From Halohasta salina (lineage in GTDB: Archaea; Halobacteriota; Halobacteria; Halobacteriales; Haloferacaceae): a DNA stretch of 64,000 nucleotides. The notes beneath the pieces are model-generated. The model did no database searches and had not been told where the DNA came from. It saw only the letters and a program-made list of their open reading frames with translations. The stretch lies in the NCBI RefSeq assembly GCF_024178165.1, contig NZ_JAMZIE010000001.1, positions 434,001 through 498,000 of the forward strand. The letters are read 5' to 3'. This document shows positions 1-64,000 of this stretch, in pieces. Each line of letters begins with the position of its first letter. The stretch's first letter is position 1. The translations under genes and the position numbers were made by a program.

Positions 1-146
1 TCTTCGCCCAGTACCCGCTGCTCAAGCTCATCGGCGTCGACACCGGCGAGTTCGGCATCAAGGACAACCTCTACGTCGCGTTTATGACGTTCTGTCTCTG
101 GTTTATCACCTACGCCATCCTGCTCACCTCGGCGGTGAGCTTCTAA
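1..146 (+). CDS. C-terminal end of a small membrane protein (EMC6-like candidate)
   Basis: Only the last 47 codons are in the window, read from base 3 to a TAA at 144-146. The visible part ends in a hydrophobic helix (around VAFMTFCLWFITYAILLTS) with a very short tail, as in a small integral membrane protein. Its stop codon overlaps the start of the RLI gene by one base (TAATG), so the two are probably cotranscribed and translationally coupled. From memory, haloarchaeal RLI genes are often preceded by an EMC6-like membrane protein, a relative of a subunit of the eukaryotic ER membrane complex that inserts membrane proteins. That identity is an inference from context and the hydrophobic end, because the diagnostic N-terminal part lies outside the window. 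Confidence 0.55.
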   Translation, partial: FAQYPLLKLIGVDTGEFGIKDNLYVAFMTFCLWFITYAILLTSAVSF

Positions 147-1963
147 TGGCCGACGACAGCATCGCGGTCGTCGACCTCGACCGCTGTCAACCCGACCGGT
201 GTAACTACGAGTGTGCGAACTTCTGTCCGCCGAACCGAACCGGCAAGGAGTGTATCACCCAGCGCGGCGAGGACGCCGACACCGGCGACCCCGACCAGAT
301 CCGCATCTCCGAGGAGATCTGTCTCGGCGAGACCTGTGGGATCTGCGTCGAGAAGTGTCCCTTCGACGCGATCGAGATCATCAACCTCCCACAGGAGCTC
401 TCCGAGGAGCCGACCCACCGCTACAACGAGAACGCCTTCGCCCTCTACGGGCTGCCCGTCCCCGAACCCGGCAAGGTCACCGGTATTCTGGGCCCCAATG
501 GGATCGGGAAGTCGACGGCCGTCCAAGGACTGGCCGGCGAGATGGTTCCGAACCTCGGCGACTACGCCGGCGACCCCGAGTGGGAGGCGGTCCTCGAACG
601 CTACCGCGGCTCGGAACTCCAGAACTACCTCAACCGCCTGATCGACGGCGACGTTGCGATCGCCCGCAAACCCCAGTACGTCGACCAGATCCCCAAGCAG
701 TTCGACGGCAAAACGCGGGAACTGCTCGAACAGACGGACGAGCGGGGCGAACTCGACTATTTGGTCGACCGCCTGAGCATCCGGCCGGTGATGGACCAGC
801 CGATCGACTCGATCTCGGGCGGCGAACTCCAGCGGGTGGCGATCGCCGCCACGCTCGCACGGGACGCCGACTTCTACTTCCTCGACGAGATCACACCCTA
901 CCTCGACGTGGGCCAGCGGATGGTCGCCGCACGACTCATCCGCGAACTCGCCGAGGACGACGCCGATCGCTCGATGCTCGTGGTCGAACACGATCTGGCA
1001 ATCTTGGACCTCTTGGCGGACTCGATCCACGTCGGCTACGGTGAACCCGGCGCTTTCGGTGTGATTACGCCGCCGAAGTCGGTTCGCAAGGGGATCAACG
1101 AGTATCTCGAAGGATACCTGACCAACGAGAACATGCGCATTCGGCCGGAAAAGATCACCTTCGAGGAACATGCCCCACGGGCGACGACGAAGGGAATGCC
1201 ACTGGTCGAGTACCCTGACCTGAAGAAATCCTACGGCGAGGGTGAGTTCTCGCTGGACGTCGAGAGCGGGACGATCTACGAGGGCGAAGTCCTCGGGATC
1301 GTCGGTCCGAACGGGATCGGGAAGTCGACGCTCGCCAAGATGTTCGCGGGCTCGATCGACCCCGACGAGGGGAGCCTCGATTTCGAACTCGACATCTCCT
1401 ACAAACCGCAGTACATCGAGATCGACCAGCCCATGCGGGTCGACAGCTTCCTCTCGTCGATCACCGACGAGTTCGGCACCTCCTACTGGAACACCGAGGT
1501 CGCCCAGCCGCTCCAGTTGGAGCGGATCATGGAACAGCAACTCACGGACCTGTCGGGTGGCGAACGGCAGCGGGTGGCCATCGCCGCGTGTCTCTCCGAC
1601 GAGGCCGACCTCTACGTGCTCGACGAGCCGTCGGCCCACATGGACGTCGAACAGCGCGTGCAGGCGACGACGGCGATCCGACGGTACGCCGAGAACCACG
1701 ACGCCACGGTGCTGGTGATCGACCACGACATCTATATGATCGACCTGCTGGCCGACCGGCTGATGGTCTTCGACGGCGAACCCGCCGAGCACGGCCACGC
1801 CGCGATGCCACAGGAGATGCGCGCGGGGATGAACGACTTCCTCGCGGATCTCGACATTACGTTCCGGCGCGACGAGCGGACCAGTCGACCGCGGATCAAT
1901 AAACCGGGCAGCCAGAAGGACTCGACTCAAAAGCGGCAGGGCGAGTACTACTACGCGCCCTGA
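146..1963 (+). CDS. Ribosome biogenesis/translation initiation and recycling ATPase RLI (ABCE1)
   Basis: A 605-residue soluble twin-ABC ATPase of the ABCE1/RLI family, which splits ribosomes after termination. The order is complete: an N-terminal ferredoxin-like domain with two cysteine clusters (CNYECANFC region near residues 16-31 and CLGETCGICVEKCP near residues 60-75), then ABC domain 1 with Walker A GPNGIGKST at about residue 116, signature SGGELQRVAIA at about 224 and Walker B FYFLDEITPYLD, then ABC domain 2 with Walker A at about 387, signature SGGERQRVAIA at about 469 and Walker B LYVLDEPSAHMD. Length is normal for archaeal RLI. The ATG overlaps the stop of the preceding membrane-protein gene. 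This is one of the most conserved archaeal proteins, and identification is secure. Confidence 0.97.
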   Translation: MADDSIAVVDLDRCQPDRCNYECANFCPPNRTGKECITQRGEDADTGDPDQIRISEEICLGETCGICVEKCPFDAIEIINLPQELSEEPTHRYNENAFALYGLPVPEPGKVTGILGPNGIGKSTAVQGLAGEMVPNLGDYAGDPEWEAVLERYRGSELQNYLNRLIDGDVAIARKPQYVDQIPKQFDGKTRELLEQTDERGELDYLVDRLSIRPVMDQPIDSISGGELQRVAIAATLARDADFYFLDEITPYLDVGQRMVAARLIRELAEDDADRSMLVVEHDLAILDLLADSIHVGYGEPGAFGVITPPKSVRKGINEYLEGYLTNENMRIRPEKITFEEHAPRATTKGMPLVEYPDLKKSYGEGEFSLDVESGTIYEGEVLGIVGPNGIGKSTLAKMFAGSIDPDEGSLDFELDISYKPQYIEIDQPMRVDSFLSSITDEFGTSYWNTEVAQPLQLERIMEQQLTDLSGGERQRVAIAACLSDEADLYVLDEPSAHMDVEQRVQATTAIRRYAENHDATVLVIDHDIYMIDLLADRLMVFDGEPAEHGHAAMPQEMRAGMNDFLADLDITFRRDERTSRPRINKPGSQKDSTQKRQGEYYYAP

Positions 1964-1981
1964 AGCGGTTTTTACACCCGG

Positions 1982-1988
1982 TTTATAA
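1982..1988 (+). promoter_or_regulatory. TATA-like element with no ORF immediately downstream
   Basis: The heptamer TTTATAA lies just after the RLI stop codon. The archaeal TATA box usually sits about 25-27 bases before the transcription start, which would place a start near 2010-2014. The first convincing start codon downstream is at 2249, so the element would drive either a long leader or an RNA gene. Confidence 0.45.
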
Positions 1989-2010
1989 GTCAAGAAAAAG
2001 AAGTACAAGA

Positions 2011-2223
2011 CTTAGACACCGATGAGAGCCGTTGGCGGCCGCGATTGGTCGACGCCGCGCCGATGTTGGCCGGTTGGTTACTGCGGCCGGCGCTGTGACG
2101 GCCGTGAGGACCTGTTGCCTTCGGCTTGCTCGGTTTCTTGGGCTCGGCTCACTGGAGGATAGCAGTCTCGCCCGGAGCCGTGAGACGGTCCAGGATCTTA
2201 CGGACTTACCCGTCGTTTTTTTT
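2011..2223 (+). ncRNA. Candidate structured non-coding RNA of about 210 nt
   Basis: This stretch lies between a TATA-like box (1982-1988) and a run of eight T residues (2216-2223), the arrangement expected for a short archaeal RNA gene. It holds no ORF with haloarchaeal codon use: the reading frames through it are proline/arginine-rich or open into the downstream gene without a good start. It is GC-rich with several self-complementary segments, for example GGCCG at about 2066 pairing with CGGCC about ten bases later. I looked for RNase P RNA, SRP RNA, tRNA and box C/D hallmarks and did not find them. An H/ACA guide RNA or a new RNA remain possible. It could also be the 5' leader of the membrane-protein gene at 2249. 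Confidence 0.3.
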
Positions 2224-2248
2224 ATTTTTGGGTGATATATCTGAGTGT

Positions 2249-2533
2249 ATGGGCGACTGGAAATACTCGGCCGACGAGTCCGCAACTGGCGCGCTAAAAA
2301 ACAACGCCCACTGGATCCGTGTCAAAATCAAAAACACGATCCGCTATCTGGCGCTAGCGGCCGTTATCGTCGGGTTCTGGCATCTCTTCGCGCTGTTCGT
2401 CGGCCTGCCAGTCTGGCCGTTTTATGTTGAGACGCTTGCTGCCCAGTTTGACGTTGTGACCGGGTTCGCGCTGATACCATACCATCTCGGCGTAGCGATC
2501 GTCGGCGCGATTATTGTCTGGTTCATGCCATGA
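2249..2533 (+). CDS. Small membrane protein, hypothetical
   Basis: A 94-residue protein with a short polar N-terminus (MGDWKYSADESATG) followed by two predicted membrane helices, about residues 31-50 and 68-92, and almost no tail. I chose the ATG at 2249 over the upstream in-frame ATG at 2126 because the extra 41 residues have no haloarchaeal composition and run through the T-rich element at 2216-2229, which fits as the promoter of this start. I do not recognise the family. Nothing nearby gives a clear functional link; it sits alone between the putative RNA region and a toxin-antitoxin pair. Confidence 0.6.
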   Translation: MGDWKYSADESATGALKNNAHWIRVKIKNTIRYLALAAVIVGFWHLFALFVGLPVWPFYVETLAAQFDVVTGFALIPYHLGVAIVGAIIVWFMP

Positions 2534-2688
2534 GTGCTATACCACATGAGGACTGGCGCATGAGTTACTCAGTCTCGCAGTCTTGCAGATATATCTGATC
2601 CAGTCGACACTACTGTTTCAGCGAACACTATGGTACTGTAGGGGATAAATTCACCAGACGAACGCAGGAGTGTACACGCACACTAGTT

Positions 2689-2713
2689 TTTATATAACCG
2701 AGTCACCTCGGTT
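2689..2713 (+). promoter_or_regulatory. TATA box and perfect inverted repeat before the AbrB-VapC pair
   Basis: A TATA element (TTTATATAA, 2689-2697) runs into a perfect inverted repeat with seven-base arms AACCGAG and CTCGGTT around a TCAC spacer (2696-2713), ending five bases before the ATG at 2719. An operator here would block transcription initiation. Antitoxins of the AbrB/MazE type commonly repress their own promoter, so this is a good candidate operator. A further perfect 8-base palindrome GTGTACAC lies at 2670-2677, just upstream of the TATA box. Confidence 0.55.
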
Positions 2714-2718
2714 CGAGC

Positions 2719-2967
2719 ATGAGCAGCGAGAGCGTCGACTCCGAGAGTAAGGTCTCGGGAAATCAGGCGAATATCCCCGCATATATCCGCCGAGAACTCG
2801 ATATCGACGACGGAGATCGGCTCCGCTGGCAGATCCAAGACGACGGGACGCTTCGTGTACAAGTCGTCCAGCAGCGTACCGGGACGTTCGGCGAGTTCGA
2901 CGGCTACGACGGCGATCAACGGACGGACGCGACGAACGACCACGACGCGTGGGGCGTCGACAGCTAG
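2719..2967 (+). CDS. AbrB/MazE-type antitoxin, DNA-binding
   Basis: An 82-residue acidic protein whose first half matches the swapped-hairpin AbrB/SpoVT fold: a short lead, then a strand-turn-helix segment around NIPAYIRRELDIDDGDRL (residues 18-35) and a second strand DGTLRVQVV. The C-terminal 30 residues are polar and probably the toxin-binding tail. The TAG stop is followed with no gap by the ATG of a PIN-domain gene, the classic arrangement of a type II toxin-antitoxin operon. It should neutralise the PIN ribonuclease and, by family knowledge, repress its own promoter through the inverted repeat at 2696-2713. Confidence 0.85.
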   Translation: MSSESVDSESKVSGNQANIPAYIRRELDIDDGDRLRWQIQDDGTLRVQVVQQRTGTFGEFDGYDGDQRTDATNDHDAWGVDS

Positions 2968-3402
2968 ATGCCGCGGGCACTCGTCGATACGACAGTCCTC
3001 TTTGCGGCGGCCTACCGCCGCGACAGCGCCCACGATGACGGCCTGTCGATCCTGCAGGGTATCGACACTGCCGACCTCCCGGAGGCAGTTGTTCTCGATT
3101 ACGTCCTCGCGGAGACGCTGAACGGACTGACAACGCACGCTGGCCACGAGTCGGCTGTCGATTTCCTCGACCGCATCGAAGAAAACACGCGGTTCCACGT
3201 CGACTCGCTGACGACCGACGCAGTCGCGACGGGGAAAGCTCTCTTTCGACAGTACGAGCAGTTCTCGTTCGTCGACGCCTGTATTGTCGCCTATATGCAA
3301 ACGGAGGGGCTCGGCTATCTCTATGCGTTCGATGACGACTTCGATGCTGCCACCGACGTCTATCGGCTGGACAGTGTCACGAATCCGTACCACCCGAAGT
3401 GA
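2968..3402 (+). CDS. VapC-type PIN-domain ribonuclease toxin
   Basis: A 144-residue PIN-domain protein. The acidic residues that bind metal in the PIN active site are all visible: Asp7 (in LVDTTVLF), Glu49 (in VLAETLNGL), Asp103 (in FVDACIVAY) and Asp122-124 (in AFDDDFDA). VapC toxins are metal-dependent RNases that cleave tRNA or rRNA and arrest growth when their antitoxin is lost. The gene starts directly after the AbrB-type antitoxin stop, so the two are coupled. Intact catalytic residues suggest an active toxin. Confidence 0.88.
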   Translation: MPRALVDTTVLFAAAYRRDSAHDDGLSILQGIDTADLPEAVVLDYVLAETLNGLTTHAGHESAVDFLDRIEENTRFHVDSLTTDAVATGKALFRQYEQFSFVDACIVAYMQTEGLGYLYAFDDDFDAATDVYRLDSVTNPYHPK

Positions 3403-3493
3403 CACTGCCGTGGAACCCCCGTGACGAGCGTGGGATCCTCACCGCACCACGTCGACCCGCAGGGCTTTAGCCGAAGACCGACCCAGAGCAGGT

Positions 3494-6211
3494 ATGTCTC
3501 AGGGAATCGTCGACGAATTCCTGTCGATCAAAGCCGACAGCGACGCGGATCTCTTGGCGATGCAGTGTGGCGATTTCTACGAGTTCTTCGCCGACGACGC
3601 CGAAACCGTGAGCGACGAACTCGATCTGACCGTCTCCCAGAAGTCCTCCCATGGCTCGTCGTACCCGATGGCGGGCATCCCGCTCTCGGAACTCACCCCC
3701 TATCTGAAGGCGCTCGTCGACCGCGGCTACCGGGTCGCCGTCGCCGACCAGTTCGAGGACGACAGCGGCGGCCATTATCGGGAGATCACCCGCCTCGTCA
3801 CGCCGGGCACGCTGATCGAGACCACCGACGCCGAGGCGCAGTATCTCGCCGCCGCCGTCCGCGAGGATGGCGCAGCTGACGACGCTGGCCCCTACGGACT
3901 CGCCTTCGCCGACATCACCACGGGCCAGTTCCACGTCACCGAAGTCGACACCGCCGACGAGGCCCACGCCGAACTCTACCGGTTCGACCCCGTCGAAGTG
4001 CTGCCCGGCCCCGAGGTCCGAACCGACGACGGCTTCGCCCGCCAGTTGCGGGAGCGCAGCGACGCCTCGCTGTCGCTGTTCGACACCGACGCCTTCGCCC
4101 CCGGCCGAAGCACCCACACGGTACGGGAGCAGTTCGGCCGCGAAACCGTCGACAGCATCGGCCTCGACTCCGATCTCGCGGTGCGCGCGGCGGGGGCGGT
4201 CCTCGCGTACGTCGAGGAGACGGGCGTCGGCGTCACACAGTCGATGACCCGGCTGCAGGTCTACACCGCCGCCGACCACCTGACACTGGACGCCACCACC
4301 CAGCGCAATCTCGAACTCGTCGAGACGATGCACGGGGACAGAGACGGCTCGCTCGTCGACACCATCGACCACACCGAGACCAGCCCCGGCGGTCGACTCC
4401 TGCGGGAGTGGCTCACCCGGCCCCAACAGGACGAGACCGAACTCCGGCGGCGGCTCGACTGCGTGGAGGCACTCGCTGCGGCGGCGCTCCCACGGGAGCG
4501 GCTCCGGGAGACGTTGGACGGCGGCTACGATCTCGAACGACTGGCCAGCCGGGCCGCAAGCGGCAGTGCCAACGCCCGCGATCTGCTGTCGGTTCGGGAC
4601 ACTCTCGACCGTCTGCCTGCTGTGGCCGACGAGATCGCCGCGGGCCCGCTGGCCGACTCGCCGCTCTCGACCGTCGTCGACCGGCCCGACAGGGAGGCCG
4701 CCGCCGACCTCCGCGAGACGCTTGCGGAGGCGTTGGCCGACGATCCACCGAAAACTGTCACCCAAGGCGGCCTGTTCAAATACGGGTTCGACGACGAACT
4801 CGACGCCCTCATCGAACGCCACCGCGAGGTCGAGGAGTGGCTCGACGGGCTGGCCGACCGGCTCAAACAGCAGCACGGCCTCAATCATGTAACCGTCGAC
4901 CGGAACAAGACTGACGGCTACTATATACAGGTAGGGAAATCACAGGCCGACGAGGTGCCCGACTCCTTCCAGCACATCAAGACGCTCAAGAACTCGAAAC
5001 GGTTCGTCACCGACGAGCTGGCCGAAAAAGAGCGTGAAATCCTCCGGCTCGAAGAGACCCGCGGGGAACTAGAATACGAACGATTCCAGCAGCTCCGCGA
5101 AGAGGTGGCCGAGCAGTCGGCACTCCTGCAGGACGTGGGGCGGGCGCTCGCGGAGGTCGACGTGCTGTGCTCGCTGGCGACCCATGCCGCCGCCAACGAC
5201 TGGTGTCGTCCCGAGCTCTCGGCCGACGGCCGCCTCGATATCGAGGCCGGCCGGCATCCGGTCGTCGAGCAGGCCACCGAGTTCGTCCCCAACGATCTGC
5301 GGCTCGACGACGACCGCGGCTTTCTGATCGTCACCGGCCCGAACATGAGCGGGAAGTCGACCTACATGCGGCAGGCCGCGCTCATTACCCTCTTGGCGCA
5401 GGTCGGCAGCTTCGTCCCGGCGCGGGCGGCGACAGTGCGGCTCGTCGACGGGATCTACACGCGGGTGGGGGCGCTGGACGAACTCGCGCAGGGCCGCTCT
5501 ACCTTCATGGTCGAGATGCAGGAGCTCTCGAACATCCTCCACTCGGCGACCGAGGACTCCCTCGTAATTCTCGACGAGGTCGGCCGCGGGACCGCCACCT
5601 ACGACGGGATCTCCATCGCGTGGGCCGCGACCGAGTACATCCACAACCGGATCGGCTGTCACTGCCTGTTTGCGACCCACTACCACGAACTCACCTCGCT
5701 GGCCTCCCATCTGGAACGCGTCGACAACGTCCACGTCGCAGCCGATGAACGCGACGGCGAGATCACCTTCCTGCGGACGGTCCAAGACGGCGCAACCGAC
5801 CGCTCATATGGGATTCACGTCGCCGATCTGGCGGGCGTCCCGCTGCCGGTCGTCGACCGAGCCCGGACCGTCCTCGAAAAACTCCGCGAGGAGAAGGCGA
5901 TCGAGGCCAAGGGCTCCGGCGACGACGAGCCGACACAGGCGGTGTTCGATCTCAGCGCCGGGGAGTTTCGGACCCACGAGACGAACGGACGTGAACATCA
6001 CGCGACCGCGAACGCCACCGAGACGACAGCCTCCGGGACCTCCGATGCCGGCCGCGAGGGTGGAGACGGGGCGACGGCGACTCGCCAGTCGGTCGACCCA
6101 GCCGCCGAAGCTGTTCTCGAAGCAGTCGCCTCGACCGACATCAGCGAAACCCCGCCGGTCGAGTTGATGGCCAAAGTCCAGCAGTGGCAGGAACAACTCG
6201 ACAGTAACTGA
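3494..6211 (+). CDS. mutS: DNA mismatch repair protein MutS
   Basis: A 905-residue MutS1-type mismatch sensor. The N-terminal mismatch-reading motif is present (GDFYEFF, about residues 26-32), followed by connector, lever and clamp regions and the C-terminal ATPase with Walker A TGPNMSGKSTYM (about residue 615) and Walker B LDEVGRGTATYDG (about 692). After the ATPase comes a low-complexity acidic linker of roughly 70 residues and a short helical tail ending VQQWQEQLDSN, which may hold the tetramerisation element. MutL lies 2 kb downstream on the same strand, so this is a mismatch-repair locus. A TATA-like CTTTAG motif lies about 28 bases before the ATG. Confidence 0.96.
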   Translation: MSQGIVDEFLSIKADSDADLLAMQCGDFYEFFADDAETVSDELDLTVSQKSSHGSSYPMAGIPLSELTPYLKALVDRGYRVAVADQFEDDSGGHYREITRLVTPGTLIETTDAEAQYLAAAVREDGAADDAGPYGLAFADITTGQFHVTEVDTADEAHAELYRFDPVEVLPGPEVRTDDGFARQLRERSDASLSLFDTDAFAPGRSTHTVREQFGRETVDSIGLDSDLAVRAAGAVLAYVEETGVGVTQSMTRLQVYTAADHLTLDATTQRNLELVETMHGDRDGSLVDTIDHTETSPGGRLLREWLTRPQQDETELRRRLDCVEALAAAALPRERLRETLDGGYDLERLASRAASGSANARDLLSVRDTLDRLPAVADEIAAGPLADSPLSTVVDRPDREAAADLRETLAEALADDPPKTVTQGGLFKYGFDDELDALIERHREVEEWLDGLADRLKQQHGLNHVTVDRNKTDGYYIQVGKSQADEVPDSFQHIKTLKNSKRFVTDELAEKEREILRLEETRGELEYERFQQLREEVAEQSALLQDVGRALAEVDVLCSLATHAAANDWCRPELSADGRLDIEAGRHPVVEQATEFVPNDLRLDDDRGFLIVTGPNMSGKSTYMRQAALITLLAQVGSFVPARAATVRLVDGIYTRVGALDELAQGRSTFMVEMQELSNILHSATEDSLVILDEVGRGTATYDGISIAWAATEYIHNRIGCHCLFATHYHELTSLASHLERVDNVHVAADERDGEITFLRTVQDGATDRSYGIHVADLAGVPLPVVDRARTVLEKLREEKAIEAKGSGDDEPTQAVFDLSAGEFRTHETNGREHHATANATETTASGTSDAGREGGDGATATRQSVDPAAEAVLEAVASTDISETPPVELMAKVQQWQEQLDSN

Positions 6212-6512
6212 TCCGTAGCCGGCGGCTACCCATCCCGTAGACACTCTCTAACTACTGACAAAACACTGGTAACTGTCCGTCCGTTCGATGCTGTCGACGA
6301 TACCAGTTCAGTAAAGATGATCAGAGCTATCCGGCACGAAACAGTTCTGATACCGGCATTTGCATGCGCGATTCCGCCGTATAGAAAGAATTCGATGTCG
6401 GTGTACTGTTGTATTGATGGTATACGTCAGTCGGTCATTAGGCCAGTACCTGACTATCTCCGGATCTGAAAAAACATTAACATGTATGTGAGTACAACCG
6501 ATGGATGTTGTC
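6212..6512. other. Intergenic region after mutS
   Basis: About 300 bases without a supportable gene and clearly richer in A+T than its flanks. It opens with the perfect hairpin GTAGCCG-G-CGGCTAC (6214-6228), immediately after the mutS stop. The right end carries an A-rich element (AAAAAACATTAAC, about 6469-6481) that could serve as promoter for the lipoprotein gene. I see no tRNA, small RNA signature or credible small ORF between them. Confidence 0.6.
6214..6228. repeat. Perfect hairpin GTAGCCG-G-CGGCTAC after mutS
   Basis: Seven-base arms around a single G, two bases after the mutS stop codon. No T-run follows, so it is not a classical terminator, but the position suggests an RNA 3' end or transcript-stability element. 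A near copy with one changed base (14 of 15 identical) lies at 32132-32146, also just after a stop codon. Confidence 0.4.
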
Positions 6513-7592
6513 ATGAATGACTCACGACGCAGGGACTTTCTCAAGGTAGCAGGTGGTGTCGCGGTCGTAGGTGGGCTCGCCGGCTGTGCAGGCGAGGCCC
6601 AAGAAGAAGACGGCGACGGCAATCAGACCGAAGAGGAGCCAGCCGAGCCCGCTCCAGAAGACGAACCGCCAGCCGAAGAAGACGAACAGCCGCCAGAGGA
6701 CGAACCCGAAGAGGAGGCCGAAGACGAGGAGACCGAAGCGACTGGTGACGATCTGATCCGCATCGCCCACATGATCCCGGACTTCCCGGCCGTCGATGTC
6801 TACGTCGACGACGGCGAGGAGCCGGTGGTCGGCGATCTGGAGTACACCGACGTCACCGGCTACCTCGACCTCGCAGCCGGCGACCACCAGATCCGCGTGA
6901 CGGCCGCCGGCGCGCAGTCGCTGGTGGTCTTCGACGAGCAAGTGTCGGTACCGGCCGGCAACACGACGGCGGTCGCACTGGGTAATCCGGATGCCGGCAA
7001 CGGCGGGGCCGGCGGCACCGACATCGGCTTCCAGCTCGAGTTGTACCCCGACGACAACGAGCCGCCGGCGGAGTCGATCAACGACGCCCGGCTCCGGCTG
7101 ATCCACGCCTCGCCCGACGCACCCGCGGTCGACGTGCTGGTCGGGCAGACGCCGGTCTTCGAGAACGTCGCCTTCTCCGAGGCGGAGTACTTCGACCTGC
7201 CGGCCGGCGACTACGAGTTCAACGTCCTGCCGGCCAACGGTGGGGCCGCTGGGGGCGGTGGCGGCAACGAGACCGAAAACGGCGGCGAAAACGAATCGGA
7301 GGGCGGTGGTCTGTTCTCCGACCTCGCCGCCGACGGCGGCAACGACATCGGCTTCCTCCAAGAAGACGACGAGGGCAACGAGACGCTGCCCGAGGAAGAC
7401 GAGGATACCGACGAGGAGACCGAAGACCAGGCGGTGTTTAGCTTCGATGCGTCGCCGGAGTCCAACGGCGTCTACACCGCGTTTGCAACCGGCTACCTCG
7501 ACCCCGAGGCCGCCAGCTCCGAAGCCGAGTTCGAGGTCGTCATCACTCAGGAAGTCGTCGACGGCGATCCCGTCGAGGCCGAAGACGACTAA
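6513..7592 (+). CDS. Tat-exported lipoprotein with two DUF4397 domains
   Basis: A 359-residue surface lipoprotein. The N-terminus has a twin-arginine motif (RRRDFLK, residues 5-11), a hydrophobic segment and a lipobox LAGC with Cys25, the usual haloarchaeal Tat lipoprotein signal. A 50-residue stretch of Glu, Pro and Gln follows as a spacer. Two DUF4397 domains come next, recognised by the pairs IAHMIPDFPAVDVYVD (about residue 82) and LIHASPDAPAVDVLVG (about 193), separated by glycine and acidic loops. I chose the ATG at 6513 rather than 6501 because it places the arginines close to the N-terminus. The function of DUF4397 is not known; the domain is common in secreted proteins. It lies between mutS and mutL but nothing in it suggests a repair role. 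Confidence 0.85.
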   Translation: MNDSRRRDFLKVAGGVAVVGGLAGCAGEAQEEDGDGNQTEEEPAEPAPEDEPPAEEDEQPPEDEPEEEAEDEETEATGDDLIRIAHMIPDFPAVDVYVDDGEEPVVGDLEYTDVTGYLDLAAGDHQIRVTAAGAQSLVVFDEQVSVPAGNTTAVALGNPDAGNGGAGGTDIGFQLELYPDDNEPPAESINDARLRLIHASPDAPAVDVLVGQTPVFENVAFSEAEYFDLPAGDYEFNVLPANGGAAGGGGGNETENGGENESEGGGLFSDLAADGGNDIGFLQEDDEGNETLPEEDEDTDEETEDQAVFSFDASPESNGVYTAFATGYLDPEAASSEAEFEVVITQEVVDGDPVEAEDD

Positions 7593-7768
7593 CGTGTTTG
7601 TCGGGTAGCAAATAAGTCCCGACTGCAACCCTTCTTCGCCAGTGGATTGATAGGCAACTACCACGTTGTTGGGACAATGACCCCGAATCGAAACCGACAG
7701 CCAGCGGCCGACTCGCGCCTCCGGGCAGCGCCGACAGCGAGTAGCGTGGTGCCGACGGGGCCGGAGCG

Positions 7769-8203
7769 ATGACCGAGCAGCCGCTGATCGCCGAGGTCAG
7801 CCAGAAGGCGATCGTGCTCTCGCCCGACGAGGAGTTGCTGGTGATGCAGATGGACGCCGAGACGTGGGAACTGCCCGGCGGTCGAATGGGGGCCTACGAG
7901 GAGCCGTTGGAGGGGCTCCGACGAGAGGTCCGCGAGGAGACCGGCCTCGCGGTCGACATCCACGAGCCGGTCCACACCGCCGCCTGGCGGAACGACGTTG
8001 GCCGGGGGCGGTACAGCGTCGTCTACTGGTGTGAGACCGACACCACAAACGTCACGTTGAGCCACGAACACTGCGATTACGCGTGGGTCTCGCCGCGGAC
8101 GGCCAGAGACGAGTTCCTGACGGTCAGCATCCACCAGCGGGCAATCGACGAACTGCTGGACGCCCAGCCGACCCTCGCTGGCCAGCCGTTGGACGATGAC
8201 TGA
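7769..8203 (+). CDS. NUDIX hydrolase
   Basis: A 144-residue NUDIX pyrophosphohydrolase. The NUDIX box is complete (begins GRMGAYEEP, then LRREVREETGL, about residues 38-60) with the metal-binding REVREE core. The substrate is a nucleoside diphosphate linked to another group X, and cannot be named from sequence. Its stop overlaps the mutL start by eight bases, so the two genes are translated together. A link to sanitising damaged nucleotides would fit a mismatch-repair operon but is only inference. A 31-codon ORF (7677-7772) ends in an ATGA overlap with this start. Confidence 0.9.
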   Translation: MTEQPLIAEVSQKAIVLSPDEELLVMQMDAETWELPGGRMGAYEEPLEGLRREVREETGLAVDIHEPVHTAAWRNDVGRGRYSVVYWCETDTTNVTLSHEHCDYAWVSPRTARDEFLTVSIHQRAIDELLDAQPTLAGQPLDDD

Positions 8204-10427
8204 GGACCGTCCACGGATCCGGGCGCTCGAGGAGTCGACCGTCCAGCGGATCGCCGCCGGCGAGGTGGTCGAACGTCCCGCCTCCGTGGTCAAGGAACTG
8301 GTCGAAAACAGTCTCGACGCCGGGGCGAGCCGGATTGAGGTGGCCGTCGAAAGCGGCGGCACCGATCGGATCCGCGTCAGCGACGACGGCCGCGGGATCC
8401 CCGAGTCCGAACTCCCGCGGGCGGTCGCGGAACACGCGACCAGCAAGATCAGTGGGATCGACGACCTCGAAGCCGGCGTCGGCAGCCTCGGCTTCCGCGG
8501 CGAGGCGCTGTCGACCATCGGCGCAGTCTCGCAGCTGACGATCCGCTCCCGTCCCCCCGAGGCGGCCGCCGGAGCCGAACTCACCGTCGAGGGCGGCACT
8601 GTCGGCGAAGTCAGGCCGGCGGGCTGTCCGGCGGGGACGACCGTGGAGGTCGAAGAGCTGTTTTTCAACACCCCTGCCCGCAAGAAGTTCCTCAAACGCG
8701 AGGCCACCGAGTTCGACCATGTCAACACCGTCGTGAGTCAGTATGCGCTGGCGAACCCCGAAGTGGCAGTTTCGCTGTCACACAACGGCCGGGAGTTGTT
8801 CGGAACCGAGGGCAGCGGCTCGCTCCGGTCGGCGGTGTTGGCGGTCTACGGCCGGGAGGTCGCCGAATCGATGCTCGACATCGCGTATACGGCCGACGAG
8901 GACGCGCCCGTCGACTCGATCGCCGGCCTCGTCAGCCACCCCGAGACGACTCGGAGCACCCGGGCGTATCTGGCGACGTTCGTCAACGGCCGTTACGTCA
9001 CCGCGTCGTCGCTCCGCAGGGCGGTCGTCGACGGCTACGGCGGCCAACTCGCCCCCGACCGCTATCCGTTCGCGGTGCTGTTCGTCGAGGTCCCACCCGA
9101 GTCGGTCGACGTCAACGTCCACCCCCGGAAGACCGAGGTGCGGTTCGACGACGAAGACGCGGTCATGGGACTGGTCACCGACGCGGTCGAGCGGACGCTC
9201 GTCGACGACGGCCTGATCCGGTCGGGGGCGCCCCGAGGCCGGTCGGCTCCCGACGAGACGCGGATCGCACCCGAGGGCAGCGAAACCGAGACGGCAGACG
9301 CCGATGCCGACCGAGAGCCGACCGATGACGCTCCGAACCGACCGGCTTCGACCGCGGACCCCTCGACAGCCGGAACGGTCGACCCGGAGTCGACCGCCGA
9401 TCCCGACCGAACAGTCGAGCCGACGCAACCGACTGCGGAGCCGACCGAAACCAGTGCGGAATCGGCCACTGCCGAGCCGGTCGACCCCGCCGACGAGGGG
9501 AGTTGGACGGTCGAGGGGGTAGGGAACGCGTCGGCCGACACCGACCGGACCGAATCCCGAGCGGAGACGACCGGCGACCCGGCGCTGTCGTCGGATCCCG
9601 CAGAGACGTCCGGGAGCGACTCCGGGACGAGCGATGGCGGCTCGACCAGCGATGCGGGACAGCCGACTCCGTCGACGGGCGCCCCCGAGTCGGAGCCCGC
9701 GAGATCCGACACCGCCGTCGATCGGCCGACCGACCGTCAGTACGGATTCGGCGAGCCGACCACCCAGCAGACGCTGGCCGGCGGCGAGACGACCGACCGC
9801 CGGCAGTACGATCACCTCCCGGAACTCCGACTGCTGGGCCAGTTGTACGACACCTACCTGCTGGCCGAGACCGATTCCGGCCTCGTGTTGATCGACCAGC
9901 ACGCCGCCGACGAGCGGGTGAACTACGAACGACTCCGGACGGCGCTCGACGACTCGCCGTCGACCCAACTGCTGGCCGACCCGGTTAGTCTCGAACTAAC
10001 GGCCCGCGAGGCGGCGTTATTCGACGACTACAGCGAGCACCTCGCCGAGATCGGCTTCCGGGCCGAACGAGACGGGAGTCGGGAGATCGAGGTGACGGCG
10101 GTGCCGGCGGCTTTCAGTGCGACGCTCGATCCCGAACTGCTTCGGGACGCCCTACTGGAGTTCGTCGACGCTGCCGACGGCGGCGAGGCGACCGTCGAGA
10201 CGGCGATCGACGAGTTGCTGGCCGACCTCGCCTGTTACCCGTCGATCACCGGCAACACCTCGCTGACCGATGGCTCGGTCGTCGACCTACTGGCGGCGCT
10301 CGACGACTGCGAGAACCCGTATGCCTGTCCCCACGGCCGCCCGGTGATCATCGAGATCAGTCGCGAAGAGATCGACGACCGCTTCGAACGGGATTATCCC
10401 GGCCACGGCGGCCGACGACAGGAGTAG
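8196..10427 (+). CDS. mutL: DNA mismatch repair endonuclease MutL
   Basis: A 743-residue MutL. The N-terminal GHKL ATPase has its motifs in order: ENSLDAGA, DDGRGI, TSKI and GFRGEAL, within the first 115 residues. A long low-complexity acidic linker rich in Thr, Glu, Asp, Ser and Pro covers about residues 340-520. The C-terminal domain carries the endonuclease motif DQHAADERVNYE (about residue 567), matching DQHA(X)2E(X)4E, and the second metal site ACPHGRP near residue 710. The protein should therefore nick DNA itself, as in organisms without MutH. It begins within the NUDIX gene, and mutS is upstream. Confidence 0.96.
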   Translation: MTEDRPRIRALEESTVQRIAAGEVVERPASVVKELVENSLDAGASRIEVAVESGGTDRIRVSDDGRGIPESELPRAVAEHATSKISGIDDLEAGVGSLGFRGEALSTIGAVSQLTIRSRPPEAAAGAELTVEGGTVGEVRPAGCPAGTTVEVEELFFNTPARKKFLKREATEFDHVNTVVSQYALANPEVAVSLSHNGRELFGTEGSGSLRSAVLAVYGREVAESMLDIAYTADEDAPVDSIAGLVSHPETTRSTRAYLATFVNGRYVTASSLRRAVVDGYGGQLAPDRYPFAVLFVEVPPESVDVNVHPRKTEVRFDDEDAVMGLVTDAVERTLVDDGLIRSGAPRGRSAPDETRIAPEGSETETADADADREPTDDAPNRPASTADPSTAGTVDPESTADPDRTVEPTQPTAEPTETSAESATAEPVDPADEGSWTVEGVGNASADTDRTESRAETTGDPALSSDPAETSGSDSGTSDGGSTSDAGQPTPSTGAPESEPARSDTAVDRPTDRQYGFGEPTTQQTLAGGETTDRRQYDHLPELRLLGQLYDTYLLAETDSGLVLIDQHAADERVNYERLRTALDDSPSTQLLADPVSLELTAREAALFDDYSEHLAEIGFRAERDGSREIEVTAVPAAFSATLDPELLRDALLEFVDAADGGEATVETAIDELLADLACYPSITGNTSLTDGSVVDLLAALDDCENPYACPHGRPVIIEISREEIDDRFERDYPGHGGRRQE

Positions 10428-10445
10428 TCGCCGCCTCCTGACGAA

Positions 10446-11456
10446 TCAGGCCAGCGAAACGACGAGCCCTCGTCCGGCACGATCGAACGTCGTCTCGAAG
10501 GGGGCGGATCGTTCTTGCATCGCACTCCGACACCACGTTGCCCCGCGCCGGCTGGCGCGGTAGACCGCCCGCGAGTCGATCTCGGTCGGCCTGAGTTCGA
10601 GTTCGAGCGGCTGCCCGTTGCTGCCGACGACGAGTTCGAAGAGGAAGCCCCGATCGTTCCGGTAGGTGGGGTCGACGGCGTAGTCGTCGACGAAACCGCC
10701 CATGTCGTAGCAGACGACCGTCGGCGAGCCACCGCGGTCGAGGACCTCGATGCCCTGAAAACAGTGGCCACCGTGGCCGGCGACGAGGTCGACGCCCCAG
10801 TCGGCCAGTTTGCGGGCAACCGCCCGGTGGGACGGCGGCGGCTGGGTCCGGTCGGTCGGCCCCCAGTGGAGCGAGGCCACGACTAGATCGGGGTCGAACC
10901 GTGCGGCGTTGCTGACCGCCGCCCGCAGGACACCCATCGCCGCCGCGTCGTCGGGGTCGAACGCGACGTGGGCGACGCCCGGCCGCTCGTCGGTGGCGGC
11001 ATCGGCGGGGGTGTTGTCGGTAAATCCAACGAGGGCGACCGTTAGCCCGCGGCAGTCGACGGCGATCGGCGCACGGGCGGCCGTCCGAGTGCGACCCGCG
11101 CCGACGGGCTCGACGTCGGCGGCTGACAGCGCCGCAAGCGTCTCGTCGAGGGCGTCGGGCCCGAAATCCATCGCGTGATCGGTGGCCAGCGAACAGCAGT
11201 CGACCGTCACCGCCCGGAGCGCCTCGGTCGACCAGTCGGGGGCCGCCCGGAAGTGGTACTGGCGGTCGGGCGAGGGGTCGCCGCGTGTCGAGAGCGCACA
11301 TTCGAGAGTGATACACAGCCCATCAAGCCGCCGGAGTCGCGGCTGGAGGTCACCCCAGAGCGCCGCCGGCGGACGCTGCCGGTCCCGGTAGGCGGCGTCG
11401 ACCAGTCGGCCGAGCATAACGTCCCCGGTAAAGCCGAGGCGGCGGGTGGAGACCAT
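10446..11456 (-). CDS. CapA family metallophosphatase-like protein
   Basis: A 336-residue protein of the CapA/PgsA family, which has a calcineurin-like metallophosphatase fold and in bacteria is linked to poly-gamma-glutamate capsule. The family start GFTGDVMLGR is at the N-terminus, an acidic metal-site region LECALSTRGDP follows, and the late signature VAGHGGHCFQGIE is visible (usual form GHHPHVxQGxE, here with Gly in place of the first His of HPH). There is no obvious signal peptide, so it may be cytoplasmic. I chose the ATG at 11456 over the one nine codons upstream because it starts directly before the first strand. It is convergent with mutL. The substrate in haloarchaea is unknown. Confidence 0.8.
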   Translation of the reverse strand: MVSTRRLGFTGDVMLGRLVDAAYRDRQRPPAALWGDLQPRLRRLDGLCITLECALSTRGDPSPDRQYHFRAAPDWSTEALRAVTVDCCSLATDHAMDFGPDALDETLAALSAADVEPVGAGRTRTAARAPIAVDCRGLTVALVGFTDNTPADAATDERPGVAHVAFDPDDAAAMGVLRAAVSNAARFDPDLVVASLHWGPTDRTQPPPSHRAVARKLADWGVDLVAGHGGHCFQGIEVLDRGGSPTVVCYDMGGFVDDYAVDPTYRNDRGFLFELVVGSNGQPLELELRPTEIDSRAVYRASRRGATWCRSAMQERSAPFETTFDRAGRGLVVSLA

Positions 11457-11639
11457 GCCGTGGTGTATGTCACCAGTCGTCAAATCGTTCGTCCATGGTT
11501 GCGACCGCCCTCGGCTTGGTTTAACGACGCGTAGTTAGGAACCCCTTACTCTCGGTTCCGCACGAATATCTATCGTGGTCAACGGCTGGACTTAAGGGCC
11601 GATCGCTCGGATAGCCGGGTATGTACGGTGGTCGATACC

Positions 11640-12599
11640 ATGGCTGAGCTGGTAACGTTCGGTGAGACGATGCTGCGGCTCTCGCCGCCGGCCGGCCAGC
11701 GGATCGAAACCGAAGGCGGGTTCGACGCGCAGATCGGCGGTGCCGAGAGCAACGTCGCGGTCGCGGCTGCTGGCCTCGGCGTGGCGTCGACGTGGCTCTC
11801 GAAGCTCCCCGCTAACCCGCTGGGCCGGCGGGTCGTCCGGGTGTTACGGGGCCACGGCGTCGACCCTGTGGTCGCGTGGGACGACAGTGAGACGGCCCGG
11901 CTCGGTACCTACTACCTCGAACGCGGGGCCGATCCGCGCGGCACCGATGTCGTCTACGACCGGGCGGGATCCTCGATCACGACGGTCGCTACCGACGAAC
12001 TCGACCGCTCGGTGCTCGACGGGGCCGACGTGTTCCACACGACCGGCATCACCCCCGCGCTGTCGGAGGCGGCGGCCGAGACGACCGCCGACTTGCTTTC
12101 GGCCGCCGGCGAGGCGGGCGCGACCCGATCGTTCGACCTCAACTACCGCTCGAAGCTCTGGTCGACGGCCGAGGCCCGCAGCCAATACGAGTCGCTGTTC
12201 GAGGCGGTCGACCTGCTGTTCGCGCCGCTCAGGGACGCCCGTTCGGTGTTGGGCTACGAGGGTGACGCCGAGTCGATCGCCTACCGGCTGGCCGACGACT
12301 ACGATCTCGAAACGGTCGTCGTCACCCGCGGGGAGGCCGGCTCGCTGGCCTACACCGACGGGGAACTGTACGAACAGGGGATCGTCGACGGCGAGACGGT
12401 CGATGCCATCGGCACCGGCGACGCCTTCGTCGGCGGCGTCCTCGCGGAGTTGCTCGCCGGCAGCGATATCGACACCGCCCTCAGCTACGGCGCGGCTGCC
12501 GCCTCACTGAAACGAACGCTCGAAGGCGACGTGCTCGTCACCAGCCGCGGGGAACTCGAGGCCGTCTTGGATGCCTCGACCGGCGGTATCTCTCGGTAG
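11640..12599 (+). CDS. kdgK: 2-keto-3-deoxygluconate kinase (PfkB family sugar kinase)
   Basis: A 319-residue ribokinase/PfkB family kinase. It opens with FGETMLRLSPP and the PfkB signature region IGGAESNVAVAAAGLG (about residue 35), and the C-terminal signature carries the catalytic aspartate in DAIGTGDAFVGGVLAELL (about residue 262). Sequence style matches haloarchaeal KDG kinases, which phosphorylate 2-keto-3-deoxygluconate in the semi-phosphorylative Entner-Doudoroff pathway. The ATG at 11640 is preferred to the in-frame GTG four codons upstream. Substrate specificity against KDGal or fructose cannot be separated by eye. gap and pgk in this window would take the pathway onward. Confidence 0.85.
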   Translation: MAELVTFGETMLRLSPPAGQRIETEGGFDAQIGGAESNVAVAAAGLGVASTWLSKLPANPLGRRVVRVLRGHGVDPVVAWDDSETARLGTYYLERGADPRGTDVVYDRAGSSITTVATDELDRSVLDGADVFHTTGITPALSEAAAETTADLLSAAGEAGATRSFDLNYRSKLWSTAEARSQYESLFEAVDLLFAPLRDARSVLGYEGDAESIAYRLADDYDLETVVVTRGEAGSLAYTDGELYEQGIVDGETVDAIGTGDAFVGGVLAELLAGSDIDTALSYGAAAASLKRTLEGDVLVTSRGELEAVLDASTGGISR

Positions 12600-12626
12600 T
12601 CGACGTCGGCTCTGGGCGGCGCTTGC

Positions 12627-13127
12627 TTACAGTTCGTGGTGGGTGACGGCCTCGACACCGGACTGCTCGGTGTCGAGCGTGGCCACGTGGAAGCTGTCGT
12701 CGGAACCGGGGATCGGGAGCCCGCCGGGGTTGACCCGGACCGTCCCGCCGCGGGCTTCGATCCCCCGCTCGTGGGTGTGGCCGTGGAACACGTAGTCGTA
12801 CTCGCCGCTGTCGACCAGCGCCTCCCGCAGGAGTTTGTTGGTGCCATGGTAGACCGCTATCGAGACGCCGTCGACCGTGAACTGGCCGCATTCCCCGAGG
12901 TAGGTGCCGAACTCCGCGACCGTCCGGGAGAGCGCCCACTCGCCGTCGTTGTTGCCGCGAACGGCGTAAAAATCGAAGGCGTCGCTGTCGAACGGTGTCG
13001 CCGAAAACGGCGCGACGATGTCGCCGCAGTGGATGACGCGATCGACGGGTTCGGATTCGAAGGTGTCTACCGCGTCTTCGACGTGTGCGAGGTTGTCGTG
13101 GGTATCGGAGACGATGCCGAGTTTCAT
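12627..13127 (-). CDS. YfcE/MJ0936-type metallophosphoesterase
   Basis: A 166-residue two-metal phosphodiesterase. All family metal motifs are present in order: SDTHDN (residues 7-12), HCGDIV, GNND and GHTHERG, with a final strand typical of the YfcE/MJ0936 group. Members hydrolyse phosphodiesters such as bis-pNPP in vitro; the physiological substrate is usually unknown. The gene converges with the KDG kinase and lies downstream of the Get3-like ATPase on the same strand, about 80 bases away, so it could share that transcript. Confidence 0.9.
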   Translation of the reverse strand: MKLGIVSDTHDNLAHVEDAVDTFESEPVDRVIHCGDIVAPFSATPFDSDAFDFYAVRGNNDGEWALSRTVAEFGTYLGECGQFTVDGVSIAVYHGTNKLLREALVDSGEYDYVFHGHTHERGIEARGGTVRVNPGGLPIPGSDDSFHVATLDTEQSGVEAVTHHEL

Positions 13128-13205
13128 GCGTAGTGAGTCGTGGTCGACCGCAAAAAACGTATTCGACGCCGCTGGTGCAGGCGGCGTCGATCCGGCCGGA
13201 GCGGT

Positions 13206-14186
13206 TCAGTTACTGGTCACCGTCGGCGGGTCGACCGTCGTCTCGATGTCGAGTTCGGCCGCGACATCCGTCAGGAGATCGCCTTTGATCTCGGAGACGC
13301 GGGTTTCGATGGTCGCGACGAGTGGCGGCGCGAACTCCTCGCGGACCCGGTCGAGGCGCTCGGTTTCGGTCGCGATCCGATCGCGGAGATACCGCGCCCC
13401 GCGGCCGTTCTCGTCGGGATCCGGCTCGGGTGTGAGCTTGTTGGCGACGAGCCCTCGGACCGATAGCTCCGCGTCGTCGAGCTCCGCGATGGCGCGTTCG
13501 GTCTCGTTGACCGACAGCTCGTCGGGGTTCAACACGAGGAAGAAGGCGGCGTCCTCCCGGAGCGTCCGGCCGGCGAACTCGAAGAACTCCTTGCGCTCCT
13601 GGAGCCGGGCAAGCACCGGATCGCCCTCCATCACACGTCGAGGGTCGTTGTTCCCGACGGCAGCCTTCTCGAAGAGGTCGATGCTCACCTCCCGTTTCTG
13701 CATCAGTCGGTCGACCCACTGTTCGAGGAGGTCGGGCAGGCCGAGCAACCGGAGCGTCCCGCCGGTCGGCGAGGTGTCGAAGACGACCCGGTCGTAGCGG
13801 TCGGCGCTGCGCATGACGTCGACGAACCGGTCGAAGAGCGCGGCTTCGTAGGCTCCGGGCGTTCCGTGGGCCATCTCCAGTTGCCGGTTGATCTCCCCGA
13901 CCATCGCCGCCGAGACCTGCTCGCTGAGGTTCTGTCGGATCTCGTCGAGGTGCCGGGTCACCTCCTCGTCGGGATCGATCTGCATCGCCCAGAGGTGTTC
14001 CGTTCCCTCCACCGGCCGGGCGTCGTCACCGAACGGCTGGTCGAAGACGTCCGAGACGGAGTGGGCCGGATCGGTCGAGACGATCAGCGTCTCGTGGCCT
14101 GCTTGGGCGCATTTGACCGCGTAGCTGCTGGAGACGGTGGTTTTGCCGACGCCGCCCTTGCCGCCGAAGAAGACGAACGGTTCCAT
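13206..14186 (-). CDS. ArsA/Get3 family ATPase
   Basis: A 326-residue P-loop ATPase with the deviant Walker A FGGKGGVGKTTVSS directly at the N-terminus, switch I STDPAHSVSDVF and the FDTSPTGGTLRLLGLP region (about residue 140). This is the single-domain Get3 type, related to the factor that delivers tail-anchored proteins to the membrane. Archaeal members bind tail-anchored substrates in vitro; an arsenite role is less likely because no arsenic genes are near. The start at 14186 overlaps the stop of the small upstream gene by one base (TGATG), so the longer ORF reaching 14492 in this frame is an artefact of the overlapping gene. Confidence 0.88.
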   Translation of the reverse strand: MEPFVFFGGKGGVGKTTVSSSYAVKCAQAGHETLIVSTDPAHSVSDVFDQPFGDDARPVEGTEHLWAMQIDPDEEVTRHLDEIRQNLSEQVSAAMVGEINRQLEMAHGTPGAYEAALFDRFVDVMRSADRYDRVVFDTSPTGGTLRLLGLPDLLEQWVDRLMQKREVSIDLFEKAAVGNNDPRRVMEGDPVLARLQERKEFFEFAGRTLREDAAFFLVLNPDELSVNETERAIAELDDAELSVRGLVANKLTPEPDPDENGRGARYLRDRIATETERLDRVREEFAPPLVATIETRVSEIKGDLLTDVAAELDIETTVDPPTVTSN

Positions 14187-14482
14187 CAGAAGTGGTACTG
14201 CTGGCCCTTGCGTTCGATGTACGACCCTCGGTCCCAAAGCCGCCGTTCCCACGCCTCGAACTCTGCTTCGAGGAGGGGTAGCAACTCGGCGGTGTAGTAG
14301 GAGACCGGCGACGGAATGCCGAAGGCGTCGGGGAAACACGCCAGCATGAAGGCGTCCTCGGTGTCTTCGGCCTCTTTTTCGATCTTCTCGTAGGCCGGGT
14401 GGGTGATCATCCCGTGGTAGAGGCCGCGAAGCCACTCTTCGAGGGTCGCGCGGAACGATTCGATCCGCTCGGCGAGCGTCAT
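14186..14482 (-). CDS. Conserved-looking 98-residue partner of the Get3-like ATPase, unknown function
   Basis: A 98-residue, mostly helical, soluble protein starting MTLAERIESF and ending YIERKGQQYHF, with a central segment KIEKEAEDTEDAFMLACF. I do not recognise a domain. Its stop codon overlaps the start codon of the Get3/ArsA ATPase, so ribosomes would pass from one to the other and equal expression is likely. That coupling suggests a physical partner or regulator of the ATPase. It has no membrane helix, zinc motif or signal peptide. It is divergent from the CobW gene, with a short shared promoter region at 14483-14569. Confidence 0.75.
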   Translation of the reverse strand: MTLAERIESFRATLEEWLRGLYHGMITHPAYEKIEKEAEDTEDAFMLACFPDAFGIPSPVSYYTAELLPLLEAEFEAWERRLWDRGSYIERKGQQYHF

Positions 14483-14569
14483 ACATGATCACATGACGGA
14501 TGGCCTGTAAAAACTACCGCGGCGACAGTCCTAACTGAATTTTAATTACTCGTGGCCCGAACCCCGAGT

Positions 14570-15769
14570 ATGAGCGGTTCGATCCCAGTCACGGTGCTCT
14601 CGGGGAGTCTCGGCGCGGGCAAGACGACGCTGGTCAACCATCTGCTGTCGGCGGCGGGCGACCGCGAACTCGCCGTGTTGGTCAACGACATGGGGTCGGT
14701 CAACGTCGACGCCGAACTGGTCGCCGAGGGCTCCGACCTCGACGTCGACGATGGCGTCGCCGAACTCTCGAACGGCTGTATCTGCTGTGAGCGGCAGGAC
14801 GACCTCGAAACCGCCGTCGTCCGGTTGGCCCGCGAGCGGTCGTTCGACCAGCTCGTCGTCGAGTCATCCGGCATCTCCGAGCCCGCACCGGTCGCCCGAC
14901 TGTTTACCACGGAATCGCGAGTGGCCGCACTGTACACCGTCGACGCCCTCGTGACAGTGCTCGACACACCCCGGTTCCTCGACTGGTTTGGCGGCGACTC
15001 GATCCCCGAACGCCGGGGCAGCGAGGGCGACCGGCCCCTGTCGGATCTGTTGGTCGACCAAGTCGAGGTCTCGAATATCGTCCTCCTGAACAAGGCCGAT
15101 CAGTGCTCGGCGGCCGAACTCGACGCGGCGTCGGAACTGGTCGCGGCCCTCCAGCCCGACGCCGAGACGATCCGAACCGAGTTCTCGGCGGTCGACCCCG
15201 ACCGGCTGCTCGGCGCCGACCGCTTCGAGGCAACGGCCGTCGACGAACTGCCGGGGTGGAAGCGCACACTCGACGCCGAGACACACGGCGAGCACCACGA
15301 CGAGTCCCAAGACCACACCCATCCGGACGCGGTCTACGGCGTCTCCTCGTTTACCTACCGGCGTCGACAGCCGTTCGATCCCGCGGAACTCGCCGCCGTG
15401 TTCCGCGAGTTGCCGCCCGAGATCGTCCGTGCAAAGGGCACCGTCTGGCTCGCTGGATCCGATCAGCGGGTGGTGGTGAGTCAGGCGGGCCCCTCGGTGC
15501 GGGCGACCGCACAGGGGCCGTGGATCGCCAGCCTTCCGGAAGTCGACCGGCAGATGTACCGCTCGAACCGGCCGGAGCTGGAGTGGCACGACGACCACGG
15601 CGACCGCCGAACCGAACTCGTCTTCATCGGGACCGACTATGACGAGGCGGCGCTCCGCGAGTCGCTCTCCGAGGCACTGGTGGCTGTCGGAGCGGCCGAC
15701 GCCGCGCCGGCCGGCGCTGGACCGTTCCCGGTTGAGGCTGGCGCGGAAACCGTGATTCGAGAGCCGTAG
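14570..15769 (+). CDS. CobW/COG0523 family metal-chaperone GTPase
   Basis: A 399-residue G3E GTPase. Visible motifs are Walker A GSLGAGKTT (residues 12-20), the metal-binding GCICC (residues 69-73), and the guanine motif NKAD at about 175. A histidine-rich run HGEHHDESQDHTHPD (about 244-258) is a probable metal-loading loop, followed by the CobW C-terminal domain. Family members deliver zinc, cobalt or iron to client enzymes with GTP hydrolysis. The metal cannot be decided here. I preferred the ATG at 14570 to an in-frame GTG six codons upstream. There are no cobalamin or zinc-uptake genes adjacent. Confidence 0.9.
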   Translation: MSGSIPVTVLSGSLGAGKTTLVNHLLSAAGDRELAVLVNDMGSVNVDAELVAEGSDLDVDDGVAELSNGCICCERQDDLETAVVRLARERSFDQLVVESSGISEPAPVARLFTTESRVAALYTVDALVTVLDTPRFLDWFGGDSIPERRGSEGDRPLSDLLVDQVEVSNIVLLNKADQCSAAELDAASELVAALQPDAETIRTEFSAVDPDRLLGADRFEATAVDELPGWKRTLDAETHGEHHDESQDHTHPDAVYGVSSFTYRRRQPFDPAELAAVFRELPPEIVRAKGTVWLAGSDQRVVVSQAGPSVRATAQGPWIASLPEVDRQMYRSNRPELEWHDDHGDRRTELVFIGTDYDEAALRESLSEALVAVGAADAAPAGAGPFPVEAGAETVIREP

Positions 15770-15794
15770 CCGACGGGTCGACCGCCGTGACGAC

Positions 15795-16106
15795 TCAGAG
15801 CAACAGCGGGACGCCGAGGCCGACGCCGCCGACCCCGAGAATCGCCATCAGATAGAACAGTCGTTCGGCTCGTATCGTCGCCGGCACATCGAGGCTCGCC
15901 TCCGCGGTCCACACCTGCCGGTAGTAGGCGACCGCAGCCGAGACGCCACAGAGGCCGACCGAGACGACGATGGCGGTCGACAGCGGCAGTCCCAGTGCCT
16001 GCCCGTACAGTGGGCCGAATGAAAGCAGGAGTAGCGATGCCGTGGCGGTGACCACGACGAACGGGACCGGATCGATCGCCATCCCGGCACGGTTGGGGAG
16101 TCGCAT
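15795..16106 (-). CDS. Small membrane protein, hypothetical
   Basis: A 103-residue protein with three likely membrane helices: around PFVVVTATASLLLLSF, STAIVVSVGLCGVSAAVAYY and LFYLMAILGVGGVGLGVPLLL, ending at the membrane. The ATG at 16106 (MRLPNRAG) is a plausible start; a second ATG eight codons later is also possible. The frame stays open far upstream to 16460, but that part is antisense to another small gene and has no protein-like composition. I do not recognise the family. It converges with the CobW gene and is divergent from the 72-residue membrane protein gene beginning at 16164. Confidence 0.65.
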   Translation of the reverse strand: MRLPNRAGMAIDPVPFVVVTATASLLLLSFGPLYGQALGLPLSTAIVVSVGLCGVSAAVAYYRQVWTAEASLDVPATIRAERLFYLMAILGVGGVGLGVPLLL

Positions 16107-16163
16107 ACACCTCGTACCACTGCGAGCGACAAAAACTAAGTGTTGCTGAAAAGATCGTGACCT

Positions 16164-16382
16164 ATGAGCGAGGGCGACGCCGACGGCTTCGGTGAGGGAG
16201 TGGCCGCCTCGCAGGGCGATCCACGGGTGTTGCTGGCGATGAACGCCGTCCTGTCGACGCTGTTCGGCTGGCTGATCGTCGGCGGGCTGTCGGTGGTCGA
16301 CGTCGTCGCCTTCGACCTGCTCAACGTCGCGACGGCTGCCATCGTCGTGTTTTCGCTGACGTACTACGTGACGATGTCCTGA
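16164..16382 (+). CDS. Small two-helix membrane protein, hypothetical
   Basis: A 72-residue protein with a polar acidic N-terminus (MSEGDADGFGEGV) and two predicted helices, about residues 28-45 and 49-70, separated by a short loop. Haloarchaeal genomes hold many such small membrane proteins without known function. It faces away from the 103-residue membrane protein gene, so both may be read from the AT-rich gap at 16107-16163. It converges with the small gene at 16397-16609. Confidence 0.6.
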   Translation: MSEGDADGFGEGVAASQGDPRVLLAMNAVLSTLFGWLIVGGLSVVDVVAFDLLNVATAAIVVFSLTYYVTMS

Positions 16383-16396
16383 CTCCCCTGTCGGCG

Positions 16397-16609
16397 TTAG
16401 CGACCGTAGGTAAGGCGGTGGACGATCTCGTCGAGGCGGCTCGTGAGCCGACCCACCCACGCAGCCGGGGCGACTCGGCGGATTTCCGCCGCCTCGAGTT
16501 CGATCCGCTCGTCGCCGAGTGGGTCACGGTCGGTCTCCTCCTCGGCGACTGTCTCGACGACCGTCGACATCGAACACCGGCCGCAGGCTTCGCTCCGTTT
16601 GTCGCTCAT
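16397..16609 (-). CDS. Small acidic protein with a CxxC pair, hypothetical
   Basis: A 70-residue protein starting MSDKRSEACGRCSMSTVVE. The pair ACGRC near the N-terminus is a single CxxC and could bind zinc as a dimer or be redox active. The remainder is charged and probably helical, ending HRLTYGR. The same frame is open to 17134, but the extension is antisense to the 200-residue gene and is a shadow. The start at 16609 faces the GTG at 16685, leaving a shared promoter region with the TATA element at 16655-16660. I cannot assign a function. Confidence 0.5.
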   Translation of the reverse strand: MSDKRSEACGRCSMSTVVETVAEEETDRDPLGDERIELEAAEIRRVAPAAWVGRLTSRLDEIVHRLTYGR

Positions 16610-16651
16610 TGGCGAACGTGTTTGTCCGACACCACTGTAAAACCTCCCCCA

Positions 16652-16661
16652 GAGTATATAT
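16652..16661 (+). promoter_or_regulatory. TATA box for the gene starting at 16685
   Basis: GAGTATATATC gives a TATATA core at 16655-16660, about 27-30 bases before the GTG at 16685. The spacing is what a leaderless haloarchaeal transcript needs and supports the GTG as the true start. Confidence 0.5.
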
Positions 16662-16684
16662 CGCCCCTGCAGTATTGCTAATTC

Positions 16685-17287
16685 GTGAACGACGACGCCG
16701 AGGAGCTGCCCGCCGAGATCCGTGAGTCGGTTCCCGAGTGGGACGACGAGTATCTCGACCGCGTCGCCGGGCGACTCCTGTACAACTACGACCTCCAGCA
16801 GGACTACGACTGCGCCGGTCGGACGTGGGATCTCTACGGCGAAATGCGGGTTCGAAATCAAAAGCAGTTCTTCCATCCGGCGTTGAGCTACGCCGATCAC
16901 GACGCCGAAGAGTACCTTTTCGCTCGGTGGATCGAGGAGCCGACGGTCGCGGACCTCGATCGGCTGGTCGACCGGGGCCACGAACTGGCCGAAAGGCGGA
17001 TCGACGCCGACGAGGAACATTACGGCACCGACATCTCCTTCGTCCTCCTCACCGACAGGATCTCGGATTCCGTCGAAGAGTACGTCGAGGGGTTTCGGGA
17101 CCGGACGCTGCTCAAGTTCGGCTACTACGGTCACTACGACGTGAATCTCGTCGTGGTCGACCCCGAGGCCCAGCAGTGTGTGGCCAGCGAGGCCGCCGAC
17201 GTCGCCGCGGCGTTCCGGCTGTGGGACGACGTGTCGACGCCGGACGACGGCCTCCTTTCGCGGTTCGCCCGCCGATTCTGGCAGTAA
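16685..17287 (+). CDS. Hypothetical soluble protein, about 200 residues
   Basis: A 200-residue acidic protein starting at a GTG supported by a TATA box about 27-30 bases upstream. The sequence is rich in aromatic and charged residues (YLDRVAGRLLYNYDLQQDYD near the start) and looks like a folded alpha/beta protein, with strands such as NLVVVDPEAQQCVASEA near residue 155. No membrane helices, signal peptide or recognisable catalytic motif. I do not know this family. It converges with the CstA gene, whose stop is 36 bases away. Confidence 0.7.
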   Translation: MNDDAEELPAEIRESVPEWDDEYLDRVAGRLLYNYDLQQDYDCAGRTWDLYGEMRVRNQKQFFHPALSYADHDAEEYLFARWIEEPTVADLDRLVDRGHELAERRIDADEEHYGTDISFVLLTDRISDSVEEYVEGFRDRTLLKFGYYGHYDVNLVVVDPEAQQCVASEAADVAAAFRLWDDVSTPDDGLLSRFARRFWQ

Positions 17288-17322
17288 CAGTTTCGACCGT
17301 CAGAAGGGGGGAGGCCCCGGAG

Positions 17323-19188
17323 TTAGTCGTCGCTCGGCTCGGCGGTCGGCGTACCGGTGCCGGACCGCACGCTCCGGATGTTGCGGTAGCCGATCCGGAC
17401 TAACGAGAGTGCGAGGCCGATCAACACGAGCCCGAGGGCCATCTGAACGAGCGAGGAGGCGATGGCCTCGCCGGCCAGTGGTTCGTCGAGCGCTCCGGTG
17501 AAGTGGAGATAGAGGTTCGCATACAGGTTCTCGTAGAAGATCAGCCACAGCAGCCCCAGCACCGTGATAGAGACCATCACGGCCATCGGAACCCCGGTCG
17601 AGGCGAGCTGTTTGGCCTCGTCCCAGTTGGCGAGCCAGACGGTCGCCGTCAGCAGCGCCAGCGCCGCCAGCAGCTGGTTGGCACCGCCGAACAGCGCCCA
17701 CAGCGTCACCCACTGGCCGGAGACGACAAGCAGGTAGGCCGGGATTACTTGCAGGATCGGGTTGGTGTACCGACCGCGGGCGATCGAGCCGATACTGGCG
17801 TTGAGTCCGGTATCAGTCCGCCCGGCCGGCAGACCGACGATCTCCTCCATCATGTAGCGACCGAGTCGGACCGCCGTATCGGTCGACGTCAGCAGGAAGC
17901 TCACGAGCACCAGCGCCATGAACACTGCGCCGACGGTCTCGGGGATGCCGAGACTCGTGAGGATGACGCCACCGCCGGAGGCGAAGTTCGGCAGCGCGGT
18001 TCCGATGCCACCGCTCGGATTCGCAAAGCCCCACACTGCCAGCGTCGACAGCGCGACCGCCGCCAGCAGCCCCTCGCCGAGCATCCCACCGTAGCCGATC
18101 AGGCGGGCGTCGGTCTCCTTGTTGAGCTGCTTGGCGGTCGTCCCCGAGGAGACCAGCGAGTGGAAGCCGCTGATCGTCCCGCAGGCGATGGTGATGAACA
18201 ACAGCGGGAACAGGGGCAAGAAGACGCCTTCGACGCCCCAGAAGCCGTTGAACGCGCTGATCGAGGAGTCGATCACCAGCGGTTCGGCCGACGTGCCGAG
18301 GAACGTCCCAACGAGGATCGCCACGATCGCCCCGCCGACGCCGGTGTACAGCAGGAACGACGAGAGGTAGTCCCGCGGCTGGAGCAACACCCACACCGGC
18401 AGCGCGCTGGCGATGGCGGCATACACCATCACGACCGGAATCCACGCCGCGGTGTTCGCCCCGAGAGCCGCCGAGCCGGGGACCCACTCGCCAGCACCGC
18501 TAAAGAGGACCGTCACCCCGATATCGGCGGTTCGCTCGGCGGTCGGCTCGAACAGCGCGAGTGGGTAGTTGAGCCCGACCCAGACGGCGGCGAAGACACC
18601 ACCGACGAACAGCACAGTCCCGGGGATAAACGGTCCGTTGAGTTGGTAGAGATACACCCCGAAGACGAGTGCGAGGCCGATGTAGACCAGCGACGCCGTC
18701 GACACCTCGGGATAGGCGTTAAAGACGATCCCGACCACTAAGGCGAAGACGGCGACGACGAGGATAATTGTCAAGAAGGCGAACCACAGCAGCATGTTCT
18801 TGCCGTCCTCGCCGACGTACTCGCCGATGATGTAGCCGATCGATTTCCCCTCGTGACGGAGCGACCCCGACAGCGAGACGAAGTCGTGGACCGCCCCCAT
18901 CAGCGGGTTGCCGATGGCGATCCACAACAGCGCGGGGACCCATCCCCACACCGCCCCGGCCGTGATCGGCCCGACGATCGGCGCACCGCCCGCAATACTC
19001 GAGTAGTGGTGGCCTAACAGCACTGGCTTCTTCGAGGGCACGTACTCCTGTCCGTCCTCGTATTTGTGTGCTGGCGTCTCCGCGTCCTCGTCCAGCCCGA
19101 CGAACTGTGAAAGGTACCGCGAGTACCACATGTATCCCGCGGTGAACGTTACCAGAACCGCCGCGATGATCCAGATGATCTGTGTCAT
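17323..19188 (-). CDS. CstA family carbon-starvation carrier
   Basis: A 621-residue polytopic membrane protein of the CstA family, with about 16-18 predicted helices. Family hallmarks include VLLGHHYSSIAGGAPIVGP near residue 55, the conserved SLRHEGKSIGYIIGEYVG segment and a late SFLLTSTDTAVRLGRYMMEE region. Characterised CstA/BtsT proteins import peptides or pyruvate; haloarchaeal substrates are not established. The ATG at 19188 is chosen because it starts directly before the first helix; the frame extends ten codons further to 19218. The upstream gap is AT-rich and carries the promoter. It stands alone, divergent from nothing obvious. Confidence 0.93.
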   Translation of the reverse strand: MTQIIWIIAAVLVTFTAGYMWYSRYLSQFVGLDEDAETPAHKYEDGQEYVPSKKPVLLGHHYSSIAGGAPIVGPITAGAVWGWVPALLWIAIGNPLMGAVHDFVSLSGSLRHEGKSIGYIIGEYVGEDGKNMLLWFAFLTIILVVAVFALVVGIVFNAYPEVSTASLVYIGLALVFGVYLYQLNGPFIPGTVLFVGGVFAAVWVGLNYPLALFEPTAERTADIGVTVLFSGAGEWVPGSAALGANTAAWIPVVMVYAAIASALPVWVLLQPRDYLSSFLLYTGVGGAIVAILVGTFLGTSAEPLVIDSSISAFNGFWGVEGVFLPLFPLLFITIACGTISGFHSLVSSGTTAKQLNKETDARLIGYGGMLGEGLLAAVALSTLAVWGFANPSGGIGTALPNFASGGGVILTSLGIPETVGAVFMALVLVSFLLTSTDTAVRLGRYMMEEIVGLPAGRTDTGLNASIGSIARGRYTNPILQVIPAYLLVVSGQWVTLWALFGGANQLLAALALLTATVWLANWDEAKQLASTGVPMAVMVSITVLGLLWLIFYENLYANLYLHFTGALDEPLAGEAIASSLVQMALGLVLIGLALSLVRIGYRNIRSVRSGTGTPTAEPSDD

Positions 19189-19411
19189 GTGCCGAGCACC
19201 GGTTACATACATGAACATTCATTACTTAACGCTTAACTGATTATTATGAATATAATGCAATTAAAATAAAGTCGACGGGAAGAACCGTCCCCGTCGGGTT
19301 TCCGGGATCTCGGCATCGAAATCGGGGCGAGCCGTCGTGCTCCTCGCGGCGCCAGTCAGACCGGAGCGATCACTGCTGTCGGAACCGCATCGAAAACGTC
19401 GAGTCGAACAG

Positions 19412-20632
19412 CTACTCCGCGGCGTCGATCAGCAGTTCGACGCCCGGCAGGTCAGCGCCGGTCAGCGCGCGGATGTACGCGCCGCCGGCGATCGAGACGT
19501 GGTCGAAGTCGTCTTCGTCCATCCCGTACATCTCGATGGAACGGGAGGTGTCGCCGCCGCCGACAACCGAGAAGCAGTCGGTCTCGGCGATGGCTTTCAC
19601 CGCGCCGACGGTCCCCGGGGCGAACTGCTCGTCCTCGAAGACGCCGAGGGCGCCTTTCAGGAAGACCGCCTCGGAGTCCCGAATGATCGGGTCGTACTTG
19701 TCGACCGTCTCCTCGGAGATGTCCATGTAGTCGTAGTTGGCGGCGTCGAGGTCAGCGTTGTCGTGTTCGGCGCGCTCACCGTCGTCGTCCTCGTAGGCCA
19801 ACCCTTCGGGGAGTTTGATCTGGTCGCGGCGCTCCTCGTAGAGCTCGCGGATGATCTCCTCGTTGTTCTCCCACTGGCTGTCGTACAGATCCAGATCCTC
19901 GTGGCGGTCGTAGCCGACGTCGTAGCCCGCCGCACGCAAGAACAGGTGGCTGGCGATGCCGCCCATACAGAAGGTGTCGATCTTGTCGCCCAGCGTGTTC
20001 ATCACGCCGATCACGTCGGTGGCTTTGGTGCCGCCGACGACCATCGTCACCTGGCCGTCGAACTCCTTGGTGGCGATGGCGGTGTTGGCCTCGTACTCGG
20101 TCTCCATTACCCGACCAGCAAACGCCGGGAGGACGAGCGGGAAGCCGACCAACGAGGCGTGTTTCCGGTGGGCCGCCGAGTAGGCGTCGTTGATGTAGGC
20201 GTCAAAATGGGGTGCGAGCGTCTGGACGAACTCGGTGTCGGCCTTCGTCTCGGGATCTTCTTCGGGTAGCTCGTCGTCGGCCATCCGGGTGTTTTCGAGC
20301 AGCAGCACCTCGCCGGCTTCGAGTGCCTCGATGGCGTCGACGGCGTCGTCGCCGTAGATGTCGTCGACGAACGCGACGTCACGACCGATGTGGTCGGCCA
20401 TGATGTCGGCGTGCTGGTCGAGCGAGACGAACGTATCGCGGCCGGGTCGACCCTGATGGGCCATCAGGACGACGCGGTGGCCGGCCTCGGCGAGTTCGCT
20501 GACGGTCTGGGCGTGGCGTTCGAAGCGGCGGTTGTCTTGGACCGCGCCGTCCTCAACGGGGGAGTTGAGGTCGAGTCGGACGAGGACGCGCTGTTCGGCT
20601 TCGAGGTCGTCGATCGTATTGAACGAAGACAT
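19412..20632 (-). CDS. pgk: Phosphoglycerate kinase
   Basis: A 406-residue phosphoglycerate kinase that interconverts 1,3-bisphosphoglycerate and 3-phosphoglycerate with ATP. The N-terminal substrate site VLVRLDLNSPVEDG and the HQGRPGRDTF loop are present, as is the nucleotide loop VVGGGDTSRSIEMYG (about residue 361). The archaeal form has extra acidic insertions, seen at about residues 255-290. It lies 84 bases downstream of gap on the same strand, so the two sequential enzymes of lower glycolysis and gluconeogenesis probably share a transcript. Confidence 0.96.
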   Translation of the reverse strand: MSSFNTIDDLEAEQRVLVRLDLNSPVEDGAVQDNRRFERHAQTVSELAEAGHRVVLMAHQGRPGRDTFVSLDQHADIMADHIGRDVAFVDDIYGDDAVDAIEALEAGEVLLLENTRMADDELPEEDPETKADTEFVQTLAPHFDAYINDAYSAAHRKHASLVGFPLVLPAFAGRVMETEYEANTAIATKEFDGQVTMVVGGTKATDVIGVMNTLGDKIDTFCMGGIASHLFLRAAGYDVGYDRHEDLDLYDSQWENNEEIIRELYEERRDQIKLPEGLAYEDDDGERAEHDNADLDAANYDYMDISEETVDKYDPIIRDSEAVFLKGALGVFEDEQFAPGTVGAVKAIAETDCFSVVGGGDTSRSIEMYGMDEDDFDHVSIAGGAYIRALTGADLPGVELLIDAAE

Positions 20633-20716
20633 ACGTGTATGTGTGTGGTTGCTATCGAAAAGCTGTTGGATACGATTCGGGACTGTATCGGAGTCGTGAA
20701 CTCCGGAGTGGTCGAG

Positions 20717-21769
20717 TTAGGCTTCGTCGACGATGTGCTCGGCGACGTCGAGCATCCGGTTCGAGAAGCCGTACTCGTTGTCGTACCACGTCAGGATCTT
20801 CACGAGGCCGTTGTCGCCGATGACGTTCGTCGAACTGAGGTCGGTGTACGTCGAGAACGGCAGGCCGACGATGTCCGAGGAGACGATCTCGTCGTCAGTG
20901 TAGCCAAGGACCCCTGCGAGTGGGCCGCTGTCGGCGGCATCGCGGAAGGCGTCGTTGATCTCTTCTTCGGTTACGTCGGCTTCGAGGTCGACGACCAGCT
21001 CGGTGATCGAGCCGTTCGGGATCGGGACGCGAACGGCCATCCCGTCCATCTTGCCTTCGAGCTGCGGGAGGATCTCGGTGGTGGCCTGTGCGGCACCCGT
21101 CGAGGTCGGGACGATGTTCTCGGCGGCCGCGCGACCACGGCGCGTTTTGCCCTTGGGAGCGTCGATCAGCGTCTGGCTGCCCGTGTAGGCGTGGATCGTC
21201 GTCAGCGTCGCCGTGTTGATGCCGAACTCCTCGTCGAGGACGTGGGCGACCGGCGTCACGGAGTTGGTCGTACAGGAGGCGTTCGAGACGATATCCTCTC
21301 CTTCGTACTCGTCGTGGTTGACGCCGTAGACCAGCGTCTTGACCGGTTTGTCGCCCTTCGGCGGTGCGGAGATGACGACCTTGTCAGCACCGGCTTCGAG
21401 GTGCTGGCTGGCGTCGTCTTTCGTCCGGAAGATGCCGGTACACTCGAAGGCGACGTCGACGTCGAGGTCGCCCCACGGCAGTTCGCTGGGGCTCTGGATG
21501 TTGTACAGTGGGACCGAGGTGCCGCCGATGGAGAGCTCGTCGTCGGCGAGTTCGAGGCCGTCGAGTCGGCCCATGATGGTGTCGTACTTGCCGAGGTACT
21601 CCATATCCTCGAAGTCCATCACGTCGTTGATGCCGGCGAGTTCGAGCCGCGGGTTCTCCATGATCGCGCGGAACACGCTGCGGCCGATTCGGCCGAAGCC
21701 GTTGAGTCCGATACGGACTACGTCGCTTTCATCGACCGACTCACCAGCATCCAGATAGGATTTACTCAT
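20717..21769 (-). CDS. gap: Glyceraldehyde-3-phosphate dehydrogenase, type I
   Basis: A 350-residue bacterial-type (type I) phosphorylating GAPDH. It has the Rossmann motif IGLNGFGRIGRS near residue 20, the catalytic cysteine in SNASCTTN (about residue 167), TGSQTLIDAP and the C-terminal WYDNEYGFSNRM. Type I enzymes in Haloferax work in the glycolytic direction, in contrast to the archaeal type II enzyme. The first 18 residues form an acidic N-terminal extension. A TATA-like CTATTTTAAG on the minus strand lies about 27-30 bases before the ATG. pgk follows immediately, and the Hsp20 gene is divergent. Confidence 0.96.
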   Translation of the reverse strand: MSKSYLDAGESVDESDVVRIGLNGFGRIGRSVFRAIMENPRLELAGINDVMDFEDMEYLGKYDTIMGRLDGLELADDELSIGGTSVPLYNIQSPSELPWGDLDVDVAFECTGIFRTKDDASQHLEAGADKVVISAPPKGDKPVKTLVYGVNHDEYEGEDIVSNASCTTNSVTPVAHVLDEEFGINTATLTTIHAYTGSQTLIDAPKGKTRRGRAAAENIVPTSTGAAQATTEILPQLEGKMDGMAVRVPIPNGSITELVVDLEADVTEEEINDAFRDAADSGPLAGVLGYTDDEIVSSDIVGLPFSTYTDLSSTNVIGDNGLVKILTWYDNEYGFSNRMLDVAEHIVDEA

Positions 21770-21955
21770 AGCTGAATGAGTGAACTACAACCACTTAAAA
21801 TAGCCTGAAACCGTTCGGTGACAAACACCGCAAACAGAAGGTTAGCACCGACTGAAGCCGGGATACAGCGTTTGCCTGCCGGCGAACTCCTCGGTGGATC
21901 GGTGGTGATCGCCCCGGTCAGAAACCTTTTGAGCCGCCCTCACATACCCCGGGGT

Positions 21956-22324
21956 ATGAGACGGGACGACCGCGAGGACCCTTTCGGCGACATCTTCGAC
22001 GAGATCGAGCGCATGATGCAGGGTATGACTGGCGGGATGGAGGATGCGGGGTTCGGTTCGGAGACCCACATCGATGTCTACGAGGAGGACGACGTCGTCC
22101 GACTCATCGCCGATCTGCCGGGAATCTCCAAAGACGAGTTGGGGCTCCAGTGTGACGGCAAGACGCTCACTATCAGCGCCGCCAGCGACCGCCGAGAGTA
22201 CGACGAACGCGTGCGCCTGCCGGTCGGCGTCGACGAACACTCCGCCGAGGCGACGTTCAACAACGGCGTGCTGAACGTCACTTTCGATCGGGCCGACGAC
22301 ACCGCTGCGATCGACGTCGAATAA
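21956..22324 (+). CDS. Hsp20/alpha-crystallin family small heat shock protein
   Basis: A 122-residue small heat shock protein. The N-terminus MRRDDREDPFGDIFDEIERMM is typical of haloarchaeal Hsp20, followed by a methionine/glycine-rich stretch and the alpha-crystallin domain with VRLIADLPGISKDEL, the turn CDGKTLTISA and the final GVLNVTFDR (usual GxLxVxxxK). The IxI tail that docks between dimers is replaced by AAIDVE. The start at 21956 is chosen because of the family N-terminus and a T-rich promoter element about 27 bases upstream; the frame is open to 21818. The protein prevents aggregation without ATP. Confidence 0.9.
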   Translation: MRRDDREDPFGDIFDEIERMMQGMTGGMEDAGFGSETHIDVYEEDDVVRLIADLPGISKDELGLQCDGKTLTISAASDRREYDERVRLPVGVDEHSAEATFNNGVLNVTFDRADDTAAIDVE

Positions 22325-22427
22325 CCACCATCCGTCGACCGGGCGTACTCGGGTACTGGTTTTGCCGAGGGCTGTCGACCACACGATACTCGATAGCTGT
22401 TGCTCGACTGTGGTATATGAATAGACG

Positions 22428-22449
22428 CTGGCTACGAGCCGGTAGCCAG
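22428..22449. terminator. Hairpin between the convergent hsp20 and serS genes
   Basis: A perfect inverted repeat CTGGCTAC-gagccg-GTAGCCAG, placed between two convergent genes and nine bases past the serS stop codon. It could end transcripts from either side. No long T-run follows, so termination is not proven. It shares the GTAGCC/GGCTAC arms of the hairpins at 6214 and 32132. Confidence 0.4.
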
Positions 22450-22457
22450 TGGCTACC

Positions 22458-23837
22458 TCAGTTGTTCGGGCCGTCGCCGACCGCGCTTTCACCGACCGCG
22501 GCGTGGCCTTCGATCAGTTCTTGACCGCCCATATAGGGTCGGAGCGCTTCGGGTACCGTGACGGTGCCGTCGTCGTTCTGGTAGTATTCGAGGATGGCGA
22601 CGACGACACGCGGCACCGCAACCCCCGAACCGTTGAGCGTGTGGACGTATTCGGCCGATTCGTGCTGTTCGGGCCGGTACTGAATGCCCGCACGACGGGC
22701 TTGGAAGTCACGGAAGTTCGAGACCGACGAGACTTCGAGCCACCGGCCGCCCTCGTCGGGGCCGTCCTCCATGTCGTCGCCGGGAGCCCAAACCTCGATA
22801 TCGTACTTCTTGGCCTGCGTGAAGCCGAGATCTCCGGTACACATCTCAAGGATGCGGTAGGGGAGTCCGAGCCGGTCGAGCACCGATTCGGCCTCCGCGA
22901 GGAGCCCCTCGAAGCGCTCGTCGCTCTCGTCGGGCCGAACGAAGTTGACCAACTCGACCTTGTTGAACTGGTGGACCCGAACGATGCCTCGCGTCTCGGT
23001 GCCGTGTTCGCCCGCTTCCTGCCGGAAGTTCGGCGAGTAGGCCTGATATTTGAGCGGGAGGTCGTCGTCGAGCAGGATCTCCTCGCGGTGGAGGTTGGTC
23101 ACGGGGACCTCGGCGGTCGGCAGCAGCCACAGATCGTCGTCGTCGTACGGCTCATCGTTCGAGCCTTCGAGCCGGTAGGCGTCCTCGGTGAACTTGGGGA
23201 ACTGACCCGTCCCGCGCATCGAGGCACTGTTGACCGGCAGCGGCGGGAAGACCTCGACGTACTCCTGTTCGCGGTGAACGTCCAGCATAAACTGGATCAG
23301 GGCGTGTTCGAGCCGCGCGCCGTCGCCCTTGGCGAAGTAGAAGCCGCCGCCGGAGACTTTCGCGCCGCGGTCGAAATCGAGGATTTCGAGCGCTTCGCCC
23401 AGATCGTAGTGGGGAATCACCTCGTCGGGAAGGTCACGGAGATCGTCGAATCCCTCGCGTCGACGCTCGACGTTCTCGCTTTCGTCTTCCCCGACCGGGA
23501 CCGAATCGTCGGGTAACTGCGGGAGCGTCAGCAGCGCGGTCTCGAGTTCGGCTTCCAGTTCGTCGGCTCGGGATTCGATCGCTTGGAGTTCCTCCTTGAG
23601 TTCGCTGGATCGCTCGATGGCTTCTTGGGCTTCCTCCTCTTTGCCCTCCCCTTTGAGTTGGCCGATTTTGCTCGATACCTCGTTGCGCTCGTGGCGGAGG
23701 TCGTCGCCCTCGCTTTTCAGCGAGCGCCACTCTTCGTCGATCTCCAGAATCCGGTCGAGATCCACGTCGACGCCCTTCGTTTCGAGGGCCGCACGGACGG
23801 CATCGGGGTTCTCGCGGACGAACTGTCTACTCAGCAT
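22458..23837 (-). CDS. serS: Seryl-tRNA synthetase
   Basis: A 459-residue class II aminoacyl-tRNA synthetase of the common bacterial/eukaryotic type. The N-terminal half is a long antiparallel coiled coil that holds the tRNA variable arm (LKSEGDDLRHERNEVSSKIG to ELEAELETALL). The catalytic domain has motif 2 FRQEAGEHGTETRGIVRVHQF-like residues around 276-296 and motif 3 near GIQYRPEQ and LNGSGVAVPRV. The upstream frame starts MLSRQFVRENPDAVRAAL, the usual SerRS beginning. It charges serine and initiates selenocysteine and O-phosphoserine routes where present. It converges with hsp20. Confidence 0.97.
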   Translation of the reverse strand: MLSRQFVRENPDAVRAALETKGVDVDLDRILEIDEEWRSLKSEGDDLRHERNEVSSKIGQLKGEGKEEEAQEAIERSSELKEELQAIESRADELEAELETALLTLPQLPDDSVPVGEDESENVERRREGFDDLRDLPDEVIPHYDLGEALEILDFDRGAKVSGGGFYFAKGDGARLEHALIQFMLDVHREQEYVEVFPPLPVNSASMRGTGQFPKFTEDAYRLEGSNDEPYDDDDLWLLPTAEVPVTNLHREEILLDDDLPLKYQAYSPNFRQEAGEHGTETRGIVRVHQFNKVELVNFVRPDESDERFEGLLAEAESVLDRLGLPYRILEMCTGDLGFTQAKKYDIEVWAPGDDMEDGPDEGGRWLEVSSVSNFRDFQARRAGIQYRPEQHESAEYVHTLNGSGVAVPRVVVAILEYYQNDDGTVTVPEALRPYMGGQELIEGHAAVGESAVGDGPNN

Positions 23838-23929
23838 TGGGTATCGGTTTTTTCGGCGCTGGCAAAACCGTGTCGGGTCCGTCTCAGTGGTTCATCGAAC
23901 TGCATCGTCGGCACTGTTTCGATACCCGG

Positions 23930-24601
23930 TTACTCGTTTTTCGTCCAGTCTTTCGTACAGACAACGGGGAACATGGCCGTGTAGCTTCGTTCGGGAAAAC
24001 GCATAGTGATTTCCATTGATCTCGGCACGGCTTCGACGAGGTCTTCAAACGGAACGGCGGGTTCCGAAATAAGCGACCCGTCCCGGGCGTAGTGATGTGT
24101 GTGATATACTTTGGGAGCCACTGGAGCATCTCGGGTGAATTCCTCCTGTGCTGAGATCGTCTCGTTAGTCGAGGTTTCGATCTCCCGTAGCTCCACTCGA
24201 CCCCACCCGGTGCTGACGCCCGTGCCAGTCACGGAGTTGTCGTCTAAGATCTGCTGGAGTCGGTCAGAACAGTGGTCTGCCGCGCGGAGCGTCCCGAACG
24301 TCTCGAACGCCATGGTACTGGAATCGCCGGAATCATACTGAATCCGCACACTGTTGTTTTCTTCGAGATATGCATACTCCCACTCGGGAGCCACTGTAAA
24401 TGAGATCCCGGCGGCATCTCCAAGCCGCGTCATCTGCTCCACATCCGGATTGAATTCCGCTGTTTCTTGTTCTTCGTCCTGTGTTTCGTTCCGGTCTGGA
24501 TTTCCTTCTGCAGTCGGTGGGGAGGCGGAATCGAACAGACAACCGGCGGATACGAGACTAATCGAGCCGACGCTCGCCGCGAGAACTGCCCGACGAATCA
24601 T
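23930..24601 (-). CDS. Secreted lipoprotein, hypothetical
   Basis: A 223-residue protein with a Sec-type lipoprotein signal: MIRRAVLAAS, a hydrophobic segment and a lipobox VSAGC with Cys21. The mature part starts with an acidic Asn/Glu/Gln spacer and then a folded region containing a two-strand motif around GISFTVAPEWEYAYLEENN. I do not recognise the domain. I chose the ATG at 24601, directly before the signal peptide; the frame is open to 25009 but overlaps the pyrC gene and is a shadow there. GC is lower than in the flanking genes. It lies upstream of serS on the same strand with a gap of 92 bases. Confidence 0.75.
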   Translation of the reverse strand: MIRRAVLAASVGSISLVSAGCLFDSASPPTAEGNPDRNETQDEEQETAEFNPDVEQMTRLGDAAGISFTVAPEWEYAYLEENNSVRIQYDSGDSSTMAFETFGTLRAADHCSDRLQQILDDNSVTGTGVSTGWGRVELREIETSTNETISAQEEFTRDAPVAPKVYHTHHYARDGSLISEPAVPFEDLVEAVPRSMEITMRFPERSYTAMFPVVCTKDWTKNE

Positions 24602-24704
24602 AGGAAACGTGCTGATGAGAATATATAGGTCTTGTTCATACGGTCTGTATTGACCCCGTCCAGTTAGCAACAGTCGACGGTAACTATCTGGGAGATCCGA
24701 GGCC

Positions 24705-26033
24705 TTATTCCCGAACGTTTCGACCTTGGACATCGCCGAACGCCTCGGCGTCCCCGCTTCGATCGTTGCCGTCGCCCGGCGTTCGCTCGTAGACGACCTC
24801 GCCCCGTACCATGGTGAGTTCGGGGAAGACGCCGAGTCGACCCTCGAACGGCGTCCAGTCACATTTCGTATGCGTCTCTCCACCGCGGATCTCGCGGGCG
24901 TCGTCGGGGTCGACGAGTGTGAGATCGGCGTCATAGCCGGGTTCGATCCGTCCTTTCGAGTCGAGATCGAAGATCTTGGCCGGATTGTGCGCGACGAGAT
25001 CACGAACACGCTCGTAACTCAGTTCACCCTGTCGGGCCGACTCCAACAGGAGCGGCAACATCGTTTCGACCCCCGGCACGCCGCTCGGTGCGTCCCAGAG
25101 GCCAGCCTCCTTTTCCTCGCGGGTGTGCGGTGCGTGGTCGGTGGCAATGATGTCGACCGTCCCATCGGCCACGCGCTCGAAGACCGCCTCGCGGCGCGCC
25201 TCGCTCCGGAGTGGTGGGTTCATCCGCCCGTAGGTTCCCAGTTCGTCGGCATCATCGGTCGACAGATACAGGTGATGGGGACAGACCTCGCAGGTCGCCC
25301 CGCCGTCGACGGCGGCGTCGATCCCCTCGGGCGTCGAGGTGTGGGCGATGTGGATCGTCGCGCCGGTCTCACGGCCGACCTCGGTGGCCTGTTCGATCAT
25401 CGCGGCCTCCGCTTCCGCACTGCGGTAGGCACTCCATAACTCGGCGTTGGCCTCCCGGCCCACGCCACCAGCGTCTGCGTCATGGGTCGACTCGTCGAAC
25501 AGCGTTTCGTCTTCGGCATGCACGGTTACGGTCACGTCGTTGTTGGCGGCGCGCTGTGTGGCGTCGGTAAACAGCTCGATGGCGACGCCCATGTCGCCGG
25601 TCGAATCCGCGAGGAAGACCTCGCCGAGCGCACACAGCGGCTGGTCGAACAGCGTATCAGGATCCCAGTCGCCGGTGACGCCGCCGTTGATTCCGTAATC
25701 GACCCGCGCGGCCCCAGCGTACTCGGCTTTCGCTTCGAAGTTCGCCCCCGAAGTCGTCGGCGGATCGGTGTTCGGCATGTCGACGACGGTCGTCACCCCG
25801 CCGGCAGCCGCGCTTTTGGTTGCGGTATCCCACGTCTCCTTGTGTGAATACCCCGGCTCCCGGAAGTGAACGTGGGCGTCGATCGCCCCCGGCAACAGGA
25901 GTTTGTCGGTAGCGTCGACCACGCGTTCGTCGGCTTCAGGATCGAGACCGCCGTCGACCGTCTCGATCCGCTCGCCAGTGATCCGGACGTCGACGGTCCG
26001 GCCATCGGCGAGATCGGCGTTGGTAATCAGCAT
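24705..26033 (-). CDS. pyrC: Dihydroorotase
   Basis: A 442-residue amidohydrolase of the class I dihydroorotase group, closing carbamoyl-aspartate to dihydroorotate in pyrimidine synthesis. Metal-site motifs are visible: DAHVHFREPGYSHKE (about residue 55), VDMPNTDPPT, VTVHAEDE (about 170) and ATDHAPHTREEKEAG (about 300) with PSGVPGVETMLPLLL after it. Length and motif order fit PyrC rather than hydantoinase, which has a different spacing in the last block. It lies 39 bases downstream of the lipoate ligase family gene on the same strand. Confidence 0.92.
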   Translation of the reverse strand: MLITNADLADGRTVDVRITGERIETVDGGLDPEADERVVDATDKLLLPGAIDAHVHFREPGYSHKETWDTATKSAAAGGVTTVVDMPNTDPPTTSGANFEAKAEYAGAARVDYGINGGVTGDWDPDTLFDQPLCALGEVFLADSTGDMGVAIELFTDATQRAANNDVTVTVHAEDETLFDESTHDADAGGVGREANAELWSAYRSAEAEAAMIEQATEVGRETGATIHIAHTSTPEGIDAAVDGGATCEVCPHHLYLSTDDADELGTYGRMNPPLRSEARREAVFERVADGTVDIIATDHAPHTREEKEAGLWDAPSGVPGVETMLPLLLESARQGELSYERVRDLVAHNPAKIFDLDSKGRIEPGYDADLTLVDPDDAREIRGGETHTKCDWTPFEGRLGVFPELTMVRGEVVYERTPGDGNDRSGDAEAFGDVQGRNVRE

Positions 26034-26072
26034 AGCCTGCCATGGACATGGCAGACTCCTAAGTCTCGTGGA

Positions 26073-26804
26073 TTAGTCGCTGCCTACCGTGCTCGCGCCG
26101 ACCCTGACGACGGTTTGGTCGCGGCCGTCGACCAGCGCGTCCTCGACCGCCTCCCGAACGACTCCCGGATCGGTCGGCCCACCGGCCGTGGCGACGCTGC
26201 CGACGGTAGAGGGGTCGAACGGGACATCGAGAGCGCGGTAGACGGGGCCTAACACCGATTGGATGGCCGCAACATCGGCTTCGGCGACGGTCAGGCTCGC
26301 GGCGACCAGCGCCGCCCCAGACTGGACGCGCTGGGCGATCCCCGCCAGCTTGCCGTGTGGCTCGCCCGCGGCGTCGACACTGCTGATCGAGTGGCTCCCC
26401 GGACAGTAGGCATCGACCGATTCACCTCGCGTTACGTCGGCACCGAGCTCCGAGAGTGCGTCGACGAGCGTCCCGCTGATCTCGTCGTATCGGTCACACA
26501 TGCCTTGGCGAACGTCCTCGATTGGGACGGCGGCGGCGACCGCCAGCGTCCGGCCGGTGTAGGCGACCGCGCGGCCGCCGACGCGCCGTACGAGAGCGTG
26601 GTAGCCACGGTCCTCGGCCGCCGCTTTTGCGGTCTCGTAGCCTGCGGCATGGCTGTCGCGCCGACCGAAGGCGATCTGCCGGTGCGGTTGCCAGACCCGA
26701 ACGGCGAGAATGCCGGTTTCGGCCGTCTCAGTGAGCATATCGGCAGTCACGTCCCGATCGGCAGCGGGCTCGTCGGCCCGCCCGCGATAGACCCGTACCT
26801 CCAT
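26073..26804 (-). CDS. Lipoate-protein ligase A family protein
   Basis: A 243-residue protein of the LplA/LipB/biotin ligase fold. The lipoyl-binding loop RRVGGRAVAYTGRTLAVA (about residue 80, in place of RRxxGGGxVxH) and the catalytic lysine in HGKLAGIAQRVQSG (about residue 155) are present. Such enzymes attach lipoate or octanoate to E2 subunits of 2-oxoacid dehydrogenases and the glycine cleavage H protein. The first loop has GGRAV instead of the usual GGGAV, which makes a true ligase, an octanoyl transferase or a degraded relative possible. The ATG at 26804 is chosen because the protein begins there in family style; the open frame to 27491 is shadow. Confidence 0.78.
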   Translation of the reverse strand: MEVRVYRGRADEPAADRDVTADMLTETAETGILAVRVWQPHRQIAFGRRDSHAAGYETAKAAAEDRGYHALVRRVGGRAVAYTGRTLAVAAAVPIEDVRQGMCDRYDEISGTLVDALSELGADVTRGESVDAYCPGSHSISSVDAAGEPHGKLAGIAQRVQSGAALVAASLTVAEADVAAIQSVLGPVYRALDVPFDPSTVGSVATAGGPTDPGVVREAVEDALVDGRDQTVVRVGASTVGSD

Positions 26805-26990
26805 ACTGAGGCGTTCGTCGCCGCGGGCTAAGCGGTTCCGCTCGCGGCCGGTCCCGCTGGCCGACCGGGGCCTCGATTCAGTCGACCGGTCGACGGGTCC
26901 CGCCGGTCGACTGTCTCCCCAGTTGTGGTCGGAAAACGGGGGATTGCGAACCATTAGGCGGGTTGCTGTGGTAGCGGTTCGGTGGTCCCA

Positions 26991-27416
26991 ATGACAATCG
27001 CTGACTTCGCACAAACGGACGTCGTAACGGCTCAGGCTGACGACGACCTCACGACCGTCGCCGAGCAGATGCGCGAGGAAGCCGTCGGTTCGGTCGTGAT
27101 CGTCGCCGAGGACGAGCCGATCAGTATCATCAGCGACCGAAAGATCGCGATGGCGGCCATCGAGGGCGATATCGCCGACCGGACGGCCGAGGAGTTCATG
27201 ACCGACGAGTTGGTCACCGCTCACATCGACACCGAGGTTGACGACCTCATCGAAACGATGAGCGACGAAGCCATCCGCCGGGTGCCGCTCGTCGACGACG
27301 AGGGCTCGCTGGCCGGTGTCGTCTCGATGGACGATCTGCTGGTCAGGCTCGCCAACGAGTTTGACACCCTCACGAAGATTCCGGAACGGCAGTCGCCGAA
27401 ACTCCGCCAGCCCTAG
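26991..27416 (+). CDS. CBS-domain pair protein
   Basis: A 141-residue protein made almost wholly of two CBS domains. The first covers about residues 8-60 (VVTAQADDDLTTVAEQM to SIISDRKIAM) and the second about 72-125 (VTAHIDTEVDDLIETM to LAGVVSMDDLLVRLA). Paired CBS domains bind adenosine nucleotides and act as energy or redox sensors. Stand-alone versions are frequent in haloarchaea and their partners are usually unknown. The ATG at 26991 follows the AT-poor divergent gap shared with the lipoate ligase gene. Confidence 0.9.
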   Translation: MTIADFAQTDVVTAQADDDLTTVAEQMREEAVGSVVIVAEDEPISIISDRKIAMAAIEGDIADRTAEEFMTDELVTAHIDTEVDDLIETMSDEAIRRVPLVDDEGSLAGVVSMDDLLVRLANEFDTLTKIPERQSPKLRQP

Positions 27417-27481
27417 GAGCGCGCTCGGCCCATTTTTCGACCTCCGCAGGTGTTTAACCGACCGGCCGACCGAGTGGTGGT

Positions 27482-28585
27482 ATGGACCCACGCGTACACG
27501 AACATGCCGAGATTCTCGTCGACTGGAGCGCCCGCGTCGAGTCGGGCGACAACGTCGTCCTCAGCGTCGCCGAGGGAGCCCACGACCTCGCGGTGGCGGT
27601 CGCCGAAGCCCTCGGCGAACGCGGCGCGAACCTCCTCGCTACCTACGACTCCGACGAACTCGCCCGTGCCTACCTCCGCGGCCACGACGGCGATTTCGAC
27701 GCCGATCCGGCTCACGAACTGGCCCTCGTAGCGAACGCCGACGTCTATCTCCGACTCGGCGGCGGCCGCAACACGACGGCGACCGCCGACGTGCCCAGCG
27801 AGACGCGGCAGGCCTACCGGCGCGCCCGCACCGAAATTCGGGAGGCCCGGATGGACACCGACTGGGTGTCGACGGTCCATCCCACCCGCTCGCTGGCCCA
27901 ACAGGCCGGGATGGCCTACGATGAGTACCGGGAGTTCGTATATATAGCCGTGCTCCGGGATTGGGAGTCGTTGGCCGACGAGATGGCCCAACTGAAGACG
28001 ATTCTCGACGAGGGCAGCGAGATCCACATTGAAAAATCCGAGACGGACCTGTGGCTCTCGATCGAAAACCGGACCGCGGTCAACAGCGCTGCCTCGGTCG
28101 ACTACGATTCGCACAACCTCCCGTCGGGCGAGGTGTTCACCGCCCCCGCCGACGCCGAAGGGACGGTCGTCTTCGACGTGCCGATGACCGTCGACGCCAC
28201 CCGGCTCCGCGATGTTCGATTGACCTTCGAGGACGGCGAAGTCGTCGACTACGCGGCCGCACAGGGCGAGGCCGTACTCGAAGAAATTCTCGATACCGAC
28301 GCGGGAGCCAGACGGCTCGGCGAACTCGGGATCGGGATGAACCGCGGGATCGACCGCGTGACTGACAGCATCCTGTTCGACGAGAAAATGGGCGAGACGG
28401 TCCACCTCGCGGTCGGCCGCGCCTACGATGCCTGTCTGCCCGACGGCGAGACCGGCAATCAGTCAGCCGTGCATACGGATTTAATTACGGATATGAGTGG
28501 CGAGTCGACGCTCTCGGTCGACGGTGAAGTGATCCAGCGAAACGGGACGTTCCGGTGGGAGAACGGGTTTGGTGGGCGGACCTGA
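27482..28585 (+). CDS. M29 family aminopeptidase
   Basis: A 367-residue metallo-aminopeptidase of the M29 (thermophilic aminopeptidase T) type. The metal ligands are in the usual order: Glu in LPSGEVFTAP (about residue 218), Glu in the ARRLGELGIGMN region (about 280), His in ETVHLAVG and His and Asp in HTDLI near 335. It removes N-terminal residues from peptides in the cytoplasm. The ATG at 27482 lies about 25 bases after a T-rich stretch. Aminopeptidase, M20 and M32 peptidases in this window may together serve peptide use, but they are not in one operon. Confidence 0.92.
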   Translation: MDPRVHEHAEILVDWSARVESGDNVVLSVAEGAHDLAVAVAEALGERGANLLATYDSDELARAYLRGHDGDFDADPAHELALVANADVYLRLGGGRNTTATADVPSETRQAYRRARTEIREARMDTDWVSTVHPTRSLAQQAGMAYDEYREFVYIAVLRDWESLADEMAQLKTILDEGSEIHIEKSETDLWLSIENRTAVNSAASVDYDSHNLPSGEVFTAPADAEGTVVFDVPMTVDATRLRDVRLTFEDGEVVDYAAAQGEAVLEEILDTDAGARRLGELGIGMNRGIDRVTDSILFDEKMGETVHLAVGRAYDACLPDGETGNQSAVHTDLITDMSGESTLSVDGEVIQRNGTFRWENGFGGRT

Positions 28586-28599
28586 GTCCCACGGTTGAG

Positions 28600-28965
28600 C
28601 TACTCGTGGCGTTCTCCGTGGGCCAGTGAGGCGGCCGCAAATCCGACGAGTCCAGTGCCGATCACGAGGATGCCAAGTCCGAGTCGTAGCTCCGCCGAAA
28701 CAGGTAGGGACGGACTAACACCGATCAGGGCTGCCAGATTTATTACACCTATACCGAGGCCAACCCATCGGTTACGCTCCCATGTCGTATCGGCCGAGAT
28801 CGATGGATCTGTTCGATACTGATGGATACTTAGCGCGAGACCGCATCCCCAGACGAGGCCGGTAACGGTCGCAAATACGACGTCACCGACAAGCCAATAC
28901 AGACCACTACCGATCAGCGCGGCGACGCCAGCGCTCACACCCAACTGAACTGAAACCCGTGGCAT
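28600..28965 (-). CDS. Four-helix membrane protein, hypothetical
   Basis: A 121-residue membrane protein with four hydrophobic segments (about residues 7-22, 24-44, 67-80 and 90-112) and a polar end SLAHGERHE. It lies 14 bases downstream of the citrate synthase stop on the same strand and is probably cotranscribed. I do not recognise the family and no motif suggests transport. GC content is a little lower than in citrate synthase. Confidence 0.6.
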   Translation of the reverse strand: MPRVSVQLGVSAGVAALIGSGLYWLVGDVVFATVTGLVWGCGLALSIHQYRTDPSISADTTWERNRWVGLGIGVINLAALIGVSPSLPVSAELRLGLGILVIGTGLVGFAAASLAHGERHE

Positions 28966-28979
28966 CGCCGCTTGAACGT

Positions 28980-30116
28980 TTATCGCTCTTCGACCGGGAC
29001 GAACTCCGTGTCTTCGGGGCCGGTGTACTGGGCTCGCGGCCGGATGAGGCGGTTGTCCTCCCACTGTTCGAGGACGTGGGCGAGCCAGCCGCCGACACGC
29101 GAGACCGCAAAGATCGGGGTGTAGAGATCGATCGGGATCCCCATCTGGTAGTAGGTGCTCGCCGAGTAGAAGTCGACGTTCGGGGCCAGTCCCTTCTCCT
29201 CGGCGACGTACTCCTCGATGGCGACCGACATCTCGTACCACTTGGTGTCGCCGGCGGCCTCGCCGAGAGCCTCGCTCTCCTCGCCGAGGATCTTGGCTCT
29301 GGGGTCCTTGACGTTGTAGACGCGGTGGCCGAAGCCGGCGACGCGCTCGCCGCGATCGAGGGCGTCTTTGACCCACTCGACGGGGTCCATTGCGGAGTCG
29401 TCGACCTCCTTGAGCATCTTCATCACGTTGGCGTTCGCGCCGCCGTGCAGGCTCCCCGACAGTGTCCCGACCGCCGAGGTGACTGCGCTGTGGAGGTCCG
29501 CCAGCGTGGAGGCGGTGACCATCGCCGAGAACGTCGAGGCGTTGAGCCCGTGGTCGGCGTGGAGGACGAGTGCCATATCGAACGTCTTGGCCAGCACGTC
29601 GTCGGGTTCCTCGCCGTTGAGCATATAGAGGAAGTTCGCGGCGTGGTCCAGATCCTCGCGGGGCGCGACCGGCTCGTCGCCCTCCCGGAGGCGGTTGAAC
29701 GCGGCGAGGGCGGTCGGCATCTTGGCGGTGATCCGGCGGGCTTTCCGGTCGTTGGCCGCCTCGTCGTCGACGGCGGCGTCGGCGTCGGGATCGTAGGCCG
29801 CCAGCGCCGAGGTGATCGTCCGCAGGGCGGCCATCGGCTCCTCGTCGGCCGCGGCCAGATTCCGGACGATCTCGAGAACGCCGTCGCTGAGTTCGCGTGC
29901 GGCAGCCATCTCCTCGCGGAAGGTCGACAGCTGGTCGGCGGTCGGGAGCTCGCCGTGCCAGAGCAGATACAACGTCTCCTCGTAGCTGGCGCTCCGGGCG
30001 AGGTCCTCGATGGCGTACCCCCGATAGATCAGCCGTCCGGCATCCCCGTCGATCTGGCTCAGGCCGGACTCGGTGACGACCACGCCCTCGAGTCCACGCT
30101 GCAACTCAGTAGACAT
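28980..30116 (-). CDS. gltA: Citrate synthase
   Basis: A 378-residue citrate synthase, the first step of the TCA cycle, condensing oxaloacetate and acetyl-CoA. Active-site motifs are LVLHADHGLNASTFSAMV (first catalytic His, about residue 185), GSLHGGANANVMKML (about 222) and GFGHRVYNVKDPRAK (about 263), with the catalytic aspartate further on in VDFYSASTY. The length matches the short archaeal/Gram-positive type. A T-rich promoter element on the minus strand lies about 27 bases before the ATG. The 2-methylcitrate synthase activity seen in some relatives cannot be excluded. Confidence 0.94.
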   Translation of the reverse strand: MSTELQRGLEGVVVTESGLSQIDGDAGRLIYRGYAIEDLARSASYEETLYLLWHGELPTADQLSTFREEMAAARELSDGVLEIVRNLAAADEEPMAALRTITSALAAYDPDADAAVDDEAANDRKARRITAKMPTALAAFNRLREGDEPVAPREDLDHAANFLYMLNGEEPDDVLAKTFDMALVLHADHGLNASTFSAMVTASTLADLHSAVTSAVGTLSGSLHGGANANVMKMLKEVDDSAMDPVEWVKDALDRGERVAGFGHRVYNVKDPRAKILGEESEALGEAAGDTKWYEMSVAIEEYVAEEKGLAPNVDFYSASTYYQMGIPIDLYTPIFAVSRVGGWLAHVLEQWEDNRLIRPRAQYTGPEDTEFVPVEER

Positions 30117-30282
30117 GCCCCAACGTTCCCCTTTGTCTCAAAAAAGCGTTATCGTTTGCGTAGCGATGGCTTGCTTTCGACAGCCTCGGAGTTCTGTTTT
30201 CCAAAACTGTACGTCTCTCGGCGGCAACGCGGTCCCGGTCGGCGAACGACAGCCGCCGCGAGACACGCTCACAGACCTCTTT

Positions 30283-32124
30283 TCAGGCCGCTGCGACGGT
30301 GATCTGCTGTTTGCGGTCGATCGCGTCTTCGAGTTCCTCGGCGATCGCCGAGCCGCGAGAGATCTGGATGTCGCCGCCGCGGCCGACCGTCGCCGTAAAG
30401 AGGTAGTCGCCGTCGGCCCGGACCTCGACGGTCTCGCCGACGTGGTCGTCCATCCGAATGACGACGTGTCGACCCGTGATCTCCGGCTGGACGACCTCGC
30501 CCGCGGGCTGGAGTTCCTCCGAGGAGCCGTCGCCCCCCGATCCGGGGCGTTCGTCGAGCGTCCGCACGTCGATGTCGATCCCCAGCCGGTCTTCGATGTC
30601 GCTGATCCGGCCGCCGCCCTTGCCGATCACATAGGAGATGTCCCGTTCCTCGACGTAGACGACCGCGTCGTTTTGGCCCTGTAGTTCGACCTGCACGTGG
30701 CCGCGGGCGACCGAGCGGATCTCCCGTTCGATCTCCTGTTTGGCGATCCGGTCGACGCCGGTGTCGCTGGAGTCGCCGTCGTCCAGCGGGACGGTGACGA
30801 CCTGCCGGTTGAAGGTGTAGATCTCGTAGGCCGGCGTGCCGGTCTCGAAGTCCGAGATCTGGATGACGGGCCGGGCGAGATCCTCGGCAGTCAAGCCTTC
30901 GGGGACCTTCACCTCGGTGGTCACGTCGTAGACGGTGTGAACCTTGCCGGCTTCGATGTAGACGACGGTGTCGACGACCTGCGGGATCATCCCCAACTCG
31001 ACGCGGCCGACCAGTCGCTGGAGGGCGTCGATCGCCCGCGTCGCGTGGACGACACCGACCATCCCGACGCCCGCCAGTCGCATGTCGGCGAAGACGCCGA
31101 AGTCCTCGGTTTTGCGGACCTCGTCGTAGATGGTGTAATCCGGCCGGACGAGGAGCAACGAGTCGGCGGTTTTGGCCATGTCGCCGCCGAGTTCAGTGTA
31201 CTGGGTGATCTCCGGGCCGACCTGCAGGTCCCGCGGTTTCTCCATCGTCTTGACCGCGAAGTCGTTGTCGTTGAGGAACTCCCCGACCGCCTGTGCAAAG
31301 GTCGACTTCCCGGCCCCCGGTGCGCCGGAGATCAGGACGCCGCGCTGGCGTTCGAGCAGTCGCTCCCGGAGGTCGTCGGCGAACTCGTAGTCCTCCAGCG
31401 TGGTCTTCGCGATGGGGCGAACCGCGGTAATCTCGATCCCGTCGGCGAACGGCGGCCGGGCGACGGCGATCCGGTAGTCCTGATACTGGACGATCGTCAT
31501 GCCGGGCTCGCTGAGTTCGACGAATCCCTCACGGCTGGTTCGGGCCAGTGCCTCGATCTCGTCGGCCCACTCGTCCATCTGCTCGTCGGAGGTGACCGTC
31601 TCGTCGACCGTCTTGTAGCTCATCCCGTCGAGTGCGCCGCGTTTGGCCTTCGGCCGGGTCCCCGTTTTGAGGTGGACGCTCATCGTCTCCTCGTCGAAAA
31701 AGTCGCGGATCGGCAGCCCTTCGTCGCCCTCGACCACCGGCTCGACGTACTCGACGCTGAGCCCTTTGGCCTTGGCGACCTCCGACTGGACGATATCGCT
31801 CGACAGCAGCGTGGCGTCGTGGTCGGCGGCGACATCGCGAATGACGGCGTCGACCTCGCCCTCGCTTGCGCCGGCCTGTTCGCCCTCGCTGGCTCGGCGG
31901 CCGACGTACTGGAGGTCGATCGTCCCCTCGTCGGCGTACCCCGTGAGCGTCTGGAGTTCTTCGAGGCCGTTCCACCCGCTGTCGTAGCCGGCGTTCGCCT
32001 GCGATTCGAGTTCGCCGACGACAGCCTCCGGGACCAGTATCGTGGCCTCCTTGTAACTGCCGTCCTCCACTCGCTCGGACACGCGACCGTCGATGACCGC
32101 GCTCGTGTCCGGCACTATGTTCAT
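30283..32124 (-). CDS. PIN-PilT type ATPase-KH fusion protein
   Basis: A 613-residue protein with three modules. An N-terminal PIN domain starts NIVPDTSAVIDGRVSE with its acidic residues (Asp6, Asp12 and a Glu near 38). A central PilT/VirB11-like secretion-type ATPase holds Walker A LISGAPGAGKSTFAQAVGEF (about residue 265) and a conserved VRPDYTIYDEVRK Walker B region (about 330). A C-terminal KH RNA-binding domain carries VIGKGGGRISDIE (about 505). The combination is a conserved archaeal family, thought to be linked to RNA processing rather than pili. The catalytic partner RNA is unknown. Confidence 0.9.
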   Translation of the reverse strand: MNIVPDTSAVIDGRVSERVEDGSYKEATILVPEAVVGELESQANAGYDSGWNGLEELQTLTGYADEGTIDLQYVGRRASEGEQAGASEGEVDAVIRDVAADHDATLLSSDIVQSEVAKAKGLSVEYVEPVVEGDEGLPIRDFFDEETMSVHLKTGTRPKAKRGALDGMSYKTVDETVTSDEQMDEWADEIEALARTSREGFVELSEPGMTIVQYQDYRIAVARPPFADGIEITAVRPIAKTTLEDYEFADDLRERLLERQRGVLISGAPGAGKSTFAQAVGEFLNDNDFAVKTMEKPRDLQVGPEITQYTELGGDMAKTADSLLLVRPDYTIYDEVRKTEDFGVFADMRLAGVGMVGVVHATRAIDALQRLVGRVELGMIPQVVDTVVYIEAGKVHTVYDVTTEVKVPEGLTAEDLARPVIQISDFETGTPAYEIYTFNRQVVTVPLDDGDSSDTGVDRIAKQEIEREIRSVARGHVQVELQGQNDAVVYVEERDISYVIGKGGGRISDIEDRLGIDIDVRTLDERPGSGGDGSSEELQPAGEVVQPEITGRHVVIRMDDHVGETVEVRADGDYLFTATVGRGGDIQISRGSAIAEELEDAIDRKQQITVAAA

Positions 32125-32131
32125 ACGGGTG

Positions 32132-32146
32132 GTAGTCGGCGGCTAC
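32132..32146. repeat. Hairpin GTAGTCGGCGGCTAC, near copy of the one after mutS
   Basis: Differs from the 6214-6228 hairpin at one base, giving a single mismatch in the stem. It lies eight bases upstream of the PIN-ATPase start and 51 bases past the methyltransferase stop on the minus strand. It could be a shared stability or termination element, or chance. Confidence 0.3.
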
Positions 32147-32196
32147 TCATAAGGGTGCTGTGATCACCGGTTGCCGCGCGGGTCGACGGCGGGCTC

Positions 32197-33090
32197 TCAG
32201 TCCTCGCGGGGGTCGACGACGTTCTCCCGGCCGTCGTCGGTCACCGTCTCGAAGGTCTCGCGGGCTGGTGATTTGATCGTGTAGGCCAGCAGGCTCGAAA
32301 AGCCGCTGGCACCGGGATGGAGTCCGAGCCCGCTGCCCGCGCCGACCAGCCCCGGCGGCGAGGTATCGAGGCGGTCGGCCCACCACTCGCTTTCGAAAAA
32401 CAGCGTGGCGATCTCCATATGTTTGGCCTCGTGGGTGAACAGATACGAGCCATCGGTCAACAGCGGCCACAGTTCCTCGATTGCGGTCTCGGCGGAGGCC
32501 CGAAGCCCGACGTCGAGAAACGCCAGCGCGACCGGCTCCTCGAAGGCCGGCATCGTCTCGGCGAAGTAGCCGGCTTCGAACCGGCAGGCCGACAGCTCGC
32601 CGTAGCGGTCGACGTTGGCCCGGACCTCGGACAATGGGGCTTCCCATGCGTCGGCATCGTAGGTGTGGCGCTGTCCGGAGGCGATGAGCACGTGTTCCCG
32701 GTCATCGTCATCCGGTTCGGGCATCCCCTCGAAGGAGTCGAAGACGACCAACTCCCGGCCACAGTGCCCCGCGACCAGCGAGAGGTTAGCCGTGCTCCCA
32801 CCCTTGTACGCGCCGCACTCGACGAGTACTCCATCGCTGTCGGCCGGGATCCGCAGGGCTTTCGTGGCGATCACGAGGTGCTCGACGAACGACGAGCCGG
32901 TCGGAACCGCGAGGTTGGTCCGGGCCATGCGGACGACCAACAGGAGCTTCGTCGACAGGTCGACGCCGTAGGCCGCCCCCGTTTCGGGACGAAAGAACTC
33001 CCCGAGGGTGACTGGAAGGCTCGCTGCGAGCAGTCCGAGCCGATAGGCTTTCGCCACGAGATCGAGCAGCCGGCGGCCGTAATCGTGCAT
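32197..33090 (-). CDS. TylF/MycF-type SAM-dependent methyltransferase-like protein
   Basis: A 297-residue class I methyltransferase. The SAM loop VLVECGAYKGGSTANL is near residue 90 and the following VVFDSFEGMPEPDDDD matches the TylF/MycF family, which methylates sugar hydroxyls. The metal site of that family appears changed: the usual DxD is DVG (in LAFLDVGLRAS) and the later DDY is HEA, so metal-dependent O-methylation is doubtful. The ATG at 33090 is preferred to the GTG at 33096. A glycan or small-molecule target is possible, since GNAT and CapA genes are in the wider region, but no pathway is evident. Confidence 0.75.
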   Translation of the reverse strand: MHDYGRRLLDLVAKAYRLGLLAASLPVTLGEFFRPETGAAYGVDLSTKLLLVVRMARTNLAVPTGSSFVEHLVIATKALRIPADSDGVLVECGAYKGGSTANLSLVAGHCGRELVVFDSFEGMPEPDDDDREHVLIASGQRHTYDADAWEAPLSEVRANVDRYGELSACRFEAGYFAETMPAFEEPVALAFLDVGLRASAETAIEELWPLLTDGSYLFTHEAKHMEIATLFFESEWWADRLDTSPPGLVGAGSGLGLHPGASGFSSLLAYTIKSPARETFETVTDDGRENVVDPRED

Positions 33091-33210
33091 GGCCACTGGC
33101 GTCCCCGCGGATGCTTTGTAATAGGCTCGTTTGTTCGGGGCGCGCCGAATTCCGCCGTGTTCGGTCGAGTAGCCTGTGACTACTTCCGTCGGGTCGACGA
33201 CGCCCGTGAT

Positions 33211-34356
33211 TCAGCTCGTATCCCGCTCGGCGAACGTCACACACCAGTTGTCGGGATCGTCGACCGCCCGACCGCCGACCCGCCACGCCGTCTCGTCGTC
33301 GACGTCGCCGTTCGGCCGGACGACGAGCATCGAATCGAAGGTCGTGAGCCGCGAGAGCGGCAGCGAGTCGTCCCGGAGAAAGCCGAACGCTGCGAGGGTT
33401 CGGTGGGGGATCGCCCCGTCGCTGACCGCGAACAGGGCCGTCGTCGGGTGCGTCCGGATGACGGCATCCAGCCCCCGCCACAGGGCCGCTTGCCACCGCG
33501 GGCCGCCCGACAGCGGCGCGACGTCGATCACCTGTGTCAGGCGGAGGCCGTCGTCGGTCGTCCGGCTCCGGGCCACGACGGCGGCGATCGGCTCCTCGTC
33601 CGGCGGGTCACCGACGAGATAGGTCCGCCGCTCCCAGATCGGGCTCGCCAGTCGCCAGCGGAGGAACTGCTCGGTCCGGCCGGCGTGGATCGTCGACGGT
33701 CGGCGGCGGTCGTGGAGCCCCGCCACCAGTTCGACGGGCGCGCCGTCGACCTCACGCACCCCGAGGTCGTCGGGTGGCGTCGACAGCGCCCGCCGGGCGC
33801 CATAGTAGCCACGAAGCAGGGGGCGTGCGATATCGGCTGCGCGCTGCCCGAGCCCGTTGTTCTGTCCTCGAACCCGTGTCGGCGTCTCGATGCGGTAGTA
33901 AGTGACTTCGGGGGCGACCGCCCGCCACCCCAGATCGAGGTAGCCCGGTCTGGCGTGCTGGTTCGGAAAGTTGAAGAACAGCGCCGGCTCGCCGTCGCGG
34001 TAGGCTGCCAGCGCGCGCGTGGTCATCCGCCGGAAGATCCCCTCGCGGCGGTGGTTGGGGTCGACCATCGTATCGGCGGGCTGGAAGGCCAACACCGACC
34101 GGTCGTCGACCCGGAGCGGCATGGCGAGAAACGGCCGCGCGCCGACGATCTCGCCGTCGTAGTCGGCGACGAACACCGGGGTGTGGTCGGTGTAGGGGTT
34201 GTCGGCGTACTTCCAGCGGAACCACTCTCGGCTCCGTGTGCGATCCCAGACGCGGCTGTCGAGCCGGAGGAAGCCTGCGAGGTCCGCCGGCTCGTAGGGC
34301 CGGATCCGGTAACCGTTCTCGACCGTGGCTCCGCGAGCAGAATCGGTCGGCGACAC
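33211..34356 (-). CDS. GNAT family N-acetyltransferase (long form)
   Basis: A 381-residue protein starting at a GTG. The N-terminal half is a GNAT domain with the acetyl-CoA loop DPNHRREGIFRRMTT (about residue 102; usual R/QxxGxG/A) and the fold start YRIRPYEPADLAGF. The C-terminal half (after about residue 170) resembles the second domain of long GNATs that act on peptides or aminosugars, but I cannot name the substrate. It is read in the same direction as the methyltransferase gene, 120 bases upstream of it. Confidence 0.8.
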   Translation of the reverse strand: MSPTDSARGATVENGYRIRPYEPADLAGFLRLDSRVWDRTRSREWFRWKYADNPYTDHTPVFVADYDGEIVGARPFLAMPLRVDDRSVLAFQPADTMVDPNHRREGIFRRMTTRALAAYRDGEPALFFNFPNQHARPGYLDLGWRAVAPEVTYYRIETPTRVRGQNNGLGQRAADIARPLLRGYYGARRALSTPPDDLGVREVDGAPVELVAGLHDRRRPSTIHAGRTEQFLRWRLASPIWERRTYLVGDPPDEEPIAAVVARSRTTDDGLRLTQVIDVAPLSGGPRWQAALWRGLDAVIRTHPTTALFAVSDGAIPHRTLAAFGFLRDDSLPLSRLTTFDSMLVVRPNGDVDDETAWRVGGRAVDDPDNWCVTFAERDTS

Positions 34357-34590
34357 CTACCGGGCTACCGCAGACGGGCGGTTTGTTATGACGCGGGTAG
34401 CCCGACGGTAAGCCGACGGATCTCTCCCGAGGCCGTCGACCTGTCGCCGATGCCGGGGGCACCCCTCGGCTTACTCCGGTCGGAGACTGCGAGAGACGAC
34501 TCCGGTGACAGGCGAGCGACGACAGTCGCCGTCGGCCGACGGTCCGGCGTGTCGACCGGAGTTTTGACCCTCCGGTGAGAACCGGCTGGC

Positions 34591-35685
34591 ATGACTCCCG
34601 CGGTTCGAGACCTGACCGAGACGTTGGTGTCGACGCCGAGCCACGACGACGAGACCGCCGTCGGCGACCGGATCGAACGCTGGCTCCGGGCCGAGACCGA
34701 TGCGACCGTTCGCCGCGACGAAGCGGGCAACGTGATCGCCGAGCGACCGGCTGCGGGCACCGTCGACGACTCGCTGGCGCTGGTCGGCCACCACGACGTC
34801 GTACCGCCGGCCGACCAACAGACCGACGCCGACGGCGGGTACGTCGTCGAGGAACGCGACGGTCGCCTCCACGGCCGAGGGACCGCCGACATGAAGGGCG
34901 CGCTGGCGGCGGCGATGGTCGCCTTCCGCGATGCCGAGCCGGCGGTCGACCTCGTCTTTGCCAGTTTTGTCGGCGAGGAACAGGGCGGGGTCGGCGCACA
35001 GGCCGCCATCGACGACGGCTTCGCGCCGACGTGGGCCGTCGTCACCGAGGGGTCGACCGGCTACTCCGCGCCGGGGGCCACCGATGTCGCCGTCGCCCAC
35101 AAGGGTCGGCGCGGGAGCACCATCCACGCCACGGGCACGGCGGGCCACGCCAGCCGCCCCGCCGACGCCGAGAACGCGATCTACCGGGCGAGTGACGCGG
35201 TCGACGTCGTCCGGTCGCTGGAGGCTCCCGACGCGACCGTGCTGGGAGCCGAGCTCTCGGGGAGCGTCGCCGTCACCGAGATCGAGGGGGGATCGGCGTG
35301 GAACGTGATCCCCGACAGCTGTTCGGTGACCGTCGACGAGCGCACCGTCCCCGGCGAGCGGGCCGATCTCGACCGCGTCGAGGCGATCGCGGGCGTCGAA
35401 TGGACGGTCGACCAGGATCTGCCGCCGATGGCCTGTGGTGACCCCGCCTTCGCCGACCGGGTGCTCGAAGCGGCGGCCGACGCCCAGTCCGGCGAGCCCC
35501 AGCAGGTCGCCAAACCCCACGCGACCGACGCCGGCTGGCTCGCCGCGGCCGGCACCGACTGTGTGATCGTCGGTGCGGCCGAACCGGGGGAGGCCCACAC
35601 TGCCACAGAAAGCGTCTCATTGGCGGTGGTCGACCGGTGTTACGAGATCTACCGGGCAGTCGCCGAGTCGGCTCCCGAAACGTAG
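34591..35685 (+). CDS. M20 family amidohydrolase/peptidase (DapE/LysK-like)
   Basis: A 364-residue two-metal M20 hydrolase. Metal ligands are clear: LVGHHDVVPP (about residue 65-74), the bridging aspartate in HGRGTADMKGALA (about 95), the catalytic pair in VGEEQGGVG (about 130) and a late His in EAHTATESVS (about 333). Members include succinyl-diaminopimelate desuccinylase, acetylornithine deacetylase and carrier-protein lysine hydrolase. Which applies is not decided by sequence, and no lysine or arginine genes are near. The ATG at 34591 starts in family style. Confidence 0.85.
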   Translation: MTPAVRDLTETLVSTPSHDDETAVGDRIERWLRAETDATVRRDEAGNVIAERPAAGTVDDSLALVGHHDVVPPADQQTDADGGYVVEERDGRLHGRGTADMKGALAAAMVAFRDAEPAVDLVFASFVGEEQGGVGAQAAIDDGFAPTWAVVTEGSTGYSAPGATDVAVAHKGRRGSTIHATGTAGHASRPADAENAIYRASDAVDVVRSLEAPDATVLGAELSGSVAVTEIEGGSAWNVIPDSCSVTVDERTVPGERADLDRVEAIAGVEWTVDQDLPPMACGDPAFADRVLEAAADAQSGEPQQVAKPHATDAGWLAAAGTDCVIVGAAEPGEAHTATESVSLAVVDRCYEIYRAVAESAPET

Positions 35686-35736
35686 CTGGACCGCCGACGG
35701 CAGTGCGTTGATACGTCCCGGCGCGAATGTGTGGAT

Positions 35737-37254
35737 ATGGCAACCGACGCGAGCGCAGTCGAAGCGCCCGAGGCCTACGAGGAACTGGTGTCCGAGATCG
35801 AACGAGTCAACGCCGTCGACAGCGCCAGCGAGATCCTCTCGTGGGACCAGCAGGTAATGATGCCCGAAGGCGGTACCCCCGCGCGGTCGAAACAGCTGTC
35901 GACCCTCTCGTCGCTCTCCCACGAACTGCTGGTCGACGGACCGGTCGGCGATCTGCTCGACGACCTCGACGAGGCGTCGCTCACCGACGAGCAGCAAGCA
36001 GTCGTCCGCGAGGTGCGCAGGCAGTACATCCGCGCCGAGCGCGTTCCCCGCGAGTTGGTCGAAGAGATCTCCGAAGCCACATCGGAGGCCCTCGGTGCGT
36101 GGGAGTCGGCCCGCGAGAACGACGACTTCGAGGAGTTCGCCCCGCATCTCGAACGGCTGGTCGACCTCAAACGCCAGTACGCCGAGCATATCGATCCGGA
36201 CGCCGACCCCTACGCCGTGCTGTTCGCTGACTACGAGCCGTGGCTCCCGCTGTCGCAGGCCGAGTCGATTCTCGACGAACTCCGCGAGACGCTGGTCCCG
36301 CTGATCGAGGAGATCCGCGCCTCGGATGCCGACCTCGCGGTCGACGCCTTCGAGGGCACCTACGACACCGACACGCAGGAAGAACTCTCCCGCGAGGTCC
36401 TCGAACTCTTGAACTACGACTTCAGCAGGGGTCGACTCGACGTCTCGACCCACCCCTTTACCTCGGGCAATCAGTTCGACTGCCGGGTGACCACGCGGTT
36501 CGACGAGAACGATCCGATCGGTGCGCTCACTTCAACCATCCACGAGTTCGGCCACGCCTACTACACGCTCGGCCTCCCTGACGAGGCGTTCGGCAGCCCG
36601 CTGGGCGACCACCGCAACCTCTCGGTCCACGAGTCCCAGTCGCGGCTCTGGGAGAACCACGTCGGGCGCTCGGAGGCCTTCTGGGAGCTCCTCCTGCCGA
36701 AATTCACCGAGGCGTTTCCAGAGGCCGAGGGGCTGTCGACCCGAGACGCCTACGATGCGGCCAACCAAGTGTACGACGAGAACTTCATCCGCGTCGAGGC
36801 CGACGAACTCACCTACCACCTGCATATCATCGTCCGCTTCGAGATCGAACGCGAACTCATCGGCGGCGAGCTTGCGGTCGACGAGGTCCCTCAGCGATGG
36901 AACGAACTCTACGAGGAATACCTCGGCATCACCCCGCCGTCGGACGCGATGGGTTGTCTGCAGGACATCCACTGGAGCCACGGCAGCTTCGGCTACTTCC
37001 CGACCTACTCGCTGGGCAGCGTGATGGCCGCCCAGCTGTACGACGCGGCCAGCGACGAGATCGACGATCTGGAATCGAAGATCGAAACCGGCGAGTTCGA
37101 GCCACTGGGCGAGTGGCTCCGCGAGCACATCCATCAACACGGGCAGCGCTACAAAACGAACGAACTGGTCGTTGAGGCGACCGGCGAGGAGTTCACTGCC
37201 GCGGCGTTCGTCGACTACGTCACCGACAAATACGGCGAGTTATACGACCTCTAA
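35737..37254 (+). CDS. M32 family carboxypeptidase (Taq-type)
   Basis: A 505-residue zinc carboxypeptidase of the M32 family. The gluzincin motif HEFGHAYYTLG (about residue 269) is present, followed by the conserved ESQSRLWENHVGRS and a late DIHWSHGSFGYFPTY motif (about 410). It is long and all-helical, and the length is normal. It removes C-terminal residues with broad specificity. It follows the M20 gene on the same strand 51 bases later, and the two may share a promoter. The GTG at 35731 is less likely than the ATG at 35737. Confidence 0.93.
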   Translation: MATDASAVEAPEAYEELVSEIERVNAVDSASEILSWDQQVMMPEGGTPARSKQLSTLSSLSHELLVDGPVGDLLDDLDEASLTDEQQAVVREVRRQYIRAERVPRELVEEISEATSEALGAWESARENDDFEEFAPHLERLVDLKRQYAEHIDPDADPYAVLFADYEPWLPLSQAESILDELRETLVPLIEEIRASDADLAVDAFEGTYDTDTQEELSREVLELLNYDFSRGRLDVSTHPFTSGNQFDCRVTTRFDENDPIGALTSTIHEFGHAYYTLGLPDEAFGSPLGDHRNLSVHESQSRLWENHVGRSEAFWELLLPKFTEAFPEAEGLSTRDAYDAANQVYDENFIRVEADELTYHLHIIVRFEIERELIGGELAVDEVPQRWNELYEEYLGITPPSDAMGCLQDIHWSHGSFGYFPTYSLGSVMAAQLYDAASDEIDDLESKIETGEFEPLGEWLREHIHQHGQRYKTNELVVEATGEEFTAAAFVDYVTDKYGELYDL

Positions 37255-37321
37255 CGCGGGTAGGCTGAGGCTACTCCCGGTTCGGCAGAAGGATTTACCG
37301 GGTCGACGCCAATGTGAGTCC

Positions 37322-38467
37322 ATGACTCTCCGCGACCTCCGGGCGTCGATTCCGGCGCTCGACGAGACGACGTTTTTCAACACGGGCGCGAGCGGGCCGA
37401 GCCCGCAGCCGGTGCTCGATGCCGCGACCGACTGTCTCACCCATCACAAAGCCGTCGCCCCTGCGGCCGAGGGGATGTACACCGCCGCCCGGGAGGCACG
37501 GGCCGACAGCCGCGAGACGATCGCGACGCATCTCGGTGCGGATTCCTCCGAGATCGCCCTCACCGAGTCGACCAGCGACGCGATCAGCGCGCTGGCGGCG
37601 GCGGTCGACTGGCAGTCCGATGACGTGATCGTCCGCACCGACCTCGAACACCCCGCTGGCGTCCTACCGTGGCAACGGGCGGCCCGGAAACACGGCGTCG
37701 AGGTGCGGGTCCTCGAAACCACCGCCGGCCGGATCGACCGTGAGGCGTACGCCGAGGCGGTTGCGGACGCCCGGCTCGTCTGTTTTAGTTCGATATCTTG
37801 GAACTACGGCACGCGGCTCCCGGTCGCGGAGTTGGTCGACGTCGCCCACGACGCCGGGTGTGAGGTGTTGGTCGACGCGGTCCAGTCGGCCGGCCAAACC
37901 CCGATGGATCTCGACGCGTGGGGTGCCGACTACGTCGCCGGATCGGGTCACAAATGGCTGCTCGGCCCGTGGGGATCGGGCTACCTCTACGTTCGGGAGG
38001 GGTCTGGCGAGGATCTCCATCCGGCACAGGTCTGTTACGGGAGCGTCAAGGATCCGGATGCCGAAGAATACACGCTCAAACCGTCTGCCCAGAAGTTCGA
38101 ACGCGGGACAGCCTCGCCCGCGCCACACGTCGGGATGGCCGCGGCAATCGATCTCTTGGAATCGGTCGGAATGGATGCGGTCGAAGCCCGGATCGAACGG
38201 CTCACCGACCGCTTAAAAGCGGGCGTTCCGGACGAACAGCTTTTGAGTCCCGCCCGGTTCGAATCCGGGCTCGTGACGATCGACGTCGACAACCCCGAGG
38301 CGGTCGTTGAGGCGCTCGCCGCCGAGGAAATCCGGATTCGGTCGCTCCCCGAACCCGACACGATCCGAGCGTCGGTCCACGCCTTCAATACCGAGTCGGA
38401 GGTCGACGCTCTGCTGGCGGCGCTTGTGGACTGTGGCGCGGTCGACCGGTCGGAATGCCGAGATTAA
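37322..38467 (+). CDS. Class V aminotransferase (NifS/isopenicillin epimerase-like)
   Basis: A 381-residue PLP enzyme of fold type I. The lysine that binds PLP is in GSGHKWLLGPWGSGYLY (about residue 211), the PLP-phosphate region TESTSDAISALAAAV (about 80) and the aspartate in EVLVDAVQSAGQ are present. The sequence has SPAPH and no Cys-loop typical of cysteine desulfurases, so a NifS-like desulfurase role is unlikely. It is closer to the group annotated as isopenicillin N epimerase-like or kynureninase-like aminotransferases. The start at 37322 is the first ATG in good context; the open frame to 37172 lies inside the M32 gene. Confidence 0.85.
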   Translation: MTLRDLRASIPALDETTFFNTGASGPSPQPVLDAATDCLTHHKAVAPAAEGMYTAAREARADSRETIATHLGADSSEIALTESTSDAISALAAAVDWQSDDVIVRTDLEHPAGVLPWQRAARKHGVEVRVLETTAGRIDREAYAEAVADARLVCFSSISWNYGTRLPVAELVDVAHDAGCEVLVDAVQSAGQTPMDLDAWGADYVAGSGHKWLLGPWGSGYLYVREGSGEDLHPAQVCYGSVKDPDAEEYTLKPSAQKFERGTASPAPHVGMAAAIDLLESVGMDAVEARIERLTDRLKAGVPDEQLLSPARFESGLVTIDVDNPEAVVEALAAEEIRIRSLPEPDTIRASVHAFNTESEVDALLAALVDCGAVDRSECRD

Positions 38468-38572
38468 TGCCGGTGGAACCGAGAGGGGGTGGTATGACTG
38501 ACGCGAGCCGTTTCGTCGACGTGATCGCCGCCGGCACCGAGTGGGACGACAGCGGAGACGCCTAAGGTTGGC

Positions 38573-39094
38573 ATGTTCACACGGCTCGCGATCTTCTTCG
38601 GCGTCAGTGCGGTCGTTCTCGCCGCACACAAATTCGGCCACTACGCCGTGGGCCGGTGGGTCGTCGGGATTCCCGCCGCGGAGATCCGGCCGATCGTTGC
38701 GAACCTGCCGCCGCACATCGGCCTCAGGGACGGCGACCAGTGGGTTTCCCCTGCGACCTTCGAGGCGTACTTGGCGGCCTACCACGACCACGACCCCGAG
38801 CTAGGTCGGCTGCCAGCGTATCTCGCGGCGGGCGAACTCACCCAGACGCTCGCGGTCGTCGGACTCGCTGGCCTCGGCGTCGCCAGCGGAGCCGTCATCG
38901 TGGCCCAGTCGGCGATCCTGTTTTCGGCGATGTTGGTCGCCTACCACCTGTTTGCGGATCTCGGGAGCAATCTCCATCTGGGTACCCCCACCGGCGACTT
39001 CTCGGGGCTGTGGTACTACTCCCCAGCTGCCGCCGCCCTCGCGTTCCTGCTGGTGGTGGTCCCGCACGCGATCCTCTATGCCGTCTTCATCTGA
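38573..39094 (+). CDS. Membrane protein with a degenerate HExxH-like motif (M50-like)
   Basis: A 173-residue integral membrane protein. The first helix is followed by AAHKFGHYAVGRWVVGIP (about residues 17-34), which resembles the M50 site-2 protease motif HExGHxxxxxxxGIP but has Lys where the catalytic Glu should be. Three further hydrophobic segments follow (about 88-112, 113-128 and 151-172), with an NLHLGTPTGD segment late in the protein near 133-142. It may be a site-2-protease-like pseudoenzyme, or an unrelated membrane protein with a chance match. Its stop touches the stop of the ychF gene on the other strand with no gap. Confidence 0.65.
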   Translation: MFTRLAIFFGVSAVVLAAHKFGHYAVGRWVVGIPAAEIRPIVANLPPHIGLRDGDQWVSPATFEAYLAAYHDHDPELGRLPAYLAAGELTQTLAVVGLAGLGVASGAVIVAQSAILFSAMLVAYHLFADLGSNLHLGTPTGDFSGLWYYSPAAAALAFLLVVVPHAILYAVFI

Positions 39095-40276
39095 TCAGCT
39101 GGCCGTACTGACGATCTTGATCACGTCGCCGTCGTCGAGTTCGTAGTCGTCGCTAATCCGGCGCTTCGTCTTGCCGTTGACCGCGTGGAGATACCCCTCG
39201 GCGATGTCGGTGTGAACCGCCGCCGCGAGATCGGTCGGCGTCGACCCCTCGGGCAGCAGAAAGGCGTCCGGCAGCACGTTGCCCTGTCCGTCGGTCCATT
39301 TCGTCTCGTTTTGGACCGGGTAGGCGGTGAGGTGGTCCAACAGGTCGTAGACGGCGGCGTTCAGTGCGGACTGGACGCCCGTCCCGCCGTATTCGGCCAT
39401 CACCTCGCGGATCCGTTCGAGACCGGCCTGCTGACTGTCGCTGAGGTCACCGGTGATCTCGAACTCGGCGTCGCCCGGTTTGTAGTCGACCACGCCGGCT
39501 TCGACCCCACGCCGGAGCGCGAGTTCGCCGTCAGCCGTCGCGGGAATGACGATCTCGGCAGCGTCTTCGAGCCGCTGGAACGTCTCTTCGTCGGCAATGT
39601 CGGCCTTGTTAGCGACGAGAATGATCGGCTTGGTTCGGGCCCGGACCTCGCTGGCCAGCGCCTCCCGGTCGGCGTCGGTCCACTGGATCGGGTCCTCGGG
39701 GTAGTCGAGCGCGCGGAGACAGGCCGCCACATCGGCCGTGGTTGCGCCGAAGCCGGTCATGAGGTCCGTCAGGGCGTCGTTGATGTCGAACTCCGGCGAG
39801 CGGGACTTGCGTTCGACGGACTCCCAGTTGCGGTCGATGATCCCGGTCAGCCACTGGTTCATCTCTTCCTCGATGAACTCCACGTCCTCGACGGGATCGT
39901 GGCTGCCTACCTCGACGGGTTCGCCCTCGGCGTTGGTGCTGCCGGAGGCATCGAGGACGTTGAGAATGGCGTCGGCGTTGGTGAGTTCGTCGAGGAACTG
40001 GTTGCCGAGGCCCCGTCCCTCGTGGGCACCGGGGACGAGCCCGGCGACATCGAGCAGTTCGATGGGGACGTAGCGCGTGCCATCACGGCAGCGGTCGTTG
40101 CCGCACCGCTCGTCGAGTTCGAGACAGGGACACTCCGTGCGGACGGTGGCGACTCCGCGGTTGGGGTCGACGGTCGTAAACGGGTAGTTGGCGACGTCGA
40201 CGTCGGCCAGCGTGGCGGCCGTGTAGAAGGTCGACTTGCCCGCGTTGGGTTTCCCCGCGAGCGCAAGCGAGAGCAT
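39095..40276 (-). CDS. ychF: YchF/OLA1-type redox-regulated ATPase
   Basis: A 393-residue Obg-family P-loop protein with Walker A ALAGKPNAGKSTFYTAA at the N-terminus, switch regions including VDPNRGVA and DVAGLVPGAHEGRGLGNQFLD, the nucleotide motif NKAD (about residue 220) and a C-terminal TGS domain (about 330-393). YchF proteins prefer ATP and associate with ribosomes and stress control. The archaeal form is longer than bacterial YchF by an acidic segment. The C-terminal end overlaps nothing, and the stop touches the convergent membrane protein stop. A CxCxxxC cluster (CPCLELDERC, about residue 50) is notable and may bind metal. Confidence 0.93.
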   Translation of the reverse strand: MLSLALAGKPNAGKSTFYTAATLADVDVANYPFTTVDPNRGVATVRTECPCLELDERCGNDRCRDGTRYVPIELLDVAGLVPGAHEGRGLGNQFLDELTNADAILNVLDASGSTNAEGEPVEVGSHDPVEDVEFIEEEMNQWLTGIIDRNWESVERKSRSPEFDINDALTDLMTGFGATTADVAACLRALDYPEDPIQWTDADREALASEVRARTKPIILVANKADIADEETFQRLEDAAEIVIPATADGELALRRGVEAGVVDYKPGDAEFEITGDLSDSQQAGLERIREVMAEYGGTGVQSALNAAVYDLLDHLTAYPVQNETKWTDGQGNVLPDAFLLPEGSTPTDLAAAVHTDIAEGYLHAVNGKTKRRISDDYELDDGDVIKIVSTAS

Positions 40277-40317
40277 ACCACGGCGTTCGGCGGTGGGGTG
40301 GAACTGCCTTTCGGTCC

Positions 40318-40521
40318 CTAGGCCGTCCGGAGGATGTCGCCGATCCGGGCTGGCTCGCCCGACAGCTCGGGGTTCTCTTCGATGATTTTCAGGACCTCGT
40401 GGTCGGTCACGTTCTGGTAGGATTTTTGGGTCGCTTCCTCGATCAACTGCTTTTCGAGGCGGAACTCGGTGCCCTCGTAGACGACGTCGACGCCGGTTTC
40501 GTCGAAGGAAAGTGCGGTCAT
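40318..40521 (-). CDS. Small acidic conserved-type protein (DUF5800 candidate)
   Basis: A 67-residue soluble protein starting MTALSFDETGVDVVYEGTEF, with a helical middle and an acidic helix VLKIIEENPEL. From memory it resembles the haloarchaeal DUF5800 group of about 70 residues. No motif gives a function. It is upstream of ychF on the same strand, 41 bases away, so it may share its transcript. It is divergent from the bactofilin-like gene. Confidence 0.6.
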   Translation of the reverse strand: MTALSFDETGVDVVYEGTEFRLEKQLIEEATQKSYQNVTDHEVLKIIEENPELSGEPARIGDILRTA

Positions 40522-40590
40522 AGCTGGGTTTCGACCCAGAGGCTCAAAAGGTCGACGAGGTCGTGGCGTGTGCCACCCGTCTTACGGACC

Positions 40591-40600
40591 GTTTATTAGT
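40591..40600 (+). promoter_or_regulatory. TATA box for the bactofilin-like gene
   Basis: The element GTTTATTAGT lies 22-31 bases before the GTG at 40622. This spacing suits a leaderless transcript and supports the GTG as the start. Confidence 0.5.
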
Positions 40601-40621
40601 TCCCGCGTACTGATTCGGTCT

Positions 40622-41590
40622 GTGTCATCTCCCGGGGACCCGCTCGACGAGTTGTCGATTCCCGACGAAACCACTGTCGAGGAACACGACATCGTCACCG
40701 ACAGCGACGTGTTGGTCGGGTCCAACAGCCGCATCGAGTTCGGGGTCCGCAGCCGCACTATCGCCGCCGGCGAACGCGTCGACTTCGGCCGCCACCTCGA
40801 AGTCGACAACGACTGCCGGCTCGATATGCTCTGTGCGGTCGACGGCAGCGTGCTGGTCGGTGCGGACGCCTACATCGGGGCCCGAGTCCACATCGGCGGC
40901 CAACTGCTCGTCTCCGGGGACTTGGACATCGGCGACGACGTCGAGATCGACGAGGGGTTCGAGACCAACGGCTGGATCCACACCCGGAACCCGGTGCCCG
41001 CGCTCGTGTTTTACTTCATTGTGCTCTCGCAGTTCCTTCGGTTCGGCGACGAAAAGGGGGCCGAGGAGTTCGCCAGTGCGCTGACCGACGCCGACGCCGA
41101 ACACCGGCCGCCGCTGGTGATCCCCCGCGGCGCGGAGCTTTCCGACGACGCGTGGCGCGTGTCGACGCCGGCGACGATTGGCGACGACTGTCGGCTCCAC
41201 GGCAACATCCGCGCGGAATCGATCGTCGTCGGAGCCGACACCACGATATTCGGGAGCTTGCGGGCCCGTGAGGACATCGAGGTCGGCTCCGGGACGGTCG
41301 TCATCGGTGACGTCACCACCAGAAACGGGACGGTCACCTTACAGGCGGGCTGTGAAGTCCGGGGCGATGTCGCCTGTCAGGAGCTCGTCGTCCACGAGGG
41401 CGCGGACGTCGACGGCGCGCTCCGGGCGAAAGGGGATATGAAACTCGTCAGGCGGGCCGACACGGCCTCGGAGCCAGCCTACGACGAAGAGCCGGCCGCC
41501 TCCCCGAGCGACGAGACGTCGACCGAACAATCCGCGGGCGACGAGACGTCGACCGAGTCGGCCGAACAGTCCGCAACGGACTCAACCTAG
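40622..41590 (+). CDS. Bactofilin-like polymer-forming cytoskeletal protein
   Basis: A 322-residue protein whose two halves are made of short hexapeptide-type repeats (for example LVGSNSRIEFG, SVLVGADAYIGARVHIGGQLLVSGDLDIG, VVGADTTIFGSLRAREDIEVG) that form the right-handed beta helix of bactofilins. A hydrophobic stretch PVPALVFYFIVLSQFLRFG near residues 125-143 interrupts the two halves. The C-terminal 45 residues are low-complexity Ser/Thr/Glu and probably disordered. Bactofilin homologues (halofilins) affect cell shape in Haloferax. The GTG is chosen on the TATA box 22-31 bases upstream; an earlier start would add non-protein-like residues. Confidence 0.82.
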   Translation: MSSPGDPLDELSIPDETTVEEHDIVTDSDVLVGSNSRIEFGVRSRTIAAGERVDFGRHLEVDNDCRLDMLCAVDGSVLVGADAYIGARVHIGGQLLVSGDLDIGDDVEIDEGFETNGWIHTRNPVPALVFYFIVLSQFLRFGDEKGAEEFASALTDADAEHRPPLVIPRGAELSDDAWRVSTPATIGDDCRLHGNIRAESIVVGADTTIFGSLRAREDIEVGSGTVVIGDVTTRNGTVTLQAGCEVRGDVACQELVVHEGADVDGALRAKGDMKLVRRADTASEPAYDEEPAASPSDETSTEQSAGDETSTESAEQSATDST

Positions 41591-41604
41591 CTCGCCGGGC
41601 AGTG

Positions 41605-42363
41605 CTACTCGATGGCTCGCTGGCAGGCCTGCTCGAAGACCTGCTGGTGGAGCCGGTCGGTGACGGTCTCGGCCAGCGTTTTGAGGTTGACTGCGTCCTC
41701 ACGGTTGTAGGAAATCAGCGTGTCGAGTGCACCGTCGACGCCGGCCTCGTGTTCCTTCCAGAGCCGGACCGCGTCCTGTCCGGAGATATCGGGCCGATCG
41801 CGTTCGAGCCCGATCTCCTGTTCGATCGTCTTGAGCCCGCCCGACAGATCGAGCGTTTTGCAGGGGTACATGAGATCGAGATGCGGACAGTCGACGTCGA
41901 TCCCGAAGGAGGTTTCCAAGAACGGCTGATCGAAGCGAATGCCATTGAAACTCACAAGCAGGCTGGCGTCGTCGACGGCCCGCTGGACCGTGTCGGCGGT
42001 CAGGTCGTCGCCGCGGACGAGCGTCGTCGTCTCACCGGCCTGATGGTAGCTGACGGTCGTGACCTTGTTGTACTCCTGATTCAGGCCCGTGGTCTCGATA
42101 TCGAAGAAGCAGGCCTCGTCCCGAAAGTTCTCGTAGAGCCGCCACCGCTCGCTGCTCGGGAACACCTCGTCGAAGTAGGCCGCATCCCCGGCATCGAGCC
42201 GTCGGCGGGCGGTCTCGATGAACGACTCGATGTTGTCGGCCGTCTTCGGGCCGACCTGCGAGGCCTCAAAGCAGTCCCAGTCGGTCGACCCCTGAGCCCA
42301 CAGCTCCCGTTCGGTCGTCTCCCCGACCCCGCTGACGGGGATGAAACTGTTCTCGATTCGCAT
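41605..42363 (-). CDS. RNase H-like exonuclease domain protein
   Basis: A 252-residue protein. The N-terminal third (starting MRIENSFIPVSGVG) is followed by a DEDDy-type exonuclease fold with CFFDIETTGLN (catalytic Asp and Glu), SFNGIRFDQPFLE, DLMYPCKTLDL and the late YNREDAVNLKTLAE segment. This matches the YprB-like ribonuclease H-like family. The substrate is likely single-stranded nucleic acid. The ATG at 42363 is chosen; the twelve-codon upstream extension is unconvincing. It converges with the bactofilin-like gene. Confidence 0.8.
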   Translation of the reverse strand: MRIENSFIPVSGVGETTERELWAQGSTDWDCFEASQVGPKTADNIESFIETARRRLDAGDAAYFDEVFPSSERWRLYENFRDEACFFDIETTGLNQEYNKVTTVSYHQAGETTTLVRGDDLTADTVQRAVDDASLLVSFNGIRFDQPFLETSFGIDVDCPHLDLMYPCKTLDLSGGLKTIEQEIGLERDRPDISGQDAVRLWKEHEAGVDGALDTLISYNREDAVNLKTLAETVTDRLHQQVFEQACQRAIE

Positions 42364-42449
42364 ACCGAAGCGAGGGGAGCGAACCACCCTAAAGCTCACG
42401 TCTCGCGGGAGTCGCTGCCTCTAAGCGCCTGTCGCTCGTCATCCGAGAT

Positions 42450-43145
42450 ATGTGCGGCCGTTATACGCTCTACACCGATCCCAAGCGCCTCCGCGAGCGC
42501 TTCGACGCCGAGCCTGACCGCCCGCTGGAGAGGCGCTACAACTGCGCGCCCGGCCAGGAACTCCCGGTCATCACGGGCGAGGACCCCGACCGGATGCAGT
42601 TTTTCAAATGGGGGCTGACGCCCGCGTGGGCCGACGAAGAGCAGGGACTGATCAACGCCCGTGCCGAAACCGTCGACCGGAAGCGCAGTTTCGCCGACGC
42701 CTACGAGTCCCGGCGGTGTCTGGTCCCCGTCGACGGCTTCTACGAGTGGGCCGACCGTGGCGACGGCAAGCGACCCTATCGCGTGGCCTTCGAGGACGAC
42801 CGCCCGTTTGCGGTCGCCGGCCTCTGGGAGCGGTGGGAAGAACCGACCCGACAGACCGGGCTCGCGGAGTTCGGTAGCGGCGGCGCGAACGAGGACTCGT
42901 CGACGCTTGAGACGTTCACCATCATCACGACCGAGCCGAACGATCTGATTTCTGAGCTCCATCACCGCATGGCCGTCATGCTACCGCCCGACTGCGAGGC
43001 CGACTGGCTCCACGGCGACCCCGAGGCGGTGGTCGACCTGCTGGAACCCTACCCGGACGACGAACTCACCCGGTATCCGGTCTCCGAGCGCGTCAACAGC
43101 CCCACCAACGACGACCCGTCGCTGGTCGACCCCATCTCGACGTAG
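42450..43145 (+). CDS. HMCES/YedK SRAP-domain abasic-site protein
   Basis: A 231-residue SOS-response-associated peptidase (SRAP) family protein. It starts MCGRYT with the catalytic Cys2, and the partner residues are visible: Asn in RYNCAPGQ, Glu in NARAETV and His in HHRMAVMLP. YedK and human HMCES form a thiazolidine crosslink with abasic sites in single-stranded DNA to shield the lesion. Initiator Met must be removed to expose Cys2. The sequence has a Gly/Asp insertion near residue 140. It is divergent from the RNase H-like gene. Confidence 0.94.
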   Translation: MCGRYTLYTDPKRLRERFDAEPDRPLERRYNCAPGQELPVITGEDPDRMQFFKWGLTPAWADEEQGLINARAETVDRKRSFADAYESRRCLVPVDGFYEWADRGDGKRPYRVAFEDDRPFAVAGLWERWEEPTRQTGLAEFGSGGANEDSSTLETFTIITTEPNDLISELHHRMAVMLPPDCEADWLHGDPEAVVDLLEPYPDDELTRYPVSERVNSPTNDDPSLVDPIST

Positions 43146-43393
43146 CTGGATCGTCCCCACCGTAGCGTACCTGGACTGTAGTACGGTCGTGTCGACAGCC
43201 GCCTGTGCGGTGTCCGGCAACTACTCTACAATAACTGCCAATAGCGTGCCCGTGGATGTGGATAGGTAGCTATTGACACAGTGTAACCACTGGTGAACAC
43301 GCATGATGCACGCTCACAGATCCGCAGTTGTCCCCTCTCACGTTCCCTCCTGTCGGGTGAACCGGTCGACCGATCGACGGGCGGTGAGCCCCG

Positions 43394-44500
43394 ATGGTTG
43401 ATCCGTTGCTTATCGGCGGCATGCTCATCGCGGCGTTTGCCGGTGGGGTGATCGGAGCCGCGATCGGCGCGCTCCCGGCGTTCATCTTCACCGGAATCAT
43501 GGTCATCGCCGGCGAGGCCGCCAGAGTCGCTGGCATCGTTTCGCTCCCCGAGGGTGCGGGACTCGGGACGATGGGGATCACCGGACAGGTCGCCTTCGGA
43601 GCGTTTTTCGGCCCCCATATCGCCTTCGCCGGCGGCGCGGCCGCGAGTGCTTACGCCGCCAAACAGGGGTACATGGAGTCGGGGTTCGGCGGCGGATGGG
43701 GGTACCACGACGCCAAGAACATCCTGATCGCCTTCGGCGCGCGGACCGATGTCTTGGTCGTCGGTGGCCTGTTCGGCGTGCTCGGCTACGTCGTGTTCTA
43801 CCTGTCGAGTACCGTCGCCGCGCCGTGGGATCCGATCGCCATGGGGGTCGTCCTCTCGGCGCTCGCCCACCGGCTCGTCTTTGGCTACGATGCCATCGGT
43901 ACCGCCCGTGGCGACGGCCTCCTCGACCTCTCGCCGTTCGACCGCGACGAAATGTACGCGACTGATGGGACGGGCGGCGAGCCAGCCGAGCGACTGGCCG
44001 TCGAGCCGTGGCTGCCGTGGTTCCGGAGTTGGGGCGGCGTCGGGCTCGTCGGAGTCGCCTTCGGGATCCTCGGCGGCTTTACCTTCTGGGCGACCGGCAG
44101 CCCCTACCTCGCTTTCGGGATCAGTGCTGCCAGCCTCCTGTTTTTGAACCTCGGTATCGAGGAGGACTTCGGCGCGTTCCAGCTCAAGATCCCGGTCACC
44201 CATCACATCACGCTCCCGGCGTCGACCGCGCCGATGGCCTCCATCGGGATCGGGCTCGCGGAGGCCGACCCCGCCGTCGTCCAGGCGGAGTTACTGCTGC
44301 TCGAAGCGGTCGTCTTGGGAGCGATTTTCGGCTTGCTGGGCGCGCTGTTGGGCGAACTCGCCGAGCGGATCTTCTACGCCCATGGCGACACCCACTGGGA
44401 TCCGCCCGCCACGAGCATTGTCGCTACGACGTTCCTGATCGCCCTGTTGGCTATCGTCGGTGTGTTCCCGACTGCGGGGTGGGTGCCGGTTCCGATCTGA
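43394..44500 (+). CDS. Polytopic membrane protein, function unknown
   Basis: A 368-residue protein with about nine predicted membrane helices. The N-terminal helices are glycine- and alanine-rich (IGGMLIAAFAGGVIGAAIG). A distinctive loop ALRHRLVFGYD and a conserved-looking segment GIEEDFGAFQLKIPVTHHITLPAS (about residue 252) suggest a defined site rather than a plain anchor. I do not recognise the family; a transporter is likely. It converges with the redoxin gene. Confidence 0.7.
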   Translation: MVDPLLIGGMLIAAFAGGVIGAAIGALPAFIFTGIMVIAGEAARVAGIVSLPEGAGLGTMGITGQVAFGAFFGPHIAFAGGAAASAYAAKQGYMESGFGGGWGYHDAKNILIAFGARTDVLVVGGLFGVLGYVVFYLSSTVAAPWDPIAMGVVLSALAHRLVFGYDAIGTARGDGLLDLSPFDRDEMYATDGTGGEPAERLAVEPWLPWFRSWGGVGLVGVAFGILGGFTFWATGSPYLAFGISAASLLFLNLGIEEDFGAFQLKIPVTHHITLPASTAPMASIGIGLAEADPAVVQAELLLLEAVVLGAIFGLLGALLGELAERIFYAHGDTHWDPPATSIVATTFLIALLAIVGVFPTAGWVPVPI

Positions 44501-44501
44501 G

Positions 44502-45017
44502 TTAGAGCGACTCGACTGCCTCGGCGACCTCGTCGTAGTCGGGGAAGTCGGGCCACTCCGCGGCGACCCACGCATACTGGACGGTGAGGTCGCCGTCGAC
44601 GAGGAACACCGCGGGTCGGGCTTCGCTGATCCCCGCCATCCCGTCGAGGTCATTGACGATATCGTAGGCCTCGGCGACGCCGTTCTGGGGGTCACTGAAC
44701 AGGGGATAGTCCATCTCGCGGTCGTCGATCAGCGTCATATGCTCGTACGGCGTCGAGATCGAGCAGCCGACGACCTGTACGTCGTGGTGCTCCTCGAAGG
44801 CCCGTTCGGTGAGTTCGTTCCACGCGTAGGTCGCCGGGAACGAGCCGTCCATCGAATGGAAGACGAGCAACACCGGACTCTCGGCGGCGAGTTCCGAGAG
44901 GCTCGCGTCCTCCCAGTGTTCGCTCGTCACCAGCGGGCGGGTGAAATCGGGGGCCTGCTCGCCCTCGGTCGGGTGGTCGCTCTCGGGGAGGTCGACGACC
45001 TCGAAGCCGAGATCCAT
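44502..45017 (-). CDS. Redoxin domain protein lacking the peroxidatic cysteine
   Basis: A 171-residue thioredoxin-fold protein of the AhpC/TSA (peroxiredoxin) type. The strand-loop LLVFHSMDGSFPATYAWNEL (about residues 50-69) corresponds to the peroxidatic site, where the family has PxxxTxxC; here the cysteine position is Ala. The only Cys is in VVGCSISTP (about residue 86). The fold continues with DYPLFSDPQNGVAEAYDI and AVFLVDGDLTVQYAW. It cannot work as an ordinary peroxiredoxin. The glutaredoxin-like gene upstream shares a base with its start codon, so the pair is made together. Confidence 0.85.
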   Translation of the reverse strand: MDLGFEVVDLPESDHPTEGEQAPDFTRPLVTSEHWEDASLSELAAESPVLLVFHSMDGSFPATYAWNELTERAFEEHHDVQVVGCSISTPYEHMTLIDDREMDYPLFSDPQNGVAEAYDIVNDLDGMAGISEARPAVFLVDGDLTVQYAWVAAEWPDFPDYDEVAEAVESL

Positions 45018-45289
45018 CAGTTCTCACTCCCGTAGGTCGTCTCGAGATACTCGACGATGTTGGCGCTCTCGGACATGGTGACGCCCGTCGTTTCGTCGAC
45101 GATCGCCGGGACGGTTCGGGAACCACTAACGCGTTTGACGGCGTTGCGATCCGAGTGCATCGGTTCGACGAACCGCGAGTGGTAGTCGAGATCGTACTCG
45201 TCGAGTTTGCGGACGACGCGCTCACAGAACGGACAGGCTTGGAGCCGATACAGCGTGATCGGCGCAGTCTCGTCAGTTGCTTCGCTCAT
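45017..45289 (-). CDS. Glutaredoxin/GST N-terminal-like thioredoxin-fold protein
   Basis: A 90-residue protein with the thioredoxin fold and a CPFC active site (LYRLQACPFCERVVRKL, about residue 19), a cis-proline segment SGSRTVPAIVD (about 57) and a C-terminal SANIVEYLE that is the GST N-terminal signature. It could reduce disulfides or glutathione-like mixed disulfides; haloarchaea use gamma-glutamylcysteine. Its TGA overlaps the start of the redoxin gene by one base, so the two are coupled and may act as a pair. Confidence 0.85.
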   Translation of the reverse strand: MSEATDETAPITLYRLQACPFCERVVRKLDEYDLDYHSRFVEPMHSDRNAVKRVSGSRTVPAIVDETTGVTMSESANIVEYLETTYGSEN

Positions 45290-45338
45290 GGGGATTGTTC
45301 GGTCGATAGGTAAGTAAGGACTTCGCTGCCCTACGGCG

Positions 45339-45806
45339 TTAGTTGACGTCGACGATCTCGATCTCGAATTCGAGGGTCTCGCCCGCGAGATCGGGGTTGA
45401 AATCCACCCGAACGGTCTCGTCGTCGACGTGGACGATCTCGCCGTGCTGGCCGTTCTGGGCTTCGAGGAACGCTCCCTCTTCGGGTCGCTGGCCGAGCAT
45501 CTCGCTCAGTTCATCGGTGTCGAACTCCTGGACGTGCTCTTCGGTCCACTCGCCGTAGGCCTTTTCAGGTGGGATTTCGATGGTTTCGGTCTCGCCCGTG
45601 TCCATCCCGAGCAGGCCCTCTTCCATCCCTTCGATGACCTGACCCGATCCGACCTCGACGGTCAGCGGCGCGTACTCGCGGTCCGGTTGGGTCTCGACGA
45701 GGCCCGCCTCTTGGGCGACCGATTCGCGGGAAGAATCGAAGACCGTGCCGTCGTCCAGTCGACCTGTGTACTCGAAGGTAACGTCGTCACCTGTTGTGAT
45801 CGCCAT
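45339..45806 (-). CDS. FKBP-type peptidyl-prolyl isomerase (SlyD-like)
   Basis: A 155-residue FKBP-type prolyl isomerase with an inserted-flap (IF) domain, as in SlyD. The FKBP part starts VTFEYTGRLDDGTVFDSS and includes EVGSGQVIEGMEEGLLGM, and the IF domain covers about residues 80-125. The histidine-rich metal tail of bacterial SlyD is absent. It helps folding and prevents aggregation. The ATG at 45806 is the family start; the open frame to 46016 belongs to the divergent region of the FDH operon and is shadow. Confidence 0.92.
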   Translation of the reverse strand: MAITTGDDVTFEYTGRLDDGTVFDSSRESVAQEAGLVETQPDREYAPLTVEVGSGQVIEGMEEGLLGMDTGETETIEIPPEKAYGEWTEEHVQEFDTDELSEMLGQRPEEGAFLEAQNGQHGEIVHVDDETVRVDFNPDLAGETLEFEIEIVDVN

Positions 45807-46002
45807 ACTCGTCTGCCGGGCGACAGGCGGAAAAGCCATTGGATACGGCCACGGGTCGGCGCGGGCTGAGCCACGACCGAGACGGGTGGTCACGATCCAA
45901 CGGATTCCGCGTTCTATGAATTTCACAAAATCATAACTTAGTCCCGCACTGTCCAACTGTTTATAACGATTAAAAGCCATAGTTCTGTAAGATCCACACT
46001 GT

Positions 46003-47511
46003 ATGACATCGATCATACCAAATCAAAAACCAGTCATCCGTGTATCGGAGTCCGGATTCCGTCGGAGCGTTCCGGAACGTGGTGCCGACCAAGGCGTGAC
46101 TGTCACAGCAGTCGGGTCGACGGGCCTCCCGGCGGTCGAGCCACTGGTGACGGTGACGCAGGCGGGCGAGACGGCGTTGTACACCCAGTGTTCGCCCGCC
46201 GATGTCGAGGCGATCATCGACGCACTCGAAGCTGCCGGTGGGGATGTGGATGATGCTGCCGACCGGGCGAAAAAAACGCCGGAGGCTGTCGTCGACCACG
46301 AGCCGACCGCCACTCGACTCCCCACCGCAGGGGTTCCGGGACTCGATACGAGGGCTCGAAGCGTTCTCGGTGGGTGTGGATGGCGTCGACCAACGAACCC
46401 CGCGGACTACGAAGCCGCCGCCGGGTTCGAACCGCCCGATCCGGAGGCGGTCCTCGAACTCGGCGCGTCCCTCCGCGGCCGCGGCTGGGGTGATCTGTGT
46501 CACGACGCGCCGCTCGCCGAGACGTGGGAGACCGTCCGCGGGGCCGCTGGCAGCCCGGTCGTCGTCGTCAACGGCCACGGCACCACCGCCGACACCCTCC
46601 TGTTGGAGAGCGCCCCCTTCGAGGTGCTCGACGGGGCCGTTGCTCTCGCCCGCACAGTTGAGGCCGACAGCGTCATCGTCTATGCGTCTGCGGCGGACGA
46701 CCGCGCCGTCGACACGGTGCGTGAAGCCGCCGCGAACTATCCGGAGCTCCCGGTCGGCGTCGACGTAGTCACCGGCCCCCCGGAGTACCGCGCCGCCGAA
46801 CCGACGATGGCGCTCGAAGCGATCGAGGGCAACCACCGACTGGAGGCTCGGCTCCGCCCGCCAGGGCCCGAGGAAGTCGGCCTTCACGGCCAGCCAACGC
46901 TCATCCACACACCCCGAACCCTCGCGCACCTCGCCGTTGGACTCCGTGAGGGGGAGCTTCCGGGGACCCGGCTGCTGACTGTCACGGGTGATGTCGACGC
47001 CACAGCGACAGTCGAACTGCCCGCGGACGACACCCTCGCGGATGGGCTCGACGCTGTCGACCTGAACGGCCGCTTCAAGGCCGCCCGCGTCGGCGGGCGG
47101 TTCGGCGGGCTGACGAGCGATCTCGATGTGGCCGTCGATCCAGAGTCGTTGGCGGCCGCCGATCTCGGCACCGAGGGGTCGGTTCACGTCCTCGCCGAGG
47201 ACCGGTGTCTCGTCGAGTTCGTCGGCAAAACGGCCACCTTCGCGGCCGAAGAGAACTGTGGACGGTGCGTGCCTTGTCGGGAGGGAACCACACAGCTCGC
47301 GGGGCTCCTCCGAGACATCTACGACGGGAGCTATGCGCCCGAGAAGATCGACGAGTTGGTTCGCGTGATGTCGACATCGAGCATCTGCGAGTTCGGCGTC
47401 CAAGCCGGTCGACCGGTCCGAACCGCACTCAGCGAGTTCGAAGCGGAGTTCGAGGCCCACGCCGACGGCCACTGTCCGGCCGGCAGCTGTCTCGATCCAC
47501 TGGAGGCCTAA
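46003..47511 (+). CDS. NuoF/HoxF-like iron-sulfur subunit, degenerate flavin and NADH site
   Basis: A 502-residue relative of the 51-kDa complex I subunit. The C-terminal 4Fe-4S domain is intact: ENCGRCVPCREGTTQL (about residue 423) and SSICEFG. The rest follows the family layout but key sites are lost: the FMN loop GRGGAGFPTG is GRGWGDLCHD (about 162), NADE(G/M)EPG is VNGHGTTAD, GAYICGEETAL is PPEYRAAEPTMAL, and the N-terminal 2Fe-2S region GCxGxCxxEP is STGLPAVEP. Electrons must therefore reach a non-NAD partner. The gene starts the operon with a TATA element (GTTTATAACG) at about 45959-45968. Confidence 0.85.
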   Translation: MTSIIPNQKPVIRVSESGFRRSVPERGADQGVTVTAVGSTGLPAVEPLVTVTQAGETALYTQCSPADVEAIIDALEAAGGDVDDAADRAKKTPEAVVDHEPTATRLPTAGVPGLDTRARSVLGGCGWRRPTNPADYEAAAGFEPPDPEAVLELGASLRGRGWGDLCHDAPLAETWETVRGAAGSPVVVVNGHGTTADTLLLESAPFEVLDGAVALARTVEADSVIVYASAADDRAVDTVREAAANYPELPVGVDVVTGPPEYRAAEPTMALEAIEGNHRLEARLRPPGPEEVGLHGQPTLIHTPRTLAHLAVGLREGELPGTRLLTVTGDVDATATVELPADDTLADGLDAVDLNGRFKAARVGGRFGGLTSDLDVAVDPESLAAADLGTEGSVHVLAEDRCLVEFVGKTATFAAEENCGRCVPCREGTTQLAGLLRDIYDGSYAPEKIDELVRVMSTSSICEFGVQAGRPVRTALSEFEAEFEAHADGHCPAGSCLDPLEA

Positions 47512-47514
47512 CCC

Positions 47515-48468
47515 ATGAGTTCAGACCAACAACAGGCGGAGATTCCGCCACTGACCGAAGGCATCGCCCCCGGAACAGCAACCGATCCACCAGTCGGGAG
47601 CGAGGCGGCTGCGACAGTGACCGTCGACGGAACCGAAGTCGCTCTCGACGCCGGGTCGACGCTGCTCGACGCACTCGACCGGATCGAGACCGACGACTAC
47701 GTCCCTGCGCTCTGCCACTACGGCCGACAAGAGATCGGTCCCCGAAGCGAGTGTCGCACCTGTATGGTCGACACCGAGGAGTACGGCATCGTCCCGGCCT
47801 GTAGCTTCCCGGCCCGAGACGGGATGACGGTCCGAACCGCCGCCCGCGAGGCCGCGGAGGCACGCGACGTGAACCTCGATCTCGTCCTCTCGGACCACAA
47901 CCTCCGGTGTACGACCTGCGGGAAAAACGGGCGCTGTGAACTGCAGGACGCCTCGATCGAAAACGAGGTCGAAGAACCCCGATACGGCGTCCTCGACGAC
48001 CGCGACGAGTACGAACCGCTCGACGACTCCTCACCCTTCATCCAGATCGACCGCAACAAGTGTATCCTCTGTAACCGGTGTGTCGAGTCCTGCAACGACG
48101 TGCAGGTCGAGGGCGTCCTCCGGATCGAAGGCACCGGGAAGGACACCCGGATCGGCTTCCAGAACGGGGCCGAAACGATGGACGAGTCGACCTGTGTCTC
48201 CTGTGGTCACTGTGTGACCGTCTGTCCGACCGGCGCGCTCGTCGAGAAGGGCATCGAGGACGCCACGACGATCCCGCTTCCCGGATTCACCCAGAAGAAC
48301 AGCATCGGCAAAACCTACGAGCACAGCACACAGGCCAAAGCTCCGATGACACCGAAAAAGCAAGACGAACAGACAGAAACAGTCGACAGCGAGAGCCGAA
48401 CCACGGACAGCGAGACAGTCGACGTGGACGTGTGGGACGACGCCTCCGGTGGGGGTGAGTGGCCATGA
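47515..48468 (+). CDS. NuoG/HoxU-like 2Fe-2S and 4Fe-4S protein
   Basis: A 317-residue electron-transfer protein resembling the N-terminal module of NuoG and HoxU. After a 35-residue lead it has a 2Fe-2S site LCHYGRQEIGPRSECRTCM with a later PAC (residues about 64-98), a HxxxCxxC...C site in DHNLRCTTCGKNGRCELQ (about residue 127), and two ferredoxin clusters CILCNRCVESCNDV and CVSCGHCVTVCPTGAL. The C-terminal tail of about 55 residues is polar. The stop overlaps the start of the molybdoenzyme gene by four bases (ATGA), so the two are translated together. Confidence 0.92.
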   Translation: MSSDQQQAEIPPLTEGIAPGTATDPPVGSEAAATVTVDGTEVALDAGSTLLDALDRIETDDYVPALCHYGRQEIGPRSECRTCMVDTEEYGIVPACSFPARDGMTVRTAAREAAEARDVNLDLVLSDHNLRCTTCGKNGRCELQDASIENEVEEPRYGVLDDRDEYEPLDDSSPFIQIDRNKCILCNRCVESCNDVQVEGVLRIEGTGKDTRIGFQNGAETMDESTCVSCGHCVTVCPTGALVEKGIEDATTIPLPGFTQKNSIGKTYEHSTQAKAPMTPKKQDEQTETVDSESRTTDSETVDVDVWDDASGGGEWP

Positions 48469-50825
48469 CCGACCGCGAGTCGACCGACGACCAGCTGGAC
48501 GGCGTCGCGGGCTACATGCAGCGGGCCAAACAGCAGGCCCTCAAAAACGTCGAACAGGTCTCGGAGGGCGTGGCCGCCGACACGCTCTCGGAGGGCAAAC
48601 TGTTCGAGATCGCCCAGTCGATCGGCGACAAGCGCCTCGAAGAGTTGACCGTCCAGGACACGACCTGCGGCTACTGTGCGGTCGGCTGCCGGTTCGACCT
48701 CTACTCCGACGGCGAGGAGATCCTCGCGGCCCGACCGACCGCCGAAGAGGACGCCCCGGTCAACGGGATTTCGACCTGCGTCAAGGGGAAGTTCGGCTAC
48801 GACTTCGTCAACTCCGACGACCGACTGACCAGCCCGCTGGTCCGCGACGAGAACGGCGAGTTCCGCGAAGCGACGTGGAACGAAGCGTACTCACGCGTCG
48901 TTGAGGGGCTCGAAGCCGTCCGCGAGGACCACGGTGCCGACGCCCTCTCGCTAATCGCCTCCTCGAAGGCAACGAACGAAGAGAACTACCTGATGGGCAA
49001 GTTCGCCCGGCAAGTGCTGGGCACCAACAGCGTCGACAACTGCAACCGGCTCTGTCACTCCTCTACGGTTGCCGGCCTCGCCCAATCGTACGGCTACGGC
49101 GCAGCGTCGATCAGCACCGGGGATCTCGAAATAGCGGACTGCATCCTCCTGACGGGGTCGAACACGACCGAAGCCCACCCGGTGCTGGCCACACGTATCA
49201 AACAGAACGTCCGCGAGGGGGCCGATCTGCTGGTCTTCGACCCACGAGAGGTCCAGATCGCCGAGTATGCGACCCAGTACAGTCAGATCAATCCGGGATA
49301 CGACGCGGTCTGGATCAACGGGCTCATCCGCCACATCATCAACAACGACCTCTACGACGAGGAGTTCGTCAGCCAGCGGGTCACTGGCTACGAGCCCGAA
49401 ACGGCCCCCGACCACGACGCGGCCGACGACCGCGAGGAGCGCGTCGACAAGCGGGAGACCGGATTTGAGGCCGTCAGGGAGTCGGTCCAGGAGTTCACGC
49501 CCGAAGTCGTCGAGGAAGTCACGGGCGTCCCCCATGAGGAGATCGTCTCGGCGGCCGAGACGATTGTGGCGGCCGATGCCTGCGTCTTCGGCTGGACGCT
49601 CGGGCTGACCGAACACTCCCACGGCACCGAAAACGTGCTGGCGATGGCGAACCTCGCGGCGATCACCGGCAATCTCGGCAAGCCCGGCGCGGGCGTCTCG
49701 CCGTTCCGCGGCCAGAACAACGTCCAGGGTGGCGGCGGCGACATGGGGCCGCTGCCCGACAACTTCCCGGGATACCAGGACATCGCCGATGACGAACTCC
49801 GAGCGAAATTCGAAGACGCCTGGGACTGCGAGATCTCCCCTGAGTACGGCTACTACACGACCCAGATGTTCCTCGCAGCCGACCGGGGCGACATCCGCGG
49901 GATGTACATCATCGGCGAGAACGCGGCGCTGTCGGAACCCGGCGTTAATCACGCCGAGCGGGTGCTGGCAGATCTGGATTTCCTCGTCGTCCAGGACCTC
50001 TTCGTCAACGAGACGGCCCAGTATGCCGATGTCGTCCTGCCGGCGTGCAGTTTCGTCGAGAAGACGGGGACGTTCACCAACACCGACCGCACCGTCCAGA
50101 TGGTCAAGCAGGTCATGGAGCCGAAAGGCGATTCGCGGCCCGATTGGGAGATCCTCCAGGACCTCGCCAACAGAATGGACTGGAACTGGGACTACGAGTC
50201 GACGGCCGAAGTCATGGAGGAAGTGAACTCGGTGACGCCGATCTACGGCGGGATGACCCACGAGCGGATCGAGGCCGAAGGCGGCCTCCAGTGGCCCTGC
50301 TGGGACGACGACCACCCCGGCACCAAACGCCTCTACGAGGACGAGTTCAACACGGACAACGGGAAGGCGAACCTCCAGGCGGTCGGCTACAGCGAACCCG
50401 CCGAGACACCCACCGAGGAGTACCCGCTGTCGCTGACGACGGGCCGGGTGCTCTACCAGTACCACACGGGGACGATGACCCACCGCGAGGCGGGGATCAT
50501 GCAGTACACGCCCAGTGACTTCGTCGAGATCCATCCCGAGACGGCCGCCGAGTTCGACATCGAGGACGGCGACCGAGTCAGCGTGGAATCGCGCCGCGGC
50601 GAGATCGTCGTCCCAGCGCAGGTGACGGATCGGATCGGCACCGAGACGGTCTTCATCCCGATCCACTTCGCCGAGAGCGCGGTCAACCGGCTGACCGACG
50701 AGGAGCATCTCGACCCCATCGCGGCGACCCCGGAGTACAAGATGACGGCCGTGCGCATCAGCCCGGTCGACGGCCCGGCCGAATCGATCGATGCTGCCGA
50801 CCTCGAAGCCGCGGGGGATGACTGA
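48465..50825 (+). CDS. fdhF: Formate dehydrogenase-type molybdopterin oxidoreductase, alpha subunit
   Basis: A 786-residue molybdopterin-guanine-dinucleotide enzyme of the FDH/FdhF type. The N-terminal 4Fe-4S domain has TTCGYCAVGCRF (about residue 64) and the later STCVKGKFG; the catalytic Mo ligand is Cys in CNRLCHSSTVAGL (about residue 193), and the Cys-His pair is typical of formate dehydrogenases, where Sec or Cys is used. The C-terminal dinucleotide-binding domain begins YPLSLTTGRVLYQYHTG (about 650). It should oxidise formate or a related substrate. The gene starts four bases inside the iron-sulfur subunit gene. Confidence 0.93.
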   Translation: MTDRESTDDQLDGVAGYMQRAKQQALKNVEQVSEGVAADTLSEGKLFEIAQSIGDKRLEELTVQDTTCGYCAVGCRFDLYSDGEEILAARPTAEEDAPVNGISTCVKGKFGYDFVNSDDRLTSPLVRDENGEFREATWNEAYSRVVEGLEAVREDHGADALSLIASSKATNEENYLMGKFARQVLGTNSVDNCNRLCHSSTVAGLAQSYGYGAASISTGDLEIADCILLTGSNTTEAHPVLATRIKQNVREGADLLVFDPREVQIAEYATQYSQINPGYDAVWINGLIRHIINNDLYDEEFVSQRVTGYEPETAPDHDAADDREERVDKRETGFEAVRESVQEFTPEVVEEVTGVPHEEIVSAAETIVAADACVFGWTLGLTEHSHGTENVLAMANLAAITGNLGKPGAGVSPFRGQNNVQGGGGDMGPLPDNFPGYQDIADDELRAKFEDAWDCEISPEYGYYTTQMFLAADRGDIRGMYIIGENAALSEPGVNHAERVLADLDFLVVQDLFVNETAQYADVVLPACSFVEKTGTFTNTDRTVQMVKQVMEPKGDSRPDWEILQDLANRMDWNWDYESTAEVMEEVNSVTPIYGGMTHERIEAEGGLQWPCWDDDHPGTKRLYEDEFNTDNGKANLQAVGYSEPAETPTEEYPLSLTTGRVLYQYHTGTMTHREAGIMQYTPSDFVEIHPETAAEFDIEDGDRVSVESRRGEIVVPAQVTDRIGTETVFIPIHFAESAVNRLTDEEHLDPIAATPEYKMTAVRISPVDGPAESIDAADLEAAGDD

Positions 50826-50827
50826 CC

Positions 50828-51583
50828 ATGGCCGAACCAACAGAGTCCGTCCCCGAGACAGCCACCAACCGCGCACGGAAGAACGGCGCTGACGGCGAGG
50901 GCGATGGACAGGCCGCAGTCGACGACGCACTGTCGGCGAACGCCGAGCGGCTCGCAGCCCTCATACACAGCAGCGACGAGGTCGAAGACGCGCTCGAAAC
51001 CGCGATCCTCGTGATCGCCAGCGCCGACGAAGAGGAACTCGACGAGATAACCGACTCGGCAGCGAACCTCGTCACCGCCGCCGACGGGCTCTCGACCGAC
51101 GGCGCGGCCATGCTGGCGACCGAGCTCGGCGAGAACGCCGACGAACTCTCGGCGTCACTCGATACGGTTGTCACCCTCCAGCAGGACGGCCATCTTGACG
51201 ACCTCGTCACCCTCGCTACGGCGTTCACCGACTCGTTGTCGGCCGACGAGATCGACCGACTGTCGACCGTGCTCGCCGAGCGCGGGCCGGAACTCGTCGC
51301 GGCTCTCGAAGCCGTCACTGAACTCCAGAAAAACGGTGAACTCGACGCGCTGCTCGAGACCGCAGTGACGCTCTCGGCGCTCGATGTCGACAGGGAGGCC
51401 GTACGAGGGCTGAACGACGTGCTCGGGGCGGTCGGCGAGGCCCGACGCGAGGCGGAGCCAGTCAGTCTTCAGGCGAGGCTCCGACAGCTCACGGGTCGGG
51501 ACGTGCGAGCCAGCCTCGGCTATCTCCTTGCAGTGCTACACGCACTGGGTCGTCGGCTCAGGGGCCGCCAAACGATCCCGTGA
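50828..51583 (+). CDS. DUF1641 protein, FDH-associated
   Basis: A 251-residue protein that is soluble, acidic and almost entirely helical (repeated segments such as LDTVVTLQQDGHLDDLVTLA and LEAVTELQKNGELDALLETA). It matches DUF1641, a family found next to FdhF-type dehydrogenases, for example the Bacillus subtilis YrhD/YjgD neighbours. An assembly or membrane-association role has been suggested but is not proven. It starts two bases after the fdhF stop, and its own stop overlaps the next gene (GTGA), so it is translated with both molybdoenzymes. Confidence 0.85.
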   Translation: MAEPTESVPETATNRARKNGADGEGDGQAAVDDALSANAERLAALIHSSDEVEDALETAILVIASADEEELDEITDSAANLVTAADGLSTDGAAMLATELGENADELSASLDTVVTLQQDGHLDDLVTLATAFTDSLSADEIDRLSTVLAERGPELVAALEAVTELQKNGELDALLETAVTLSALDVDREAVRGLNDVLGAVGEARREAEPVSLQARLRQLTGRDVRASLGYLLAVLHALGRRLRGRQTIP

Positions 51584-53559
51584 CCGACCACCACCCGACG
51601 CCATCGGTCTGTCCGCTCTGTGCGGTCGGCTGCCGACTCGTTCCTGGCGAGGAGGGCCGCGCTCGCGGTGCGGCTGGTCCCGCGAATCCCAACGGCCGGC
51701 TCTGCCGGAAGGGGGTCGACGCCTACCAGCTCGGCGGCGACGATCGGCTCACCGAGCCGCAGGTCCGACGGGACAGCGACCTGACGGTCGTCGCTTGGGA
51801 GACTGCCTACGAGCGTATCGTCGAGGGAATCCAGGACGTCATCGAGACACACGGCCCGAACGCGCTCGCCTTCCTCGGGGCTCCACACTGTTCGAACGAG
51901 GAGAGCTACCTCCTCCAGAAACTCGCCCGGACGCTGGGGACGAACAACGTCGACAACCGCGCCCGACTCTGCCATTCCTCGTCGGCACGAGCCCTCTCCG
52001 AGCAGGTCGGCTGGCCGGCGACGACCGGGAGCTTGGACGCCCTCAACGACGCCGACGTGCTCGTCGTTGCGGGAGCGAACCCGGCCGAACGCCAGCCGAT
52101 CGCATTCAATAGTTTCGTCCGCCCAGCGGTCACCCACGGCACGACGCTCGTCCACGTCGCCCCGGTCGGCAACCGGACGACGCGGCTGGCCGACCACCAC
52201 GTGGCCCCGCGGCCGGGGACCGACGCCCTCGTGTTCGACCTCCTGAGTGCGGCCCTGATCGAAGACGGGAACGTCGACCACGAGTTTATACGCGAACGGA
52301 CACGCGGCTACGACGCCTTCGCGGCGTCGCTCGCCGGGATGGATCGAGATCGTGTGATGGCGAGGGCTGGCGTCGACCCCGAGACGATCCGACAGTTGGT
52401 CGGCCGTCTCACCGGGGCCGACCGTGTCGCCGCGCTCGTCGGGACCGGGATCGAAGGCGACGTCGACGACCCGAACGCGGCCGAGGCGCTGATCGATCTC
52501 CTGTTACTAACCGGGAACGTTGGCCACCGAGGCACCGGTCTGTACGTGCTCCGTGGGCTCGTCAACGAACAGGGAGCGACCGACGCTGGCTGCGTGCCCG
52601 ATCGCCTCCCGGGCCACCAGCCGGTGACCGACGGAACGGCGCGAACGCGGGTCGCCGAAGTGTGGGGTATCGAACCGCCCGCCGCTCCGGGCATGAACGC
52701 CAGCGAACTGCTGGCGGCGTTCGGCGAGGAGATCCGTGGTGCGGTCATCGTCGGTGAGAACCCCGCGATCTCGAAACGTGATTCGGCGTGGATTCGCCGC
52801 CGACTCGCCGCCCTCGATCTCCTCGTTGTCCTGGACATCTCCCCGAGTGAGACAACTCGACACGCGGACGTCGTACTTCCTGTCGCCGCGGGTGTCGAGA
52901 CGGAGGGGACGTTCACGAACCTCGAACGCCGGATCCAGCTATCACGACCGACCCGCGAACCGCCGGAGACGGTTCGCGCCGATTTCGATGTGCTGCGGGA
53001 GGTGGGTTGTCGATTGTTCACAGACCGAGACTGGTTCGACTACACCGATGTCGGTGAGGTGTTCGACGAACTGACGCGGGTCGCACCCACCCACGAGGGG
53101 ATCACGTACGATGACATCGGACCGGAGGGACGGCAGTGGCCGGGCGAGACTGATAGCACGCTCTACACCGAGTCGTTCGACACGCCGGACGGACGGGCGG
53201 CGTTCGGCAGGGCTCAGTACGACACCGAGACGGGAGACAGCACTGTCGACCCAGAGACCGAGGGCCAACTGCGGTTGGTGACCGGCGGCCGAGCGAGCGA
53301 GTGGCCTGCCGACCGGACCGCGTCCGACCACCCGTTGCGGATGCACCCCGCCGATGCGAGCGATCGACGTGTCGCGTCGACCGACGAGGTTGTCGTCTCG
53401 AACGGGTCGGTCGCCATCGAAACGACGGTCGAAATAACTGACCGTATCCGGCAGGGCACGGTCTCCCTCCCGGCCGGGGTCGCCGATCCGTTGCTCCGAT
53501 GTGAGGCGTCGACTGTGCGTATCCGGCCACCATCGGAGTACCAGGAAACGGATCCCTGA
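51580..53559 (+). CDS. Second FdhF-like molybdopterin oxidoreductase
   Basis: A 659-residue molybdopterin enzyme that is a shorter, diverged relative of the first. It keeps the N-terminal iron-sulfur site SVCPLCAVGCRL and LCRKGVDAY, the Mo ligand in RARLCHSSSARALSEQ (about residue 130) with the Cys-His pair, and an MGD-binding domain beginning QLRLVTGGRASEWP near residue 564. It is about 120 residues shorter than the first subunit and is more diverged around the dinucleotide site. It starts at a GTG overlapping the DUF1641 stop. It could be a second catalytic subunit or a structural relic of duplication. Confidence 0.85.
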   Translation: MTDHHPTPSVCPLCAVGCRLVPGEEGRARGAAGPANPNGRLCRKGVDAYQLGGDDRLTEPQVRRDSDLTVVAWETAYERIVEGIQDVIETHGPNALAFLGAPHCSNEESYLLQKLARTLGTNNVDNRARLCHSSSARALSEQVGWPATTGSLDALNDADVLVVAGANPAERQPIAFNSFVRPAVTHGTTLVHVAPVGNRTTRLADHHVAPRPGTDALVFDLLSAALIEDGNVDHEFIRERTRGYDAFAASLAGMDRDRVMARAGVDPETIRQLVGRLTGADRVAALVGTGIEGDVDDPNAAEALIDLLLLTGNVGHRGTGLYVLRGLVNEQGATDAGCVPDRLPGHQPVTDGTARTRVAEVWGIEPPAAPGMNASELLAAFGEEIRGAVIVGENPAISKRDSAWIRRRLAALDLLVVLDISPSETTRHADVVLPVAAGVETEGTFTNLERRIQLSRPTREPPETVRADFDVLREVGCRLFTDRDWFDYTDVGEVFDELTRVAPTHEGITYDDIGPEGRQWPGETDSTLYTESFDTPDGRAAFGRAQYDTETGDSTVDPETEGQLRLVTGGRASEWPADRTASDHPLRMHPADASDRRVASTDEVVVSNGSVAIETTVEITDRIRQGTVSLPAGVADPLLRCEASTVRIRPPSEYQETDP

Positions 53560-53805
53560 AAGAGCGGCCGAATCACCTCACAAGAATAGACGCACCGAAT
53601 TGGATCCCTCGGAAACGGGACTAACGACTACTGAACACGAACCGGGTACAGAGACCGTCGACGGGCTGACGCGCTCGATATCGGGCGTACGACGACCGCG
53701 GTTCGCGTGTACGAACTGGAGCTATTGATATAGCAATATGTGATTTACATGGCCTGGCTGAGACGGTCCTACTAGTAGAATTCGATACGGTACTTAAACG
53801 GATAC

Positions 53806-54852
53806 TCAATGACTGATCGAATAAATATTCGCCTCGTAGGTCTCTCGCACCTGGTCGCCCCAGTTGTGGGTGTAGGTGTCGATGATGTCTTCGGCGACAT
53901 CCCCGCGGAGGTATTTGACGATCCCGCGGTCGCCGGTTCGCTCTCGAAGGTGTGTCGTGAAGAAGTGCCGGAAGTAGTGGGGCGTGACGTTTTCGGAGGC
54001 ATCACCACCGGTTCGGTACCACCCCATCTCGCGGGCATGATCCGCGACAACGTTGCGAACCGCCCGTGGGGTAAGTCGCTGTCCCCAGTCGCCCGCCGTG
54101 TAGACGAACAGCGGATCGGCCGGTGACTGACTGTCGGGTCGCACCGCAAGCCACCGCTTCAACGCGGCTTTGAGTTCGGCGTCGACCGGGATCACCGTCG
54201 CCCGCTTGCGTTTGTTCGAGGCGGTGCGTTCCTCGCCGTTCGTGACTGCACCGCGGCTGGGATCGCTGTCGACGTAGAGCGAATCCGGTCGCGTGTCGAG
54301 CTGTGGCCGGGGAGCGGTCTCGAAGCTATCTGCGATCTCTGAATCGTCGAGGGCGATATCACGCAGATCCAGATTACAGAGTTCGCCGACACGCATTCCC
54401 GTTTTCAACAGCGCGACAACCAACGCCCGGTCAAGCGGATGCCGGATCGTCGAGACGAACGTCCGCATTCGGTCGACGCCGATCTCTCGGCGCTGGGGAT
54501 CCTTCTCGATGGTTTCGTCCATCTCTTCGACGACCAGCGTCATCGGATTGGCCTCGAAAACGCCGACTTGAGTCATGTAGGCGTAAAATCGATGCAGGTA
54601 GGCGGCGTAGCTGGCGACCGTGCTGTCGGCGACCGTCCCGCGGAGACTGTGGACCCACGCCATACAGTCCCGGTGGGTCGCCGCTGCTGGAGTGGTCGAC
54701 TCTCCGCTTCGGTCGGCCAGAAACGACTCGAACCGCCGGAGGACGCGACCGTAGGCTTCGCGAGTCCGCTCAGTTTTGCCGTGGAAGGTGAGGTCTTCGA
54801 GGAAGTAGGCAACGGGGTCCGCCGGATCGTCGCCCGACTGGCTCGCACTCAT
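53806..54852 (-). CDS. Xer-like tyrosine recombinase
   Basis: A 348-residue tyrosine recombinase of the XerC/XerD type. The N-terminal core-binding domain (YFLEDLTFHGKTERTREAYGRV) is followed by the catalytic domain with the first Arg in LKTGMRVGELCNLDLRD (about residue 163), the box II HYFRHFFTTHL (about 301), and the nucleophile Tyr in DTYTHNWGDQ (about 330). All catalytic positions are visible. The start at 54852 overlaps the stop of the DUF5805-like gene by four bases (ATGA). The frame is open to 54981 but that part is antisense-like and overlaps the upstream gene. Xer proteins resolve chromosome dimers at dif; integrase function is the alternative. Confidence 0.9.
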   Translation of the reverse strand: MSASQSGDDPADPVAYFLEDLTFHGKTERTREAYGRVLRRFESFLADRSGESTTPAAATHRDCMAWVHSLRGTVADSTVASYAAYLHRFYAYMTQVGVFEANPMTLVVEEMDETIEKDPQRREIGVDRMRTFVSTIRHPLDRALVVALLKTGMRVGELCNLDLRDIALDDSEIADSFETAPRPQLDTRPDSLYVDSDPSRGAVTNGEERTASNKRKRATVIPVDAELKAALKRWLAVRPDSQSPADPLFVYTAGDWGQRLTPRAVRNVVADHAREMGWYRTGGDASENVTPHYFRHFFTTHLRERTGDRGIVKYLRGDVAEDIIDTYTHNWGDQVRETYEANIYSISH

Positions 54853-55244
54853 CGGTCGACCACCCTGTAGCCCCCCTCGCGGCCACTGTATCGAATCCGG
54901 TTGTCGTCCTGAAGCGATTCGAGCGTCTCCTCCAGTCGGTCTTCGAAGTTGCTCGATAGCGCCTCGACCAGTTCGTCCCACGAGTGTGGATCACCCGAAT
55001 TCAGAACGTCGAGGACCCGTGTTTCGAGGTCGCTACCCCCAGGGTCAGAGGGGTCAGAAGACCCTTCCAGATCACCCGGTTTGTCGTCGAGTTCGAACCC
55101 CTTTCGCCCCGATTGTACCATCGTTCTGACATACTCGGCCTGGCTCATCCCGAGTTCCTCGGCGTGGGCCTTCCATTCTGATTTTTGATACGCCGGGACG
55201 TACGTGACGACAGTCGACCGCTCGGTTTCGCTCCCTTCGCCCAT
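54849..55244 (-). CDS. DUF5805-like protein coupled to the recombinase
   Basis: A 131-residue acidic protein. The first 50 residues look like a ribbon-helix-helix-type DNA-binding module (RSTVVTYVPAYQKSEWKAHAEELG, then MSQAEYVRTMVQSG). A Ser/Asp/Pro linker follows, then a C-terminal winged-helix-like segment ending RIRYSGREGGYRVVDR. From memory, haloarchaeal genomes place a protein of this kind (DUF5805) before a Xer-like recombinase. The stop and the recombinase start overlap (ATGA). It may help the recombinase find its site or regulate the operon, which is inference. Confidence 0.75.
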   Translation of the reverse strand: MGEGSETERSTVVTYVPAYQKSEWKAHAEELGMSQAEYVRTMVQSGRKGFELDDKPGDLEGSSDPSDPGGSDLETRVLDVLNSGDPHSWDELVEALSSNFEDRLEETLESLQDDNRIRYSGREGGYRVVDR

Positions 55245-55603
55245 AGTTCAGTCTTTCAGTACACTCACTTCAACCTGGTTATACTGCGGGTGATAAGGGA
55301 TCTTATGCGCTGATCTACTAACGCATAATACCGGGCTCTGATTGCATATCGACTGTAATACAATTACAAAATTCGATGTTTGCTATTATATTAGACGATA
55401 TCATTTTCTAAGCGTATTCGGAAATGTGGTTCTATAGTAACAAATCTCGGCGTCGCGGTCGACTCCACACCGATGAGCCGACTCCAGTGACAGTAGCAGC
55501 TTTGTATTGGTTGCCGACAACCACTCAATCGAAACAAGAGCTGTGGTCGGCTCCCGAACACCGCTTCCGGAGAAACGATATGGATTCTGACACAGTTGCG
55601 GAC
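55245..55603. other. AT-rich intergenic region upstream of the Xer pair
   Basis: About 360 bases with no supportable gene and a sharp fall in G+C compared with the flanking operon. It holds the TATA element of the DUF5805-like gene (minus strand, GTATAA at about 55279-55285) and the dif-like site (55286-55313) with an additional CGCATAA half-site at 55322-55328. The remainder (about 55380-55600) looks like decayed sequence running into the BtpA pseudogene. Confidence 0.55.
55286..55313 (-). other. dif-like recombination site candidate
   Basis: On the plus strand: an 11-base left arm GCGGGTGATAA, a 6-base spacer GGGATC and an 11-base right arm TTATGCGCTGA. Read on the minus strand this is TCAGCGCATAA-GATCCC-TTATCACCCGC, matching the core pattern of bacterial dif (GCGCATAA-N6-TTAT in E. 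coli) and the ATAA-N6-TTAT core of the Pyrococcus XerA dif site. It lies 42-69 bases upstream of the coupled DUF5805-like and Xer-like genes. In several bacteria (XerS, XerH) dif lies beside the xer gene. It may also be an operator, because it abuts the promoter. Confidence 0.4.
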
Positions 55604-56384
55604 CTACGTGCGGACTGTCTCGACGGCAGCCATCAGCTGCTCGACACGGTCGACGTCGACCGGATACGTGGAGTGGCCACCCGTTTTCAGTTCGGTGTCG
55701 ACGATCGCACCGTCGGCCACTGTCAGCAGGCGGTCGATCGAGTCGGTGGTGACACCACTACCGACGAAAAGCGGCGTCGAGCGTTCGTGGTCGGCGGGGC
55801 GGCTGCAACCAGTTCGAGGGTGTCGACTGCCGCACCCGTCCCCGGCACCGCTGACGATCACTCCATCGGCCAGTCCTCGCTCGACGAGATCGACAACTCG
55901 ATCGGCGATCCATCGGCAGCGAGTGACACAGCGTGTTTGACCTCGACAGCGGCAGAATCGTCGTCTCGACACCGCGTCGTTCACGGAGTCGTACCGTCTC
56001 GTGGGCTCGCCTCACGATCACGCCCGATCGGTGATGGCCGCCCCGATACGGAGGTTGATCCGGACGAACTCGGTCTCGAGGGTCGCCACAACCGAGAGCG
56101 CAGCCGCGGCGTCGTTCCGCAGGACGACGCCGACGGGGCAGTCGACGGCGCTGCGCACGGCAGTTCCGACCCGTGTCATCGACGCCACAGCGTGTTTCGG
56201 GACGCTCTTGGGGGAAAACGAAATGTCACCGTCGTTCTCGCTCAGCAGGCCGTCGACGCCGTCTGCGACCAGTCCTTGGCGTCCCTGACGGCTGCCTCAA
56301 GACGATTGCAAACCCATCTGTGGCCCCTTGAGCGCCCGGCAGCGGATCGAGATGTACTCGCGGGGTATCGGACAGGTGTGTCAT
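55604..56384 (-). pseudogene. BtpA family pseudogene, multiply frameshifted
   Basis: Fragments of one BtpA/SgcQ-family protein can be read in order on the minus strand but in different frames: VHLDPLPGAQG (near 56360), then DGVDGLLSENDGDISFSP to RNDAAAALSVV and FVRINLRIGAAITDRA before a stop (56263-56018), then RAHETVRLRERRGVE in a second frame (about 56010-55960), then ADRVVDLVERGLADGVIVSG (near 55880) and, after another break, TPLFVGSGVTTDSIDRL to a TAG at 55604. At least four shifts are needed, and no intact start-to-stop frame exists. BtpA proteins are TIM-barrel proteins linked to photosystem I assembly in cyanobacteria; archaeal roles are unknown. The long plus-strand ORF over this region is a shadow. 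Confidence 0.85.
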
Positions 56385-56555
56385 TGCCGACTACGTGGGC
56401 TTTCGTCGCCTACATCCCTCGGTCGACGGGTGGGGACGGTGCACCAAACGGCGGGACTCCGACTCGTAAATCGTATATCGCTATACCAAAATCAGTGGGT
56501 GGCCGTGAGAGAAACGCGGCGATCATTTAAGATATGATGGGCGCAAACCGCCGGT

Positions 56556-56879
56556 ATGGTTGGGATCTCTTCCGAGGCGATCGGAGCCTTCGGGACGGGG
56601 GGAGTCGTCCTGATCATCGGATATCTCATCAAATTCCGGCACTGGACGTTTCTGATTGCAGGGTACGATCAGTCCCTATCGATCCCGGAGGACGTCGCCG
56701 CAGACATCGCCGGAAGCAGTATTCTCCGAATCGGGATCGCAACAGTCGCGTGGGGTGTCGTGGAAGCCGTGACTACCCCGCCGAACTATCTGGGGCTCCT
56801 CTTCGCTGCCGCTGTAATCGGGGCGGTCGGTCGACTCGTCTACCGTCTCAATACCGCCGCTTCGAACGCCGTGACATAA
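56556..56879 (+). CDS. DUF3784 membrane protein
   Basis: A 107-residue membrane protein with three predicted helices. The segment IIGYLIKFRHWTFLIAGYDQSL (about residues 20-40) is the recognisable DUF3784 core, which in bacteria is a small membrane protein of unknown function. The ATG at 56556 follows a TATA-like ATTTAAGA about 27 bases upstream. It sits alone in the AT-rich stretch after the BtpA pseudogene and before the MFS carrier. Confidence 0.72.
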   Translation: MVGISSEAIGAFGTGGVVLIIGYLIKFRHWTFLIAGYDQSLSIPEDVAADIAGSSILRIGIATVAWGVVEAVTTPPNYLGLLFAAAVIGAVGRLVYRLNTAASNAVT

Positions 56880-57107
56880 CTGGCGTCCACGCGGTTACTA
56901 CGGAGAGTGACAACGACTGTACACAGATATATTGTAGCTACAAAAACATTCATCTCAAGCACATTTTGTGTGGCCCTTCCTATCGCGCATATATCGGCTG
57001 TGATGACTTTCCTTAGACGATTATATTATTTATATTGATACGTTTTTCTACAAACACATTACAAGCATACCGAGGAATTTATACAGTCCTCCACAGACTC
57101 CGACCCA

Positions 57108-58316
57108 ATGAGGTTCCGTCGGATTCTGTCACTCGTGTTTCTGTGGCAACTCGCGGCGAGCGTCTGTTACTACACCGTCTTCGCTGCGACACCCTTCTTC
57201 CGCGACGAGTTCGGCCTCTCGGGAGCGCAGGTCGGGTTGGTTCTCACGGCACTGTCGCTCGGCTACGCCGCGTTCCTGCTCCCGCTGGGTGCGATGACCG
57301 ACCGGTTCGGCGAGCGCCGAATGCTTACCGTCGGGCTGGTCGGCCTCTCGGTCGGCTCGGTAGCCGTCGCCGGGGCGTGGTCCTACCCCACACTGCTCGT
57401 CGGCACGTTCCTGCTGGGGTCGCTGTACGGAACGGCGATGCCGGGGACGAACAAGGCCATCTTCGACAACGTCCCCGTGGGTCGACAGAACCTCGCGGTC
57501 GGCATCAAACAGGTCGGTGTCACCGCCGGCAGTGGGGTGAGCGCGCTGCTGGTGACGTCGATCGCCGGAGCGCTGTTCTGGGAAGCCGGGTTCTACGTCG
57601 CCGCAGTCGCCGGCTTCGCCATCGCCGCGGTCTTCTGGTTCGCCTACCGGGGCCAACCCGTCGACGGCGATACGGAGTACCCCGAGTACCGCACCCTCCT
57701 GCAGAACACCCCCTATCTGTCGCTGACAGTGGCTGGCGTCTGTCTCGGTGCGGGGCTGTTTACGACGACCGGCTACACGATCATCTACATCAACGAGTCG
57801 GTCGGCGCGACCGTCGCCTTCGGCGGGTTCGTCCTCGCAGCGATCCAGGTCTCGGGCAGCGCTGGCCGCGTGGTCACCGGCTGGCTGAGCGACGTGCTGC
57901 CGGGCGACCCCCGCCAGCGGATCGCGACGATCCTGCTCGTCCAAGCCGCCGCCAGCGCGGTGTTGTTCGTCGCCGTCGGCCTCGTCGAGGATCGGCTGCT
58001 GGCGGCGGCGTTGTTCGTCGGGGTCGGCTTCTTCGCACTGGGATTTACCGGGATCTACTTCTCGTGTCTGGCGACGCTGGTGCCCGCCGAGGAGATGGGC
58101 AGCGCGACCGGCGGCGGCCAGCTCGCGTTGGTCGCCGGGGCGCTCGTTGCCCCGCCGACGTTCGGCTATCTGGCCGACGCGGTTAGCTACCGAGCCAGCT
58201 GGGGGATGCTCGCGGGGCTGTCGCTGTTGGCGACCCTGTTTATCGTCCGGGTGATCCGAACCGAGCCGCCGACCCAGTCCGAGGCGGCCGTCGGCGCGAC
58301 CGACCCGCAGGACTAA
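57108..58316 (+). CDS. MFS family transporter
   Basis: A 402-residue major facilitator with twelve predicted helices. Motif A is present in GAMTDRFGERRM (about residue 62, between helices 2 and 3), and a second copy GWLSDVLPGDPRQR after helix 8. The sequence resembles the nitrate/nitrite-type or sugar-phosphate subfamily at the start but not enough to name a substrate. A TATA element TTTATAC lies about 27 bases before the ATG, giving a leaderless start. The stop overlaps the stop of the adjacent reversed MFS fragment. The 57-60 kb region is rich in transporters, and this one could be part of the same cargo. Confidence 0.88.
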   Translation: MRFRRILSLVFLWQLAASVCYYTVFAATPFFRDEFGLSGAQVGLVLTALSLGYAAFLLPLGAMTDRFGERRMLTVGLVGLSVGSVAVAGAWSYPTLLVGTFLLGSLYGTAMPGTNKAIFDNVPVGRQNLAVGIKQVGVTAGSGVSALLVTSIAGALFWEAGFYVAAVAGFAIAAVFWFAYRGQPVDGDTEYPEYRTLLQNTPYLSLTVAGVCLGAGLFTTTGYTIIYINESVGATVAFGGFVLAAIQVSGSAGRVVTGWLSDVLPGDPRQRIATILLVQAAASAVLFVAVGLVEDRLLAAALFVGVGFFALGFTGIYFSCLATLVPAEEMGSATGGGQLALVAGALVAPPTFGYLADAVSYRASWGMLAGLSLLATLFIVRVIRTEPPTQSEAAVGATDPQD

Positions 58317-58725
58317 CCCGACTTCTCGGAGGGCTGTCGACGCAGCAGCACACCCCCCAGCGTGAGCCCGATCAGCGAGAACCCAGCGAGGGCGAGGAAC
58401 ATCACCGAGGTCGAGCCGCAGGTGGCACCGTCCCCGTGATCGCCGCGCAGAGAGCCCCGATCCCGAAGATCGCGAGGTAGGTGTAGCCGAAGCAGAGGCC
58501 ACGGGACCCCGGCAGCGAGTATTTCGCGATCGTCGCCTGCGACAGCGGTTGGATGGAGAACAGCGCGACCCCGGGGACGAAGCTTCCGACCAACAGATCC
58601 TCGATCCCGGTTTCGACCAGCGGGACGAACACGACGGCGATACCCGTGAGGACGCCGAGCATCGCCGTCAGCCCGCGGTCGGGTTCGATGTGGTCGGTGA
58701 GTCGACCGCCGAGATACTAGCCGTC
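58313..58725 (-). pseudogene. C-terminal fragment of an MFS transporter
   Basis: The minus strand encodes the C-terminal third of an MFS protein: YLGGRLTDHIEPDRGLTAML after an in-frame stop, then VLTGIAVVFVPLVETGIED and FSIQPLSQATIAKYSL with several helices, and after a frameshift at about 58420 the last helix with LTLGGVLLRRQPSEKSG. No intact start exists and the first six helices are missing. It is not a copy of the neighbouring intact MFS gene, which has a different C-terminal sequence. It is probably a remnant of a deletion. Confidence 0.8.
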
Positions 58726-58878
58726 GACCGACCCGGCGGGACCCGAACAACCGCGGTATGCGAGCGGCGTTTCGACGGCCGGCCGAACGGGTCCGTCGTC
58801 GGACGGCTTTCTGTTGTCAATTTTTCACTATGCTACGCTCTCGAAACATATATTATATATCGTGATAGACCTCGGCTT

Positions 58879-59313
58879 ATGTACCACGTGCTGCTACCGG
58901 TCGACGGCGATGAGGATCGGCTCGACAAACAGTTGTCGACGCTACGGACGCTGCCGGGAGACGACGAACTCACCGTGACTGTCCTCTACGTTCACGAGGA
59001 GGTCGACACGGTGCCCGACGAGGCGGGGAAATCGGTCATCGAATCGATCAACGAGTCCATCGGGGATCTGCAAGGGCTCCCAGTGACGATCGAACGAGCC
59101 GCCGACGAACTCGAAGCCGACGGCATCCCGGTCGACATCGTCGAAACACAGGGAACGCCGACCGACCGGATCATCGAGGCCGCCGACGAACTCGACGCCG
59201 ATGCGGTCCTCATCGCCGGTCGCGGCCGAACGCCGGTCGGCAAGGCCGTCTTCGGGAGCGTCACCCAAGGCGTCATCCTGCAGGGCGAACGGCCGGTGAT
59301 CGTCGCCGGATAG
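58879..59313 (+). CDS. Universal stress protein (UspA family)
   Basis: A 144-residue UspA-fold protein. The start MYHVLLPVDGDED is the typical first strand with the ATP-binding aspartate, and the C-terminal nucleotide motif GRGRTPVGKAVFGSVTQGVI (usual GxxGx9GSV/T) is at about residue 112. This indicates the ATP-binding class. It is directly upstream of a TAXI TRAP transporter. In Halomonas elongata the UspA TeaD sits beside and modulates the TRAP transporter TeaABC, so a similar link is plausible. The start at 58879 is chosen; the long frame to 58549 is shadow. Confidence 0.9.
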   Translation: MYHVLLPVDGDEDRLDKQLSTLRTLPGDDELTVTVLYVHEEVDTVPDEAGKSVIESINESIGDLQGLPVTIERAADELEADGIPVDIVETQGTPTDRIIEAADELDADAVLIAGRGRTPVGKAVFGSVTQGVILQGERPVIVAG

Positions 59314-59316
59314 CAG

Positions 59317-59330
59317 TTCGGCTTGCCGAA
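59317..59330. repeat. Inverted repeat TTCGGC-tt-GCCGAA after the universal stress gene
   Basis: Perfect six-base arms separated by two bases, starting four bases after the universal stress protein stop. No T-run follows, so termination is uncertain. It could be an operator for the transporter operon or a 3' end stabiliser. Confidence 0.35.
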
Positions 59331-59481
59331 CACCAGTGACTATGTTGGACACAATAGTATTCAGTATTCTTAACGTATGACGACGACACGTATATACAAT
59401 GCGTTAATACATTAATTCGCCTATGACTTTTATCTCCAAACGTTAGGTTTATACTGACATTCGAAAATAGGTAAAACGTTC

Positions 59482-60549
59482 ATGACAGAACGAAACCTCA
59501 GCCGTCGTGACATGGTCAAAGGTGCTGCAACGCTTGGGGTCATCACGACCGCAGGCTGTACCGGCGGCGGCGGTGGCGATGGCGATGGAGACGGTGAGAG
59601 TTACCAGATCTCCATCGGTGGCACGTCATCGGGGAGTTCGACCCAGCAGGCCGGACAGGCGCTGGCCCGTGCGGCGAGCCAGCACAGCGACATCCTCGAC
59701 ATCTCGGTGCAGGTCACCGACGGCTGGACAGCGAACCTCTACGAGTTCGATGGCGGCAACATCTCCAGTATGGGTGTCGACAACAACTCGCTGTCGAAGG
59801 CGATGAACGAGGAGGGGCCGTTCGCGGAGGACCCCGTCGACTCGCTGCCGATGCAAGGGTTCGTGTTCACGAACCTCGAGATGCACTGGGTCGCGATGGA
59901 GGACTCGGGCATCGAGTCGACCGCCGATCTTCAGGACGGCGGCTACACGATCTACCCGATCCAGCCCGGCTTCGGGACCCGGCTGTTGACCGAGGAGATC
60001 ATCAAAGAGGCGGGGCTGTGGGAGAACAACGAGATCAACAACTCCAACACCAGCGACATTCCGGGCGCTGTCGAGGAAGGCCGGGTCGACGCGCTGTGTG
60101 TCTACGGGGCCAACGGCGCGGAGCTCTCCAGTTGGGTTCAGGAAGTCGACGTCCGCAGTGGTGGCAACCTCAACCTCATGGAGGTCGACCAGAACTTCGA
60201 GGACGCCATCGACGCGACGCCGGGCGCACTCAAGAAGACGCTCGAACCCTACGGCTGGGAACAGGACGTCACCGGCATCACCGACACGACTACCTCGTGG
60301 GTGCTGGCCGGTCAGTGGGCCTTCGGTCCGGACGTGCCCGCGGCCGCAACCGAGGAAGTCGCTCGGCTCTCGGCCGAACACGGCGATACGATCCGAGACG
60401 CCGACCCGACGGCCCTCGACCACTCGGGCGTCGACTCGATGACCGAGGCAGTCATCCCCGATCTGGAGGTCCACCCCGGTGTCGCCGACTACTGGGAGGC
60501 CAACGACGCCTGGAACGACGAGTGGACACGCGGCGAGACCAACGAGTAG
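59482..60549 (+). CDS. TAXI family TRAP transporter solute-binding lipoprotein
   Basis: A 355-residue periplasmic-type binding protein exported by the Tat route. The N-terminus has LSRRDMVKG (RR at residues 8-9), a hydrophobic segment and a lipobox TAGC with Cys26, followed by a Gly/Asp-rich linker. The mature protein begins YQISIGGTSSGSSTQQAGQA, the signature of TAXI-type receptors, which bind glutamate or other organic acids in other organisms. The permease follows 128 bases downstream. A TATA-like ATACTGAC element lies about 30-36 bases before the ATG. Confidence 0.9.
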   Translation: MTERNLSRRDMVKGAATLGVITTAGCTGGGGGDGDGDGESYQISIGGTSSGSSTQQAGQALARAASQHSDILDISVQVTDGWTANLYEFDGGNISSMGVDNNSLSKAMNEEGPFAEDPVDSLPMQGFVFTNLEMHWVAMEDSGIESTADLQDGGYTIYPIQPGFGTRLLTEEIIKEAGLWENNEINNSNTSDIPGAVEEGRVDALCVYGANGAELSSWVQEVDVRSGGNLNLMEVDQNFEDAIDATPGALKKTLEPYGWEQDVTGITDTTTSWVLAGQWAFGPDVPAAATEEVARLSAEHGDTIRDADPTALDHSGVDSMTEAVIPDLEVHPGVADYWEANDAWNDEWTRGETNE

Positions 60550-60677
60550 CGCGATTCCAGCGCTCCGAGGCGTAGCGACACACACGACCAACCTATATTT
60601 CAACCACACAGTATGCAAAGAGATACGTACCGGTCGAACGGGCAGCGTGACCTAATAGAAACACGGATCGACCAATT

Positions 60678-62792
60678 ATGAGTGATACAACCGACGAGTC
60701 GACTGAGACCGACACCGACATTGGGTTCGATACCGAACAGCCAGGGGATGCAGAGACGTTCTCGCTGCGGAACCTGCTGATCCTGTGTTCGCTCCCGTTC
60801 TGGGCGGTCATTATTTGGTACGCATGGGACCAGACGTGGGCACGTGCCTTCTACGGGGTGATTTTCCTCGGTGGGGTCCTCGAACTGTACGTCCTCTCGG
60901 AACTCATGGATATGGCGGGCGGCGGCCGCGGACACATCATCGAGGATTTGAAGAAGGCTTACGGCCCCGGGAATCGACTCCATGCCGGGCTGTTGACGTT
61001 TTCGGCGCTCGATGTGTTGGTGACGATCACCTACATCGCGACGAACTTCCAGGATCTGTACGTCTCCAACCTCGGCCGGGCAACCACCAACGAGTACATC
61101 ATGGCGATCGTGTTCACGTTCGTCATCATCTACCTGACGTGGCGATCCTTCGGTCTGACGTTCCTCTCGGTGATCTTCGTCGGCATTCTGTACGGCCGTT
61201 ACGGGGCGTTCGCACCGGGGGCGCTCTCACACGGCGGGCTCACGTGGGAGCGAATCCTGCGGACGCTCGTCATCAGCGTCGACGGCTTCTTCGGCTTCCT
61301 GACCCAGCTCGTCGCCGCGTGGATCGCGTTGTTCCTGCTATATGCGGGCTTCCTGAAGTCCTACGGGGCGTTCGACCTCATCATGCGGCTGGCGTTCCGG
61401 TCGGCCCGCTACATCGACTCGGGGATCGCCCAAACCGCGGTGCTGGCAAGCGCGGTTATCGGCTCGGTCAACGGCAGCCAGACCGCAAACGCCGGAATGA
61501 CCGGCTCGTTCACGATTCCGCTGATGAAACGCAACGGGATGAAACCCGAAACCGCCGGGGCAATCGAGGCGGTCGCCTCGACCTCCGGCCAAGTGCTGCC
61601 GCCGGTCATGGGCGCGGCAGCATTCATTATGGCGTCGCTCATTACGGGCGTCACCTACGCCGACGTGATCGTCGCAGGGCTGATCCCGGCGGCGATCCTC
61701 GTGGTGACGATCGCCATCGCGGTCCACTACGTCTCAGTGCCGCAGTTGGACGATGTCGACCCCGAGATCCTGATCCAGGACGCGATGCCGCGCAGCGAGT
61801 TCCTCACCGAGCTCGTCAAATACGGTCTGCCGCTTGCCATCCTCATCTACCTGCTGGGCATCGTCCAGGTCACCGTGATGACCGCCGCGCTGTACACGGC
61901 GGTCTCGATGGTTGCGACCGGGACGATCATCCCGATGCTGCAGTCGCTGACGGGCGTCCACGACGAGACGCCGGGCGAATCCGCCCTCCGGAGCGTCTGG
62001 GAGACGCTCAACGGGATGCGTGAAGGGGTTATCGTCCTCGCGCCGGTGACGATCATTCTGGCGGCGATCAACGGCGTCGTCGACATCCTCACCGCGACCG
62101 GCGTGCCGACCAAGATCTCGCTGACCCTGATGGATCTGTCGGGCGGTATCCTGCTGGTCGCGGCGATCTTGGCGATGATTATCTGTATCATCCTCGGGCT
62201 CGGCATGCCGACGACCGCCTCGTATACGATCGTCGCCTTACTGATCGCACCGACGCTGACCAACCAGTTCCTGCTGCCGCAGTTCGCGAGCCACTTCTTC
62301 GTGTTCTACGCGGCGATCCTCGCAGGGCTGACGCCGCCGATCGCGACCTGTGTGGCGGTGGCCTGCGGGATCGCGGGGGCGGACTTCTGGAAGAGCTGTC
62401 TGGAGGCGATCAAGATCTCCGCGCCGCTGTTCATCCTGCCGTTCGTCTTCGTCTACCATCCGGAAGTCGTCTCGGCGGAGTTCGGCACCCAGACGCTGGT
62501 CTCGGGATCGCTGGCGATGATCGGCGCGATCGCGGTGATCCACGGCATCAACTACCGCTTCGGCTTCGGCAAGGCGATCTCGCTCGGTGCCGGTGTCGCC
62601 TTCTTCGCCCTCGGGATCGTGACGATGGTCCACCCCTCGCGGCTCGTTCAGTTCGGGGCGTTCGCGGCCATCATCGCGATGTACGTCATCCAGACGATCA
62701 CTGGCAAACCGAACCCGGTTGCAAACGTTCGCAACCTCGTCGGTTCGTCCGGCGGGTCGACGACCCCATCGGTCGAGCCTGACACCGAGTAA
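60678..62792 (+). CDS. TRAP transporter fused permease (DctQ-DctM type)
   Basis: A 704-residue membrane protein in which the small (DctQ-like, 4-helix) and large (DctM-like, 12-helix) TRAP subunits are fused, as is usual for TAXI systems. The N-terminal ~170 residues give four helices. The large-subunit motifs are seen in NGSQTANAGMTGSFTIPLMKR (about residues 270-288) and IILGLGMPTTASYTIVALLIAP (about residue 504). Together with the upstream lipoprotein it forms a sodium-coupled organic acid importer. The substrate is not known. The C-terminal end is followed by a DJ-1 family gene. Confidence 0.93.
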   Translation: MSDTTDESTETDTDIGFDTEQPGDAETFSLRNLLILCSLPFWAVIIWYAWDQTWARAFYGVIFLGGVLELYVLSELMDMAGGGRGHIIEDLKKAYGPGNRLHAGLLTFSALDVLVTITYIATNFQDLYVSNLGRATTNEYIMAIVFTFVIIYLTWRSFGLTFLSVIFVGILYGRYGAFAPGALSHGGLTWERILRTLVISVDGFFGFLTQLVAAWIALFLLYAGFLKSYGAFDLIMRLAFRSARYIDSGIAQTAVLASAVIGSVNGSQTANAGMTGSFTIPLMKRNGMKPETAGAIEAVASTSGQVLPPVMGAAAFIMASLITGVTYADVIVAGLIPAAILVVTIAIAVHYVSVPQLDDVDPEILIQDAMPRSEFLTELVKYGLPLAILIYLLGIVQVTVMTAALYTAVSMVATGTIIPMLQSLTGVHDETPGESALRSVWETLNGMREGVIVLAPVTIILAAINGVVDILTATGVPTKISLTLMDLSGGILLVAAILAMIICIILGLGMPTTASYTIVALLIAPTLTNQFLLPQFASHFFVFYAAILAGLTPPIATCVAVACGIAGADFWKSCLEAIKISAPLFILPFVFVYHPEVVSAEFGTQTLVSGSLAMIGAIAVIHGINYRFGFGKAISLGAGVAFFALGIVTMVHPSRLVQFGAFAAIIAMYVIQTITGKPNPVANVRNLVGSSGGSTTPSVEPDTE

Positions 62793-62834
62793 CACCGGCG
62801 GAACCCTTTTTTCGACACCCAGCCGAGCACAGCC

Positions 62835-63431
62835 ATGCAGATCGCTATCGTCGTCTTCGACGGCGTCGACGAACTCGACGCCGTCGCCCCCTTCGAGGTC
62901 TTCGACAACGCCCGACAGGCTGGCGCGGATCTCGACGTGAGGCTCTGCACACTGGCGGCCGACGAGATTACAGCCAGCCACGGGCTCCGGATCGGCGTCG
63001 ACGACCGGCTGGATGACCTCGACCCCGACCTGCTGGTGGTGCCCGGCGGCCAGTGGGGAGCCCGCGGCGAGACCGGCGCGTGGGCCGAAGCCGAAGACGG
63101 CGATCTCCCCGAGGCGATCGCCCGGCTCCACGAGCGGGGCGTCGACCTCGCGGCGGTCTGTACCGGCGGGATGCTGCTGGCTCGCGCCGGGGTAACCGAC
63201 GGTCGAAGAGCGACTACGCACGCGAGCGCGCGAGATGAACTCGAAGCGTCCGGTGCCGAACTCGTCGACGCGCGGGTCGTCGACGACGGCGACGTCGTGA
63301 CCGCCGGCGGCGTCACCGCCGGGCTGGATCTCGCGTTTCACCTCGTCGGCCGGGAGTTCGGCGACGAAGTTGCCGCGACCGTGGCGACACGGATGGAGTA
63401 CGACCCGGTCGAGGCGGCGGTCTACCGGTAG
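62835..63431 (+). CDS. DJ-1/PfpI family protein
   Basis: A 198-residue protein of the class I glutamine amidotransferase-like superfamily. The nucleophile elbow LAAVCTGGMLLARAG (Cys about residue 106) is typical of the DJ-1/PfpI branch, and the glutamate equivalent lies in DGVDELDAVAPFEVF near the N-terminus. A late His is in the THASARDELEASG segment. Members include cysteine peptidases, chaperones and isonitrile hydratase-like enzymes. The role here is undetermined. It lies 42 bases after the TRAP permease and is probably cotranscribed with it. Confidence 0.88.
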   Translation: MQIAIVVFDGVDELDAVAPFEVFDNARQAGADLDVRLCTLAADEITASHGLRIGVDDRLDDLDPDLLVVPGGQWGARGETGAWAEAEDGDLPEAIARLHERGVDLAAVCTGGMLLARAGVTDGRRATTHASARDELEASGAELVDARVVDDGDVVTAGGVTAGLDLAFHLVGREFGDEVAATVATRMEYDPVEAAVYR

Positions 63432-63450
63432 CGAGCCGCCGCTGTCGGCC

Positions 63451-64000
63451 TCACGGCTCGGGAGCCGTATCGATGATCCCCTGTTCGTCGGACTGTCGGC
63501 CGCGCTCCTCGGAGACGGTGTACTCGACTTCGACGCGGAGCGGCTCGCCGATTCGGTCGGTGAGGGCCGTATAGATGTCGTCGGTGAGCGCCGAGTTCGG
63601 ACTGGACTGCTGACTACTGACGGTGACGACGATACGGTCGACCGACCGCACCGGGTAGTCGTCGTCGAGGACGACCGCGATCTCGTCGGCCTCGTAGCCG
63701 TCGTACTGCGGATCTTCGAGCACCGCCGCGACGGCTTGCTCCGCGCTGGCTTCCATCTCGGTCGTCCGGAACTCCAACAGCGTGACGCTCGCCAGTGGGG
63801 CTGCCAACACCAGCAGGCCGACGCCGAAGATCGTCGCGTAGGTCAGCGTCGACCGGCGTGTGGGCGAGACCTCGAACAGCCCCTGCGGGCGGTAACCCGC
63901 GACCCACAGCGTCACCAGTGCGGCGGCGTTGATCGACAGCAGGTTAACCACGACCAGCGTGAACGCCCCGAGTGTCGCCCCGTCCATCCCCCACGCGGCG
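63451..64000 (-). CDS. DUF389 (TIGR00341) membrane protein, C-terminal part
   Basis: The last 182 residues of a membrane protein whose start lies beyond the window (the frame remains open at base 64000; an ATG at 63987 is internal to the family). The visible helices GATLGAFTLVVVNLLSINAAAL and LTYATIFGVGLLVLAAPLAS match the DUF389 core. A soluble C-terminal domain (about 100 residues) with charged strands follows and ends DTAPEP. The function of DUF389 proteins is unknown; they are common in haloarchaea. Confidence 0.75.
   Translation of the reverse strand, partial: AAWGMDGATLGAFTLVVVNLLSINAAALVTLWVAGYRPQGLFEVSPTRRSTLTYATIFGVGLLVLAAPLASVTLLEFRTTEMEASAEQAVAAVLEDPQYDGYEADEIAVVLDDDYPVRSVDRIVVTVSSQQSSPNSALTDDIYTALTDRIGEPLRVEVEYTVSEERGRQSDEQGIIDTAPEP

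Follow-up and report, generated by a model that had tools for sequence, protein, structure and literature searches.

The NAD-dependent formate dehydrogenase FdsABG(D), with structures from Rhodobacter capsulatus (6tg9) and Cupriavidus necator (6vw7), contains in FdsB a fused NuoE-NuoF subunit that pairs with an FdhA bearing a NuoG N-terminal (NuoG-N) domain. HydB and NfnB are NADH subunits of bifurcating hydrogenases and transhydrogenases (7t2r, 7p5h, 9n5u). In Bacillus subtilis, ForC is a formate dehydrogenase (FDH) with a NuoG-N-type wire, and ForE, a member of the DUF1641 family, is essential for the formate:menadione activity of ForC and for menaquinone binding (PMC8808070). The ForCE structure (YjgC/YjgD; 8RQZ) is reviewed in PMC13397495; the complex has no NuoF-like subunit, and its active site reads CQ/RGH. 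Haloarchaea use menaquinone and have a complex I without NuoEFG (PMC8305020), and formate use by haloarchaea was first reported in 2017, for anaerobes (PMC5437934).

Canonical NuoF-like proteins (L049-L053) occur in the same archaeal order as the locus studied here; all their motifs are intact, and their genes adjoin NiFe hydrogenase-type genes and not FdhA. They carry C-terminal ferredoxin domains and are encoded with NuoG-like genes. At L049, which was checked, the hydrogenase gene encodes a VhuA-like large subunit.

A five-gene operon in Halohasta salina

The window, a stretch of 64,000 nucleotides from Halohasta salina, carries a real and conserved open reading frame with an ATG start (protein P0001), which is single copy in this genome and is the first of five densely packed genes with gaps of at most 3 bases and two overlapping pairs:

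46003-47511, forward strand: flavin-less NuoE-NuoF fusion (FdsB-like) subunit, 502 aa
47515-48468, forward strand: NuoG N-terminal-like wire subunit; 2Fe-2S, HCCC 4Fe-4S and two 4Fe-4S, every ligand present
48459-50825, forward strand: predicted FdhA, Mo/W-bis-PGD catalytic subunit; motif CH...RGQ; TIGR01591 807 bits (cut-off 666)
50828-51583, forward strand: DUF1641 protein, putative ForE-like quinone/membrane-coupling subunit
51580-53559, forward strand: second FdhA paralogue, shorter and under the FDH cut-off; CH retained, RGQ changed to RGL

Halohasta litorea (L031) has the identical gene order and the closest fetched relative of the NuoF-like protein (76% identity). The dN/dS between the two copies is about 0.12-0.18 (0.14/0.77 by NG86, 0.13/1.08 by YN00), and the gene is under purifying selection and not decaying; this ratio and the clade-wide conservation of the loss described below rule out a pseudogene. 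Upstream of the operon, 43394-44500 encodes a 368-aa protein that is predicted to lie in the membrane and has no Pfam match.

The NuoF-like protein resembles FdsB in its fused NuoE-NuoF fold, its length, its N3 ligands and its pairing with a NuoG-N-bearing FdhA, but it lacks the 2Fe-2S cluster, the FMN and the NADH site, and its operon has no FdsG-type gene. HydB and NfnB are its top matches in sequence and fold and have the C-terminal CPxGxC in common with it, whereas their FMN site, 2Fe-2S cluster and C-terminal ferredoxin domain are missing from the haloarchaeal protein. The canonical L049-L053 proteins are about 30% identical to it. ForCE is like the operon in combining an FdhA and its NuoG-N wire with a DUF1641 protein, and the best solved match of the window FdhA is ForC1 (619.7 bits; F420-FDH 570, FdsA 521-537). 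In contrast to ForCE, the haloarchaeal system has a split NuoG-N, an extra FdhA paralogue and a NuoF-like subunit, and its active site is CH/RGQ rather than the CQ/RGH of ForC; haloarchaeal FdhA proteins generally have CH with RGQ or RGH. The operon is predicted to encode a ForCE-like FDH that retains a cofactor-stripped NADH module.

In the second FdhA paralogue the 4Fe-4S motif and the Cys-His pair are intact, with RGL for RGQ in 24/24 copies; the protein may perhaps act on a different substrate or serve as a structural partner. A missing cysteine reported for it by a regular expression was an artefact.

Loss of the flavin, NADH and 2Fe-2S sites

Two Pfam models match the NuoF-like frame above their cut-offs, NADH_4Fe-4S with 77.7 bits and Complex1_51K, more weakly, with 39.4 bits, and the nuoF model TIGR01959 gives 107.9 bits, below its curated cut-off of 558.65. 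To read the motifs, 73 sequences were aligned, with six canonical members serving as the reference; the FMN and NADH site numbers used below follow Thermus Nqo1. The protein is laid out as follows:

46033-46296, forward strand: thioredoxin-like (NuoE-like) domain, residues ~11-98, no 2Fe-2S cysteine
46477-46494, forward strand: relict FMN glycine loop G159-R-G-W-G-D164 (canonical GRGGxG); D164 in 67/67
46570-46593, forward strand: relict of NADExxPGxxxD, N190-G-H-G-T-T-A-D197; four positions deleted in 24/24 type I members
46774-46869, forward strand: new conserved motif GPPEYRAAEPTMALEAIEGNHRLEARLRPPGP, residues 258-289, replacing GAYICGEE and the downstream stretch
46906-46920, forward strand: H302-T-P-R305-T306 replacing the FMN-binding NNxET; H302 and R305 invariant, 67/67
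47257-47277, forward strand: N3-type 4Fe-4S ligands C419, C422 and C425 (CGRCVPC)
47386-47388, forward strand: fourth N3 ligand, C462
47458-47490, forward strand: H486-x4-C491-x4-C496, with C402 (47206-47208) a conserved Cys3-His set

In the window protein, the FMN loop GRGGxGFPxGxKW has become GRGWGDLCHDAPLAETW, with G67 replaced by W162 and K75 by T174, and N219/N220 correspond to H302/T303. The motif N-x-D-E-x-[ED]-P-G is reduced to N190-G-H-G, the four following positions being deleted: H192 and G193 stand for D94 and E95, and E97 is gone with its neighbours. Types II and III (operon types defined below) retain more of this loop (N-x-N-[ED]) than type I. GAGA[YF]xCGEE reads GPPEYRAAEP, with A265 for G183, and the NADH positions F70, F78 and E185 are now L165, T177 and P267. 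Seven FMN-site residues are kept (G64, R65, G66, N92, Y180, E184 and T223), and three of the residues that replace the others, D164, H302 and R305, are invariant (67 of 67), with E272 and R283 nearly so.

The only cysteines of P0001 are 63, 125, 166, 402, 419, 422, 425, 462, 491 and 496, and all four NuoE-type 2Fe-2S cysteines are gone from the N-terminal domain. The N3 ligand set C-x2-C-x2-C...C is complete. The Cys3-His set is present in canonical members, in those with N3 and in those that have lost it (below); it may correspond to the structural zinc site that HydB-type proteins have.

The preliminary description of this DNA had reported an altered FMN loop, NADE motif and GAYICGEE motif, with loss of the flavin and NADH sites and a complete 4Fe-4S motif, and the alignment bears this out, the key residues being replaced or deleted clade-wide; it had put the altered N-terminal 2Fe-2S cysteines at two, where the loss is real but takes all four. 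Motifs that are shifted but present are ruled out by the alignment together with the high-confidence predicted fold. The AlphaFold model of P0001 (pLDDT 92.9, pTM 0.93) matches FdsB, HydB and NfnB over the full length, with TM-scores of 0.78/0.79 to FdsB (6tg9_B), and the protein is therefore not a misaligned one; as modelled, it is a full-length NuoE-NuoF fusion with an intact fold and lost sites. At the level of sequence, these data demonstrate that the fusion would no longer bind FMN or reduce NAD.

Distribution and origin of the flavin-less subunit

The order was represented by 293 genomes in 87 genera, and a NuoF-like relative is present in 127 of the genomes and 46 of the genera; this count takes in about a dozen canonical or fragmentary matches. 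In a tree of 84 sequences, a branch with support 100 separates all 78 motif-lost proteins from the six canonical ones. Other families of the phylum contain relatives with about 32% identity, and the three non-haloarchaeal ones with readable motifs (L122, L123 and L125) have canonical motifs. Because the motif-lost proteins form one supported clade and the outside relatives that could be read are canonical, flavin loss is, on this tree and within this sample, a trait of haloarchaea that arose once. A search of the open-licence literature gave no account of a flavin-less NuoF, and one may have appeared elsewhere.

Three operon types were distinguished. Type I, that of the window, comprises NuoF, a split NuoG-N, FdhA, DUF1641 and usually a second FdhA; type II has NuoF, a split NuoG-N, FdhA and small proteins without DUF1641; and type III, to which the enzyme of Haloarcula marismortui pNG700 belongs, has NuoF and a fused FdhA of ~1,110 aa. 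FdhA, with NuoG-N split or fused, adjoins the NuoF-like gene in almost all motif-lost loci examined, the exceptions being L047 and L048 and the loci L043, L059 and L106, where FdhA is disrupted, absent or beyond the end of the sequence. The NuoG-N ligands (2Fe-2S, HCCC and two 4Fe-4S) are present in every motif-lost locus aligned; a 2Fe-2S loss in types II and III suggested by a regular expression proved to be an indel artefact.

Loss of the N3 cluster in one clade

Thirteen type III sequences read NSGRCVPGREG instead of the usual NCGRCVPCREG and have thus lost two of the four N3 ligands. These sequences group in a single clade with support 99, embedded among sequences with N3, and share one origin; L085 has lost one N3 cysteine independently. 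No type I or II member has lost an N3 ligand, and nearly all type III members outside this clade likewise have the complete set. The N3-lost clade retains the protein, its new invariant residues, the C402/H486/C491/C496 set and an intact NuoG-N/FdhA wire.

Judged by its ligands, NuoF of this clade cannot hold a normal N3 cluster. With FMN absent as well, electrons must therefore exit elsewhere than NuoF, probably on NuoG-N and most simply near its 2Fe-2S cluster. The NuoF-side wire would be dispensable here, since N3 is lost while the NuoG-N/FdhA wire is intact, and the role of the retained protein would be structural, because it has no normal cofactor left. This clade is our strongest argument for NuoF as a structural subunit, at least within the clade, and the same role may be carried over to type I of the window.

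Immediately upstream of the NuoF-like gene and divergently oriented to it, 11 of the 13 N3-lost loci (L056, L058, L059, L061, L064, L065, L072, L076, L077, L078 and L105) have a gene for a ~95-aa protein, which was found in just one further locus of 76; the association is clade-linked and hence not independent evidence.

DUF1641 and the electron acceptor

In type I operons the DUF1641 gene adjoins FdhA. All 25 of 25 haloarchaeal DUF1641 proteins match PF07849; the window protein scores 20.9 bits, just below the cut-off of 21, and 24.2 bits in another search. A profile of these proteins weakly matched ForE1 (E 0.018), YjlC (0.09) and an 'NDH-2 membrane coupling protein' (0.18) in the PDB, all at one common C-terminal stretch; unrelated helical repeats score better, and the match taken alone proves little. 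A fold search with a low-confidence DUF1641 model (pTM 0.31) as query found nothing. In addition, the window genome has two further DUF1641 genes, each directly behind a type III sulfide:quinone-reductase-like gene:

L107, 3482-5081: sulfide:quinone-reductase-like gene and DUF1641 gene
L108, 3516-5319: sulfide:quinone-reductase-like gene and DUF1641 gene

By analogy, the common thread of the DUF1641 family would be the delivery of electrons from soluble dehydrogenases to a membrane quinone, which would tie these proteins to quinone coupling in archaea. Of 21 genomes that carry these enzymes, 10 have no DUF1641, which rules it out as a universal partner, and the acceptor in the other types must therefore be reached without it.

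The preliminary description had assigned the subunit to a formate-type dehydrogenase with a non-NAD acceptor, and both points stand: the predicted FdhA lies in the operon, and the FMN and NADH residues are lost across the clade. Its view that the wire kept in NuoF is the key to the acceptor is probably not right in that form, since 13 relatives have lost N3 with the NuoG-N/FdhA wire intact. Among the three acceptors it had suggested, ferredoxin, halocyanin and a membrane quinone protein, the last is best supported because the operon holds DUF1641, the family of ForE; for halocyanin, nothing speaks except that it is a known haloarchaeal carrier. The acceptor is most likely menaquinone, with ferredoxin reached through N3 as the main rival.

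We therefore lean, with somewhat better than even confidence, towards a ForCE-like formate:menaquinone oxidoreductase in which NuoF is kept as a structural cap. Built like B. subtilis ForCE, the enzyme would be cytoplasmic and membrane-associating. Formate would be oxidized at the Mo/W site of FdhA, and electrons would pass from the FdhA 4Fe-4S cluster through the NuoG-N clusters, whose ligands are all present, to the NuoG-N 2Fe-2S cluster. The DUF1641 protein, as suggested by ForE, would dock the complex to the membrane and form part of a menaquinone site at the NuoG-N end, which the NuoE-NuoF fusion, presumably inherited from an NAD-reducing ancestor, would now cap. N3 would be vestigial or auxiliary in type I, and NuoF of the N3-lost type would have no redox cofactor. 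Several observations count against this model, namely the DUF1641 absences, the CH/RGQ or CH/RGH site, the weak DUF1641 E-values, the low-confidence DUF1641 model with its empty fold search and the absence of FdhD (below), and the intact N3 of most members suggests a remaining redox role of NuoF.

That last point leads to a serious though unlikely account in which N3 is the electron exit. A one-electron carrier, for example the haloarchaeal 2Fe-2S ferredoxin, would dock where the surface above the former FMN pocket has been remodelled, and would then feed the NuoEFG-less complex I. The retention of the N3 ligands in types I and II and in nearly all type III members outside the N3-lost clade, the conserved charged residues E272, E281, R283 and R305, the many genomes that dispense with DUF1641 and the proposed re-oxidation of ferredoxin by the haloarchaeal Nuo complex (PMC8305020) are all consistent with it. 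However, the N3-lost clade lacks the cluster and nevertheless retains the protein with these conserved residues, and the operon contains no ferredoxin gene while its DUF1641 gene points to quinone.

Substrate and the absence of FdhD

The FdhA family and the active-site motif suggest that the substrate is formate. Near the operon of Haloarcula marismortui lie genes for a glutathione-independent formaldehyde dehydrogenase, creatininase and FolD, and near those of other relatives a formaldehyde-dehydrogenase-like ADH, MobA and YqeC. A monocarboxylate-type transporter near other operons has L-lactate MFS transporter as its best NCBIfam name, and the oxalate/formate antiporter models stay below their cut-offs.

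To our knowledge, the described FDHs require FdhD. In our searches FdhD was found in 0 of 392 Halobacteriales genomes, that of the window included (PF02634; TIGR00129 in 11 genomes), with 8 of 14 control genomes responding, and many FdhD-less haloarchaeal genomes carry FdhA with CH/RGQ. Either another factor performs the FdhD step or a divergent FdhD escapes the search.

This absence is the ground for a third reading, in which the metal site is incomplete and the complex is another molybdoenzyme or inactive. We consider this improbable: the 807 bits of FdhA lie well over the cut-off with CH/RGQ intact, C1 enzymes are among the neighbours at some loci, FdhD may be divergent or replaced, and at least one haloarchaeon, Halodesulfurarchaeum formicicum, oxidizes formate (PMC5437934).

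Fate of the flavin pocket

The old FMN pocket might instead have been rebuilt for another ligand, such as a quinone head group or a different cofactor, giving a new active site near N3. The seven retained FMN-loop residues and the invariant or nearly invariant D164, E272, R283, H302 and R305 agree with this, but wherever N3 has been lost a site of this kind would have no electrical connection, barring some other path, and the conserved charges could just as well form salt bridges, the protein being acidic and halophilic. A new active site appears quite doubtful. Continued binding of FMN and reduction of NAD by some unusual mechanism is extremely improbable, for although some FMN contacts are kept, the equivalents of K75, both NNxET asparagines, E97 and E185 are replaced or deleted and all 2Fe-2S cysteines are lost.

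Implications and minor observations

More broadly, we propose tentatively, and rather short of an even chance, that a complex I-type NADH module lost its redox functions stepwise, the 2Fe-2S and FMN/NADH sites before N3, and was kept as a non-redox protein whose flavin pocket was reshaped into either a conserved interface of a new kind or a site for a ligand. This would have happened in a class of FDH specific to haloarchaea whose maturation does not involve FdhD. How an FDH matures without FdhD is the question that this raises. The living intermediates, with all cofactors, with N3 only and with none, make it testable which parts of an NADH module serve electron exit and which assembly. Moreover, database names after the F subunit of NADH-ubiquinone oxidoreductase imply NAD-linked formate oxidation, which the sequences contradict for a large part of the sampled haloarchaea.

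L047 (2946-4496) and L048 (7771-9360) encode yet more divergent NuoF-like proteins, in which the motif EGNxRxEARxRPP is absent and for which no FdhA lies within the fetched flanks. In Haloterrigena turkmenica pHTUR01 (L121), the NuoF-like gene is annotated with a start far within the matching region, and the annotated protein is therefore without the N-terminal thioredoxin-like domain.
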